This document shows, in pieces, positions 1-41,170 of a DNA stretch of 41,170 nt. A program made the translations under genes and the position numbers. The stretch comes from a virus, in IMG/VR virus record IMGVR_UViG_3300033388_001070, positions 1 to 41,170 of that record. One strand, given 5' to 3'. The stretch's first letter is position 1. Each line of letters begins with the position of its first letter. A model generated the notes under the pieces. It searched no databases. It was not told the DNA's origin and worked only from the letters and a program-made list of their open reading frames with translations.

Positions 1-120
1 CTTGCACGACTGGGTACACATAAGCTTGTTTTTTAAGATATCGTCCAGTGTTTCTTCTTCAAACTTCCCAAATCTGCACATAGCACAACACTCTGCCGTT
101 CTGATGTTAGGCCGTTCCAT
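1..120 (-). CDS. Small Cys-rich phage protein, N-terminal part (cut by the window edge)
   Basis: An ATG at 120-118 follows a good AGGAG ribosome site and opens 40 codons that run off position 1. The visible part holds a CCAMC motif and a later CTQSC, so two Cys pairs suggest a small zinc-binding fold. If the window ends are joined, the frame continues at 41170 without a stop and ends at 41114, giving a 58-residue protein. The function is unknown. Confidence 0.6.
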   Translation of the reverse strand, partial: MERPNIRTAECCAMCRFGKFEEETLDDILKNKLMCTQSCK

Positions 121-122
121 TT

Positions 123-437
123 TCAATTCTCCTTATCTTCGTTAGCCCCTGTTACTGGGGAGGGTGGTAAAATTATATCTTTCCAGTGAGTGATATACTT
201 AGCTGACTGATATGTTATATCTAGCCAAGGATCGAATCCGACACTGCAATATTGCGAGTTCCGTACCCGTTTGCCGTCTGTGACATGCACATACAGAGAA
301 GTTCCACTGGCCTCGCATTTTGGCAATCTCTCCTCCACGCTTATCCATCGTTCCTTGTCTAGCTGGGCCTTAAGCTCTTTAATATGGTCTTTATGTACGA
401 TTATCTGAGAGTACAATTCTTGTTTCGTTTCACTCAT
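123..437 (-). CDS. DUF551 family phage accessory protein
   Basis: A 104-residue protein. An N-terminal helical, charged stretch (about 1-28) is followed by the DUF551 signature: WISVEERLP at 31-39, a central strand segment, and ITHWKDI near 82-88 before a Pro-rich tail. DUF551 proteins are short accessory proteins common in tailed phages, with no known biochemical role. Its stop lies only a few bases before the next leftward gene at 120, consistent with one operon. Family assignment is firm; function is unknown. Confidence 0.8.
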   Translation of the reverse strand: MSETKQELYSQIIVHKDHIKELKAQLDKERWISVEERLPKCEASGTSLYVHVTDGKRVRNSQYCSVGFDPWLDITYQSAKYITHWKDIILPPSPVTGANEDKEN

Positions 438-444
438 AATCTAT

Positions 445-480
445 TCCTCTCTTAAGGGGTTAGTAGTTCTGGGTTGTCGG
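445..480. repeat. 36-bp perfect direct repeat, copy 1 (copy 2 at 1111-1146)
   Basis: The 36 bases here are identical to 1111-1146, 666 bp away and in the same orientation. On the minus strand each copy encodes the C-terminal residues DNPELLTP, a stop codon, and the GAGAGGA ribosome site of the next gene. The repeats bracket the ASCH-like gene. Confidence 0.9.
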
Positions 481-1105
481 CTAGTTCAAAGTCATAGACA
501 AAGCACCAGTCGTTGCGTTCCCATGAGCCGGGGTAGATTGAGTTCCAGAGTATTTCAAATCCTTGCTTTGCTGTGCATGGGTAAGAGCCGCATGGTTGCT
601 TCTCACGCGGTGTACCCTCTCTTATTGCATCGTTCTCACTTATATCCTGCACCCGCTCACACCTTACCTTCGTTACTTTCAGGAATATGCGGGCAGCCCA
701 TTTCGGCATGTGGATTGATGGGATTGTAGTCGCCGGTCTTGCATGCCAGTTATGCCACCACCATTCTTCATATTCAGCAGGACACTCTATTATCTGATCA
801 TCGGCAAGGTATTCAATACAGTAAGTACCATATTCAAACTTGTCTCCCATGCCATAGCAAATAGCCCTTATATTCTCTCGCACATAAAGAATGTCGCCGG
901 TCTGGTATTTAGGGTTTGGCAATGAGGTCATGTTTCCATGCTCGTCCGAAAGGAACATCTTATCTGAAGGGTAGTCCCAACCAAGCGTCCAAGTCGTAGC
1001 GTTTGGCATTAGTATTGGCTGCGGCTTTGTCGGCCTTCTATCCTGCGTCTGCCTACCAGCAAGGATATTCTGTACGGCCTGTGTGTTACATAGCATTGGT
1101 CTCAT
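452..1105 (-). CDS. ASCH/PUA-like phage protein
   Basis: A 217-residue protein resembling a widespread phage family. It begins MRPMLCNTQAVQNILAGR followed by QDRRP, has a central GDILYVRE, then PSIHMPKWAARIF and RVQDISENDAIREG, and a final aromatic block before FELA. These features match ASCH-like proteins, a PUA-type fold usually linked to RNA or nucleotide-modified nucleic acid binding. The last residues (DNPELLTP) are identical to the end of the neighbouring YopX gene and are encoded in the 36-bp repeat, so the C-terminus was probably exchanged by recombination. The role in the phage is not known. Confidence 0.7.
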   Translation of the reverse strand: MRPMLCNTQAVQNILAGRQTQDRRPTKPQPILMPNATTWTLGWDYPSDKMFLSDEHGNMTSLPNPKYQTGDILYVRENIRAICYGMGDKFEYGTYCIEYLADDQIIECPAEYEEWWWHNWHARPATTIPSIHMPKWAARIFLKVTKVRCERVQDISENDAIREGTPREKQPCGSYPCTAKQGFEILWNSIYPGSWERNDWCFVYDFELADNPELLTP

Positions 1106-1110
1106 ATCTT

Positions 1111-1146
1111 ATCCTCTCTTAAGGGGTTAGTAGTTCTGGGTTGTCG
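1111..1146. repeat. 36-bp perfect direct repeat, copy 2
   Basis: Identical to 445-480. This copy encodes the native C-terminus of the YopX-like gene. YopX proteins typically end in a similar D-N-P-E-L-L motif, so this is the likely donor copy. Confidence 0.9.
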
Positions 1147-1697
1147 GTGGTGTTGCCTATAACTTCACCGATATTAATGCAATCAAGTATATCTTGCGGT
1201 GTTTTAACATCGAACCCAGCCGCCTTGATATGGCACAGAATACACTCATTAAATTCTTCATCACTTATTGTAGATGGTAAATCGAAAGCGGAATATATTT
1301 CTTCGACACCTGCGATATAGCCTGACTGTCTGTCCATTTCTACGCCTGTGATTTCTTCAACGTAATCAATTACACGATAAAGAGCCGTTACTCGCGTATC
1401 GCATTGAAACCGTCCATTATTGATCTCAGGCTCACTAGTAAGCGGTTCGTCAAATTCAGGAGTTATGCACAAAGTCTTTTTTATATCTCCTGGGTATTTA
1501 GGCTTACCGTTCTTATCGTCAAGCCCTGTGTATTGGCCTACTGAGTCTGGGTGGATGGGGTGGTAAACAATCCCTCCGTCTATTTGCTCAAGTATTCTAA
1601 GCCCGCTATTTGGGTCGTTAGCAGCCGTAACGTCAACGAGCCATCCGTATACCCATTTATTACTTCTTCCTTTAGTCTTTCCTCTGTACTGTCTCAT
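1119..1697 (-). CDS. YopX family protein
   Basis: A 192-residue protein with the YopX layout: an N-terminal W-V-Y-G-W-L strand, then VGQYTGLDDKNGKPKYPGDI near 53-72, and a C-terminal EVIGNTTDNPELL. YopX proteins are small accessory proteins of phages and prophages with no established function. The middle part (about 80-165) is longer than in the shortest family members and rich in acidic residues. It lies in the leftward early operon between the replication gene cluster and the ASCH-like gene. Confidence 0.75.
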   Translation of the reverse strand: MRQYRGKTKGRSNKWVYGWLVDVTAANDPNSGLRILEQIDGGIVYHPIHPDSVGQYTGLDDKNGKPKYPGDIKKTLCITPEFDEPLTSEPEINNGRFQCDTRVTALYRVIDYVEEITGVEMDRQSGYIAGVEEIYSAFDLPSTISDEEFNECILCHIKAAGFDVKTPQDILDCINIGEVIGNTTDNPELLTP

Positions 1698-1759
1698 GTC
1701 TACTCTCCTATTTCTGTTAGTAGTTAGTTATCTTTTCTTCTGTCACGTGATCTATCTCC

Positions 1760-2182
1760 TTATTTAAAGTTTAAAATGCTATAGCGGTATTGATTCATTT
1801 TCATTTGTGCATCAGCGCCGAAGAAAAGCGTATACTGTGTCGGCTCAAGTTTGCATCCCGTGAGGAATTTATTCATTTCATACCTTGCGCCTTCCTCATT
1901 TCGAGCCGTGACCACGCAATTCTTATGCTTTCCGTTAAGATCGTTCACAGCCCAGCAGTCGTACAATAAGCCGTTTATCTTGCCACCTCCTGCCATGTTA
2001 CCCACTCGCTGCTTAATCGCCTTAAACGGGATAGAGGCGTACTGGCTGTCAATCCTAGCGTCCTCCATGATCTGAATTGCCTTTTGAACCATAACATTTT
2101 GGAATATGTCGTTCAGTAGCTTAATCTCAATGTCGGTAATCCGAGGCCAAAGCTCCTGTGCTGTCTGGGTTACAGAATACAT
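1760..2182 (-). CDS. Hypothetical protein following the replication initiator
   Basis: A 140-residue protein of unknown family. It is mostly helical in its first half, then has a Gly-rich turn (NMAGGGKINGLLYDCW) and a mixed C-terminal half. The start overlaps the end of the upstream initiator gene by 13 bp, so the two are probably translationally coupled. That suggests, but does not prove, a replication-related role such as a loader or accessory factor. No Walker motif is visible, so a DnaC-type ATPase loader is unlikely. Confidence 0.7.
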   Translation of the reverse strand: MYSVTQTAQELWPRITDIEIKLLNDIFQNVMVQKAIQIMEDARIDSQYASIPFKAIKQRVGNMAGGGKINGLLYDCWAVNDLNGKHKNCVVTARNEEGARYEMNKFLTGCKLEPTQYTLFFGADAQMKMNQYRYSILNFK

Positions 2183-2991
2183 TTTTTCTCCAATCGTTCT
2201 AGTTGGTCTTTATTTTTACGCTCTTGGGCTTGTGTTTCCATTTCCACGAATGTTAATTTGGATTTACTTAGAGTTTGGCCGTCCTCTGCGACTTTCAACT
2301 TGAATAATCCAGTCCAGCCCCCGCATATACTCTGCTCGATCATGGCTATTGCTGTTTCTACTGGGTGCTTGGCTAACATCTTTAATTGCTTACTGATTGT
2401 CGATGGCGTTAGTTTCTTTTTGATCTCGGTCCGGTGTTGTGTCCATTCAGACCATGCTTTGTAAAATGTAGGGTCTTGTAACTCAGTTGGAAATATAATC
2501 TCAGGGGTTGTTTTCTTCGGTGGTTTTTTCGCTTTGTCTTTATTCTTATCTGTATCTTTATCTTTATCTTTATCCTTGTCTTTGTCTTTAATGGTTACGG
2601 AACTATTAGGTAATGATTGTTTAATCATTAAGTAACTATCTCCGTATAATTCATTAACATAATCATATAAACCCTTTTCTATAAGTATGTTACGAACTGA
2701 GACAATAGCAGGCTTATTGCTGTTTAATCCCTTGGGGTATTGGAATTTCAGGTATTTAGCTATAAAGTAAAATTTAGGCTTGAATAACAATCTACTGTCA
2801 AATACCTTTTCCAATTCATCTATTTCCCATTGGATATTACAACAGAAGTTCATCATTCTCATATTGACCTTGCCGACTCCGGCATGGTCGCAACGATCCA
2901 ATAAGTATTCCCAAACGATCTTGCAATCATTGTCTAGTAATGAGTACCATTCGTCTTCCCATTTATTTTTATCAGTGAATCTCTTAGGCAT
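2170..2991 (-). CDS. Phage replication initiator / replisome organiser (O-like)
   Basis: A 273-residue protein. The N-terminal ~120 residues resemble the winged-helix domain of phage replisome organisers (W-Y-S-L-L...IVWEYLLDRCDHAGVGKVN). The centre is a low-complexity Lys-Asp linker (about 136-157), encoded by hexanucleotide-like repeats near 2545-2592. The C-terminal ~110 residues form a second domain (FYKAWSEWTQHR and later helices), as expected for recruiting host helicase loading. No phage polymerase or helicase is visible, so it probably recruits the host replisome at an origin that may lie within or near this gene, as in lambda O. It overlaps the HNH gene upstream by 8 bp. Confidence 0.65.
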   Translation of the reverse strand: MPKRFTDKNKWEDEWYSLLDNDCKIVWEYLLDRCDHAGVGKVNMRMMNFCCNIQWEIDELEKVFDSRLLFKPKFYFIAKYLKFQYPKGLNSNKPAIVSVRNILIEKGLYDYVNELYGDSYLMIKQSLPNSSVTIKDKDKDKDKDKDTDKNKDKAKKPPKKTTPEIIFPTELQDPTFYKAWSEWTQHRTEIKKKLTPSTISKQLKMLAKHPVETAIAMIEQSICGGWTGLFKLKVAEDGQTLSKSKLTFVEMETQAQERKNKDQLERLEKKCIL

Positions 2992-3253
2992 TACTTATCC
3001 CCTTACTTCTATTGCATGCTCTGCAAAGTAATTGCAAGTTAGCCTCTTCGGTCTTGCCACCTAAGAACTCCGGGTGAATATGGTCTATCTCAAACATAAT
3101 ATAACCATACCCATATATACCTTTCTCAGCGGCGGTATAGAATCGAGGAATACCAATCTTGCCGCAAATCTGGCAAGTGTAATTATCTCGTATTGCAACA
3201 TGACGCATAATATGCTTTGGCATGTATTGCTTTTTAAAAGCGACTGAGGTCAT
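2984..3253 (-). CDS. HNH endonuclease
   Basis: An 89-residue HNH nuclease. CQICGK near 34-39 gives the first zinc pair, FEIDHIHPEFLGGKTEEANLQ (about 58-78) holds the catalytic His and the downstream Asn, and LLCRACNRSKG supplies the second zinc pair. It may be a homing-type or host-DNA nuclease, or a packaging-associated nuclease. It is directly preceded by its own promoter and a pseudoknot RNA (3271-3389), an arrangement repeated at other HNH loci in this genome. Confidence 0.85.
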   Translation of the reverse strand: MTSVAFKKQYMPKHIMRHVAIRDNYTCQICGKIGIPRFYTAAEKGIYGYGYIMFEIDHIHPEFLGGKTEEANLQLLCRACNRSKGISNA

Positions 3254-3270
3254 AATTTACCCCATAGAAA

Positions 3271-3349
3271 AAGCTTCGCCACCGGAAAACCACCACAGAA
3301 TTGTCGGTAACGAAGCTTGAATATTTGGTTATTATTAGCGGTGGTTTTC
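3271..3349 (-). ncRNA. Type B pseudoknot RNA / leader (B3)
   Basis: On the minus strand the order is stem 1 (3349-3340), loop, stem 2 (3318-3311), loop, stem 1' (3294-3285), a 6-nt spacer and stem 2' (3278-3271). Stem 1 pairs perfectly over 10 bp (GAAAACCACC with GGTGGTTTTC) and stem 2 over 8 bp (AAGCTTCG with CGAAGCTT). The interleaved order makes an H-type pseudoknot. Stem 2' runs into a U-rich stretch, so it could act as a terminator or attenuator. The HNH start codon lies about 18 nt further on. It starts close to the predicted transcription start of the promoter at 3362-3389. Confidence 0.65.
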
Positions 3350-3361
3350 ATAAGTGCCTCA

Positions 3362-3389
3362 ATTATAGCATATTCCAATTCAATGTAAA
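3362..3389 (-). promoter_or_regulatory. Sigma70-type promoter for HNH/replication genes
   Basis: Minus strand: -35 TTTACA (3389-3384), a 16-bp spacer, and -10 TATAAT (3367-3362), with TG one base before the -10 box (extended -10). It would start a transcript near 3355, just before the pseudoknot RNA, and drive the HNH gene and the replication initiator. Confidence 0.75.
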
Positions 3390-3422
3390 GAAAAATCTTT
3401 CAATTATTTTCAATTTTATCAA

Positions 3423-3665
3423 TTATTTTCTCTCATGCTCAGATTGCATATGGCTCATTGTTAGTGATGTTTGGTCAAGGTAGACAGTACAGGGCATACC
3501 TATTTCGTTCAGTCGCAGCAATTCGCTGTCTAGATCGCCCTCAAGCACGAAATAAAACCCAGACTCAGCCATTAGCCAAGTCCGTGGATATTCCGGCTTT
3601 GTGGATATTCCCTTGCTTCCATACTTCCATTTGGCGTGTTCTTGTAGAAAGTCGTTACTGTTCAT
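3423..3665 (-). CDS. Hypothetical protein
   Basis: An 80-residue protein with no recognised family. It has a Trp/Tyr-rich first half and an acidic centre (LEGDLDSELLRL). The start overlaps the tail of the upstream interrupted zinc-ribbon frame. It is the last gene before an AT-rich stretch and the promoter at 3362-3389. Confidence 0.6.
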   Translation of the reverse strand: MNSNDFLQEHAKWKYGSKGISTKPEYPRTWLMAESGFYFVLEGDLDSELLRLNEIGMPCTVYLDQTSLTMSHMQSEHERK

Positions 3666-3921
3666 TTGCTATTTCCTTTGGCTTAAACCCACCGCATTTC
3701 AAAGACGCAACATTGCTGGAATGCCGGACTTTGTCGCATAACTTCTTGAACTTCCGGCAGAAACACAATTTCTAGGTATTCCCACGCTTGCGAAATCTGC
3801 ATTCTCGGCAGTAATCAGGCTCAATACGCCTGTATTGGTACGGCTGATTGGTGGGCCTTGATCTTTCTCGCATGTCTGACGTGTTTATTGTCTTGCTGGA
3901 TATTCTTTCTGATGATCTCAT
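3655..3921 (-). pseudogene. Zinc-ribbon protein interrupted by an in-frame TAG
   Basis: The ATG at 3921-3919 overlaps the stop of the upstream gene (ATGA), as in neighbouring genes. The frame encodes 49 residues ending after YCRECRFRKRGNT, then a TAG at 3774-3772. It continues in the same frame with KLCFCRKFKKLC and later KCGGFKPKE to a normal stop at 3657-3655. Together the two halves make one plausible four-or-more-Cys zinc-ribbon protein, which neither half does alone. TAG is a normal stop in many genes here, so codon reassignment is unlikely. A nonsense mutation, a sequencing error or readthrough are the options. The first 49 codons may still be expressed. Confidence 0.55.
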
Positions 3922-4262
3922 GTTTTCCCCTTAGAATTTGATATTCTATGCCTCACTGAAGCAATGCAACTATGAAGCAACCCTGCTCTATCTAAGTCTG
4001 TAAGGGTGGATTGGAGGCGTAGGTTAAGGAATTTTAGCAGTTCTTTTTGTTTCATGCCGTAAGCTCTAACGTATCTTGTATTAATCTTGCTGTATCGCTC
4101 AAGCTCGAATTTCTCAGGGTCTAGCAAGAACGCCTTTAGCCTACCTCTTTTGTGTAGCTCGTGATACGCCTGTCGTGTATGACCCCATTTTTCTACCATT
4201 TCTCGGAAGTTCATTCCGTATATAGATTTAAACTTTGAGGCGGTATTTCTTGTCTGTGCCAT
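3918..4262 (-). CDS. Hypothetical basic protein
   Basis: A 114-residue, strongly basic protein (many Lys/Arg, for example HELHKRGRLKAF) with an all-helical look and no clear motif. A central block with FREMVEKWGHTRQAYHELHK could be a helix-turn-helix-like segment, so DNA binding is possible but not shown. It lies in the leftward operon, flanked on both sides by frames that carry in-frame stops. Confidence 0.6.
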   Translation of the reverse strand: MAQTRNTASKFKSIYGMNFREMVEKWGHTRQAYHELHKRGRLKAFLLDPEKFELERYSKINTRYVRAYGMKQKELLKFLNLRLQSTLTDLDRAGLLHSCIASVRHRISNSKGKT

Positions 4263-4265
4263 TTC

Positions 4266-4433
4266 TTACTCCCTTATACTCTCAATTCGCTCATTTATAA
4301 TTTCTTCATAACCCGGACTGTGCTTAAATTCCATCAAGTCCCGGTATAGCTTACATGCTTTTTCTGTGAAGTTCTTGCAAGATGGCGTATGATCGGTTTA
4401 CCAGAACTTATTTTTCTTGTTTTCGATTTTCAT
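4266..4433 (-). pseudogene. Small protein interrupted by an in-frame TAA
   Basis: The ATG at 4433-4431 abuts the stop of the upstream gene and encodes MKIENKKNKFW before a TAA at codon 12. The same frame then continues for 43 codons (including CKNFTEKACKLYRDLMEF and IINERIESIRE) to a proper stop just before the next gene's ribosome site. The second part has no usable ATG near its beginning but looks like a real helical protein. It is best read as one 54-residue gene broken by a nonsense codon; an internal TTG or ATG start for a shorter product is also possible. Confidence 0.5.
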
Positions 4434-4658
4434 TTACTCGGGGTCTAAACCCTTGCGTTTATCTTCCAGTTCTTCATCGAACTTGCGTTTTATATCATTG
4501 AAAGCTGGTATGTTATCTTTAGCCATTGACCTTTTAGATGGAACGAGCCAGCGACAACCGCAGGAGCTACATTTCATGCCGCTGGCTCTTGTTCTTTCTC
4601 TAGCGCTAAGCCATGTTGGCTCTGAACATTCTTCACAGATGAATTTATACCTGCTCAT
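4434..4658 (-). CDS. Zinc-ribbon protein
   Basis: A 74-residue protein starting at the ATG at 4658, chosen over a TTG two codons upstream because AGGAG is well placed for it. It has CEECSEPTW near the N-terminus and KCSSCGCRW near residue 30, forming a rubredoxin-like zinc ribbon. A charged helical tail (KRKFDEELEDKRKG) follows. The role is unknown; such ribbons often bind nucleic acid or phage/host transcription proteins. Confidence 0.7.
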   Translation of the reverse strand: MSRYKFICEECSEPTWLSARERTRASGMKCSSCGCRWLVPSKRSMAKDNIPAFNDIKRKFDEELEDKRKGLDPE

Positions 4659-4694
4659 AATCAATTCTCCTTAATTCTTTATAGTTCTCACGGC

Positions 4695-5045
4695 TTACTC
4701 GTTCTTCAAGTCCTTAATCCCGCTAAAAACAACGGGCAGCCAGTGAGGTTTTTTGTAGCCTTTTGTGATATATGCAGCAGACTTAGCTATTGGCATATTC
4801 AAAGAACATCCATCGGCGTAATAAACCAAAACACTGCATGGCCGAAAAGCGATTATCTTAAGTGAAACTAAAACATTTATCGCTTCAAGGGCAGACTTCG
4901 ACACATTCGCCCATAAATAAACATTCGTATTGATTGTTAGGGCTTGGTCCCCCTTAAACCCTTCAACGCGATTCTCTAGGTCAACAAAAGAAAACCCGGA
5001 CCTATTTTTAAGGGCTTTGTATATTCTCTTTTCCATCTGCTTCAT
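4695..5045 (-). CDS. Hypothetical protein
   Basis: A 116-residue protein. The start at 5045 was chosen because GGAG lies just upstream and an in-frame start further up would overlap the previous gene. It begins with a basic amphipathic helix (MKQMEKRIYKALKNRSG) and continues with mixed strands. It might be a winged-helix protein, but no diagnostic motif is visible. It is co-directional with the recombination genes upstream. Confidence 0.6.
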   Translation of the reverse strand: MKQMEKRIYKALKNRSGFSFVDLENRVEGFKGDQALTINTNVYLWANVSKSALEAINVLVSLKIIAFRPCSVLVYYADGCSLNMPIAKSAAYITKGYKKPHWLPVVFSGIKDLKNE

Positions 5046-5046
5046 A

Positions 5047-5523
5047 CTAATTCTCCTTACTATCAAGTTCGGGTGGATCATCAATTATTATCCCAATTTC
5101 AGGCCCGGCAAGGAATATCCGTACAACCTCAAAAAGCCTGCTTGCCTGTTCTTTGTTCATGTCTCTCAGCGTTATCGGCTTACCATCATCGCTGAATGTC
5201 GGGCTTATCAGATACATAAATTGATGCAAGAAATCTTTGTCAATCGGCACTCCATTCGGCACGTTTTCCCTTGCACTATTCAACAGGAATATCATCAGTT
5301 TTTCAGTGGTGATATGTTTCTCTTTGGCTTGCTCTACTGCATTTGCAATCATATTCCCGAAGATCAACCCAAGCTGTGCCTGACTCTTGCCGTTGTTTGG
5401 TATTGTCAGTGACCATTTAAAGTGCTGGCCTTCTTTAACTTTGCCCCACTTCTCTTGCCATTGCCTTTGTACAGCGGGGTCGAAGTTAGGCTTTCCGTTT
5501 AGTTTTGTTCCTAAGAAGTCCAC
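5047..5523 (-). CDS. NinB-like recombination protein (tentative)
   Basis: A 158-residue protein with KSQAQLGLIFGNMIANAVEQAKE near 46-68 and a helical C-terminal half. The layout (a short strand region ending in K-S/N-x-A/D-Q, then long helices) and its position next to a YbcO-like nuclease and ERF/exonuclease genes recall NinB/Orf-type single-strand-binding recombination mediators. Sequence similarity is weak, so this rests mainly on context. It overlaps the YbcO gene by 13 bp. Confidence 0.45.
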   Translation of the reverse strand: MDFLGTKLNGKPNFDPAVQRQWQEKWGKVKEGQHFKWSLTIPNNGKSQAQLGLIFGNMIANAVEQAKEKHITTEKLMIFLLNSARENVPNGVPIDKDFLHQFMYLISPTFSDDGKPITLRDMNKEQASRLFEVVRIFLAGPEIGIIIDDPPELDSKEN

Positions 5524-5813
5524 AATTTTCCCTCTTTCATTAAGATTTGCTGAGTCCTGAAAACACCCTCATAGAACCACACAAGCACTTGATTGTCAGT
5601 CCATCCAGTTACTTGCCGCCCATCAACTACATCATGGCAAGCCGAGCAACAGTACGCACCGAACTCGTCTGGTGGCTTCATGCCCATACCGCACATAAAT
5701 AACCTCTTATTATTCGGGTGAGCAAGTATCGTTGTCTCTGGATTCCGGTTGCACACATCCGGTATCATTACGGTACAATCCCTGTCTTTGGCTTCTCGTC
5801 TCAGGTTTATCAT
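5511..5813 (-). CDS. YbcO/DUF1364-like nuclease
   Basis: A 100-residue protein starting MINLRREAKDRDC, with PDVCNRNPETTILAH, CGMGMKPPDEFGAYCCSACHDVVDGR and a C-terminal helix. This is the DUF1364 (YbcO) pattern: conserved Cys residues and a CSACHD block that binds zinc and carries the nuclease His. YbcO is a small HNH-like nuclease found in lambdoid nin-type regions. The product likely acts in phage recombination together with the neighbouring ERF and YqaJ proteins. Confidence 0.8.
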   Translation of the reverse strand: MINLRREAKDRDCTVMIPDVCNRNPETTILAHPNNKRLFMCGMGMKPPDEFGAYCCSACHDVVDGRQVTGWTDNQVLVWFYEGVFRTQQILMKEGKLWTS

Positions 5814-5838
5814 TGCTCAGTCCTTTCGGTTAGGGTGC

Positions 5839-6288
5839 TTACTTGAATACCTTTACTGTTAATGTCTTTCTTCCCCAGTTTAACGCTCTCTGGTGTCCCG
5901 AAACGCCATCTTTATCTTCAAAGAACAGATCAATCTTATTGCCCTTAATAGCACCACCCCTGTCCTGCACAACCGCCCTGCCGTAACCAGGAACCTCCAT
6001 GACTGTACCAAAGTCGTAATTACGGGGTGCGGCTATCAGTTTGCCCGTAGCAGGAAAGCCAGAGGCCGTAACACCGTCTGACCATTGCCCGCAGCAGGAT
6101 TCGCAGGGACAGTAGGCAGAGACATTCATTTCTATGGCATCAAAATAGACCTCTTCAGCTATAACTTCCGGTGTCTGTTCGTGCGTGCAGTTTGCTATAT
6201 TTACTCCGAAAATGAAAAGCATACCTGCACTGATAATCAATAAAGCAAGCAACGCTCCGCCTAAAATTCCCCATAATATATATTTCAT
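5839..6288 (-). CDS. Membrane-anchored 3D-domain murein hydrolase (candidate endolysin)
   Basis: A 149-residue protein starting at 6288, where GGAG lies about 11 nt upstream; a longer in-frame start lacks a site. Residues about 3-33 form a hydrophobic signal-anchor, so the catalytic part would sit outside the inner membrane. The C-terminal ~95 residues are a double-psi beta-barrel 3D domain, like RlpA/MltA: AYCPCESCCG early, then VVQDRGGAIKGNKIDLFF with the conserved Asp residues, and ALNWGRKTLTVKV. 3D proteins cut glycan strands, so this is the best endolysin candidate. It lies apart from the putative holin at 25297. Confidence 0.75.
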   Translation of the reverse strand: MKYILWGILGGALLALLIISAGMLFIFGVNIANCTHEQTPEVIAEEVYFDAIEMNVSAYCPCESCCGQWSDGVTASGFPATGKLIAAPRNYDFGTVMEVPGYGRAVVQDRGGAIKGNKIDLFFEDKDGVSGHQRALNWGRKTLTVKVFK

Positions 6289-6351
6289 TTTTTCAATCTC
6301 CAAAATTAAAGTGTCAATAAACGGCCATCCCTGGCCACTGTGCAATCCGTT

Positions 6352-7179
6352 TTAGTTTTCATCCCCGAAGTGGCCGGACTGTTCGTTAGGGTCGGCTTCG
6401 TAAAGGTCAGAATCTCCGTAATACTTCAAGAGCCACGCAGAAGCAGTCTCGAACCTGTCGGTAGTAGGCCATTTCTGGTTGGTTTCTTTGAAGATCGCAC
6501 CAATACGCGTTATATTGACAACGAAACCCTCTTTAGGCGGCATGGCAAGTGCGAGCTTTTCTAAGACAACCCTTTCTTTGTCGGTCATTGGCTTAATTGC
6601 TGGCGGTGCGTCCACGTTTGGGCCTCCGTTGCCGTCATCGTCCATTTCGCCAGTCGAAAGACCAGTCAGGGCAAGAATGGTGTATCTCTCGAGATATGAA
6701 ACAGTAGACGCTATTTGCTGGATTTTATTCTTCTTGCCGGAGTCGTCAGGTGGTGCGAAAAGTGTTGCCTGTTCGCTATGCCCTGCTCGATGGGTAATCC
6801 TGCAAGTAACGTAAACCATGCCGTCTTTTTGGTCCGGCTCCCATGAAGCAGACAAGCCATGCCCAGCCAGAGCCTTATTGATAGTAGTGGTTACATTGCT
6901 CAAGCTGGCGTGTTTGTACCGAGTTTGTCCGTATTCTACTTTTTGATCCTTGGTGATTATCGGTGGATCTTCTTTAAACGACGCCATCGCAACATGGTAG
7001 GCTTTCCGGGCTTCGTTGGCTTCGTATCGCTCGCTTAACTCCTGGAGCTTTGCCATTTGGTCAACGTCTATCTTAACACCAGACTGCATCATCTGTGCGA
7101 TCTGTACCATTGGTGGCGCGTCAGGTGCAACCTGTATCTGTGTTGGTTTATCGTCTACTTTTGTAATTTCATTGTCCAT
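6352..7179 (-). CDS. erf: ERF-family single-strand annealing protein
   Basis: A 275-residue protein. The core (about 55-180) matches ERF proteins: ARKAYHVAMASFKEDPPIITKD, YKHASLSNVTTTINKALAGHGLSASW, a segment with CRITHRAGHSEQATL, and KKNKIQQIASTVSYLERYTILALTGLSTGEMDDDG. ERF anneals single strands generated by a 5' to 3' exonuclease, here probably the YqaJ protein 11 bp upstream. Together they form a lambda Red-like recombination pair, used for circularisation and concatemer formation. The C-terminal ~95 residues are divergent. Confidence 0.88.
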   Translation of the reverse strand: MDNEITKVDDKPTQIQVAPDAPPMVQIAQMMQSGVKIDVDQMAKLQELSERYEANEARKAYHVAMASFKEDPPIITKDQKVEYGQTRYKHASLSNVTTTINKALAGHGLSASWEPDQKDGMVYVTCRITHRAGHSEQATLFAPPDDSGKKNKIQQIASTVSYLERYTILALTGLSTGEMDDDGNGGPNVDAPPAIKPMTDKERVVLEKLALAMPPKEGFVVNITRIGAIFKETNQKWPTTDRFETASAWLLKYYGDSDLYEADPNEQSGHFGDEN

Positions 7180-7189
7180 CGTAAATCTC

Positions 7190-7849
7190 CTAGAATGAGT
7201 CTAGCATTGCCATTTCAGTTATTGCTTCTTGTTTGAAGCGTTCGCAGCCGATCTGTATTTCGGCTATTGCTTGTTCGTCTCTTGGTACTCGCACTATTAA
7301 AAGTCGTTTTGCAGGGTCTTTGTATCGCGGGTCGAAGCTTATCCAGTCGCACCATTTACGACCAGTAACCCAAAGATTGCCTTGCATTTGGTATTTGTAA
7401 GTAGGGTCGAACCAAGTCGGGTCGGCAAGCAGCATTCTACTGTAACGGTATTGAGTCTTGCTATTCGGGCATTTAACCTCAATAATGCCATCGTCACCGA
7501 CAAGACCGTCAGGGCTTCCGCCTATCCAGTCAGACAGTTCGACAAAGCCAATTCTCTTGACTGCGCACTGTTGCACTTCTTTTTCCTTTTCTCGTTCATA
7601 AGCTCCAACTGCTTCGTCTTCATGTTCTGTTCCCCATTCCATAGCTGAGTTAGTGAAGCTAGAAGCAGGCAATCCGGTTCCTCGTTCTGAGCAAAGATCG
7701 TCCATGTAGTCGCGTCTAGTCTTGCTTTTACCGCCACCCCTACCGCTAGCAAGTACGGTGCTGATTCGACTTGAAGTTATTTTTCCGCATCTGATACGAA
7801 ACCAGTCTTCGCCGCCTTGCTCCATCGTATGTATTATTGGATATTCCAT
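7190..7849 (-). CDS. YqaJ/lambda-Exo family exonuclease
   Basis: A 219-residue protein with the lambda exonuclease fold. GEDWFRIRCGKITSSRISTVLA is the N-terminal signature. SAMEWGTEHEDEAVGAYE gives the early acidic residues, GGSPDGLVGDDGIIEVKCP contains the catalytic D...E-x-K motif, and YKYQMQGNLWVTG completes the active site. It digests one strand from double-strand ends, providing single strands for the ERF protein encoded immediately downstream. Confidence 0.9.
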   Translation of the reverse strand: MEYPIIHTMEQGGEDWFRIRCGKITSSRISTVLASGRGGGKSKTRRDYMDDLCSERGTGLPASSFTNSAMEWGTEHEDEAVGAYEREKEKEVQQCAVKRIGFVELSDWIGGSPDGLVGDDGIIEVKCPNSKTQYRYSRMLLADPTWFDPTYKYQMQGNLWVTGRKWCDWISFDPRYKDPAKRLLIVRVPRDEQAIAEIQIGCERFKQEAITEMAMLDSF

Positions 7850-7857
7850 GATACTCC

Positions 7858-8019
7858 TTAGTAAATGATTTCAATATTTAGAATGTCCCTGTTAATTACA
7901 GCATCGACAATTTTCTGAGCGAGGTCGATTGGTTCTGTGTCAAGCTCCTGCGTGAAATTTAAAATTCTCGCACTGGTCGGCGGTTCGTTCGGTAGTACAA
8001 TACTTAAACACTTTAACAT
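7858..8019 (-). CDS. Small hypothetical protein overlapping a zinc-finger gene
   Basis: A 53-residue frame whose C-terminal ~30 residues (EPIDLAQKIVDAVINRD and following) look like a real helical protein and end 9 bases before the exonuclease start. The N-terminus is uncertain. The ATG at 8019 lies inside the upstream gene in another frame and has no clear Shine-Dalgarno sequence. A CAGGAG near 7960 suggests a non-ATG start close by. Confidence 0.4.
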   Translation of the reverse strand: MLKCLSIVLPNEPPTSARILNFTQELDTEPIDLAQKIVDAVINRDILNIEIIY

Positions 8020-8230
8020 CGTAGCGGTTACTAAGGACAGACATTTCGTTTTCTTTCTGGCTTGCCTTGCATGTAGCAAATCTTAGCGATTCTTTTTGGT
8101 CGTCAAATCTTGCTAGATCGCAAAACTCGCATTCATCGCAGTAATGCTTATCTATCAAGCAAACACTGCATAGGCCGTCTACTAGGTTCTCAGCATCACA
8201 TTCTTTATTGCATTTTAAGCATTTAGTCAT
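7940..8230 (-). CDS. Cys-rich zinc-binding protein
   Basis: A 96-residue protein with many Cys pairs: CLKCNKEC near 4-11, LCSVCL near 20-25, CDECEFC near 31-37, and single Cys residues further on, ending CENFKFHAGA. Two zinc ribbons are likely. It belongs to a type of small phage protein of unknown function that often encodes one or more CxxC units. It may bind nucleic acid or a host protein. Confidence 0.7.
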   Translation of the reverse strand: MTKCLKCNKECDAENLVDGLCSVCLIDKHYCDECEFCDLARFDDQKESLRFATCKASQKENEMSVLSNRYDVKVFKYCTTERTADQCENFKFHAGA

Positions 8231-8273
8231 TGTTCTTGTCTCCTATAAGGTTATGCCCGTAAGGGGCGGTTAG

Positions 8274-8495
8274 TTACCATTCAATCCATAAGCGAGAGCC
8301 ATTGGCCCCGCCATAAGGCCCAGACACATCAAAGCCTTTGTCCCTCAGTGCTTGTATCTGGAAATGGTTAAGAGTCTTGTAGTAATTTAATTCTGAATAA
8401 CCATCCTGAGCCAATTGCTTAATTTCACGCTCTACGTCATAAGTGCCTGTATTTTCTGCTGACTTAACAAGCGATTTGGCTTCTTTGGCGTTCAT
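8274..8495 (-). CDS. Hypothetical protein
   Basis: A 73-residue protein with two short helices (MNAKEAKSLVKSAEN, HFQIQALRDKGF) and a Gly-rich C-terminus ending RLWIEW. No family is recognised. A short GC hairpin (GCCCC with GGGGC) lies between it and the next gene at about 8249-8262. Confidence 0.55.
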   Translation of the reverse strand: MNAKEAKSLVKSAENTGTYDVEREIKQLAQDGYSELNYYKTLNHFQIQALRDKGFDVSGPYGGANGSRLWIEW

Positions 8496-8519
8496 AATCT
8501 CATCCCTAAAGTAATATAG

Positions 8520-8744
8520 CTAGTTAGAATGACGGGTTCTGTAAAAGTCGAAGTGTCTCGTGAAAAGCTGACGGAATTTCGTCTTGCCTTGAGTGTTGTA
8601 TATTGGCTTATCCACGATCTCGCACTGCACAACATCGGTTTTCGGCTGAGTTGTGCCGGGCCTAAACTGCTCATTGTCGCACCAGAAAACATCACCCTTG
8701 CGAACAATCCTATCGTTCCATTTTCTTATTGCTTGAAATCTCAT
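8520..8744 (-). CDS. Hypothetical protein
   Basis: A 74-residue basic protein (starts MRFQAIRKWNDRIVRKGD) with strand-rich composition and a VFWCDNEQF segment. It was preferred over a 71-codon frame on the same strand because it has GGAG 5' of the ATG and better amino-acid composition. The function is unknown. Confidence 0.5.
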   Translation of the reverse strand: MRFQAIRKWNDRIVRKGDVFWCDNEQFRPGTTQPKTDVVQCEIVDKPIYNTQGKTKFRQLFTRHFDFYRTRHSN

Positions 8745-8770
8745 TTTGTTCTCCGTAAAAAAGTTAATGC

Positions 8771-8797
8771 CCCGCCCTGTGAGAGCAGCGAGGCGGG
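8771..8797 (-). terminator. GC hairpin, possible attenuator
   Basis: On the minus strand CCCGCC (8797-8792) pairs with GGCGGG (8776-8771), with a 15-nt loop. A T6 run follows about 9 bases later rather than directly, so termination may be partial. It lies between the 65-residue gene and the 74-residue gene. Confidence 0.4.
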
Positions 8798-8805
8798 AAT
8801 TGGTT

Positions 8806-9003
8806 TTAAGTATTAAGTTTGCTTAGTTTCTTAGTGTTGACCGATTGCAAGGTGGCAAGCCCAGAAGTACGCCAGAAATCAGGTAGCATCTCATGGATAA
8901 CGCCAATTGCTTTATCTAATTTTTGACATTGCTCTAAGTCGAAATCAAAAACTATTGACCCTGTTGACTTGACTGCGGCAGATAGTTGTTTTTCTGTTTC
9001 CAT
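8806..9003 (-). CDS. Hypothetical protein
   Basis: A 65-residue protein (starts METEKQLSAAVKSTG) with an amphipathic helical centre around LEQCQKLDKAIGVIHEML. AAGGAATTGGAA upstream supplies the ribosome site. It is the first gene of the main leftward block after the terminator at 9141-9177. The upstream ~130 bp is AT-rich, but no clear consensus promoter is seen there. Confidence 0.55.
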   Translation of the reverse strand: METEKQLSAAVKSTGSIVFDFDLEQCQKLDKAIGVIHEMLPDFWRTSGLATLQSVNTKKLSKLNT

Positions 9004-9140
9004 TTTTCCAATTCCTTAAAAGTATTATTTGCTTACATGTATAATATCGCACATAAATCAAGAAACGCCCACAACTATCTGTCAACTTTACGAATTACAG
9101 CAGGATAGTGTTATTTTGTGGCAAAGTTAGCAAGATAAGA

Positions 9141-9177
9141 ACAAAAAAGAACCGCCCTAATCCGAAGAAAAGGGCGG
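9141..9177 (-). terminator. Rho-independent terminator, leftward
   Basis: On the minus strand CCGCCCT (9177-9171) pairs with AGGGCGG (9158-9152) across a 12-nt loop, followed by TTCTTTTTTGTTC. This is a good intrinsic terminator. It ends the short transcript of the three small genes at 9187-9656. Confidence 0.8.
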
Positions 9178-9186
9178 CCCCAGGTA

Positions 9187-9318
9187 CTATTTTGGCTTCT
9201 GGCTTGTAAATATTCGTCTAATCCACAGGCCAGCGAACAGGGCAGCCACAAAAGCCCACGATACAAAAACTCCATCCTGACTGATAAACACTTGATTCGT
9301 GATATATTGCCAGATCAT
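9187..9318 (-). CDS. Small single-pass membrane protein
   Basis: A 43-residue protein with a strong GGAGG site. Residues about 17-35 (VFVSWAFVAALFAGLWI) form one transmembrane segment followed by a basic tail, giving N-out/C-in topology. Its start overlaps the end of the frame upstream as TAATG. It could belong to a lysis or superinfection-exclusion set with the lipoprotein gene before it. Confidence 0.6.
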   Translation of the reverse strand: MIWQYITNQVFISQDGVFVSWAFVAALFAGLWIRRIFTSQKPK

Positions 9319-9381
9319 TATAGAGCCTCCTTTATAGCTTTCATTCGGTTGCGCATACGATCCTGCCAGCCTGCGGTTTCT

Positions 9382-9507
9382 TCAAGCTGTCTTCTGGATA
9401 TTCTCTGTTTCGTGGTTAATGATGTCCCTGGACCAACCCTTGCGAGCGTTTGGCAGGCATCCCGATAGAACTACCGATACTACACATACTGCGATTAACT
9501 TCTTCAT
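9382..9507 (-). CDS. Small lipoprotein, probably frameshifted
   Basis: The uninterrupted frame gives 41 residues: a signal peptide with lipobox VVLSGC (Cys at 17) and a short hydrophilic tail. Just before the stop, the +1 frame stays open and encodes a convincing helix (QLEETAGWQDRMRNRMKA). That frame ends at 9318 in a TAATG overlap with the next gene. A one-base insertion near 9390 would restore a roughly 62-residue lipoprotein. An outer-membrane spanin or exclusion lipoprotein is possible. Confidence 0.55.
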   Translation of the reverse strand: MKKLIAVCVVSVVLSGCLPNARKGWSRDIINHETENIQKTA

Positions 9508-9656
9508 TCTGTTTCCTTTCCAAATATACCATGTTCAATTAAAACTACAACACGTCTACAAAAAGTCAATTCTTCGCGGTTCGCTTTAGAGCTTGACTCA
9601 TTGTATTCATTACGGGCGTCTACGGCCCGGCCATTCCAATACTTAAGATCACTCAT
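9504..9656 (-). CDS. Small hypothetical protein, first gene of the leftward unit
   Basis: A 50-residue protein with a strong GGAGG site. A Trp-containing N-terminus and charged centre are followed by CRRVVVLIEHGIF, and the stop overlaps the next start (ATGA). No family is recognised. It is the most upstream leftward gene, so it should be expressed first. Confidence 0.55.
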   Translation of the reverse strand: MSDLKYWNGRAVDARNEYNESSSKANREELTFCRRVVVLIEHGIFGKETE

Positions 9657-9681
9657 AAGAGCCTCCTTTCATGTTTATATA

Positions 9682-9701
9682 TCGTGCAGTGCAAAACACG
9701 A
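9682..9701. promoter_or_regulatory. Dyad in the divergent control region (possible operator)
   Basis: TCGTG (9682-9686) and CACGA (9697-9701) are perfect inverted repeats separated by 10 bp. They lie beside an AT-rich TATATA that could be the -10 box of the leftward promoter. No convincing -35 box was found. No repressor gene is recognised in the window, so this is tentative. Confidence 0.3.
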
Positions 9702-9743
9702 GTTAACCTGGAAACCAAAAAAATAGAAAATTAAAGAAAAGCC

Positions 9744-9771
9744 TTGCTTTTCAGAGCAAATAGTGTATTAT
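9744..9771 (+). promoter_or_regulatory. Sigma70-type promoter of the AP2-HNH gene
   Basis: -35 TTGCTT (9744-9749), a 16-bp spacer, and -10 TATTAT (9766-9771). The predicted start near 9778 lies at the beginning of the type A RNA. It is the first rightward promoter of the divergent region. Confidence 0.6.
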
Positions 9772-9774
9772 TTA

Positions 9775-9859
9775 GAAGGCTAGGGCATCGAACCCGAAAA
9801 GCGGAACACCTTGATTCGCCTGCCTTTCAACTATTTCAAGGACTATTGCAAGGAATAGT
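9775..9859 (+). ncRNA. Type A structured leader RNA (A1)
   Basis: An outer stem P1 joins AAGGC and GG (9776-9784, with a UA bulge) to CC-U-GCCUU (9819-9826). Inside is P2 (CGGA 9802-9805 with UUCG 9815-9818), closed by a 9-nt loop ACA+CCUUGA. Loop bases CCUUGA (9809-9814) pair with UCAAGG (9836-9841), making a pseudoknot. Directly after this, ACUAUU (9842-9847) pairs with AAUAGU (9854-9859), holding the AAGGA ribosome site of the HNH gene. The same layout with different bases occurs at 37928-38016. This looks like a leader RNA that controls translation of the endonuclease. Confidence 0.65.
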
Positions 9860-9862
9860 AAT

Positions 9863-10363
9863 ATGAAGAAAATCGACATCAGTACCAAAAAACACCCCTG
9901 TACATTCGCGTTAGTAGATGACAGTGACTATGAAGAATTCAACGCTCACAAGTGGGGCGTACAAGAAGCTCCAACTGGAAAGCTTTATGCTATTCGGAGT
10001 ATTCGTATTGATGGCAAGCGAAGGTTGCTGTACATGCACATCGAAATAATGGGCCGTGTTGCTGGAAAAGAAATCGACCACCAGACCAGCAACACTCTTG
10101 ATAATCAACGGCGTAACCTCCGGCATTGCACACATGCAGAAAATATGAGAAATCGGGGGCCTCAAAGCAATAATAAGTCCGGCTATAAAGGCGTTTATCG
10201 GAATAAAAGTGCTAATCAGTGGCAGTCTTGTATAAGGTTTAACGGAAAAGCAATTCACCTGGGTTTATTCTCTTGCCTCATTAAAGCCGCAAAAGCGTAT
10301 GATAAAGCAGCAAGAAAGCATTTCGGAGAGTTTGCAAGGTTGAATTTTCCTGAAAATAAATAA
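9863..10363 (+). CDS. HNH endonuclease with AP2 DNA-binding domain
   Basis: A 166-residue protein. The HNH core lies at about 58-100: LYMHIEIMG, then GKEIDHQTSNTLDNQRRNLRHCT with catalytic His and Asn, ending ENMRNRG. The AP2/ERF-type DNA-binding domain lies at about 108-160: SGYKGVYRNKSANQW, FNGKAIHLGLF and AAKAYDKAARKHFGEFARLN. Free-standing AP2-HNH proteins are homing-type nucleases of phages. It has its own promoter and type A leader. Confidence 0.9.
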   Translation: MKKIDISTKKHPCTFALVDDSDYEEFNAHKWGVQEAPTGKLYAIRSIRIDGKRRLLYMHIEIMGRVAGKEIDHQTSNTLDNQRRNLRHCTHAENMRNRGPQSNNKSGYKGVYRNKSANQWQSCIRFNGKAIHLGLFSCLIKAAKAYDKAARKHFGEFARLNFPENK

Positions 10364-10379
10364 ATTTTAAAAATAAAGT

Positions 10380-10407
10380 TTGACTTTGGGCTGGATTGGT
10401 GTATAAT
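10380..10407 (+). promoter_or_regulatory. Sigma70-type promoter before type B RNA
   Basis: -35 TTGACT (10380-10385), a 16-bp spacer, and a perfect -10 TATAAT (10402-10407). The start would fall near 10414, eight bases before the first stem of the RNA at 10422-10509. It lies only 17 bp after the stop codon of the AP2-HNH gene. Confidence 0.8.
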
Positions 10408-10421
10408 TTAGGAAATAAGAC

Positions 10422-10509
10422 GCCCTTGAAAGCGAGACGCCATTATAATAAAGATCCAAAAGCTTCACAGCGAACTGCTTTCAAGGGCTATCGCAAGTGA
10501 GGCTTTTTT
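10422..10509 (+). ncRNA. Type B pseudoknot RNA (B1)
   Basis: Stem 1 is 12 perfect pairs, GCCCTTGAAAGC (10422-10433) with GCTTTCAAGGGC (10477-10488). Stem 2 is 11 pairs with one G-U, AAAAGCTTCAC (10458-10468) with GTGAGGCTTTT (10497-10507). The two are interleaved, an H-type pseudoknot with an 8-nt spacer TATCGCAA. Stem 2' runs into T6 (10504-10509), so it may also act as an intrinsic terminator. A transcript of about 96 nt from the promoter at 10380-10407 would be a discrete small RNA; read-through would express the gene at 10524. Confidence 0.7.
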
Positions 10510-10523
10510 AATGGAGTGATATA

Positions 10524-10796
10524 ATGAGAGTAATGATACATACTGGCGATGGTTTATATGTCAATGATGAGTGCATTGAGGAGTTATTGTTTCATAAGAT
10601 AGTGCCGTTTGAGTTTATGCCAAGAAAACATGATATAATTATCCTTGATGGTAATGATTTTGAAGTGGAGGTAGTAGTTATTGATATGGATAAGCATAGA
10701 TATGAGATTTACGCTGAATCTACTCGCACTGACAATAAGGCTCAATTTGACGCTACAGGAAAAAGGTATATAGAAAACGGATGGATAGAAGACTAG
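10524..10796 (+). CDS. Hypothetical acidic protein downstream of a pseudoknot RNA
   Basis: A 90-residue beta-rich protein (MRVMIHTGDGLYVNDE..., IIILDGNDFEVEVVVIDMDKHRYEI) with an acidic C-terminus. It was not recognised as a known family. An ATGGAGTGAT site precedes the ATG. Its codon use is more AT-rich than the late genes. Because it has its own promoter and structured RNA, it could be a small moron-like unit. It is too short and unlike ToxN to be a type III toxin. Confidence 0.6.
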   Translation: MRVMIHTGDGLYVNDECIEELLFHKIVPFEFMPRKHDIIILDGNDFEVEVVVIDMDKHRYEIYAESTRTDNKAQFDATGKRYIENGWIED

Positions 10797-10869
10797 CACA
10801 CCCCCCCCAATCGGCAATAGGCTCAGACCTCGCTCCGGTCATGCGGAAATGTCGTTTAAGTATTGAAAA

Positions 10870-10974
10870 ATGAATAAATGCCTGCAGCGGACTGAAAGAA
10901 ATCTAGAAGAACGGGGCAATCCTACCCGGTGTTGCGAAGAGCGGCTGAAGAATAAGGAGTGTAAGGCATTTTAA
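10870..10974 (+). CDS. Possible small Cys-containing ORF
   Basis: A 34-residue frame (MNKCLQRTERNLEERG..., CCEERLKNKECKAF), highly charged, with no clear Shine-Dalgarno sequence. It lies in the 205-bp stretch between 10797 and 11001. That stretch also starts with a run of eight C (10801-10808) and a small GACC/GGTC hairpin, and is otherwise featureless. Confidence 0.3.
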   Translation: MNKCLQRTERNLEERGNPTRCCEERLKNKECKAF

Positions 10975-11001
10975 CAGCAAAGACAACTAAACGGCGGTAC
11001 A

Positions 11002-11139
11002 ATGGCAAAGTACAGAGATAAGAGTAAATGCAAGCCCCAAGCTGAGATAATCCAGCATAAGGGCGGTGAGGGGATAGAGCGAAATATAGTCCAGAAACTA
11101 CAATTCGCTTTAAAAGAGAAGTATATAGAAAAATGTTAA
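11002..11139 (+). CDS. Small basic hypothetical protein
   Basis: A 45-residue basic protein (starts MAKYRDKSKCKPQAE) with an amphipathic C-terminal helix (VQKLQFALKEKYIEKC). The ribosome site is weak (GGCGG). No family is recognised. Confidence 0.45.
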   Translation: MAKYRDKSKCKPQAEIIQHKGGEGIERNIVQKLQFALKEKYIEKC

Positions 11140-11168
11140 TAAAATAACAAATAATTTCAAAATAAAAC

Positions 11169-11197
11169 TTGACTACATAACAAACATGTCGTATATT
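11169..11197 (+). promoter_or_regulatory. Candidate late-operon promoter
   Basis: -35 TTGACT (11169-11174), a 17-bp spacer, and -10 TATATT (11192-11197). It lies about 27 bp before the first gene of a tightly overlapping series that leads into terminase and the head genes. Unlike the five RNA modules it has no structured leader and has a 17-bp spacer. Confidence 0.65.
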
Positions 11198-11223
11198 ATT
11201 AGAGGTTAAACACAAAAGGAACT

Positions 11224-11382
11224 ATGTCTATTTGCGTTATATGCGGTTCAGTTGACACAACAAAGCCCTCTAATTGGGATAGAGATTGTACCGCTTGCCT
11301 GATTGACGACATAAAGAACAGCGATGGCACATTTACACCGACCGAGAAGATAAGGGAATACATCAAGAGGAAAAAGGCATGA
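11224..11382 (+). CDS. Zinc-ribbon protein
   Basis: A 52-residue protein with CVICGS at 4-9 and CTACLID near 23-29, forming a four-Cys zinc ribbon. A basic helix (EKIREYIKRKKA) follows. An AAGGAAC site precedes the ATG. The stop overlaps the next start (ATGA). It is similar in style to the other small zinc ribbons of this genome. Confidence 0.6.
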   Translation: MSICVICGSVDTTKPSNWDRDCTACLIDDIKNSDGTFTPTEKIREYIKRKKA

Positions 11383-11549
11383 GCTTAATTGATGATATTA
11401 AGGAAGGTGTCCTGGCTGTAGACGATAAACTTGACACGCTAAAGGCTGGCAAGGACGTTGAAACAGCCTTTTTGATCGAGCGAGTAGAAGATAAGCTACG
11501 CGACATTGTAGGATATGATCTGGATGAAATTGAAAAGGCTATGAAATGA
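11379..11549 (+). CDS. Small acidic hypothetical protein
   Basis: A 56-residue, mostly helical acidic protein (MSLIDDIKEGVLAVDDK..., DLDEIEKAMK). It overlaps both neighbours by 4 bp, so it is translated in a coupled string. No family is recognised. Confidence 0.55.
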   Translation: MSLIDDIKEGVLAVDDKLDTLKAGKDVETAFLIERVEDKLRDIVGYDLDEIEKAMK

Positions 11550-13132
11550 ATGAAACAAAATTAAGCTGGCTTGTGATTGTATTCTTGATGGTTTGTAGTG
11601 CCGTATTTGGGGCTTCTCCTTCTTTCTGGGACAATTTCGACGATTTATCAGGCTGGACTGATACTGGTTTAACGGTTGCCACTAACGAGGTAAAGGCTAC
11701 TGTGGGTGGTACTATAGGCTATGCTTATAAATCTCATGGAGTCTTTGGGGCTATGAGGATGGCTTGTGATTTCATTCCTGATAAGACAGACACAGCAACT
11801 AGGTATATGGCACTAGGGATATCTGACAACAGCAACGGGTCAGGAGTGTGCGTAACATATATTGCTGGTACAGGAATAGTTATATCTAATGTATTTGGCG
11901 GTGGTTTGTCCGCCCCACCTTTGACGATATTAGCAGATGCAGATATAACCTCAGGAGAAAGATACCACTGTGAATCGTTCTACGCAATGCGTGGCAATAT
12001 AGAGTATGATCTAGTGGTAACTATTTATGACAAGAATGGCAACTTCTTAGCTGGCGGGGAAAAATCAGGTTTTAACGAAAATGACAGAATATTGATATTT
12101 GGAAACTCGGACACATCGACCATTAGCAGAGTGGCATTTGAACCATCCTATATGCCATCTTCTGTGACCGATAAATATTTACATGCTTCTTATGGGTACA
12201 GGCTCAGAGGTAATACAGGTGATTTTGATTTAGATGTTAATGTAGAAGATTATGAGTGTGGTGTGGCTGTGCCTGCTAGACTTAACGATCTTAATTTAGT
12301 TGCAATATTCTTACATGGGGTAGGAAACTACACTTACACAAACTTTGTAGGTGGGATAGGTACAAAAGATTGGAATAGACGATCCGAAGAAAAGTCAATA
12401 GCAGTAACTTTGTGTGAAATGGGCATACCTGTAATTTACCCAAAACAATGGTCAGACGATGCTAATAGCTCTAACTCATGGGCATCACCGCAAGTCATAG
12501 ATGATTTATGTAATGGTGGCTGGACAGGACAGTTAGAGGGGAATGACTGGATAGACTGGATTATAACAGAATTTGCCACAGCTAAAGGTATAGAGAAGTC
12601 AGAAGTTAAAGTGATTATATATGGCGGGTCCATGGGAGGACTAACAGCGTCAAGGATAATTACGTGTGGACTGTTCCCTCAAAATCAAATACACGCTGGT
12701 GGGCTGTTTATACCTGTTATTGATTTGTTTCAGGCATGGAAGAATGTAGCTTGGACTGCACAACTGGAAGCATCGTGGGAAATATCACCAGCGGATGACG
12801 CCGCAGCACATGTATTGCTTGACCCTCACGACCCAATAGACCTAACAACCGCTGATGTTGCAATATGGGACGATATGCAAGTATTCATGGCCCATACGCT
12901 AAAAGACACTGACGTTGATAGCACTTTACATGCTGACCCATTGAAAGCTCTACTCGATGCAGGAGGAACAGCAGATGTTGTAGAAATAAGGCGAACAGAT
13001 ATTGGCAGTCATCTGGAAAAATTCGCCGTAGACGGACATAATTTTACTGCTGAGGTTTTGAGCTTCAGTGTTGATGGTGGTAGTAGTGGCGGCGTTGGAT
13101 ATCGCCCAAGATACAGCGGAGGCGGTAGGTAA
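11546..13132 (+). CDS. Secreted alpha/beta-hydrolase (esterase/depolymerase-like)
   Basis: A 528-residue protein. Residues 1-23 form a signal peptide (LVIVFLMVCSAVFGA). About 25-200 is a beta-sandwich/jelly-roll-like region starting FWDNFDDLSGW. About 240-510 is an alpha/beta-hydrolase: LHGVGNYT oxyanion region, nucleophile elbow GGSMGG with Ser362, an acidic candidate in DPHDPIDL or near DADVVEI, and His498 in VDGHNF. The tail is Gly/Ser-rich. The fold implies an ester- or amide-cleaving enzyme, perhaps a surface-polysaccharide deacetylase. It is the first large late gene and overlaps the small terminase start by one base. A signal peptide is unexpected for a virion protein. Confidence 0.65.
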   Translation: MNETKLSWLVIVFLMVCSAVFGASPSFWDNFDDLSGWTDTGLTVATNEVKATVGGTIGYAYKSHGVFGAMRMACDFIPDKTDTATRYMALGISDNSNGSGVCVTYIAGTGIVISNVFGGGLSAPPLTILADADITSGERYHCESFYAMRGNIEYDLVVTIYDKNGNFLAGGEKSGFNENDRILIFGNSDTSTISRVAFEPSYMPSSVTDKYLHASYGYRLRGNTGDFDLDVNVEDYECGVAVPARLNDLNLVAIFLHGVGNYTYTNFVGGIGTKDWNRRSEEKSIAVTLCEMGIPVIYPKQWSDDANSSNSWASPQVIDDLCNGGWTGQLEGNDWIDWIITEFATAKGIEKSEVKVIIYGGSMGGLTASRIITCGLFPQNQIHAGGLFIPVIDLFQAWKNVAWTAQLEASWEISPADDAAAHVLLDPHDPIDLTTADVAIWDDMQVFMAHTLKDTDVDSTLHADPLKALLDAGGTADVVEIRRTDIGSHLEKFAVDGHNFTAEVLSFSVDGGSSGGVGYRPRYSGGGR

Positions 13133-13635
13133 TGGCTAAGAAGAAAGCTAAAAAGAAAGTTGCGAAGAAGAATGGCCGGCCTACGAAGTATAAGGTTGAG
13201 TACAATGAGCAGGCATACAAGCTGTGCTTACTCGGTTCAACAGATAAGCAATTGGCTGATTTCTTCGTAATAAGCGAAGCAACGCTCAATACATGGAAGC
13301 ACAAACACCCCAAGTTTCTAGAGTCCCTAAGAAAAGGTAAGGTTATTGCAGATGCTAATGTAGCCGAGAGCCTGTACGAAAGAGCAAGGGGATTCAGTCA
13401 CCCAGACACACATATTAGCAATTTCCAAGGAGAAATAACACAAACTGAGATCACGAAACATTACCCTCCTGACACCGCAGCGGCCTTTATCTGGCTTAAA
13501 AACCGGGCTGGATGGCGTGATAAGCAAGAAACAGAGCATACAATAAGCGAAGACACGATAACCCTTTTAGGATTGATCGATGGCGGCACAAAAGGAAAAT
13601 TGCCAGACCGACAAGAGGAGCAAGACGCTAGGTAA
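13132..13635 (+). CDS. terS: Terminase small subunit
   Basis: A 167-residue protein. It opens with a Lys-rich tail (MAKKKAKKKVAKKNGRP), then a helix-turn-helix-like domain (LCLLGSTDKQLADFFVISEATLNTWKH). A long middle region includes KVIADANVAESLYERARGFSHPD and KHYPPDTAAAFIWLKNRAGWRDK. This combination is typical of phage small terminases, which bind the packaging site and recruit the large subunit. It overlaps terL by 56 bp. Confidence 0.9.
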   Translation: MAKKKAKKKVAKKNGRPTKYKVEYNEQAYKLCLLGSTDKQLADFFVISEATLNTWKHKHPKFLESLRKGKVIADANVAESLYERARGFSHPDTHISNFQGEITQTEITKHYPPDTAAAFIWLKNRAGWRDKQETEHTISEDTITLLGLIDGGTKGKLPDRQEEQDAR

Positions 13636-15127
13636 TAGGTATTGGCGGCTTAATCACTTGTACTACATCCTGGACGAACAGGGGGATCGGGTTCTGTTTA
13701 AAATGAACCAGGTCCAGTATGCGATATACTTTGCTCTCTGGTGGCTCAATATCATCCCAAAGAGCCGTCAGCACGGTATGACCACGTTTATTGCCTTGTT
13801 TATGCTTGATGCTTGCTTATTCAATTCAGACGTAAGATGCGGCATAATAGCCCACAAACTGACAGACGCAAAGAAGATATTCCGCGACAAGATCAAATAT
13901 GCTTACGGTAAGCTACCCGAAGACCTCCAAAAGTGCATTACATTAGTTAAAGATGACGCACAAGAGCTTGTATTCAGCAATAACAGCAGTATATATGTCG
14001 GCACTTCCATGCGATCCGGTACGCTCCAATACCTCCATGTTAGCGAATATGGGTATCTTTGCACCCATGCACCAGCTAAAGCGGCTGAGATCAAGGCTGG
14101 TGCGATGGAAACAGTACATGAGGGCGGGATGATATTCATTGAGAGTACATTTGAAAGCCCAACAGGTGATTTCCCTGAGATGTGCGAAGCTGCGGAGGAA
14201 ATGAGAGTTAAGGGTAAAGAGCTTGGTCCGATGGATTACAAGATACATTTCTTTAGCTGGTTCCAGAAGGATAGCAATGTAACAGATCCGAAGTATGTCG
14301 AGATAACACCCGAGGGGCACGCTTATTTTGATAAGATTGAACGAATCAGGGACACTAAGCTATCGATTGAACAGCGGTCTTGGTACACAGCAAAGAAGAA
14401 GATACTCGGTTCATTGATGTACAAAGAGCATCCTTCTACGCTTGAAGAGGCTGCAATGGTTAAGGTTGTCGGTTCTTATTATGGCGAATCGTTCACCTGG
14501 CTGCATGAGCAGGGCAGGATCGGCGAAGTGCCTTACAATCCAGCTTACCCGCTTTATACGGTCTGTGATCCCGGTTATACGTCTGCTTTCTGGCTGTTTC
14601 AGGTCATGCCGACTGGATTTGTGCATTTCATAAGGTATTACGAGGACACAGGTAAGGACTTCGGGTACTATGCAGATGTATTCCTAGAGTGGAAAGAAAG
14701 ATACGGCTACAGATACGGCGAGAAATACGCTCCTTACGACATAGATAACAACCAATACAAGCTTGTCGATGGCGGTGGGTTGCTTGACGTAGCACGTAGG
14801 GCGGGTATGGATTTTGTACAGATGGACGTAGAAAAGAGCGTTCACCTCGGCATTGCTAAGACAAATAACTTAATTAAAATGTGCAGATTCGATGAAGAGG
14901 GTTGCAAAGTTGGCATAAAGAAGGTAAAATCTTACCATGAGCAGATTAACACCGCGATGTCAACAGAGGATAAGCCAGTGTTTACAGGCATACCAGCCAA
15001 AGACGGCAACGACCACGCAGCGGACGCCCTGCGATATGTTCGAAAGGCAATCCCGCTGATAGAGACAGTTAATATCGCACCAGTAAGTCGCGGTAACTGG
15101 CAGGAACTTAAAAGGAAATACGCATAA
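13580..15127 (+). CDS. terL: Terminase large subunit
   Basis: A 515-residue packaging ATPase/nuclease. The Walker A-like element is PKSRQHGMTT (about 62-71), the variant R-Q-x-G-x-T-T form of many terminases. Walker B lies at GMIFIEST near 187-194. The C-terminal RNase H-like nuclease starts at VCDPGYTSAFWLFQV (about 330) and includes DGNDHAADALRYV near the end. It pumps DNA into the prohead through the portal at 15817. The start has an AGGA site inside terS. Confidence 0.92.
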   Translation: MAAQKENCQTDKRSKTLGNRYWRLNHLYYILDEQGDRVLFKMNQVQYAIYFALWWLNIIPKSRQHGMTTFIALFMLDACLFNSDVRCGIIAHKLTDAKKIFRDKIKYAYGKLPEDLQKCITLVKDDAQELVFSNNSSIYVGTSMRSGTLQYLHVSEYGYLCTHAPAKAAEIKAGAMETVHEGGMIFIESTFESPTGDFPEMCEAAEEMRVKGKELGPMDYKIHFFSWFQKDSNVTDPKYVEITPEGHAYFDKIERIRDTKLSIEQRSWYTAKKKILGSLMYKEHPSTLEEAAMVKVVGSYYGESFTWLHEQGRIGEVPYNPAYPLYTVCDPGYTSAFWLFQVMPTGFVHFIRYYEDTGKDFGYYADVFLEWKERYGYRYGEKYAPYDIDNNQYKLVDGGGLLDVARRAGMDFVQMDVEKSVHLGIAKTNNLIKMCRFDEEGCKVGIKKVKSYHEQINTAMSTEDKPVFTGIPAKDGNDHAADALRYVRKAIPLIETVNIAPVSRGNWQELKRKYA

Positions 15128-15318
15128 TGAGTGTAAACGCGAGTGATGCACAAGAAAGGGCGATTAACCTTGAAAAGATGTACGGTTTGAGGCTCAATAG
15201 CAGCCAAAAGCTCATCTTTATAAAGGCACTTGATGGCCAGCGTGCCTTTACGTCCCAAAAACAGCGATTTAATTCTATAAACTCGCAGCATTCAACAGAA
15301 ACGAGGGTTTGTAAATGA
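15127..15318 (+). CDS. Small hypothetical protein
   Basis: A 63-residue protein (starts MSVNASDAQERAINLEK) whose ATG overlaps the terL stop and whose stop overlaps the next start. It is helical and basic. No family is recognised; it lies between terminase and portal. Confidence 0.55.
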   Translation: MSVNASDAQERAINLEKMYGLRLNSSQKLIFIKALDGQRAFTSQKQRFNSINSQHSTETRVCK

Positions 15319-15644
15319 AAGAAAAAGAACGTATAAGCAATATAGAAGCACTGCTAAAAGGTTGTACATTAAGCGATGATGGGGCCGCTAAGTTGCTATT
15401 AAATATAAATCAATGCACTAAACCAAGAGGCACCGAGGGTAAAAAGGCCGAAACAGTACACTTCGAGACAGATCAGATAGACAGGATGTTTCTGGAATTG
15501 GCGCAGTTTACGACCGCTAGAACAAAAGATGAGTTGAAGTTAGACAAAATAAATGCTATAAAGGCAGCAGCAGACAAGGTTTATGATTCAAGTACAGCTA
15601 AGTCGAACACATTGCAAGCTATTTACGGGGTTTTAAATGCCTAA
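15315..15644 (+). CDS. Hypothetical helical protein
   Basis: A 109-residue predicted all-helical protein (MKEKERISNIEALLKG..., DRMFLELAQFTTART). It overlaps both neighbours and was not recognised. Its position suggests a head-assembly or packaging accessory function. Confidence 0.6.
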   Translation: MKEKERISNIEALLKGCTLSDDGAAKLLLNINQCTKPRGTEGKKAETVHFETDQIDRMFLELAQFTTARTKDELKLDKINAIKAAADKVYDSSTAKSNTLQAIYGVLNA

Positions 15645-15816
15645 AGACGGAACAATGAAGGTAATAAACATGCGTTGTCGGTTTATAGACCCGATAAGCG
15701 GGAAAGCAACAACTCAATGGCAGTGGGTGAGTGAGCAAGCAAAGCCCCTTTGTTCTAATTTGTTAAGAAAATCGGCAGCAATAGCAAGATGCGACATGCT
15801 AAGGAGTCACAGATAA
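15637..15816 (+). CDS. Small basic hypothetical protein
   Basis: A 59-residue protein (MPKDGTMKVINMRCRFIDP..., QWQWVSEQAK) of unknown function. Its first bases, TAAATGCCTAAAGAC, are repeated exactly at the portal start (15814), so translation starts of the two genes share a short duplication. Confidence 0.5.
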   Translation: MPKDGTMKVINMRCRFIDPISGKATTQWQWVSEQAKPLCSNLLRKSAAIARCDMLRSHR

Positions 15817-17790
15817 ATGCCTAAAGACAGCGACATTCAAAAAGAATACGACGAAGCCTACGATCACGCATGGGCTGCTTACGGTGACTATCAGACCGAG
15901 GCCAAGAAGGATATGCAGGCTTATCTCGGCGACATATTCACTTCAAAAGAGAAGATAAAGCTTAATCTCCGTGGCTCCGACCTGTTAAACATCCAGCTTA
16001 TCCGTCCGATTATCAAGTGGGTTGCAGGATTCCAGGCAGACCACCGAAAAGGGATCAAGTATGAACCTATCGAGGGTGGGGACGTTGAGACAGCGAACGA
16101 CTTCACGGAGCTTGGAACAGCGGTTATCCAGCGGAATAAGGGCTATAATATTATATCACGGGCATTCGAACACGCTTTAAAGACTGGGCTTTGCCTGGTT
16201 GACGTGTTTAACGACCTTAACGACGACACCCGGCTTGACCATTACTTTTACAATCAATTCTTGCTTGACCCGTCATGGACTAAGCTTGATCTATCCGATT
16301 GCAACTTTATGATGATGCGTAAGTTTGTCAACAAGGACCAGGCCAGGATATTACTACCCGAGGGATTTGGCCCAGAGATTAGCAAGATAGACGATGACAA
16401 GCACCAATCAGACGGTAAGTTTCCGAACCTTATTACCCCAATCCAGTTTGGCAATAAGATGTTCAGCTATGACCAATTCCAGCAGCGTGACACAGAGCAA
16501 CGCACTATCGTCATCATCAAACAGACCGGCAAAGAAATGGAATGGAAGGGATCGAAGAAGGATTTAGACGTTTTGCTTAACGGGCTAGTCGAACAAGGCA
16601 TACCCGCCGAGATGATAACGACTATCCAGCGTACTTTCCCTACTGTCAAGGTATCAGCGTTCTTGAATGGCAAGCATGTTGAAACGCAGATTGACCCGTT
16701 CAAGCTTGGCGATTACTCAGCTACTCCTATTCAATGCTTCTATGACCCTGAATACGATCAAATGAAGTGGAAGTTACAAGGCATGGTGCGGAGCTTGAAG
16801 GATATCCAGAGAGCCGAGACAAAGCGTATGATCGCGGCGATTGCATGGTACGAAAACAACATATCATACGGACTTGACTTTGAAGAAGGTGCATTGGTTG
16901 ACGACGAGGACGCATTCAAGACCGGCGGTGGGCCGAGAATGTTTACGGAAGGCGCTCTATCAGGCGATAAAGCAAGGGACCGACAGACTCCACCAATGCC
17001 AGGCGGAATGCTCGAGCTTCACAATATGCTTACTGATTTAATGCCGAAGACAGTCAATGTCAACCCGGATATGATGGGCTTACCTCCAGATGCGAATGGC
17101 GCGGTTATCAGTGGATTGCTTTCAGAGTTGCGTATTGGCTCCGGTATGGTAGGCTTAAGGGGTTTATTCGACGATTTGAGCCAGTCACAGAACATTATCG
17201 GGAGCAAGTTGCTGAAATTGTACCAACGATACCCACAGAAGAAGGTTGTCCGGATTCTTGGACGTGAGCCATCAGAGGGATTCAGGGATGCAAAGACTGC
17301 TAAATTTGACGCAGCCACGGCAGAAGGAGTCTTGACAGATACGCAAAGAAATGTACAATATCAGGAAATGCTCAATTTAATGATCAAAGGTCAAGAAATG
17401 GGCAAGCCGTTCCCGGCAGAATGGGAAGACTTGCTTGAGCTTGGCACTCTGCAGATATCGCAGACTATGCTTAAGAAGATGAAGGAACGCACCGAACAGG
17501 CCCAGAAAAAGCAACAGGAACAGCAACAGCAGCAAGACAAGCTGCAAGAGCTAACAATACAGTCAATACAGGCTTCGACCGCAGAAGACGCAGCACAGGC
17601 CGAGGAGCGAAGGTCAGAGGTCAACGCTAATCTTGCTCAGGCTGGATTGGATCAGGCTAAGACTATTACAGAAATAAAGGCGGCAGAGGGAGAGATTGGA
17701 ACTCGTACAGTGGATCAGCTTATCGAGATTGCCAAGCTTAACCTTGAGCAGCAGAAACTTAATCAACCCATACAAAATGGAGTGAAATAA
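15817..17790 (+). CDS. Portal protein (P22-like)
   Basis: A 657-residue protein of the size and layout of P22-type portals. The N-terminal stem/clip region includes NIQLIRPIIKWVAGFQADHRKGIKYEP. The centre has a long helix near MKWKLQGMVRSLKDIQRAETKRMIAAIAWYE. Residues ~555 onward form a Gln-rich coiled coil (KKQQEQQQQQDKLQE), as in the barrel of podovirus portals. It forms the dodecameric DNA channel at one capsid vertex and docks terminase and tail adaptors. Confidence 0.85.
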   Translation: MPKDSDIQKEYDEAYDHAWAAYGDYQTEAKKDMQAYLGDIFTSKEKIKLNLRGSDLLNIQLIRPIIKWVAGFQADHRKGIKYEPIEGGDVETANDFTELGTAVIQRNKGYNIISRAFEHALKTGLCLVDVFNDLNDDTRLDHYFYNQFLLDPSWTKLDLSDCNFMMMRKFVNKDQARILLPEGFGPEISKIDDDKHQSDGKFPNLITPIQFGNKMFSYDQFQQRDTEQRTIVIIKQTGKEMEWKGSKKDLDVLLNGLVEQGIPAEMITTIQRTFPTVKVSAFLNGKHVETQIDPFKLGDYSATPIQCFYDPEYDQMKWKLQGMVRSLKDIQRAETKRMIAAIAWYENNISYGLDFEEGALVDDEDAFKTGGGPRMFTEGALSGDKARDRQTPPMPGGMLELHNMLTDLMPKTVNVNPDMMGLPPDANGAVISGLLSELRIGSGMVGLRGLFDDLSQSQNIIGSKLLKLYQRYPQKKVVRILGREPSEGFRDAKTAKFDAATAEGVLTDTQRNVQYQEMLNLMIKGQEMGKPFPAEWEDLLELGTLQISQTMLKKMKERTEQAQKKQQEQQQQQDKLQELTIQSIQASTAEDAAQAEERRSEVNANLAQAGLDQAKTITEIKAAEGEIGTRTVDQLIEIAKLNLEQQKLNQPIQNGVK

Positions 17791-18261
17791 ATGAAAACTA
17801 AAGGCTTAACCCACGGCGACATAACAGACGCTTTCAATGCTGACTTGCAAAAGAACATTGAGAAGATTGTCAACGCTAAATCAAAGCGAAAACGCCCTTA
17901 TTACATCTTAATCCATATAAAAGGCAGCTATGACGGGCCTTTAGCGATGGGAAACAATAACGAACTACTCCACGGAGTCGACAAAAAACAGGAACGATTC
18001 CGGGGCGAAACAAAAGAAATGGACTTATCTGGCGTTAAAGTCGGTCATACGATCATACAGGTGCTTGAACCTTACCAGGTCCCAAACGTACCACTTATAG
18101 CCAATATCTTAATGAAAGTGGACAATAAAGCCGGCACAATAGAACGAATGTACGCTTTACCGCCAGATATTCCAACAGTCGATGACGGTAAGAGCCAAGA
18201 ATGTGAATCAGTAATCAGGGATGCTCAGGGCATGCCTATTGTTTATGGAGCTACAGCATGA
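17791..18261 (+). CDS. Hypothetical head-region protein
   Basis: A 156-residue protein starting directly after the portal stop. A basic N-terminal third (NAKSKRKRPYYILIHIKG) precedes a mixed alpha/beta part with a Pro-rich stretch near VLEPYQVPNVPL and VRDAQGMPIVYG at the end. Genes at this position in related podoviruses are often small head accessory proteins; no family was recognised. Confidence 0.6.
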   Translation: MKTKGLTHGDITDAFNADLQKNIEKIVNAKSKRKRPYYILIHIKGSYDGPLAMGNNNELLHGVDKKQERFRGETKEMDLSGVKVGHTIIQVLEPYQVPNVPLIANILMKVDNKAGTIERMYALPPDIPTVDDGKSQECESVIRDAQGMPIVYGATA

Positions 18262-18449
18262 CGCAAGATGAAGCACTAAGAATAGCAGGCGATACACTTA
18301 TTATGGCTTTCCCAGATACATACGGATCGATCACGTTCAACCTGCAAGGCCAAAGAAAAACTGTCCATGCTAACGTAATAAGCAAAATAGTTCTTGAAAG
18401 TGGTGACAAACAGATTAAAATAGACCAGAAAGAGAGCAAGCAATTATGA
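18258..18449 (+). CDS. Small hypothetical protein
   Basis: A 63-residue protein (starts MTQDEALRIAGDTLI) overlapping both neighbours by 4 bp. A beta-rich centre with HANVISKIVLESGDKQIKID. The function is unknown. Confidence 0.5.
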   Translation: MTQDEALRIAGDTLIMAFPDTYGSITFNLQGQRKTVHANVISKIVLESGDKQIKIDQKESKQL

Positions 18450-18604
18450 AAAGATGCGATAAATGTAAATTCGGCGAACCTGTAGCAGAACGTATTAAGT
18501 GCAGGCGATTCCCGGCTACCAGTGACGGCAAGGGCCATAAGTCGAAAGATACCCAGCCGATGATGCTGCGGGATGACTGGTGCGGAGAGCATATCAAGAA
18601 ATGA
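18446..18604 (+). CDS. Small zinc-ribbon protein
   Basis: A 52-residue protein with CDKCKFG at 4-10, a single C near 20 and WCGEHIKK at the end: a four-Cys pattern with a final His. Such short phage zinc ribbons of the CxxCxFG type are common and of unknown role. The ATG overlaps the stop of the gene before. Confidence 0.6.
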   Translation: MKRCDKCKFGEPVAERIKCRRFPATSDGKGHKSKDTQPMMLRDDWCGEHIKK

Positions 18605-18657
18605 TGCTATTTTCAATTACGATGATTATATTCTTTATAATGTCAATGAATAGGTAA
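18601..18657 (+). CDS. Very small hydrophobic peptide (tentative)
   Basis: An 18-codon frame whose ATG overlaps the previous stop. Nearly all residues are hydrophobic (FSITMIIFFIM). It may be a membrane peptide or only a spacer in the operon. Confidence 0.25.
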   Translation: MMLFSITMIIFFIMSMNR

Positions 18658-18659
18658 TA

Positions 18660-18848
18660 ATGAGCGGCGTAAGCAAAAAGCTATGCATAACACTTATCGG
18701 CATACAAGCCGTAGTCCACATGGCCGATGACGCCACTGAGAAGTTCCCTTATGGGTGTTTAATAGTCGGCATGGTCATCATTTACAAGCTAGTGCAGTGC
18801 AGGATTGACGTAATAAGAAGTAAATTTGGTAAACAGGAAGAAAAGTAG
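18660..18848 (+). CDS. Small membrane protein
   Basis: A 62-residue protein with hydrophobic stretches at about 7-19 and 32-47 (CLIVGMVIIYKLVQ) and a Lys-rich C-terminus. It probably inserts once or twice in the membrane. It lies in a cluster of tiny ORFs between portal and scaffold genes and could contribute to lysis. Confidence 0.5.
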   Translation: MSGVSKKLCITLIGIQAVVHMADDATEKFPYGCLIVGMVIIYKLVQCRIDVIRSKFGKQEEK

Positions 18849-18849
18849 A

Positions 18850-18981
18850 ATGACAACAAAAGCAGAAATAGACAAGATAGTGAATGAGATACTAGGCGAT
18901 AATAATGTTTGCGAGCCTTCACTGGAAACAGTTATCGCTTCAAAAAGAACCATGTCGATTTTAACAGAAGATACAGAATGA
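18850..18981 (+). CDS. Small hypothetical protein
   Basis: A 43-residue frame (starts MTTKAEIDKIVNEILGD), acidic and helical, overlapping the next start by 4 bp. Unknown function. Confidence 0.4.
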   Translation: MTTKAEIDKIVNEILGDNNVCEPSLETVIASKRTMSILTEDTE

Positions 18982-19043
18982 AGATGGCAATTATATATTT
19001 AACTGTCACACTCGCAGCATTGGGCTGCCTGGTGTGCTACTAA
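18978..19043 (+). CDS. 21-residue hydrophobic peptide (tentative)
   Basis: The ATG overlaps the previous stop (ATGA). The peptide is hydrophobic with a Cys-containing end (LAALGCLVC). It resembles a truncated signal or lipoprotein peptide. Existence as a product is uncertain. Confidence 0.3.
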   Translation: MKMAIIYLTVTLAALGCLVCY

Positions 19044-19064
19044 CCCTTACTGGCAGGAAGTGCG

Positions 19065-19157
19065 ATGTTTGAATTTCTTAACATATTCGACACAATGTAT
19101 GAAAACGTATCAGTAGGCTTGATGGTGTTAATACTTTTGGTATTGATGGTAAAGTAG
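19065..19157 (+). CDS. Small single-pass membrane peptide
   Basis: A 30-residue frame (starts MFEFLNIFDTMYENVS) ending in one transmembrane stretch (VGLMVLILLVLMV) and Lys. AGGAAG lies upstream. It is the last ORF before the terminator at 19201-19240. Confidence 0.4.
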   Translation: MFEFLNIFDTMYENVSVGLMVLILLVLMVK

Positions 19158-19200
19158 AAGCAAATTGACAACTAAATAAGAGCAACACGAACTAATCGAA

Positions 19201-19240
19201 AGCTCAAATCACCCTTAACGGGGTTGGTTTGGGCTTTTTT
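19201..19240 (+). terminator. Rho-independent terminator before the capsid genes
   Basis: AGCTCAAATCACCC (19201-19214) can pair with GGGTTGGTTTGGGCT (19221-19235), with some G-U pairs, and is followed by T6 (19235-19240). It lies between the tiny-ORF cluster and the scaffold gene. Partial read-through is likely needed, since no clear promoter was found between it and the scaffold start at 19301. Confidence 0.75.
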
Positions 19241-19300
19241 AATGGATTTTGATAAGTAACTGAACGCCTACTAAGGCATAACTTTTTAAGGAATAGTAAC

Positions 19301-20170
19301 ATGGAAACAGACGTAAACACGGATCAGATCGTCGCTGACTCAGGCGTAGTGCAGGCCGCCTCTGCAACAGAACCAGTAATAGACGCAGGCCAGCCCGTCC
19401 CTGGTGAAGGAGTACCTACTACTGAGGGCGTACCTCAACAGCAGGCCGTTGCTCCGACGGAACAACAGGTAGAGCAAAAAGGACCAGTGCCATACGAAAG
19501 ATTTGCCGAGGTTAATTCCAAGGCGAATACGGCAGCAGCAGAGAATGCACAGCTCAAAGAGCATATAAGCCTTCTCAGTAATCAGCAGCCGACCCAGCAG
19601 CAGCAACAGCCAGTACAGCAAGTCCAAGAGGGGCTTACTTCGCAGGTTATGAAGCAGTTGGGGATCGACGAAGACTATGCAACGCCAGTACAAATGGCAC
19701 AAGTTATTGACACTGTAGCGAATATCAGAGCTACCCAGACGGCTACGCAGACTCAAAATGCGCAGTTTATGGCGACGCATGCTGATTTTGCACAGGTTGT
19801 CGGTGGTAATGATCCCGTAACAGGTCAGTTTACCTACGCTCCACCGTTGTTAAGAGCTATTCAGCTCAATCCACAGTTGATGACCGACTTACAGGCAGCA
19901 GGGACAGGCGCAAACCGCCTTGCTTACCAGATCGCAGTCAGTGACCCAACTTACCAGACGCAACTTGCACAGGCGAATAAACCCGCCCCGCAATTACAGG
20001 CAGAAGCAGCAGAGGCGGCTATAAACTCCGCTCAAAGCATGACTTCTATCTCAGCGGTTGGTAGTGGTGGAGTTATTGACAAAGCGGCAGAGCTTAGAAA
20101 TATGTCTGACGCTGATTTTGCCGCCCATAAGCAGGCCGTCATACAACAAGGCGGAGTATCGTCTTACTAA
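19301..20170 (+). CDS. Putative scaffolding protein
   Basis: A 289-residue acidic protein rich in Gln, Ala and Pro. The first ~60 residues look disordered and acidic; about 60-115 is a predicted coiled coil with a Gln-rich run (QPTQQQQQPVQQ); the C-terminal part is helical. This composition and the place immediately before the major capsid gene are typical of podovirus scaffolds, which guide prohead assembly and leave before maturation. The identification rests on context and composition. Confidence 0.7.
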   Translation: METDVNTDQIVADSGVVQAASATEPVIDAGQPVPGEGVPTTEGVPQQQAVAPTEQQVEQKGPVPYERFAEVNSKANTAAAENAQLKEHISLLSNQQPTQQQQQPVQQVQEGLTSQVMKQLGIDEDYATPVQMAQVIDTVANIRATQTATQTQNAQFMATHADFAQVVGGNDPVTGQFTYAPPLLRAIQLNPQLMTDLQAAGTGANRLAYQIAVSDPTYQTQLAQANKPAPQLQAEAAEAAINSAQSMTSISAVGSGGVIDKAAELRNMSDADFAAHKQAVIQQGGVSSY

Positions 20171-20187
20171 TGAAAGGAGCCAATTAA

Positions 20188-21120
20188 ATGGCTGACAATC
20201 TAACAACAACCGTACAAGTGCCGCCAGCAGTGGGTATATTTTACGAACGGACTCTTTTACAAGAGAACCGGCCTAAATATATCTTCAACAGGTTCGCACA
20301 GAAGTTTTCTATCGGCTCTAAGGGCGGGAAAACTATCAAATGGCGCAGATATTCGCGATATGCAGCTGCGACCACACCGTTGACCGAGGGAATTACCCCT
20401 AACGGCCATAAACAGGCAAGAGTTGATTTGCTCGCAATAGCTTCACAGTATGGCGATTTTGCAATCGTTACCGATGTTGTCGACTTGACAATAGAGGACG
20501 CAAATATCACTATCGAAGTTGATTTGCAGTCAGATCAGCAGAACAACACCAACGATGTCCTCACTCGGGATATCCTGGTTAATGCCGCTTCGTCTATCAC
20601 TTGTTCTAACGGCGACCCAACAGCAACACTGTTGAACCGTGAAGATATCGACACCGCCCGCGGTACACTACGCGGAAACGATGCCGATGTTATTACAGGA
20701 ATGATCGCGGCCGGAACAGGTCAAGGCACAGGTCCAGTCCGGCCTGCATACTTCGGGATGGCTCATACCGATCTTGAAGATGACCTTGAAGACGTGTCAG
20801 GCTTTAAAGAAGCAACAAACTATGCTGCTCAAAAGGGCGTAGACGTTGCCGAAAAAGGCCAGACAGGTAATGTCCGATGGTTGCTTTCGACTCAGGGAGC
20901 TACTTCTGGCTCAAACTACCTTAACCCAATCATCGCTAAGAACGCTTACGGCGTTGTTGATATTAGCGGTGGCAATATGAAGAGTATTGTCAAAGGACTA
21001 GGTACAGCAGGCACAGAAGATCCTCTCGATCAGAGAGCTACTGTTGGTTGGAAGATGTGGCAAGTTGCCCGCATCTTGAATGACGCTAATATTATCGTGC
21101 TTATTTGCACTAACGGCTAA
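20188..21120 (+). CDS. Major capsid protein, N4 gp56 family
   Basis: A 310-residue HK97-fold capsid protein of the N4 gp56 type. Diagnostic segments are RPKYIFNRFAQK near 28-39, the GGKTIKWRRYSRY and TTPLTEGITPNG blocks (about 46-72), and SQYGDFAIVTDVVDLT near 85-100. AHTDLEDDLEDV lies in the middle, with a C-terminal domain ending IIVLICTNG. A strong AAAGGAGCC site precedes the ATG, as expected for the most abundant protein. Confidence 0.9.
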   Translation: MADNLTTTVQVPPAVGIFYERTLLQENRPKYIFNRFAQKFSIGSKGGKTIKWRRYSRYAAATTPLTEGITPNGHKQARVDLLAIASQYGDFAIVTDVVDLTIEDANITIEVDLQSDQQNNTNDVLTRDILVNAASSITCSNGDPTATLLNREDIDTARGTLRGNDADVITGMIAAGTGQGTGPVRPAYFGMAHTDLEDDLEDVSGFKEATNYAAQKGVDVAEKGQTGNVRWLLSTQGATSGSNYLNPIIAKNAYGVVDISGGNMKSIVKGLGTAGTEDPLDQRATVGWKMWQVARILNDANIIVLICTNG

Positions 21121-21135
21121 GAAAGGGGTATTACT

Positions 21136-21798
21136 ATGAGAAAAGTATTAAGACATATTGAATCTGACGGGCTCGCGGTAATCGTCGATATTGGCTTTGT
21201 GCCAAATCTAGCAAAGGTTCATCTGAGCGATGGAACAAATGTAGATATAATTACATGGTTCCAGCGAATGTTTGATGACGAAGGCGAATATGGAACTATT
21301 ATGACGGGTACATCCGGCACAACCACAGTGGCAACTACGGCTGCGACTGGTATTTCGGCTTTTGATTCTACGTTGCCAAGACAGATGCTCCCAGCTCCTA
21401 GCGGTACAGGATTACAAGGTGCATCATTGCCTAGTGCTTTTGTCGCGGGGACTGCACAACCAACAGCCAGAACAACGGCCGTTCTTGGAACAGTAACTAA
21501 GCCTTCGATCGCAAGTGGCAACACTAAGGGTTTGATTGCTGAATGTACTGTTTCTGGTGGTGTTTACGGCACAGAACCAACTTGGCCAGAAATCGAAGGC
21601 CAAACTGTTTCCGATGGTAATAACACTTGGATAATGCGAGAATCTATTATCGAAGATATCGGTGTTAAGGGTATCCAGATCGGTGCGGATGTTATCAACA
21701 ACGATAACGGCAACCAGATTTATATCGAAGCTGAATTTGCAGATGCAGACCCAGCCGAAGTAGACGCTGGTAGCGTAGTTGCAGGAAACCCAGTTTAA
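21136..21798 (+). CDS. Head decoration / virion structural protein
   Basis: A 220-residue protein following the capsid gene. The first ~55 residues are mixed alpha/beta (HIESDGLAVIVDIGF); the middle is Thr/Ala-rich and probably flexible. The segment GTEPTWPEIEGQTVSDGNNTWIMRE near 150-175 is a motif seen in many phage virion surface proteins. The last third is acidic. It is probably a capsid decoration or head fibre protein. Confidence 0.6.
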   Translation: MRKVLRHIESDGLAVIVDIGFVPNLAKVHLSDGTNVDIITWFQRMFDDEGEYGTIMTGTSGTTTVATTAATGISAFDSTLPRQMLPAPSGTGLQGASLPSAFVAGTAQPTARTTAVLGTVTKPSIASGNTKGLIAECTVSGGVYGTEPTWPEIEGQTVSDGNNTWIMRESIIEDIGVKGIQIGADVINNDNGNQIYIEAEFADADPAEVDAGSVVAGNPV

Positions 21799-21804
21799 TT
21801 AAAC

Positions 21805-21826
21805 GGGGGTCGTTAAGTCGGCCCCC
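21805..21826 (+). terminator. GC hairpin after the decoration gene
   Basis: GGGGG-T-CG (21805-21812) pairs with CG-G-CCCCC (21819-21826). It is followed by ATAACTTT, too poor in T for strong termination. It may reduce transcription or stabilise the 3' end of capsid mRNA. Confidence 0.45.
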
Positions 21827-21847
21827 ATAACTTTAAAAGGAGTAAAT

Positions 21848-22432
21848 ATGAGCACTACTACAGAAGCACCTCAAGCTCCCTTGACGTTCAAAGAACGCAT
21901 AAAGGGCAAGAGTAAAAAAGATCTGGCTGAGATTGCAAAAGAAGAATTTCAGTTAAATGTTGATACTAAAGTCGAAGTCGATGTATTGCGCGATACCTTG
22001 CAGAGAATGCACGAATCGCGAGTTACTACGGCATTGGAAAAGAATCAGGCAGCAGCCCAGCTCTTTCTCGAAAGAGACAAGGACGAAAAGCTATTGCCGA
22101 TAATCTTCCAGCCACTCGATTTCCCGACTAACCCTCTTAAGTTCTCTTTTGATGGTGGGTTTGGAATACGAGACAGGAAGAACCCGAAAAGAAATCCGGG
22201 AGGACTGTCAAGAATGGCTAACTTCTTTCTCATTCCAGGCGAAACGTATCAACTGCCTTTGTGTGTTATAAATCACTTGAAGAGCAAGACTTACCGGGAC
22301 AATAAACCTCAATTTGATAGCGAAACGGGTATGCAGAACGGCAATATACCTATTATCAAGCCGAGATTTATGCTGACTCCTGTTCTGTCTGACGCAGCGA
22401 TGAACAATTTAGGTTCAAGAAACTTTAGCTAG
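21848..22432 (+). CDS. Hypothetical head protein
   Basis: A 194-residue protein with an N-terminal short helical domain (KSKKDLAEIAKEEFQLNVD, similar in style to SAP/HeH helix-extended-helix units). A linker follows and then a beta-rich C-terminal ~115 residues including DFPTNPLKFSFDGGFGIRDR. It lies between decoration and connector genes. Function not recognised. Confidence 0.6.
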   Translation: MSTTTEAPQAPLTFKERIKGKSKKDLAEIAKEEFQLNVDTKVEVDVLRDTLQRMHESRVTTALEKNQAAAQLFLERDKDEKLLPIIFQPLDFPTNPLKFSFDGGFGIRDRKNPKRNPGGLSRMANFFLIPGETYQLPLCVINHLKSKTYRDNKPQFDSETGMQNGNIPIIKPRFMLTPVLSDAAMNNLGSRNFS

Positions 22433-22444
22433 AAAGGGCCAATT

Positions 22445-22612
22445 ATGGCAATTAAACACGTAAGATCGGGCGAAGTCGATACGCCCGAAGAGGTTGCAAA
22501 GGCAATAAATAGACTTATCGACAATATGAATCAGATGGAAGCTAAGATTGAACAGCTTGTATCTGAAAAGAAAACTAAAACTTCAAAGAAAGGGGCCAAA
22601 AATGAGAAATAA
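22445..22612 (+). CDS. Small helical protein
   Basis: A 55-residue, Lys-rich protein (starts MAIKHVRSGEVDTPEEVAK) with one long amphipathic helix (AINRLIDNMNQMEAKIEQLV). It overlaps the start of the next gene by 11 bp. It may be a small virion or assembly protein. Confidence 0.55.
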   Translation: MAIKHVRSGEVDTPEEVAKAINRLIDNMNQMEAKIEQLVSEKKTKTSKKGAKNEK

Positions 22613-23417
22613 ACTGATTCTAGGCTTAGTGTTGGTAATTATCGCAGCAGTGATGTTCATCCCAAGCGATGATGTTACGGCTCAAGTAAACACCAAGAAT
22701 ATCAATTTTAACACAGTTCAGCCAACTAACGATCTTGTGAAGATACTCCAAAAGAGTTTTAATCAGGTCAACCAGGACGTATTGCAAGCAGGCGGCGGAG
22801 CAGGTCTATGGTCGAATGGCAAAGTTTATTTTGTTGATGGCAATAAGTTAATTGCTGGTTCAGGTACAGGCGGATGGAGTAATGCGTTTAATACTCTTTC
22901 TGCTGCGTTGGCCGCAAGTCACGCTGATATTGCCGTAAGTTCACAAAGACACTTCGCAAGCAGGAATACAATTTTTGTCCAAGGCGATATGATTGACGAA
23001 GATATTACCGCGCTTGCGCAGAAGACAGATATTATCGGTGTTGGGAGCAACGATTTCGCTCCCAAAGCTGGCATATCCGGTAATTGGGCAATAGCTGCTA
23101 CTACGAACTATCAGGGATGTAGGTTCTTTAATATGGACTTCTCTGACAGTGCGGCAGGCGGGGTACTGTTCGCGATAGATGGGCAGTCAGGGGTCGAGTT
23201 TTATAATTGCACGTTCGATTCTGCCGCCACCGATACCGTAGGGTTGAGCATTACGAGTAGTAGTTGGACTAAGGTTATCGGTTGCGATTTCGGGCCTGTA
23301 TCTGGCGCAGGGCGTGGATTTTCTGTAGCGGCAATACAAGTCATAGAAGACGACCCGGTTTACCAAGCATTGATACAAGGGAATTATATATCTGGTGCGG
23401 TTGGAATAGACGAATAA
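22602..23417 (+). CDS. Secreted beta-helix-like protein, probably frameshifted
   Basis: Uninterrupted frame of 271 residues starting at the ATG at 22602, overlapping the gene before. Residues 1-27 are a signal peptide (KLILGLVLVIIAAVMF). The body (about 100-260) has short Asn/Cys/Phe-rich strands such as YQGCRFFNMDFS and VEFYNCTFDS, a pattern of right-handed beta-helices (pectate-lyase-like). After the stop the -1 frame stays open to 23533 and encodes ITAAAEADNTSYDIDIAW with a further fitting tail. Adding one A at GACGAA would give a 310-residue protein. It is probably a virion-associated protein. Confidence 0.6.
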   Translation: MRNKLILGLVLVIIAAVMFIPSDDVTAQVNTKNINFNTVQPTNDLVKILQKSFNQVNQDVLQAGGGAGLWSNGKVYFVDGNKLIAGSGTGGWSNAFNTLSAALAASHADIAVSSQRHFASRNTIFVQGDMIDEDITALAQKTDIIGVGSNDFAPKAGISGNWAIAATTNYQGCRFFNMDFSDSAAGGVLFAIDGQSGVEFYNCTFDSAATDTVGLSITSSSWTKVIGCDFGPVSGAGRGFSVAAIQVIEDDPVYQALIQGNYISGAVGIDE

Positions 23418-23540
23418 CGGCAGCAGCAGAAGCAGATAATACATCTTACGACATAGACATTGCTTGGGCGATCAGTAACCATTTTACTGGTAACGACGAA
23501 TCGAACAGAGTTCCACCTTTAGCAGATGAGTAAATCTAAC

Positions 23541-23567
23541 GGGAGTGGCTTCGGTCACTCCCATATT
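23541..23567 (+). terminator. Intrinsic-terminator-like hairpin
   Basis: GGGAGTG (23541-23547) and CACTCCC (23556-23562) pair perfectly across an 8-nt GCTTCGGT loop, followed by ATATTTTG. It lies right after the stop of the restored beta-helix frame at 23533, which supports that this stop is the true gene end. Confidence 0.55.
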
Positions 23568-23578
23568 TTGAGGTAATT

Positions 23579-24622
23579 ATGGCAAAAACGTGGACATTAG
23601 CTGAAATAAGGAAGCTTTATCGAAAGCTGATCGGAAGGCCGAGCATAAGCCAGATTTCAGATTCGGACGCAGACGACAATATCAACGACTGGTATCGTAA
23701 CCAGTTCCCACTAGAGGCAGACGATGGCTTTTTCAGGGAATGGCTAACGCAGGCATTGACAGCGACTGATAACGGTGTTTATTCACTTGACGAGTCCGTT
23801 TTAGTTGTGCAGGAACCCGTAAAGATTAACGGAGATCCTCAGATATTCACAATGGACGATGTTAAGTTCTTCGAGGAGTTCCCAGGCGAGTTCACAGGTG
23901 CTTTCGTCATCAATGATGCTGGTGTTGGGCTTGCTATTGGAACTTCAAGCACATCTGCAGCGAAGAATGGCAATGCCTTTTCGTACAATATAGGCGGTAA
24001 TGCTTATCCAGAGGCAATAAGCACCGAAACGGAACTATCAGGCAGTACCGTCCCGCAAAACAAATATGGTGCATGGAGGCTTGAAATTGATGTTAATGGC
24101 ACTGTTTCGATCCAGGCCGCCAGCGATAACGCTAGTGGATATGCAACGGTCGGCCTGGCGGTTCAGGGATTGCCAGCAGAAAGCTCCACCAAGGCCGCTA
24201 TGGGCTACGTGACGGCGATTAACACTGCAGCGGGTGGATTTATCCCCGGAACGACCGCCTTGGACGCAGGAACGATTACAGCGACATTTACTGACGGATG
24301 GAACAGCAAGCGTGGAATCCCAGGCTGGGTTCTCCTGTTCGACCAGCAATTATATGTAGAAAAGAAATCAGACGATTACAGGGAACTAAAAGCTCCTTAC
24401 TTGAGAAAGCCAACCGAATTAACGTCAGATTCCAGCACGCCGGAAGACGTAAGATGGGGCGAAGCGATTGCTTATGGCGCGGCAATATCGTTCTTGGTAA
24501 GCGATCAAGATATACCAGGAGCGAGAGAGATTGAAACGAAATTTGCAGACTTAATAAAGAAAATAAACTCTAAATATTACAGACAGAAACAAATTGGCAG
24601 AGTGCCACAGGCTTCTATTTAA
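23579..24622 (+). CDS. Putative head-tail adaptor / connector protein
   Basis: A 347-residue protein. N- and C-terminal helical parts (MAKTWTLAEIRKLYRKLIGR, RWGEAIAYGAAISFL) flank a long beta-rich insertion (about 110-255) full of Ser/Thr/Gly. The split helical core around an inserted beta domain and the place between capsid and tail genes suit a P22 gp4/T7 gp11-like connector that seats on the portal. The assignment rests mainly on context. Confidence 0.55.
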   Translation: MAKTWTLAEIRKLYRKLIGRPSISQISDSDADDNINDWYRNQFPLEADDGFFREWLTQALTATDNGVYSLDESVLVVQEPVKINGDPQIFTMDDVKFFEEFPGEFTGAFVINDAGVGLAIGTSSTSAAKNGNAFSYNIGGNAYPEAISTETELSGSTVPQNKYGAWRLEIDVNGTVSIQAASDNASGYATVGLAVQGLPAESSTKAAMGYVTAINTAAGGFIPGTTALDAGTITATFTDGWNSKRGIPGWVLLFDQQLYVEKKSDDYRELKAPYLRKPTELTSDSSTPEDVRWGEAIAYGAAISFLVSDQDIPGAREIETKFADLIKKINSKYYRQKQIGRVPQASI

Positions 24623-24632
24623 GGAATACATT

Positions 24633-25295
24633 ATGAGAAAGAAACTATTTATTATCGCGGCATTGTTGTTGATTATCGGCGTTTGTTTTGCTGCTGACTT
24701 GTCAAGAGTCCAACCAGTAGACAGAAACAAGGACGTAGTTGATCCAGGTGCGGTTCATACCGTCAGGGCTACATGGGCCGTGATCGACACTACATCGAGT
24801 ACGGGGACAGAACCGACTGACTTGGCTGTGACGGAAAGAACTTACCAAACCGTAAAGACAGCTATCGGCACTGGTGCATCTGGTGATGATGAAATATCTA
24901 TATTTGACATACCGCGAGGGTGGAACGCTATACGATTACGCGCTCAAGGGATTACTGACAATGGCACTTATACCGTCCAGATTTACGCAGGGACTCTTGG
25001 CGATGGGAACAGGGATACAGATTCGACTACTGCTGATTGCGAACTGGCTTATATTGGTCAATTTGCATGGGTTGTTGGAACGCAAGGAGCGGTTACGGCT
25101 ACTTACGAAATGGCAGACGCCGTAACAGTGACTGAATCCGATTGGACGGTTGATATGACTGCAACAGGGTTAGTTAGAACGCCCGGCAGCGAAAGAGTTG
25201 CAGAGGTAAGATTTGACCTCCTCGGCGCCGACCTTATCGTAATCGTCCCGACAGTGGCCAGTGCAGATTCTAAACTTTTAGCGAGGGGGTTCTAA
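24633..25295 (+). CDS. Secreted beta-sandwich structural-like protein
   Basis: A 220-residue protein. The start at 24633 follows AAGGAATACATT; a longer frame upstream lacks a site. Residues 1-20 form a signal peptide (KLFIIAALLLIIGVCFA). The rest is beta-rich with GWNAIRLRAQGITDNGTYTVQIYAGTLGDG-type segments (two short stretches of one sandwich). It is likely a virion or host-surface protein; why it should be exported is unclear. Confidence 0.55.
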   Translation: MRKKLFIIAALLLIIGVCFAADLSRVQPVDRNKDVVDPGAVHTVRATWAVIDTTSSTGTEPTDLAVTERTYQTVKTAIGTGASGDDEISIFDIPRGWNAIRLRAQGITDNGTYTVQIYAGTLGDGNRDTDSTTADCELAYIGQFAWVVGTQGAVTATYEMADAVTVTESDWTVDMTATGLVRTPGSERVAEVRFDLLGADLIVIVPTVASADSKLLARGF

Positions 25296-25296
25296 T

Positions 25297-25527
25297 ATGA
25301 ATAAACATCCATTGAAATCAATTACGATATGGAGTCAGGTGATAATTATTGCTTGCGTTTTCTTTCTTGCAAAATTCCCTGAGCCTCTAACAGAAGGATT
25401 CACGACAGACCAGTTATGCGATTGGGCTATTGCGATAGGAAATGGACAAAAGGTTCAGTTTATCTGCATGATTATAGTTGCATTTAATTTAATAGGTATA
25501 TGGGGAAGGCTTCGGGTGAAGAAATGA
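25297..25527 (+). CDS. Small two-helix membrane protein (candidate holin)
   Basis: A 76-residue protein with two hydrophobic segments: about 11-26 (IWSQVIIIACVFFLA) and about 52-69 (FICMIIVAFNLIGIWG). The C-terminus is basic (RLRVKK). Size, two transmembrane segments and charged tail fit a class II-type holin. The endolysin candidate (3D protein, 5839) is not adjacent, so the role is unproven. Its stop overlaps the next start. Confidence 0.5.
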   Translation: MNKHPLKSITIWSQVIIIACVFFLAKFPEPLTEGFTTDQLCDWAIAIGNGQKVQFICMIIVAFNLIGIWGRLRVKK

Positions 25528-26426
25528 AAAAGTTTACAGCATTATTCTTATGCGGAATGTTCTTTTGCTTACCTCTTCTATTGGGTGCCTTCGACAAGGA
25601 TAAACCAGCCGCCAGTACGTCACTAAGGGCTTCAAATCCTGAAATGCTTGCAAATCAATCGCAATTACAGACCGCTATTGATAATGAGCATATATTCACT
25701 GGCACGTCGGCAAGTACACAAACCGGCGATCACACGCAAGGCTCTGCAAGGTGTTTTTCGCAGGCAACCGCTCCGGCAACGCGGATAGACGGAGATGGCT
25801 TCCTGTCTACCGATCTCGGCTCTTTGTGGGTAGATACTGACGATAATCAACTTTACATCTTAACTGCAACGACTCCTACTTGGACTCAAATATCAACAGA
25901 GTTATACGAGACATTCTTAGCTAATCCGAGGGTATTTCTTGATACATTGGGAGTTACGGGTAAGTTGACGGCTTTGGCTGACGCAGAAGTTACGACCACG
26001 CTAGACGTAGGGACATCGTTAGATATAGCTAGTACAATTGCGATAGTCGGCACGATTGATGACGACACTATGGCCGCCGCTACGGATACGAATATAGCAA
26101 CGTCTGAGAGTATCGTAGCCTACACAGACGCGGCCCCGGCCGCTCAAATGACACCATCGGTTTATGCAGGCGAAGAGAGCGTTACGTTCCCTAATGGCCT
26201 GATATTAAAACAGGGACATTCCTCTTCTAACCCAACAAATAATACAATCATCACTTTCGGTACGCCATTCCCCAATGGAATTACTTCTGCTCATCCAACA
26301 GGTATTGACGCAGCTACAACCCGCGGTAGTCCTCCATATCTCACATCTAAAAGCGCAAGTGCAATTAGAGTAAACTCGGGCAGTTCTTACACTGATGGTT
26401 TTGACTGGCAAGCGTGGGGATACTAA
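25524..26426 (+). CDS. Tail-fibre-like protein with signal peptide and gp53-like tip
   Basis: A 300-residue protein starting at 25524 (ATGA overlap with the upstream gene). Residues 1-22 are a signal peptide. About 40-130 is an attachment-like part; about 130-215 has Thr/Asp/Ala repeats. The C-terminal ~85 residues (VTFPNGLILKQG, ITFGTPFPNGITSAH, final GFDWQAWGY) resemble the tip domain of gp53-like putative tail fibres, a receptor-binding fold. A signal peptide on a fibre is unusual. Confidence 0.6.
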   Translation: MKKFTALFLCGMFFCLPLLLGAFDKDKPAASTSLRASNPEMLANQSQLQTAIDNEHIFTGTSASTQTGDHTQGSARCFSQATAPATRIDGDGFLSTDLGSLWVDTDDNQLYILTATTPTWTQISTELYETFLANPRVFLDTLGVTGKLTALADAEVTTTLDVGTSLDIASTIAIVGTIDDDTMAAATDTNIATSESIVAYTDAAPAAQMTPSVYAGEESVTFPNGLILKQGHSSSNPTNNTIITFGTPFPNGITSAHPTGIDAATTRGSPPYLTSKSASAIRVNSGSSYTDGFDWQAWGY

Positions 26427-26427
26427 T

Positions 26428-28539
26428 ATGCCACCATATCAACCGTTCTTAATATCAGACTTAACAGAAGGTAAGGTAACCCGCAGAGATGCGTGGTTGC
26501 TGCCTTCTGATGGATTCGAGGAACTTGATAACTGCCAATTAAAACGTGGCGTGCTGGAAAAGCGTCGAGGTCGGAATAAGCTCGGTCAGATTGTTAAGAT
26601 TGATACAGCCACGCAAAATCCGACATTGCAGACTAATCCGGTTATGGGCGTGTTTAATCATCTATCTGGCAATACACAAGAATTGATAGTGTTCGATAAG
26701 GAGCGCATGAATACTTTTGTTTCAGATAAAGCATCGGGCATAATTCTATTGTCAGTAGCCGACCTTGGCGGTTCGCCTAACCAAGTGAGGTTTACGGTCG
26801 CTTCTGGACATGGACTTTTAGCAGACGAAATAGCAACGGGAAGTAATACCACTAATTACAACGGGACATATCGAGTTGAAGCAGTCGCAGCTACAACTAT
26901 TGACGTGGAAAGTGCGTTTGTGGCAGAGACATTTGGTGCGTCCTCTCAACTCAATCAAGAGCAATTCACAGACGCGTCAAGACACCGCATACGCTTTGAT
27001 TTTACGGCCCAGTCAGGTTATACGCCAGCTAATGGCGATACAATAGAGCAGGCCGTCAGCGGAGCGACAGGGACAGTTGATGCGGTGACAGTTGATTACG
27101 GCACATTTGGCGGGCAAGATGCGGTCGGTACAATCATATTCCAAGACGGAACAGTAACCGGAACATTCGCAGACGCAGAGCAGTTATTTGAAAGCGGGAC
27201 ACCGGCAAATATAGTAGGCGATTCTACAACCGCAGGAAACGATAGTAATTGGACGGGCGATAATACAAACTTTTTCTGGATTGAGAACTGGACGCTCGGC
27301 GGAGCTTCAAACACATACATCACCAACAATAACGATCCTATCGAGATATACGACGGTACAAATCTAACTCAACTGTCTATTGATATTGGGCTTGATGGTG
27401 ATAGAACAGGACAAAACGACGTAAATAGCGCCTTATTGATATTCGTAGTAAAAGAGAGAATCGTAATACTTAGCACAAATGAAAATGGCACTGACTTCAA
27501 TCAGAGGGCGAGATGGTCAGCGATCAAAGAACCTCAGTCATGGCCTACGGGAAACTTTGTAGACGCACCAACTGAGGACTTCATTGTTTCGGCCGATTTC
27601 CTTGGTGACGATCTTTATGTGTGGTTCGAGAATAGTACGTGGGTATTTGAATACACCGGCGATTCAGTAGTGCCTTTCGTATGGAGAAGGTTGTCGGCTC
27701 AGGACGGAGCAATAGCCCAAATGTCGCTTACTACCAGAAATAACCTTCAGAGAGCAATAAGCCCAACCGAGATACTGGCAAATAATGGGAATATAGTAGC
27801 TCATATAGACGAAAAATTACCGGATGTTGTTTTGGAGTGGAATCCTGATTCAGCTCCTTATAGTACCAGCATAGTATTAGAAGAAGAAAAGCAGATATAT
27901 TTCACCTACGCAAGAGTCGAAACGGTTGCTAATGCTGACGGGAATAAGTACCCAGACAGAGCTTTGGTCCTTAATTACGAAGAAAGCAACTGGGCTACAC
28001 ATAGGCATCCGATACATTCTTTGGGATCTTCTTCTTTGGAGTCTGATGTAACATGGGATTTAGATGCGGCATGGGAGGATATTGACTTCTCATGGAATAC
28101 GTCAGACACGGTTTCCGGTTTCCCGTTCACGATTATGGGCGATCATGCTGGAGTTTTATTCCAACTAAACACTGGCGGTAGTGATGCTGGGACGGCTATT
28201 GAGTTCAATGCTAAAACAGCAAGATTTAATCCATACAACCAGACAGGCCAAAAGGCTAAACTTTGGAAGATAGAGTTCCTTTGCGATGTAAACGCTGACG
28301 TTAGCTTTGATGTTGAACTATTCTTGAACTCTGACGCCACGAAATACCAAACAAGTACCATAACGACATCAGAAAGTGAAGGGTCGGACGAGGGGGCTAC
28401 CGATAAGGCTTGGTACTCCGTCTTTTCTGGGGCAGTTGGAACATTCCATAGTGCAAACATAACAAACAACGCGTCCGGCAATAGGCCAAGAATACATGCG
28501 ATGCGATGGTGGTTCAAGCAAGCTGGGAGGGTCAAATGA
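26428..28539 (+). CDS. Large tail protein (nozzle/stabilisation-like)
   Basis: A 703-residue protein, start at 26428 with GGGGA upstream. The opening (PFLISDLTEGKVTRRDAWLLPSDGFEELDNC, in two parts) resembles the first strands of podovirus nozzle or stabilisation proteins. The rest is beta-rich with repeated short blades (for example NWTLGGASNTYITNNNDP, RWSAIKEPQSWP, NYEESNWATH), compatible with a beta-propeller like T7 gp12/P22 gp10. It would extend the tail below the connector. The C-terminal ~100 residues form a further beta domain. Confidence 0.6.
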   Translation: MPPYQPFLISDLTEGKVTRRDAWLLPSDGFEELDNCQLKRGVLEKRRGRNKLGQIVKIDTATQNPTLQTNPVMGVFNHLSGNTQELIVFDKERMNTFVSDKASGIILLSVADLGGSPNQVRFTVASGHGLLADEIATGSNTTNYNGTYRVEAVAATTIDVESAFVAETFGASSQLNQEQFTDASRHRIRFDFTAQSGYTPANGDTIEQAVSGATGTVDAVTVDYGTFGGQDAVGTIIFQDGTVTGTFADAEQLFESGTPANIVGDSTTAGNDSNWTGDNTNFFWIENWTLGGASNTYITNNNDPIEIYDGTNLTQLSIDIGLDGDRTGQNDVNSALLIFVVKERIVILSTNENGTDFNQRARWSAIKEPQSWPTGNFVDAPTEDFIVSADFLGDDLYVWFENSTWVFEYTGDSVVPFVWRRLSAQDGAIAQMSLTTRNNLQRAISPTEILANNGNIVAHIDEKLPDVVLEWNPDSAPYSTSIVLEEEKQIYFTYARVETVANADGNKYPDRALVLNYEESNWATHRHPIHSLGSSSLESDVTWDLDAAWEDIDFSWNTSDTVSGFPFTIMGDHAGVLFQLNTGGSDAGTAIEFNAKTARFNPYNQTGQKAKLWKIEFLCDVNADVSFDVELFLNSDATKYQTSTITTSESEGSDEGATDKAWYSVFSGAVGTFHSANITNNASGNRPRIHAMRWWFKQAGRVK

Positions 28540-29855
28540 TAGAAAAACTCCCAGTAAACCAAGAGTTCCCAGCAGAACCAAAACAAAGCAAACTTGTCTT
28601 ATGGATTCAGAACCAAATATACAGGCCGATAGCAAGGCGGATAAATTGGTTCCTTGATTTCTTTACTGCTACTGACGACGGCGATGGCGGGGAGTTCGCA
28701 CCTGGCTTTGGGCCAGTTTCTTATATTGATTTTGATATCACATACATGGACGGACAAAAAGAGGGTCGGTTGCAGTGGAATGTTGATGACGGCACACTTG
28801 AAGTTGGTATGCCGGGCGGGGCAGTTAATCTTCAAATCGGTCAAGAAATGTTAGTCAGAGTCACTAATGATACTGGATCACAGATCGACAATGGAACTCC
28901 GGTTTATATCTCAAGTGCTTCCGGCACAAATATAAAAGTAACCCCGGCAGATGCCGATTTTGCTGGCGGCATTGGACTTAGGACGTTTGCTGTTGCTACA
29001 GAGGATATCGCCGGTAATCAAAAGGGATATGTCGCTACTCAAGGATTTGTAAGAGATATTGACACATCATTCGCCGCTGTCGCAGGTCTGCCAGCCTATT
29101 TAGCCGTAGGAGGTGGGCTTACAACTACAAAGCCTACCGCTCCTGATATATCTTACTTAGTTGGTATTGTCACAATAGCCCATGCCAGCAATGGCGAATT
29201 ATATGTTATTCAGACTTCGATACCAAACTTAAGCAGTCTTAGTGATGTTTCAACAGCTGGGCTTGTAGACGCAACGCCTTTGCAGTGGGACTCAGGAGAA
29301 AATATATGGGCGCCATTGAGTACCTGGCGTGACGAGCTTAACCAACTTATCGGTTCAAGACTCGAAAGCCCATCATCTAATATAACCCAAAACAACATAG
29401 AGAGTAGTGTTACCTACGATACCAATACTGACCTTGACGACTATGTAACCATGAACGTGCAATTCAACCATGACTGGGATATAGGCACTGATGTCCACCC
29501 TCATATCCATTGGTGGCAGGAACAGGCCGACATCCCAAACTGGATGATTGAGTATAGATGGCAGATAAACGGGGCAGAAAAAACTACAACATGGACACCG
29601 ATGATATGGCAAGCAAATGCTTTTACTTACGCCGGAGAAACATCGCTTGACCAGATAACAGGCTTTGCACCGATATCTCCGCCAGTAGGAGCCGGACTGT
29701 CTGATATCATGCAGATAAGGCTTATTAGGGATAACGATAACGATTCTACTCTGTTTGCTGGGGCAGATCCAGTAGCAGGTGACGTAGATGCAGTTAACCT
29801 CGATGTACATATAGAAGTTAATACGCTAGGTTCAAAAACAGAGTTCAGTAAATAA
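28536..29855 (+). CDS. Tail/virion structural protein with C-terminal beta-sandwich
   Basis: A 439-residue protein starting at 28536 (ATGA overlap, GGGAGG site). It opens with an amphipathic helix (WIQNQIYRPIARRINWFLD), then a DUF2190-like beta domain near 80-225 (GQEMLVRVTNDTGSQIDNG, VATQGFVRDIDTS). A linker leads to a C-terminal beta-sandwich near 285-435 with HPHIHWWQE and MIEYRWQINGAEK. Probably a fibre or tail-associated protein. Confidence 0.55.
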   Translation: MIEKLPVNQEFPAEPKQSKLVLWIQNQIYRPIARRINWFLDFFTATDDGDGGEFAPGFGPVSYIDFDITYMDGQKEGRLQWNVDDGTLEVGMPGGAVNLQIGQEMLVRVTNDTGSQIDNGTPVYISSASGTNIKVTPADADFAGGIGLRTFAVATEDIAGNQKGYVATQGFVRDIDTSFAAVAGLPAYLAVGGGLTTTKPTAPDISYLVGIVTIAHASNGELYVIQTSIPNLSSLSDVSTAGLVDATPLQWDSGENIWAPLSTWRDELNQLIGSRLESPSSNITQNNIESSVTYDTNTDLDDYVTMNVQFNHDWDIGTDVHPHIHWWQEQADIPNWMIEYRWQINGAEKTTTWTPMIWQANAFTYAGETSLDQITGFAPISPPVGAGLSDIMQIRLIRDNDNDSTLFAGADPVAGDVDAVNLDVHIEVNTLGSKTEFSK

Positions 29856-29866
29856 AGGAATATATT

Positions 29867-30745
29867 ATGGGATTATTTGATAAGGCATTACAAAACTTAG
29901 GGCTAGGCGATATTTTCGATCCGACTGGTGGCGGCAATCAGCAACTGCCAACTAAGACGCCTGAACAGCAGGACTTCTTAAAGTCATTGCTTGGCGGTTT
30001 GCAGGGATTACTACCGCAAGGCTTAACTCCGGTAGACTTCACAGCCGCAGGTGCGTCACCTCTCCAACAGCAGGCTTTTGGCAGCCTAGGAGGCATCGGA
30101 CAGCAAGGATTCGATATAGCTAGTCAACAGCTCGCAGGATTCGACCCGTCGCAAGTGCAAGGCTTTTTAGGCCAAGCGGGAGGGGCATTGAGTCGGGGAT
30201 TAGAGGGAGTTGGAACGCAGGCCATCACAGACGCCTTCGCACCGTCCCGACAATTAGCCCAGAATCAATTCCAGCAGGAAACGATACCTAACTTACTTGA
30301 AAGATTTGGGGCCTCTAGCGGCGGTTCTGGGGCTTTACAAAGCCAACTAGCCAAAGCGGGTGGAAACTTATCTCTTGGATTAAGGGCGCAAGAAGCTCCA
30401 TTCATAGGACAGGCAGCATTAAACGCTCCGGGTCAGCAGTTCCAAGGTGCGGGATTAGCCGGGAATCTTGCTCAGTTGCCTGGCCAATTAGCTGGTCAAG
30501 GGTTGAATTTCAGCAATAGTATTTTGCAACAACTGTTAAGTGCAGGTGGTACACAACGCGGAATAGCTGGGGATCAGCTTAGGGCGCAGCAACAAACAGC
30601 ATTGCAGCCTCAGAACTTACTTGCTCAGTTTGGGCCACTCGGATTAGGTACTCAAACTTTTGAAAACATAGTAACGCCTCCGGGGCCAAGTTTATTCAGT
30701 CAAATCGGTCAAGTAGCAGCAGCCGCAGCTCCGGCATTCATATAG
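29867..30745 (+). CDS. Gly/Gln-rich internal virion (ejection) protein
   Basis: A 292-residue protein, very rich in Gly, Gln, Leu and Ala with a helical, weakly amphipathic pattern (SLGGIGQQGFDIASQQLAG and similar blocks). It is the first of three adjacent large proteins with ejection-protein character, like P22 gp7/gp20/gp16. Such proteins sit inside the head and pass into the cell to form a trans-envelope DNA channel. No enzyme motif was seen. Confidence 0.6.
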   Translation: MGLFDKALQNLGLGDIFDPTGGGNQQLPTKTPEQQDFLKSLLGGLQGLLPQGLTPVDFTAAGASPLQQQAFGSLGGIGQQGFDIASQQLAGFDPSQVQGFLGQAGGALSRGLEGVGTQAITDAFAPSRQLAQNQFQQETIPNLLERFGASSGGSGALQSQLAKAGGNLSLGLRAQEAPFIGQAALNAPGQQFQGAGLAGNLAQLPGQLAGQGLNFSNSILQQLLSAGGTQRGIAGDQLRAQQQTALQPQNLLAQFGPLGLGTQTFENIVTPPGPSLFSQIGQVAAAAAPAFI

Positions 30746-30757
30746 AAAGGAAACGCA

Positions 30758-32002
30758 ATGGCAACAGTACTACCAGCATTTAACCCAGTAGCAGGCGTAG
30801 CGGAAGCATTAGGACCGACAGCAAGGTTCTTTGCCCAGAGAAAGTTTGACCGGCAACAACTTGCAAGACAACTGCAACAGCAACAATTAGGAATAGCCGA
30901 CCAGCAGGCACTCGCTCAGTTCATACAGCAGCAAAGGAGCGGAGGAGGTATTCAGCAAGACGGGCAATTACCGCCTATACCTCAGAGTATATTGGCTGGT
31001 CAACTGCCGAACCTTCAGACGCTTGGCGGAGGTAACGCTTTGCTTAATTTCCTCGGTCAACAGCAAACGCCGACACAAAGTCAGCAGGCACAGGCTAACC
31101 TGGCATTAACTCAGGCGCAGACACAAAAGGCATTGCGACCAACAGCTACTTCGGTTTCGGCGTTCCAAGAGAAGCAGAATTTCATAGACTCGCTTGCTGC
31201 GATACCGAAAGACCAAAGGACGCCAGTACAGCAAGCACAGCTAAACAGCTTGACAGGCGCAGAAACAGAAAAACCAAAAGCAGGTGCATTGCAAGTCGCT
31301 ACAGAAGGTGATGCGTCAGGGTTCGCAACTGGAACTGTATTTCAAGCAGATCCGCAAGGCAATGTAAAGGTATTATCAGAGCCGGGCGGGGAAGGGCTTT
31401 CTAGGGCCGATAAGGTCAAGCTTGCGGTAACTCAAGGTAAAGAGTTTAGGGATACGTCAGTAGTGAAAAACTTCAAGACTGTTCAGACTATGGAAAGGAA
31501 TATAAAGGCAGCACTAAAAAGAGCATTAGACCCGAATGTTAAAAGCAAGGCATTCGCTGACCAAGCTCTCGTAATTGGATTCAATAAGCTACTTGACCCT
31601 ACTTCAGTTGTTAGGGAAAGTGAGTTTGCTAGAACACCGCAAGGAACGGCTTTGCTGAATAGATTAGAAGCTGGTGTTAGGAAAATTAAAGAAGGTGGAG
31701 TTGGTATTACAAATGAAGACAGGCAGGAATTGGCAGACGTTGCGAATGAACTATTAACACAAAGCAAGGTTGCATTTAATGAAACATTCAGCGACTTTAA
31801 GGAAAGAGCAGAACAAATAGGGTTGAATGAGAAGATAATATTCGGCAAACAGAAATTATTAGATATCGCAGTGATAGGCAATACTGAAGGGGTAGGTTCC
31901 GGTCGACCTGAAAGAAAATCAAGATTTGGACTTACGCCAACAAATACAGATGAGCTAAGAAGAATAAACGCTGAAATAGCTGAGTTGGAGGCACAAAGAT
32001 AA
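30758..32002 (+). CDS. Internal virion (ejection) protein with coiled coil
   Basis: A 414-residue protein. The N-terminal ~130 residues are Gln-rich and helical (FDRQQLARQLQQQQLG), the middle is Ala/Thr-rich, and the last ~200 residues are a helical charged domain (DKVKLAVTQGKEFRD, RQELADVANELLTQS). The end overlaps the next gene by one base (TAATG). Ejection-protein assignment is from composition and position. Confidence 0.55.
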   Translation: MATVLPAFNPVAGVAEALGPTARFFAQRKFDRQQLARQLQQQQLGIADQQALAQFIQQQRSGGGIQQDGQLPPIPQSILAGQLPNLQTLGGGNALLNFLGQQQTPTQSQQAQANLALTQAQTQKALRPTATSVSAFQEKQNFIDSLAAIPKDQRTPVQQAQLNSLTGAETEKPKAGALQVATEGDASGFATGTVFQADPQGNVKVLSEPGGEGLSRADKVKLAVTQGKEFRDTSVVKNFKTVQTMERNIKAALKRALDPNVKSKAFADQALVIGFNKLLDPTSVVRESEFARTPQGTALLNRLEAGVRKIKEGGVGITNEDRQELADVANELLTQSKVAFNETFSDFKERAEQIGLNEKIIFGKQKLLDIAVIGNTEGVGSGRPERKSRFGLTPTNTDELRRINAEIAELEAQR

Positions 32003-34176
32003 TGTCGCTTACGTCCGAACAAGAAGAAAGGCTCAGAACCTTAAAGTCGCAAAGAATAACCCTTACTAGAGGTATCGGTCAGTCAGAGCGTGTACAAAGA
32101 CTTGAAAAGCCACTAGAAGGCGCTCAAACACAACAGCAATTTGGTATACTTCCAGACCCAGCTGATATTAGACTTCAAGAATTAAGGAGCAGAAGGGCGC
32201 AGATTATATCACGATCAGCTAAAGAGCAAGCTGCGCCTGATGAGTTAATTAGCCAACTGTTCGGCATTGGCCCATTAGATGAGCAGCCAACTAGACCTCC
32301 TGTGCCGCAAGTGACCGGCGATCCTGCGTTTTCCGGGGCTGGTACAGAAAGGGAGCAAATAGTTAATTTCGCTAAAAGGAAGAACGCCTTAGTCCAGCTA
32401 AGGAAGAAGTTCTCTGACGATCAAATACAAAATGCCGTACAAATAAGTAACCTAGAAACCAAGGCAGAGACTTTCCAGCCAACTGACATAATACCAGTAG
32501 CGGCCGGGGCTCTTGCAGGATTAGCTACAGGAGGGCCAGACCCGACAGATATAGCCACTGTACCATTTGTAAGCAAACTGGTTGCTAACTTGATCAGAAG
32601 TGGAGCTACTACGGCAGGGACGGCGGGTGGAGAGATATTAAGACAGAAGATCACCAATGAACCAATAGACGTTAAAAGAGCAGGTAAAGTTGGCTTAATT
32701 GACGGCCTCCTTGACTTCACCGGAGGAACTGTGTTTGATATGGTTGGCTCTACGATGGCTCCATTTAAGCAATCTATTATACCAGAAGCACAGGCATTTG
32801 CTGAAGACTTTGCTAGGGTAGGCGAAAAACTCGGGTCTGATATACCTTTCAGGATTACGCCGGCACAATTAACGGCAAGCGGAGCAATAGATACTTTTGA
32901 GACCATAGCAGAGACATCGCCTACATCTAGGGGGTCAATACGAAATCTCAAAAAGGTAATCCAGCCTAAGCAATTCGAGCAATTCACTAATTTCAAATTA
33001 GATGAAATAGCAGATGGAATAAAAAGGCTTGACGCTACTGACCTTGCTCCGATAATTGACGATGCTTTACGTGGTAAAAAAGGAACACTCACTTTAGCCA
33101 AAATGCAAAGTAGGAGGAATTATGCAGCTTTAGATGAATTAGTAGGTGACGCATCTATAGATTTAAGGCCATTAAAGAAATTCGCTCAAGACAAACTTGA
33201 TTCGGCAGCTAAGATAGGTGGGAGATCACTTTCGCCAAGCGGAAGGTCGGCATTGCAAGATATAATCCTAGCAGACGAGAAAGTTAGTTACCAGTTAGCG
33301 GCGGAATTAAGATCGTCATTTTTAGGTGATCTACCGGCCATGAAATTCGTTAAAGACCGTAACGTGGGATTAATACAGACTCTAGCTAAGAAAACTGACG
33401 AACTAATATCGTCCCCAGGCTCTAAATTTGGAATATCAGAAAAAGCTGACGCCATGAGAAGAATAGCCAATAAATTCCATGCCGAGAATTTCGGAACGGG
33501 CATAAGCGGAGGCAAGGTGGGAACTTTCAATAATAGGGCCATCAAGTCAACTTTGAGGGCAATTAGCGAAAATGAGCCAGACAAACTAATCCCTCTATTT
33601 TTCAGGAAGAATGGAAGAGCCACGGTAGAGATTGGAAAAGAAACCCTTGGCAATAAAACATTTACCAGACTTAGGTCTACATGGCTGGATGATATCATTA
33701 GGCGATCATCAACAGCAGACGGAACAGTAAAGGGGAATGTGTTCTTACATAACATAAACTTACTTGGCCCGGAAACATTAGAGGCTGTTTTTCCGAATCC
33801 AGAGCACCTTAGGAATGTAATGGAAATTGGAGTTGGTTCTCAGATAATACAGAAAGCAACGGGTGGTGCTGGAAACCTTGCGTCACAGCAAGCACAGTTT
33901 GGGGCAATATTAGCAATAACTTCTGGCGCAACAGCAACTCCCAGAGGAACAGTTACGGCCCTTGGTATACTTGGAGCACCCAAGTTGATGGCGGCGGTCA
34001 TAAATAGCCCTAAAGCTTCTAAGTTGCTAGTAGAGGGTATGAGATTGCCAATAGGAAGCAAGGCCGCAACTTCGATATTCGCAAGGAGCATACGGGCAGC
34101 TACGCAGAAGAACAAAGAGCCAATACTAGAAGAAATTAGACAATTACAAGAACAACAACAGAAACTTGGCCAATAG
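32002..34176 (+). CDS. Large internal virion (ejection) protein
   Basis: A 724-residue protein. A coiled-coil N-terminus (EQEERLRTLKSQRITLTRG) is followed by a hydrophobic Ala/Gly segment near 165-215 (VAAGALAGLATGG) and a second one near 625-665. Between them are long helices, and the C-terminus is Gln/Lys-rich (LQEQQQKLGQ). Hydrophobic helices in a large soluble protein fit an ejection protein inserting into the host membrane. No lytic transglycosylase motif is obvious. Confidence 0.6.
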   Translation: MSLTSEQEERLRTLKSQRITLTRGIGQSERVQRLEKPLEGAQTQQQFGILPDPADIRLQELRSRRAQIISRSAKEQAAPDELISQLFGIGPLDEQPTRPPVPQVTGDPAFSGAGTEREQIVNFAKRKNALVQLRKKFSDDQIQNAVQISNLETKAETFQPTDIIPVAAGALAGLATGGPDPTDIATVPFVSKLVANLIRSGATTAGTAGGEILRQKITNEPIDVKRAGKVGLIDGLLDFTGGTVFDMVGSTMAPFKQSIIPEAQAFAEDFARVGEKLGSDIPFRITPAQLTASGAIDTFETIAETSPTSRGSIRNLKKVIQPKQFEQFTNFKLDEIADGIKRLDATDLAPIIDDALRGKKGTLTLAKMQSRRNYAALDELVGDASIDLRPLKKFAQDKLDSAAKIGGRSLSPSGRSALQDIILADEKVSYQLAAELRSSFLGDLPAMKFVKDRNVGLIQTLAKKTDELISSPGSKFGISEKADAMRRIANKFHAENFGTGISGGKVGTFNNRAIKSTLRAISENEPDKLIPLFFRKNGRATVEIGKETLGNKTFTRLRSTWLDDIIRRSSTADGTVKGNVFLHNINLLGPETLEAVFPNPEHLRNVMEIGVGSQIIQKATGGAGNLASQQAQFGAILAITSGATATPRGTVTALGILGAPKLMAAVINSPKASKLLVEGMRLPIGSKAATSIFARSIRAATQKNKEPILEEIRQLQEQQQKLGQ

Positions 34177-34225
34177 GCCAACAATATCACCATCACCAGA
34201 ACTAGGAATTTAAAGGAGCAGCAAC

Positions 34226-34591
34226 ATGGCAAAGGAGCAAGAGCAAGGATTAAGCATGTTAGTTAAAGCCGTAATAGGAGTAGTCTTATTCGGAATTACC
34301 GTGTGGGGCATATCATGGGCGGCAAGTAGTGGGAGTTCCGCAACCGCAGGTACGATAATGACGAACCAAACAAGGATAATGGAGGTTGAATCAGACGTTA
34401 AAGAATTAGACAAAAGGCTTGATAGCTCAGAGAAGATGCAGATATCACTAGCGAAAGACCAACAAGCAATCCTTAGCGGTCAGCAGGAAATGAAGGCTCA
34501 ACAATCAAAGTTTAGCGATATGATGATGAGCAAAATTGAATCAGACGCAGAAATTAAAGCATGGATAAAATCCATAGATAAGGTAGACTAA
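34226..34591 (+). CDS. Membrane protein with coiled coil (spanin/holin-accessory-like)
   Basis: A 121-residue protein. One transmembrane segment at about 12-32 (VKAVIGVVLFGITVWGISWAA) is followed by a periplasmic or cytoplasmic coiled coil (about 48-110, ESDVKELDKRLDSSEKMQ). The layout resembles an inner-membrane spanin or an XhlA-like protein. It could pair with one of the small lipoproteins (9382 or 38114) encoded on the other strand. The stop overlaps the next start by one base (TAATG). Confidence 0.5.
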   Translation: MAKEQEQGLSMLVKAVIGVVLFGITVWGISWAASSGSSATAGTIMTNQTRIMEVESDVKELDKRLDSSEKMQISLAKDQQAILSGQQEMKAQQSKFSDMMMSKIESDAEIKAWIKSIDKVD

Positions 34592-34668
34592 TGGCGAAAA
34601 AAGCGACAAGAAGGAGAAGGACAGCGACCAAAAAGAAACGAACGGCACGTAAAAAAGCTAGCAGTTAA
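34591..34668 (+). CDS. Protamine-like basic peptide
   Basis: A 25-residue peptide (starts MAKKATRRRRTATKKK) with 13 Lys/Arg and otherwise only Ala, Thr and Ser. It is the last gene of the rightward unit. Short basic peptides of this kind can condense DNA or bind RNA or the scaffold; which is the case here is unknown. The GACTAATGG overlap with the gene before supports translation. Confidence 0.5.
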   Translation: MAKKATRRRRTATKKKRTARKKASS

Positions 34669-34698
34669 TAAGATTACATCTACTTTCTTCTTAGAACG

Positions 34699-34738
34699 CC
34701 CGCCGTAGGTTTACAGTAGCCTACGACGGGTTTTTATT
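34699..34738 (+). terminator. Strong rho-independent terminator at the end of the late unit
   Basis: CCCGCCGTAGG (34699-34709) pairs with CCTACGACGGG (34720-34730), one mismatch, followed by TTTTTATT. It ends rightward transcription where the two units converge. It overlaps the stop codon of the last leftward gene. Confidence 0.9.
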
Positions 34739-34877
34739 CAAACCCAGCATAAACAATTTCCCCAGCTTCAATAATCTCAAGCTTCTCAATATGGTTAGTC
34801 TCTGAAACAGGCTTTTCTAAAGTGTCGAGCAATGCCCGTATTGTGTCTCTGGCTAATTTTAACTTATTGTCGCTCAT
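34734..34877 (-). CDS. Small hypothetical protein, last gene of the leftward unit
   Basis: A 47-residue acidic protein (starts MSDNKLKLARDTIRALLD) with a helical first half. Its ATG overlaps the methyltransferase stop (ATGA), so it is translationally coupled. Its stop lies within the U-tract of the convergent terminator. Function unknown. Confidence 0.6.
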   Translation of the reverse strand: MSDNKLKLARDTIRALLDTLEKPVSETNHIEKLEIIEAGEIVYAGFE

Positions 34878-35686
34878 TTTGTATCCTTAAAAAGTCCCAT
34901 GCTGTCTTTAGCCTCTTGTACCCTCTTGCGGGCTATTTCGCAGTATTCAGGGCTTATCTCTATGCCTATGTAGTTTCGGCCCATCAGCTCCGAAATTTTC
35001 ACTGTCGTTCCACTTCCCGAGAATGGGTCTAATACTAAATCGCCTTTGTTACTCCACGATACTATGTGTTCTTTGGCTAATTTCTCGGGGAAAGTTGCTG
35101 GGTGTTCAAAGGATGATTTATCCATCGATGATTTACCCCATCCTACATTGTACTTCCAAATATTATCCCTGATTCTATCACTTTTGCCCATTTCGTATTT
35201 CATTTTCTCGGTAGAACCATCGGCTTGTCTTGAAGTAGCAGACACGGTTTTCTTTCCAATAGTTTTAACTCTTGATAGATTTGTTGTGTTAGGTGAGCCT
35301 TTACTTAAAACAAACATATACTCAAATACACTGAAATATCTATTACTCGGAGGGAAAGGGTAACTATTTTTCTGGTATATCATCGTATCGTGTAACCGGA
35401 AGCCGATATCTTTGAAGTGTAACGCTTGCCTGAACGATGTTCCCGTTTCGCTTCCGTCTACCGTAGCGTCCCCTACAACCCACACCACAACCCCGCCCTG
35501 CTTAGTTACACGGTAAAGCTGTTGTGCAATTCCCTCGAAGTCAAAAATGAATCCTTTGTAGTCTCTGAGGTTGTCATAAGGTGGGCTTGTAACGGTAAGA
35601 TCAACGCAATTATCAGGCATCTGCTTCATTACCTCTAAGCAATCGCCCTGTATGATTGTATTTGTTATGTCTTTGATGTTTAGCAT
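34874..35686 (-). CDS. DNA methyltransferase (TSPPY class, N4-C or N6-A)
   Basis: A 270-residue methyltransferase. Catalytic motif IV is TSPPYDNL (about 33-40) near the N-terminus and the SAM-binding motif I is DPFSGSGTT near 223-231, so the order is the beta class typical of N4-cytosine or N6-adenine enzymes. The middle ~110 residues are the target-recognition part. No restriction endonuclease lies beside it, so it probably protects phage DNA from host restriction. Confidence 0.88.
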   Translation of the reverse strand: MLNIKDITNTIIQGDCLEVMKQMPDNCVDLTVTSPPYDNLRDYKGFIFDFEGIAQQLYRVTKQGGVVVWVVGDATVDGSETGTSFRQALHFKDIGFRLHDTMIYQKNSYPFPPSNRYFSVFEYMFVLSKGSPNTTNLSRVKTIGKKTVSATSRQADGSTEKMKYEMGKSDRIRDNIWKYNVGWGKSSMDKSSFEHPATFPEKLAKEHIVSWSNKGDLVLDPFSGSGTTVKISELMGRNYIGIEISPEYCEIARKRVQEAKDSMGLFKDTK

Positions 35687-35688
35687 AA

Positions 35689-35862
35689 TTAAACCTCAAT
35701 ATCAAGTCCAGCGTTCTCAATTTGCTTTTTCTGTTTCAGGATTATCTCGCCGAGTTCATCGCCAAGAGATTCCAAGTCTGCAACTTTTCCGGCTGTCAGT
35801 ATTGCACAAGCCCAGAATCCAAGAGCCGCGCCGATCATCATTGCTATTATTATCTGTGTCAT
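35689..35862 (-). CDS. Small membrane protein with coiled tail
   Basis: A 57-residue protein (start at 35862 with AGGAAG upstream). Residues 3-22 form one transmembrane segment (IIIAMMIGAALGFWACAIL). The tail is charged and helical (ESLGDELGEIILKQKKQIE). Unknown function. Confidence 0.55.
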   Translation of the reverse strand: MTQIIIAMMIGAALGFWACAILTAGKVADLESLGDELGEIILKQKKQIENAGLDIEV

Positions 35863-35863
35863 T

Positions 35864-36190
35864 TTAACCGTCACTTCCTGTAATCTTAAGTTCTCGTTCC
35901 ATTTCAGTAAGGAAACTTGCATTTAAAAGTCCCCCTGCCATTAGCGCTTCATTTATAACATCAACAAACCTCTCTCCATCCCTGCCTAGACCTTTGCAAA
36001 TAGCCTGTAAAACGTAATCCTCTTTTCCCTGCCAATCAGGAAGAGGAGTAGTGCCATGCCCCATAACCTCAAGATAGCGAGAGTAGAGCTTTCCAAAGCC
36101 AGCCATAGCGTCTGATAGCAACTCAGTCGTTAAGAACAATTCGCATGGGCTTATTATACTTCGCTTATCTTCTTTCCAAGAGTTTACCAT
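35864..36190 (-). CDS. Hypothetical protein
   Basis: A 108-residue helical protein (starts MVNSWKEDKRSIISPCE) with a DYVLQAICKGLGRDGERFVD segment. A GGAGAAT site precedes the ATG. No family was recognised. It lies directly after the cytosine methyltransferase. Confidence 0.55.
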   Translation of the reverse strand: MVNSWKEDKRSIISPCELFLTTELLSDAMAGFGKLYSRYLEVMGHGTTPLPDWQGKEDYVLQAICKGLGRDGERFVDVINEALMAGGLLNASFLTEMERELKITGSDG

Positions 36191-36241
36191 TTTTATTCTC
36201 CTTATGTTACTTTAAGCGTTAAAGGTATGGTATGGGTTTTC

Positions 36242-37432
36242 TTATTTTAGTTTAGACCATAATGTTCTGAATGCCAGTTCTGCGGTGGCTGGCACTACAC
36301 CGTTTCCAAGCAATCGAAGTTCGTCCACCCTGGAGGCAAACCCATCAACTGTTCTACCCATGCCGGATTTAACTGTCCGCGGTTCTTCCCAGTTGTATTG
36401 GGGCTGTCCTGGTCTGGCTGGCCAGCAATCTTGTCTGATAGGCTGTTGGTGTCCGTTCTGCCCGCTGCTTTCAGTGCTTCCGGAGTTCTCGCACCTTTCC
36501 ATTCCCGCTGCGTTGGAGTTGGCCAGTTGTTCGCTTCCGCCTGTGCTTCCTGATACGCTTGGCACATTAACGGGTCTATCTGCTCTCTTAGATTCCCCGG
36601 CCTCGATCGATTCTTTCGCCCTCCGTTGGTCGCTTGGTGTTTCATTGCCTCGTAACTCCTGCTCGGTAGGCAGTCCATTGTGTTCGGTGTCGCCCAATTC
36701 TTCTGATTTCTGGCCGCCCCCACTAAGGTCTGTCCCCGTTTCCCGTCTGGTTCGCTTTCTCCCTGCACCGCTGCGGCAACTGCCGGCGTTGGCCAATTCA
36801 TCTCCACCGCTTGAGGTAGTGTCACGCTGTGCATCGACCCCTCTTTCTGTTGACTGCTCGCTAAGTTCGCTGTAAATCCGTCCGAGACCGTCGCTGTTGG
36901 CCAATTCGCCTTCGCTTGTGCTGACAGACTCTCGAAGCAATGATCGCCCCTGTCGCCCATCCTCGCATTGAATTGAGCTGGGTCCTCGCAAGGCTCTGAT
37001 GCCCTCGGTGTAAGCCAAGATGAATAATCGCTCTCTCTTGTGTGGCGAGCCGACCTCTGCCGCTGTAAACAATCCTGCCTCAACTTTGTAACCCAAATCT
37101 CGAAGGCTTTGTGCGACCTCTTCAAATCCAAGGCTGAGGTGTCCCCCGACGTTTTCAAAGAAGCACCAAAGAGGTCTAATTGTACGGATGTGTTCTTCAA
37201 TATACGGCCATAAGTGTCTAGGGTCGTCTGTTCCGGCTCTTTTTCCGGCGTTTGAGAATGGCTGGCAGGGATAACCGCCAATGATTCCGTGTACTTTGTC
37301 ACGAAAAGGTCGGCCATCGAAGGTTTTAAGATTCGTCCAGATAGGTGCTGCATCCATTTGACCTTGTTCAATCTTTGCAACCAGGTTCGCTGTAGCGAAG
37401 GCTTCGATCTCCACATAAGCGACTGTTCGCAC
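36242..37432 (-). CDS. DNA cytosine-5 methyltransferase, catalytic frame (Dcm-like, motif I missing)
   Basis: A 396-residue frame from a GTG at 37432. It holds motif IV PCQPFS (catalytic Cys56), motif VI FFENV (93-95), motif VIII SPHKRERLF, and the C-terminal motif IX-X block with LRLLGNGVVPATAELAF. The SAM-binding motif I is absent; it lies upstream in the other frame (37456-37506). A -1 shift near 37440 would join them. Between motifs VIII and IX are Ser/Gly-rich repeats (ELANSDGLGR, ELANAGSC, QLANSNAAG) that overlap similar repeats of the second frame. A separate start at GTG has only a weak GGA site. The enzyme could be inactive, or be made by frameshifting. Confidence 0.7.
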   Translation of the reverse strand: MRTVAYVEIEAFATANLVAKIEQGQMDAAPIWTNLKTFDGRPFRDKVHGIIGGYPCQPFSNAGKRAGTDDPRHLWPYIEEHIRTIRPLWCFFENVGGHLSLGFEEVAQSLRDLGYKVEAGLFTAAEVGSPHKRERLFILAYTEGIRALRGPSSIQCEDGRQGRSLLRESVSTSEGELANSDGLGRIYSELSEQSTERGVDAQRDTTSSGGDELANAGSCRSGAGRKRTRRETGTDLSGGGQKSEELGDTEHNGLPTEQELRGNETPSDQRRAKESIEAGESKRADRPVNVPSVSGSTGGSEQLANSNAAGMERCENSGSTESSGQNGHQQPIRQDCWPARPGQPQYNWEEPRTVKSGMGRTVDGFASRVDELRLLGNGVVPATAELAFRTLWSKLK

Positions 37433-37506
37433 ATCAAGATTCCAATTTCAATCCCCCCATAGCCCGTGCAAAATGAGATAATTCTTTGTGTTTCGGGACT
37501 ATCCAC
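36295..37506 (-). CDS. Methyltransferase motif I frame overlapping the Dcm gene in another frame
   Basis: A 403-residue frame starting at a GTG (37506) with AAAGGGGGC upstream. It encodes Dcm motif I (RIISFCTGYGGIEIG) and then stays open through ~1.1 kb that also encodes the Dcm catalytic frame. Its own translation has repeated NWPTP-like units (NWPTATVSD, NWPTPAVAA, NWATPNTMD, NWPTPTQRE) and ends LNPAWVEQLMGLPPGWT. These are segments seen in other phage methyltransferases. So either this is a real overlapping gene, or the frame is only part of a frameshifted gene that once read through. Confidence 0.45.
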   Translation of the reverse strand: MDSPETQRIISFCTGYGGIEIGILMCEQSLMWRSKPSLQRTWLQRLNKVKWMQHLSGRILKPSMADLFVTKYTESLAVIPASHSQTPEKEPEQTTLDTYGRILKNTSVQLDLFGASLKTSGDTSALDLKRSHKAFEIWVTKLRQDCLQRQRSARHTRESDYSSWLTPRASEPCEDPAQFNARMGDRGDHCFESLSAQAKANWPTATVSDGFTANLASSQQKEGSMHSVTLPQAVEMNWPTPAVAAAVQGESEPDGKRGQTLVGAARNQKNWATPNTMDCLPSRSYEAMKHQATNGGRKNRSRPGNLREQIDPLMCQAYQEAQAEANNWPTPTQREWKGARTPEALKAAGRTDTNSLSDKIAGQPDQDSPNTTGKNRGQLNPAWVEQLMGLPPGWTNFDCLETV

Positions 37507-37924
37507 ATTTAGCCCCCTTTCTGATATTTTCAATCGTTCCATCGTGCGTCCAGTGACAACTGCGGCACATGCGTTTGTAGTCTTTCGGGTCTGAGTAATT
37601 CCCTGTTAAATTCGCCCAGTCATAAGTTTTTGACTTATCAGAAGTCCCGCAAACATCGCAATGGCTTGGCTGGTTGGCGTACAATCTCCTATGGCAAGCA
37701 GCATACCCAGCTTCGTCACCTTTCCAGTTGGCGTTCTTAGACCCGAACTGATCCCGCTTGATTGCTTTGCGTGGGATAAGGCCGAAGTGTCTCATGGCGG
37801 TTTGTATGCGTTTCACCGATACTTTAAAAGCTGTTGCGATTTCCCTGTAAGTCATTTTCTTTTCATAATACAATACTTGAAGTGTCGTATTGTCACAGGG
37901 TGGAAAGTAATTATATTTGTTCAT
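37499..37924 (-). CDS. HNH endonuclease with HTH domain, inserted in the Dcm gene
   Basis: A 141-residue protein from the ATG at 37924 (GAGAGG upstream). A helix-turn-helix lies at about 14-52 (YYEKKMTYREIATAFKVSVK). The HNH domain lies at about 85-130: CDVCGTSD, YDWANLTGNYSD with the central His-position neighbour, and MCRSCHWTHDG. It resembles phage homing-type HNH proteins. It sits between two homologous copies of the Dcm 5' end (38048-38114 and 37456-37522), and its own stop lies within the second copy. It has its own promoter and type A leader. Confidence 0.85.
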   Translation of the reverse strand: MNKYNYFPPCDNTTLQVLYYEKKMTYREIATAFKVSVKRIQTAMRHFGLIPRKAIKRDQFGSKNANWKGDEAGYAACHRRLYANQPSHCDVCGTSDKSKTYDWANLTGNYSDPKDYKRMCRSCHWTHDGTIENIRKGAKCG

Positions 37925-37927
37925 TTT

Positions 37928-38016
37928 AATACCTCTCATAGTATTTCTCAGTATAATTATGTATGGCAGGGACGGCTGAGATGTCCGTCTTTTTCGGTCG
38001 CTAAACCTAGCCATAC
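37928..38016 (-). ncRNA. Type A structured leader RNA (A2)
   Basis: Minus strand. P1 pairs GUAUGGC-UA-GG (38016-38006) with CC-U-GCCAUAC (37970-37961). P2 pairs GACGG (37989-37985) with CCGUC (37975-37971) around a 9-nt loop ACA+UCUCAG. Loop bases UCUCAG pair with CUGAGA (37951-37946), a pseudoknot. Directly after it AAUAC (37945-37941) pairs with GUAUU (37932-37928), partly covering the GAGAGG ribosome site. Every element has a counterpart in A1 (9775-9859), with different bases but kept pairing and identical ACA, GGCUAGG and CCUGCC segments. Confidence 0.7.
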
Positions 38017-38018
38017 AG

Positions 38019-38046
38019 AATATAACACATTTCTCAGGAAAGTCAA
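38019..38046 (-). promoter_or_regulatory. Sigma70-type promoter of the inserted HNH gene
   Basis: Minus strand: -35 TTGACT (38046-38041), a 16-bp spacer, and -10 TATATT (38024-38019). Start predicted near 38013, at the first stem of the type A RNA. It begins directly after the duplicated Dcm 5' fragment, so promoter, leader and HNH gene form one unit. Confidence 0.75.
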
Positions 38047-38047
38047 G

Positions 38048-38114
38048 CCCGTATCCGGTACAAAAGCTGATAATTCTTTGTTCTTCGGTATTATCCACAT
38101 CATGCCCACTTTCT
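38048..38114 (-). pseudogene. Displaced 5' end of the cytosine methyltransferase gene
   Basis: These 67 bases match 37456-37522 at 52 positions (about 78 percent). Both copies contain the same ribosome-site region, a GTG start, and codons for D-x-x-E-x-QRIISFCTGYG; many differences are synonymous, so both have evolved as protein code. After GGG the copies differ completely. This is probably the original 5' end of the methyltransferase, cut off by the HNH unit, while the second copy came with the insertion. Confidence 0.7.
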
Positions 38115-38452
38115 TATTTTATCGCTGCCCGAATAATAGAACCCATCAAACCACCAGCACTGTCGATCGAATTAGGATCTGAGTAAGTTTCCCATTCACC
38201 GACGCAAGTGCTAGAAAAGGGTGTTATGTGTTCAATGTTATCTGCCTTTGTGAAAGACAAGAGCGACCATTGAGCCATTTCCGGCCTGTAATCGATTGTG
38301 ATCTCGTCGCCGTTTTGCTTTACTACTTTAAATCTCATCCACTCTTTTGATGTCTGATTAGCACAGCCAGAAGTAAACGCTATCAGTGAGGCCGCAATAG
38401 CTAAAGCTGCTAGTGTCAGGAGTCTCATTATTGTTTTAGTTCTTAAGTGCAT
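38114..38452 (-). CDS. Lipoprotein
   Basis: A 112-residue protein from the ATG at 38452 (AGGAG well placed). Signal peptide about 9-28 (LLTLAALAIAASLIAF) with lipobox TSGC, Cys at 30. The mature part is beta-rich (FKVVKQNGDEITIDYRPEM) and ends in Gly/Ser-rich residues. It could be an outer-membrane spanin, a superinfection-exclusion lipoprotein or a host-surface modifier. Confidence 0.65.
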   Translation of the reverse strand: MHLRTKTIMRLLTLAALAIAASLIAFTSGCANQTSKEWMRFKVVKQNGDEITIDYRPEMAQWSLLSFTKADNIEHITPFSSTCVGEWETYSDPNSIDSAGGLMGSIIRAAIK

Positions 38453-38616
38453 TCTGTTGCTCCTGCTTTAAGTTCTAATTTACGGTTCTTGTATTTACGC
38501 TGAGATACGCAAGGTGGGCATGAGTGGTCGCATTTACCATTCTCTCTGTCGCAGTATTTACCAGCCTCGCTGAACTTCTTATTCGCTTTCTTTTCTCGGT
38601 GTCTTGTACGACTCAT
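38443..38616 (-). CDS. Small Cys-rich basic protein
   Basis: A 57-residue protein (starts MSRTRHREKKANKKF) with Cys at 22, 29, 33, 36 and 56, including HSCPPC. Probably a zinc-binding, nucleic-acid-interacting protein. It overlaps the start of the lipoprotein gene by 10 bp. Confidence 0.6.
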   Translation of the reverse strand: MSRTRHREKKANKKFSEAGKYCDRENGKCDHSCPPCVSQRKYKNRKLELKAGATECT

Positions 38617-38628
38617 AAATCACACTCC

Positions 38629-39171
38629 CTATTTAATTAAAGATTGCACTTTCAAGCCCAGCTTGGTTAGTTTCTTTGCTACTGCACCGGGGGATATTAT
38701 ACCGGGAGACTTAAAGAACGCCACTATCCATAGAGCGTTATTGACAAACTCGCTGCATATATTACGTTTGTGGTCTTGGAAGTGAATAGGCGATATGAAT
38801 TTCAATATATCCCAAGTCGCGTATCCGTAATTATTCCTTACTGCCTTGTCCATCCAGTCAAGAATGCCTGCATATTGATCGTCAGACAGTTCGATCTCAT
38901 AGAAATCCCAGTTCTCAGGATGATCTAACACCTCACTTGCATCACGCACGACAGTTCCGTTGTCGTCACCTCGCATGGTTGAAGTGTAGCAAGTGCCAAA
39001 CGCTTCGTAATGACCATCACTCCAAAGCACGCCGAATTGGCCGTTAGCGTCGGGGTCTTGCACTTCAATATGACTCCACTTGCTCAATGTCCTTGCACTG
39101 ATTAGCCAGTTGACGATATACTTGGCTTTTAGTTTCCACGGTGTCCTGTATAGCAAAACTCGCATCTTCAT
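38629..39171 (-). CDS. Permuted papain-like (NlpC/P60, YiiX-type) hydrolase
   Basis: A 180-residue protein with the circularly permuted NlpC/P60 layout. The catalytic His is in KWSHIEV (His34) near the N-terminus and the catalytic Cys in ICSEFVNNAL (Cys139) near the C-terminus. Between them lies YGYATWDILKFI, typical of YiiX/Lrat-like members. Such enzymes cut peptide amide or thioester/acyl bonds in cell-wall peptides or lipids. It may be a second lysis enzyme, but no signal peptide is visible. ATGA overlap with the gene before. Confidence 0.75.
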   Translation of the reverse strand: MKMRVLLYRTPWKLKAKYIVNWLISARTLSKWSHIEVQDPDANGQFGVLWSDGHYEAFGTCYTSTMRGDDNGTVVRDASEVLDHPENWDFYEIELSDDQYAGILDWMDKAVRNNYGYATWDILKFISPIHFQDHKRNICSEFVNNALWIVAFFKSPGIISPGAVAKKLTKLGLKVQSLIK

Positions 39172-39533
39172 GTTAATTCCTTTCCATCTACTGTAATACC
39201 TTTGTTAGATTCGCTTGCATCGCCCATATACCAGTCGTCAGTGTAAACACCTTCAAGTAAGCCTTCATTGTCGCAAGCCTTCATTGCCGCGTCTATGCGG
39301 GCAAGGGCTTGTAATGGGCCGCCGTATATTTTGTCGTAGCATTCTACGCTATTCTCAAATAACAGTTTATCGAAATACGCATCGTGATCATCCCAAGGCG
39401 AATCTGTGTCTGCATCAGCCTTGAACGGGTTAGCTTCTATCCACCAATGCCCATCAGATGTGCTTATCCTGACACCCATGTAATTTGCGGCGAGCAACAT
39501 CTTGAAAGCCTTTTCGTAATCCACGTCTGCCAT
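39168..39533 (-). CDS. Hypothetical protein
   Basis: A 121-residue acidic, Trp/Tyr-rich protein (for example DGHWWIEANPFKADADTD, GVYTDDWYMGD). No family was recognised. GAAAGGGAAAGAC serves as the ribosome site. A long hairpin lies upstream (39555-39597). Confidence 0.55.
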   Translation of the reverse strand: MADVDYEKAFKMLLAANYMGVRISTSDGHWWIEANPFKADADTDSPWDDHDAYFDKLLFENSVECYDKIYGGPLQALARIDAAMKACDNEGLLEGVYTDDWYMGDASESNKGITVDGKELT

Positions 39534-39554
39534 CTGTCTTTCCCTTTCAGTTAT

Positions 39555-39597
39555 ACCAGCCTACCCGCTGTAAATCTCGCGGCACAGGCAGGCTGGT
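39555..39597. other. Long intergenic hairpin
   Basis: ACCAGCCT (39555-39562) and AGGCTGGT (39590-39597) pair perfectly, with an inner CCGC/GCGG stem. No T-run follows on either strand, so it is not a terminator. It lies 22 bp before the start codon of the 121-residue gene, where it could affect its translation or mRNA stability. Confidence 0.5.
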
Positions 39598-39614
39598 TGT
39601 TAGTGTTAGTTTCC

Positions 39615-39737
39615 TTATTTGGACTTTCCAATCTTATTGATTATGACAAAAGTCATCACCACCAGCATCACTTGAATAGCTGTAATGCTCTTGTGGATAT
39701 GTTCCATTTGTTCTATTAGATTTGCTATATCACTCAT
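39615..39737 (-). CDS. Small single-pass membrane protein
   Basis: A 40-residue protein (starts MSDIANLIEQMEHIHK) with one transmembrane segment (VMLVVMTFVIINKIG) and a basic end. The ATG overlaps the previous stop (ATGA). Unknown function. Confidence 0.55.
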   Translation of the reverse strand: MSDIANLIEQMEHIHKSITAIQVMLVVMTFVIINKIGKSK

Positions 39738-39931
39738 TCCATCTCCTTTGCAAAAGCATCTATGGCTTCCCTGACTGATTTGCACGAAACGCCGCCAAGG
39801 TATTCGGCGTCAGAAGTAGAGTGAAGCCTCCACCCTCGGCCAGTTACAGACTTTCGCATAGTGCATACGTCCGAGTACTTATTGTCGGCATGGACTTTTT
39901 CTAAAAAATCAATTCGGTCTTTGTCTGTCAT
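39734..39931 (-). CDS. Small hypothetical protein downstream of a pseudoknot RNA
   Basis: A 65-residue protein (starts MTDKDRIDFLEKVHAD) of a type common in phages, with a central RGWRLHSTSD and a helical end (REAIDAFAKEME). Function unknown. It is the first gene after the promoter and type B RNA at 39953-40090. Confidence 0.6.
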   Translation of the reverse strand: MTDKDRIDFLEKVHADNKYSDVCTMRKSVTGRGWRLHSTSDAEYLGGVSCKSVREAIDAFAKEME

Positions 39932-39952
39932 AATGCTATCTCCCTAAAATGC

Positions 39953-40057
39953 GAACAGTCCCACGAACGATAATCCCAGCTATGAGGTTTTGGGCCGGAG
40001 GAAGCCCGATGTAGTTCGTGAGACTGTTCTTGTTTTTTGGTTTGTACCTCATAGCTG
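39953..40057 (-). ncRNA. Type B pseudoknot RNA (B2)
   Basis: Minus strand. Stem 1 CAGCTATGAGGT (40057-40046) pairs perfectly with ACCTCATAGCTG (39988-39977), 12 bp. Stem 2 (40029-40014) pairs with 39968-39953 over 16 bp with one mismatch (GAACAGTC core). They are interleaved, so this is an H-type pseudoknot; a small GGGC/GCCC hairpin sits in the second loop. The spacer between stem 1' and stem 2' is 8 nt, as in B1. The first base of stem 1 lies at the predicted transcription start. GCATTTTAGGGAG follows, so the U-rich end is weaker than in B1. Confidence 0.7.
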
Positions 40058-40062
40058 CTTAA

Positions 40063-40090
40063 ATTATACCACATCTTTTAACAATGTCAA
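40063..40090 (-). promoter_or_regulatory. Perfect-consensus sigma70 promoter
   Basis: Minus strand: -35 TTGACA (40090-40085), a 16-bp spacer, and -10 TATAAT (40068-40063). Both boxes match the consensus in all positions. It starts one base after the stop of the HNH gene (40092) and drives the type B RNA and the genes after it. Confidence 0.85.
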
Positions 40091-40091
40091 A

Positions 40092-40406
40092 TTATTTCTT
40101 GGTTTTCTTGGCTTCTGCTTGTTTAGCTGTCTCAATTTTATGACAAGGCTTACATAATGGGACTTGCGGGACATTCAAAAGCCTGTCAAATACCATATCA
40201 ATCAATTCTTGCCATTGTATTTCTGTAAGGTGGTGGACTTCGAGCTTCACCACGCGACCCTTAGCCATACTTTGCTTCACATCGCACTCAGTACAGCGAT
40301 AGTCAGCGTCTTTGAGTGCTTTGGCTCTTTCCCTTGACCTGAGCCATAATTGCCTTAATGCGGCCTTTACGCGACTCCTTGGGGTGTTGGGTTGTTTCTT
40401 ACCCAT
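40092..40406 (-). CDS. HNH endonuclease
   Basis: A 104-residue protein with a basic N-terminal half (SRVKAALRQLWLRSRERAK). The HNH core is YRCTECDVKQS, then VKLEVHHLTEIQW with the catalytic His pair, and VPLCKPCHKIET with the last zinc ligands and His. Small HNH proteins of this layout are common in phages and may be homing or packaging-linked nucleases. The start overlaps the Lar stop. Confidence 0.85.
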   Translation of the reverse strand: MGKKQPNTPRSRVKAALRQLWLRSRERAKALKDADYRCTECDVKQSMAKGRVVKLEVHHLTEIQWQELIDMVFDRLLNVPQVPLCKPCHKIETAKQAEAKKTKK

Positions 40407-40732
40407 TACTCTCCCCCTATTTCTTGGAGGGCTTGCTTGGCACAGGTTTGAGCTTTCATTAAGTCGACCCTACACCTTTTTACGGCCCCGTCAGTATGGA
40501 TGAGCGTGTACAGTTTGCCGTCTATGTATTTAAGAGCCTCCACTGCCTTTGCCAGCATTGGGTCTGGGTGGCGGGTGTCCCATGCAGCGGCAAGCTCTTC
40601 GCTGCCATGACTTCCTAATGATGCCGTTATATGTTCATTTAAGTAGAACCAACATGATTTATCGTGTTCGGCCCAATTCTCGCTATACGACCCACAAAAC
40701 GGGCAAGCCTTTAGTTCTTTATCTTTGCTCAT
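40406..40732 (-). CDS. Lar-like restriction alleviation protein
   Basis: A 108-residue protein. The N-terminal ~60 residues match the Lar zinc-ribbon family: KACPFCGSY, a second Cys in KSCWFY, and EELAAAWDTRHPD, the usual A-A-W-N-x-R ending. Lar proteins modulate host type I restriction. A helical C-terminal extension follows (AVEALKYIDGKLYTLIH). With the two DNA methyltransferases it may form an anti-restriction set. Confidence 0.7.
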   Translation of the reverse strand: MSKDKELKACPFCGSYSENWAEHDKSCWFYLNEHITASLGSHGSEELAAAWDTRHPDPMLAKAVEALKYIDGKLYTLIHTDGAVKRCRVDLMKAQTCAKQALQEIGGE

Positions 40733-41117
40733 TGGTATTCTCCTTATTTATCTTGCACAGGGCAGCGGCTATTAGGTAGTGTTCGGGCTGAATTTTAAGT
40801 ATTAGCCAGTCGCTATAATCCATACCATGAAAACCTTCTGAATTAGCAAAAACTTTCCACATAGCAGACTGAAAAGCTTCTTCCCCATACTCCGCCACAG
40901 CCCAGTCCCGCCACTTCATAGCCACGTTCCAGTCGTCTAGGGGGATGGGGTCTGGCTTAAAACCACAGTCGTCATCGTCACTCACTGAATGGCAAAGTAA
41001 AGCCCCTTGGCAATTCTGGCAGGTTTCCTCGACTGGCAACACCTCGCCCAGCAACCTCGACAACTCTGCCTTGCCCTCTGCGGTTTCAACGTCACATTTT
41101 AAAAGTTTATGCTTCAT
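40719..41117 (-). CDS. Hypothetical protein with Cys-rich N-terminal part
   Basis: A 132-residue protein. CQNCQGALLC near 33-42 and a later Cys in CGFKPDP could bind zinc, followed by DDWNVAMKWRDWAVAEYG and a helical end (HYLIAAALCKINKE). AAAGGAG lies upstream and the ATG overlaps the stop of the junction gene. Function unknown. Confidence 0.6.
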   Translation of the reverse strand: MKHKLLKCDVETAEGKAELSRLLGEVLPVEETCQNCQGALLCHSVSDDDDCGFKPDPIPLDDWNVAMKWRDWAVAEYGEEAFQSAMWKVFANSEGFHGMDYSDWLILKIQPEHYLIAAALCKINKENTNEQR

Positions 41118-41170
41118 GGGTTTGCTCCTTTATCCGGCTTGACCGGGGGTTGGTTATCGTTCATATTCAT
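41114..41170 (-). CDS. C-terminal part of the small Cys-rich gene at the window edge
   Basis: The frame from 41170 to a TGA at 41116-41114 encodes 18 residues (MNMNDNQPPVKPDKGANP). It is in frame with the gene at 1-120 if the window is circular. Its last codons include the AAAGGAG ribosome site of the next gene, and its stop overlaps that gene's ATG. It could also be a separate tiny ORF. Confidence 0.5.
   Translation of the reverse strand: MNMNDNQPPVKPDKGANP

Follow-up and report, generated by a model that had tools for sequence, protein, structure and literature searches.

The window analysed here, a stretch of viral DNA of 41,170 nucleotides, carries a structured RNA directly before an HNH endonuclease gene at positions 37,925-38,046, which raises the question of what this RNA is and what it does for the gene behind it. 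A preliminary description had treated it as the second example (A2) of a separate 'type A RNA', the first (A1) lying elsewhere in the window. Comparison of the window with the whole Rfam library using cmscan gave exactly two matches, A1 (48.7 bits, E 3.2e-7) and A2 (42.5 bits, E 1.3e-5), both to RF02996 (int-alpA), for which the gathering threshold of the covariance model, 35.8 bits, is the membership cut-off. The structured RNA before the HNH gene is a member of an already known family and not a new type; the structure and place described for it stand, the separate type does not. In the alignment to RF02996, the unpaired conserved segments CUAG, CGAAAA and CUG as well as P1, P2 and P3 are all present in A2. 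The A2 locus comprises the following parts.

38019-38046, minus strand: promoter, sigma-70-like, TTGACT (38046-38041), 16 nt, TATATT (38024-38019); from sequence.
37946-38017, minus strand: A2 int-alpA RNA (RF02996), through copy 1; 42.5 bits.
38010-38017, minus strand: P1 5' strand, TGTATGGC; RF02996 alignment and covariation.
37960-37967, minus strand: P1 3' strand, GCCATACA; RF02996 alignment and covariation.
37990-38010, minus strand: conserved core CTAG..CCGAAAA, including P2; RF02996 alignment.
37971-37989, minus strand: P3 hairpin, GACGG-ACATCTCAG-CCGTC, with a 9-nt loop (ACA plus TCTCAG) at 37984-37976.
37946-37951, minus strand: copy 1, CTGAGA, pseudoknot partner of loop TCTCAG; loop permutation test.
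37928-37945, minus strand: P4 hairpin, AATACT-ATGAGA-GGTATT, with the Shine-Dalgarno (SD) sequence in the loop; stem permutation test and MFE fold.
37934-37938, minus strand: copy 2, TGAGA, second match of the loop (TCTCA), overlapping the SD GAGAGG; loop permutation test.
37499-37924, minus strand: HNH endonuclease of 141 aa with HTH N-terminus, phrog_8446; ATG at 37924.

The A1 locus has these parts.

9773-9841, plus strand: A1 int-alpA RNA, with the loop at 9806-9814 and copy 1, TCAAGG, at 9836-9841; 48.7 bits.
9842-9859, plus strand: P4 hairpin, ACTATT-GCAAGG-AATAGT, with copy 2, CAAGG, at 9849-9853; stem permutation test.
9863-10363, plus strand: HNH protein of 166 aa, HNH_3 plus AP2, phrog_99.

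The promoter, P1, the CCGAAAA segment, P3, the 9-nt loop, the pseudoknot arm and the ribosome-site hairpin all lie where the preliminary description had placed them on the minus strand, and sequence comparison agrees with its view that A1 parallels A2 part by part, with pairs that differ yet remain complementary. The A1 loop CCTTGA is complementary to TCAAGG (copy 1), and its CCTTG to CAAGG (copy 2). The MFE fold of A2 recovers P1, P3 and P4 (z -2.6); that of A1 is wrong (z -1.1), because plain MFE folding does not model pseudoknots. A promoter occurs in the matching place in L218, L010, L168, L023, L053, L210 and L216, and in leaders of nuclease genes the own promoter tends to end just 5' of P1. 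Given the position of the promoter, the transcript is predicted to begin with P1, at its 5' end.

Relatives were collected by a pattern scan of IMG/VR, which gave at least 118 stretches, and by further scans including one of GTDB. The patterns fixed the bases adjoining CTAG, plus CTAG, CGAAAA and CCTG, and left the P3 loop and everything downstream free, so that tests on these regions are unbiased by selection. Pattern variants with CG/CG next to CTAG gave no matches. RF02996 was present in 82 of the 99 records checked (44/50 and 38/49); five records without a match to it (L169-L173) hold more distant relatives of the A1-type HNH protein and had been fetched by protein rather than by RNA. The main set consisted of 79 non-redundant leaders. 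Pattern matches were left out if they fell within coding sequence or could be assigned no start codon (L121-L125, L127, L132, L141, L146, L152, L153, L071, L084 and a few more); among them, several are also RF02996-negative, and a few others are RF02996-positive and could be added. A held-out set of 18 leaders was chosen by the Rfam model alone in genomes of one bacterial family, 11 of 30 loci being lost (10 were not parsed automatically and one had no start codon). MAFFT alignments of the leaders were set aside for pair counting, as loops and arms were shifted by 1-3 columns in several rows, and per-leader permutation tests were therefore used instead of column pair counts. Some phages carry more than one int-alpA copy. 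The present window holds two and another contig three, and an 81-kb phage contig (G026, records of L080 and L209-L211) has four, which lie before different genes.

The P3 loop matches two downstream words, copy 1, which is the pseudoknot arm, and copy 2 at the position of the SD. The second complement, which overlaps the SD, was absent from the preliminary description and points to the likely mechanism. Both matches were at least 5 nt long in 63% of the 79 leaders, compared with 5.7% when the loops were exchanged among leaders (sd 2.4, maximum 15%, 400 permutations). In the 18 held-out leaders the corresponding values were 44% and 9%, and 0 of 1000 permutations reached the observed value. This exchange retains pyrimidine-rich loops and purine-rich SD regions, so the excess is not an effect of base composition. 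Complementarity above the permutation controls across unrelated relatives confirms the proposed pseudoknot between loop and arm. Copy 2 usually begins 10-14 nt and ends 4-9 nt 5' of the start codon. In 62 of the 64 two-copy leaders the copies share at least 2 nt of the loop, which makes simultaneous pairing impossible in these leaders. Mean duplex energies were -9.0 kcal/mol for copy 1 and -8.4 kcal/mol for copy 2 (A2: -7.8 and -5.5; A1: -7.5 and -6.7). The words themselves vary widely, with 56 different copy-1 words among 65 leaders, and AGG, GGA and GAG are all absent from 15 of 54 copy-2 words. Some leaders, such as L112, L012 and L041, have one recognisable copy only; two copies are therefore not universal.

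The hairpin at the ribosome site, P4, likewise exceeded the permutation controls across unrelated relatives, as the preliminary description would lead one to expect. A stem of at least 4 pairs surrounded copy 2 in 52% of cases, compared with 18% (sd 4) when the 5' flanks were exchanged, and a stem of at least 5 pairs in 28% compared with 4.6%. The recurrence of P4 around copy 2 places copy 2 in a hairpin loop of its own in A1, A2 and many others. P1 pairs 4-8 covary among the 79 leaders, and the permutation tests reveal covariation in P1, in the loop-arm pairing and in the SD hairpin, which supports the selected RNA structure that had been claimed.

We propose, with a probability of roughly two in three, that A2 is a cis-acting 5' leader that functions as a portable translational switch, its loop pairing with either a decoy or the SD. 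Transcription would begin at P1; P1, P2 and the core CUAG/CGAAAA/CUG would hold P3, whose loop would choose between two words. Pairing with copy 1, just upstream, would form a pseudoknot and leave the ribosome site free, and pairing with copy 2 in the P4 loop would cover the SD. At the sequence level, A2 offers what characterizes a translational riboswitch, namely alternative pairings, one of which covers the SD. We infer that the two pairings correspond to ON and OFF states, the direction being suggested by the location of copy 2 at the ribosome site, and that the balance may be tipped by a ligand, a protein, temperature or the order of folding. As copy 1 is transcribed before copy 2, the order of folding could by itself produce an early burst of translation; binding of a ligand or protein by the conserved core would be an equally possible trigger. 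In A2 the copy-1 pairing is the stronger of the two, and an OFF state would therefore need help.

Three other explanations were weighed against this switch. The loop might pair with copy 1 only, in a static leader that serves mRNA protection or ribosome placement, the copies being alike merely as SD-like words. The somewhat greater average strength of copy 1 and the many CCUCC-like loops would suit such a leader, but the match is lost when loops of like SD-like composition are swapped among leaders, and words such as GGTCTA, GACGGC and TAGCG, none of them an SD word, occur as copy 2; we hold this explanation to be unlikely. We see still less reason to favour an independent, trans-acting sRNA that ends near P1 or copy 1 and whose loop pairs with the ribosome sites of other messages. 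Rfam does type the family as 'Gene; sRNA', and the linker that follows P1, U-rich with 45% U, could terminate transcription in some members. However, the loop is a far poorer fit to the ribosome sites of other leaders than to that of its own gene, nearly every leader is followed by a start codon within roughly 20-60 nt, and neither A1 nor A2 shows a long run of U 3' of P1.

Hairpins at the ribosome-binding site (RBS) have been described for T4 I-TevI, I-TevII, I-TevIII and segB and for Aeh1 mobE (Gibb & Edgell 2007, 2009; reviewed in PMC2988022). Like the present leaders, they fold the RNA around the ribosome site of a phage homing endonuclease gene. Unlike these leaders, each is a simple hairpin that contains a late promoter, with neither a conserved upstream domain nor a duplicated loop complement. 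The least probable of the three explanations is that P4 alone hides the ribosome site in this simple manner, as in T4 I-TevI or Aeh1 mobE, with the int-alpA part as a stabiliser. The enrichment of P4 and the precedent for HNH and GIY-YIG genes (PMC2988022) agree with it, whereas the SD lies mainly in the loop of P4 rather than in its stem, 48% of two-copy leaders have no P4 stem of at least 4 pairs, and the T4 late promoter is found inside the hairpin, while that of A2 is sigma-70-like and lies upstream of P1.

As to the preferred switch, its closest parallels are found among riboswitches. SAM-II is a pseudoknot riboswitch that sequesters the SD. The preQ1 riboswitch classes include SD-sequestering pseudoknots as well (reviewed in PMC11625349). 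In both, as proposed here, a structured domain has a loop that pairs with the region of the ribosome site and blocks translation; int-alpA differs in having no known ligand, an explicit decoy copy, and mobile or phage genes rather than metabolic genes behind it. With the int-alpA family itself, A1 and A2 share the RNA defined by the covariance model, with the core CUAG/CGAAAA/CUG and P1-P3. Copy 2 and P4 are both outside the RF02996 model. Its 3' tail stops at copy 1, and the pseudoknot may therefore have been noticed by those who built the model. The original description of int-alpA is reportedly a NAR paper of 2017. In the literature searched, which did not extend to that description, no account of int-alpA function was found, the family being mentioned by one paper, in a list. 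Four points are, as far as we have checked, new: the loop's two complements, the hairpin at the SD, the breadth of genes behind the leaders and the clean exchange of leaders. An Rfam family typed as sRNA and without a known role now gains a specific, testable mechanism, in which one loop has two rival partners, the ribosome site being one of the two.

The genes behind int-alpA leaders encode HNH proteins of several types, GIY-YIG proteins, TnpB/IS605 OrfB, Rha, KilA-N, AntA and other antirepressors, replication initiation proteins, primase and methyltransferases. In L211 and L217 the leader lies directly before TnpB/IS605 OrfB; the word at the SD position of L217 is GGTCTAG, which is not SD-like. 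Canonical E. coli loci have the RNA, with both copies, immediately upstream of the gene that comes first after the integrase. In L178 (E. coli Ec1120, 2501-2624), an unrelated insertion-element-like sequence follows copy 1 immediately and takes the place of copy 2 and the ribosome site. A1 and A2 precede HNH genes and do not lie between integrase and AlpA, the location that gave the family its name; most relatives are likewise found outside this context, which is no part of the RF02996 model.

The two HNH proteins of the window belong to different subfamilies, as had been stated, and are 18% identical. From the -35 box to the ATG, the leader of L218 is 92% identical to that of A2, while their proteins share 17% identity. 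What follows the L218 leader is an A1-type protein, 56% identical to that of A1, whereas the leaders of L218 and A1 are only 62% identical. A peptide pattern scan of IMG/VR yielded no relatives of the A2 HNH protein. Near-identical leaders before unrelated HNH proteins imply that leader and gene move separately, which supports the earlier suggestion that the leader travels on its own. It is a clear example of a regulatory RNA that passes from gene to gene, and one mobile leader is common to homing endonuclease, TnpB, antirepressor and replication genes of many phages. A wider reading, possible but in our judgement doubtful, is that int-alpA is an orphan riboswitch-like sensor, shared as a portable cassette by selfish nucleases (HNH, GIY-YIG, TnpB) as well as by phages and prophages. 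Its core would sense a host or infection signal and shift the P3 loop between decoy and ribosome site, thus timing nucleases, antirepressors and replication proteins. If the core does sense a signal, int-alpA would constitute a virus-borne class of switches whose trigger could be searched for directly.

The A2 RNA and its HNH gene are flanked by two copies of a methyltransferase N-terminus, at 38098-38029 and 37506-37437 (minus strand), which are about 77% identical. They belong to the following features.

38029-38098, minus strand: first methyltransferase N-terminal copy, interrupted by the unit of promoter, RNA and HNH gene.
36242-37506, minus strand: C5 DNA methyltransferase, second N-terminal copy (GTG at 37506) and body (ORF from 37432), in different frames in this record.

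Phage C75C1 has a related methyltransferase gene that is uninterrupted. The duplicated N-terminus would fit a homing event that imported a diverged 5' end.

Two other structured leaders were observed in the window, neither of which has a match in Rfam. One, at 10426-10545 (plus strand), has a 12-bp stem, GCCCTTGAAAGC/GCTTTCAAGGGC, and a promoter, TTGACT-16-TATAAT, before a 90-aa ORF. The other, at 39929-40065 (minus strand), is a long stem, GAACAGTCTCACGAAC/GTTCGTGGGACTGTTC, around a hairpin with the anti-SD-like loop UUCCUCC (MFE -42 kcal/mol), and precedes a 65-aa ORF at 39734-39931.
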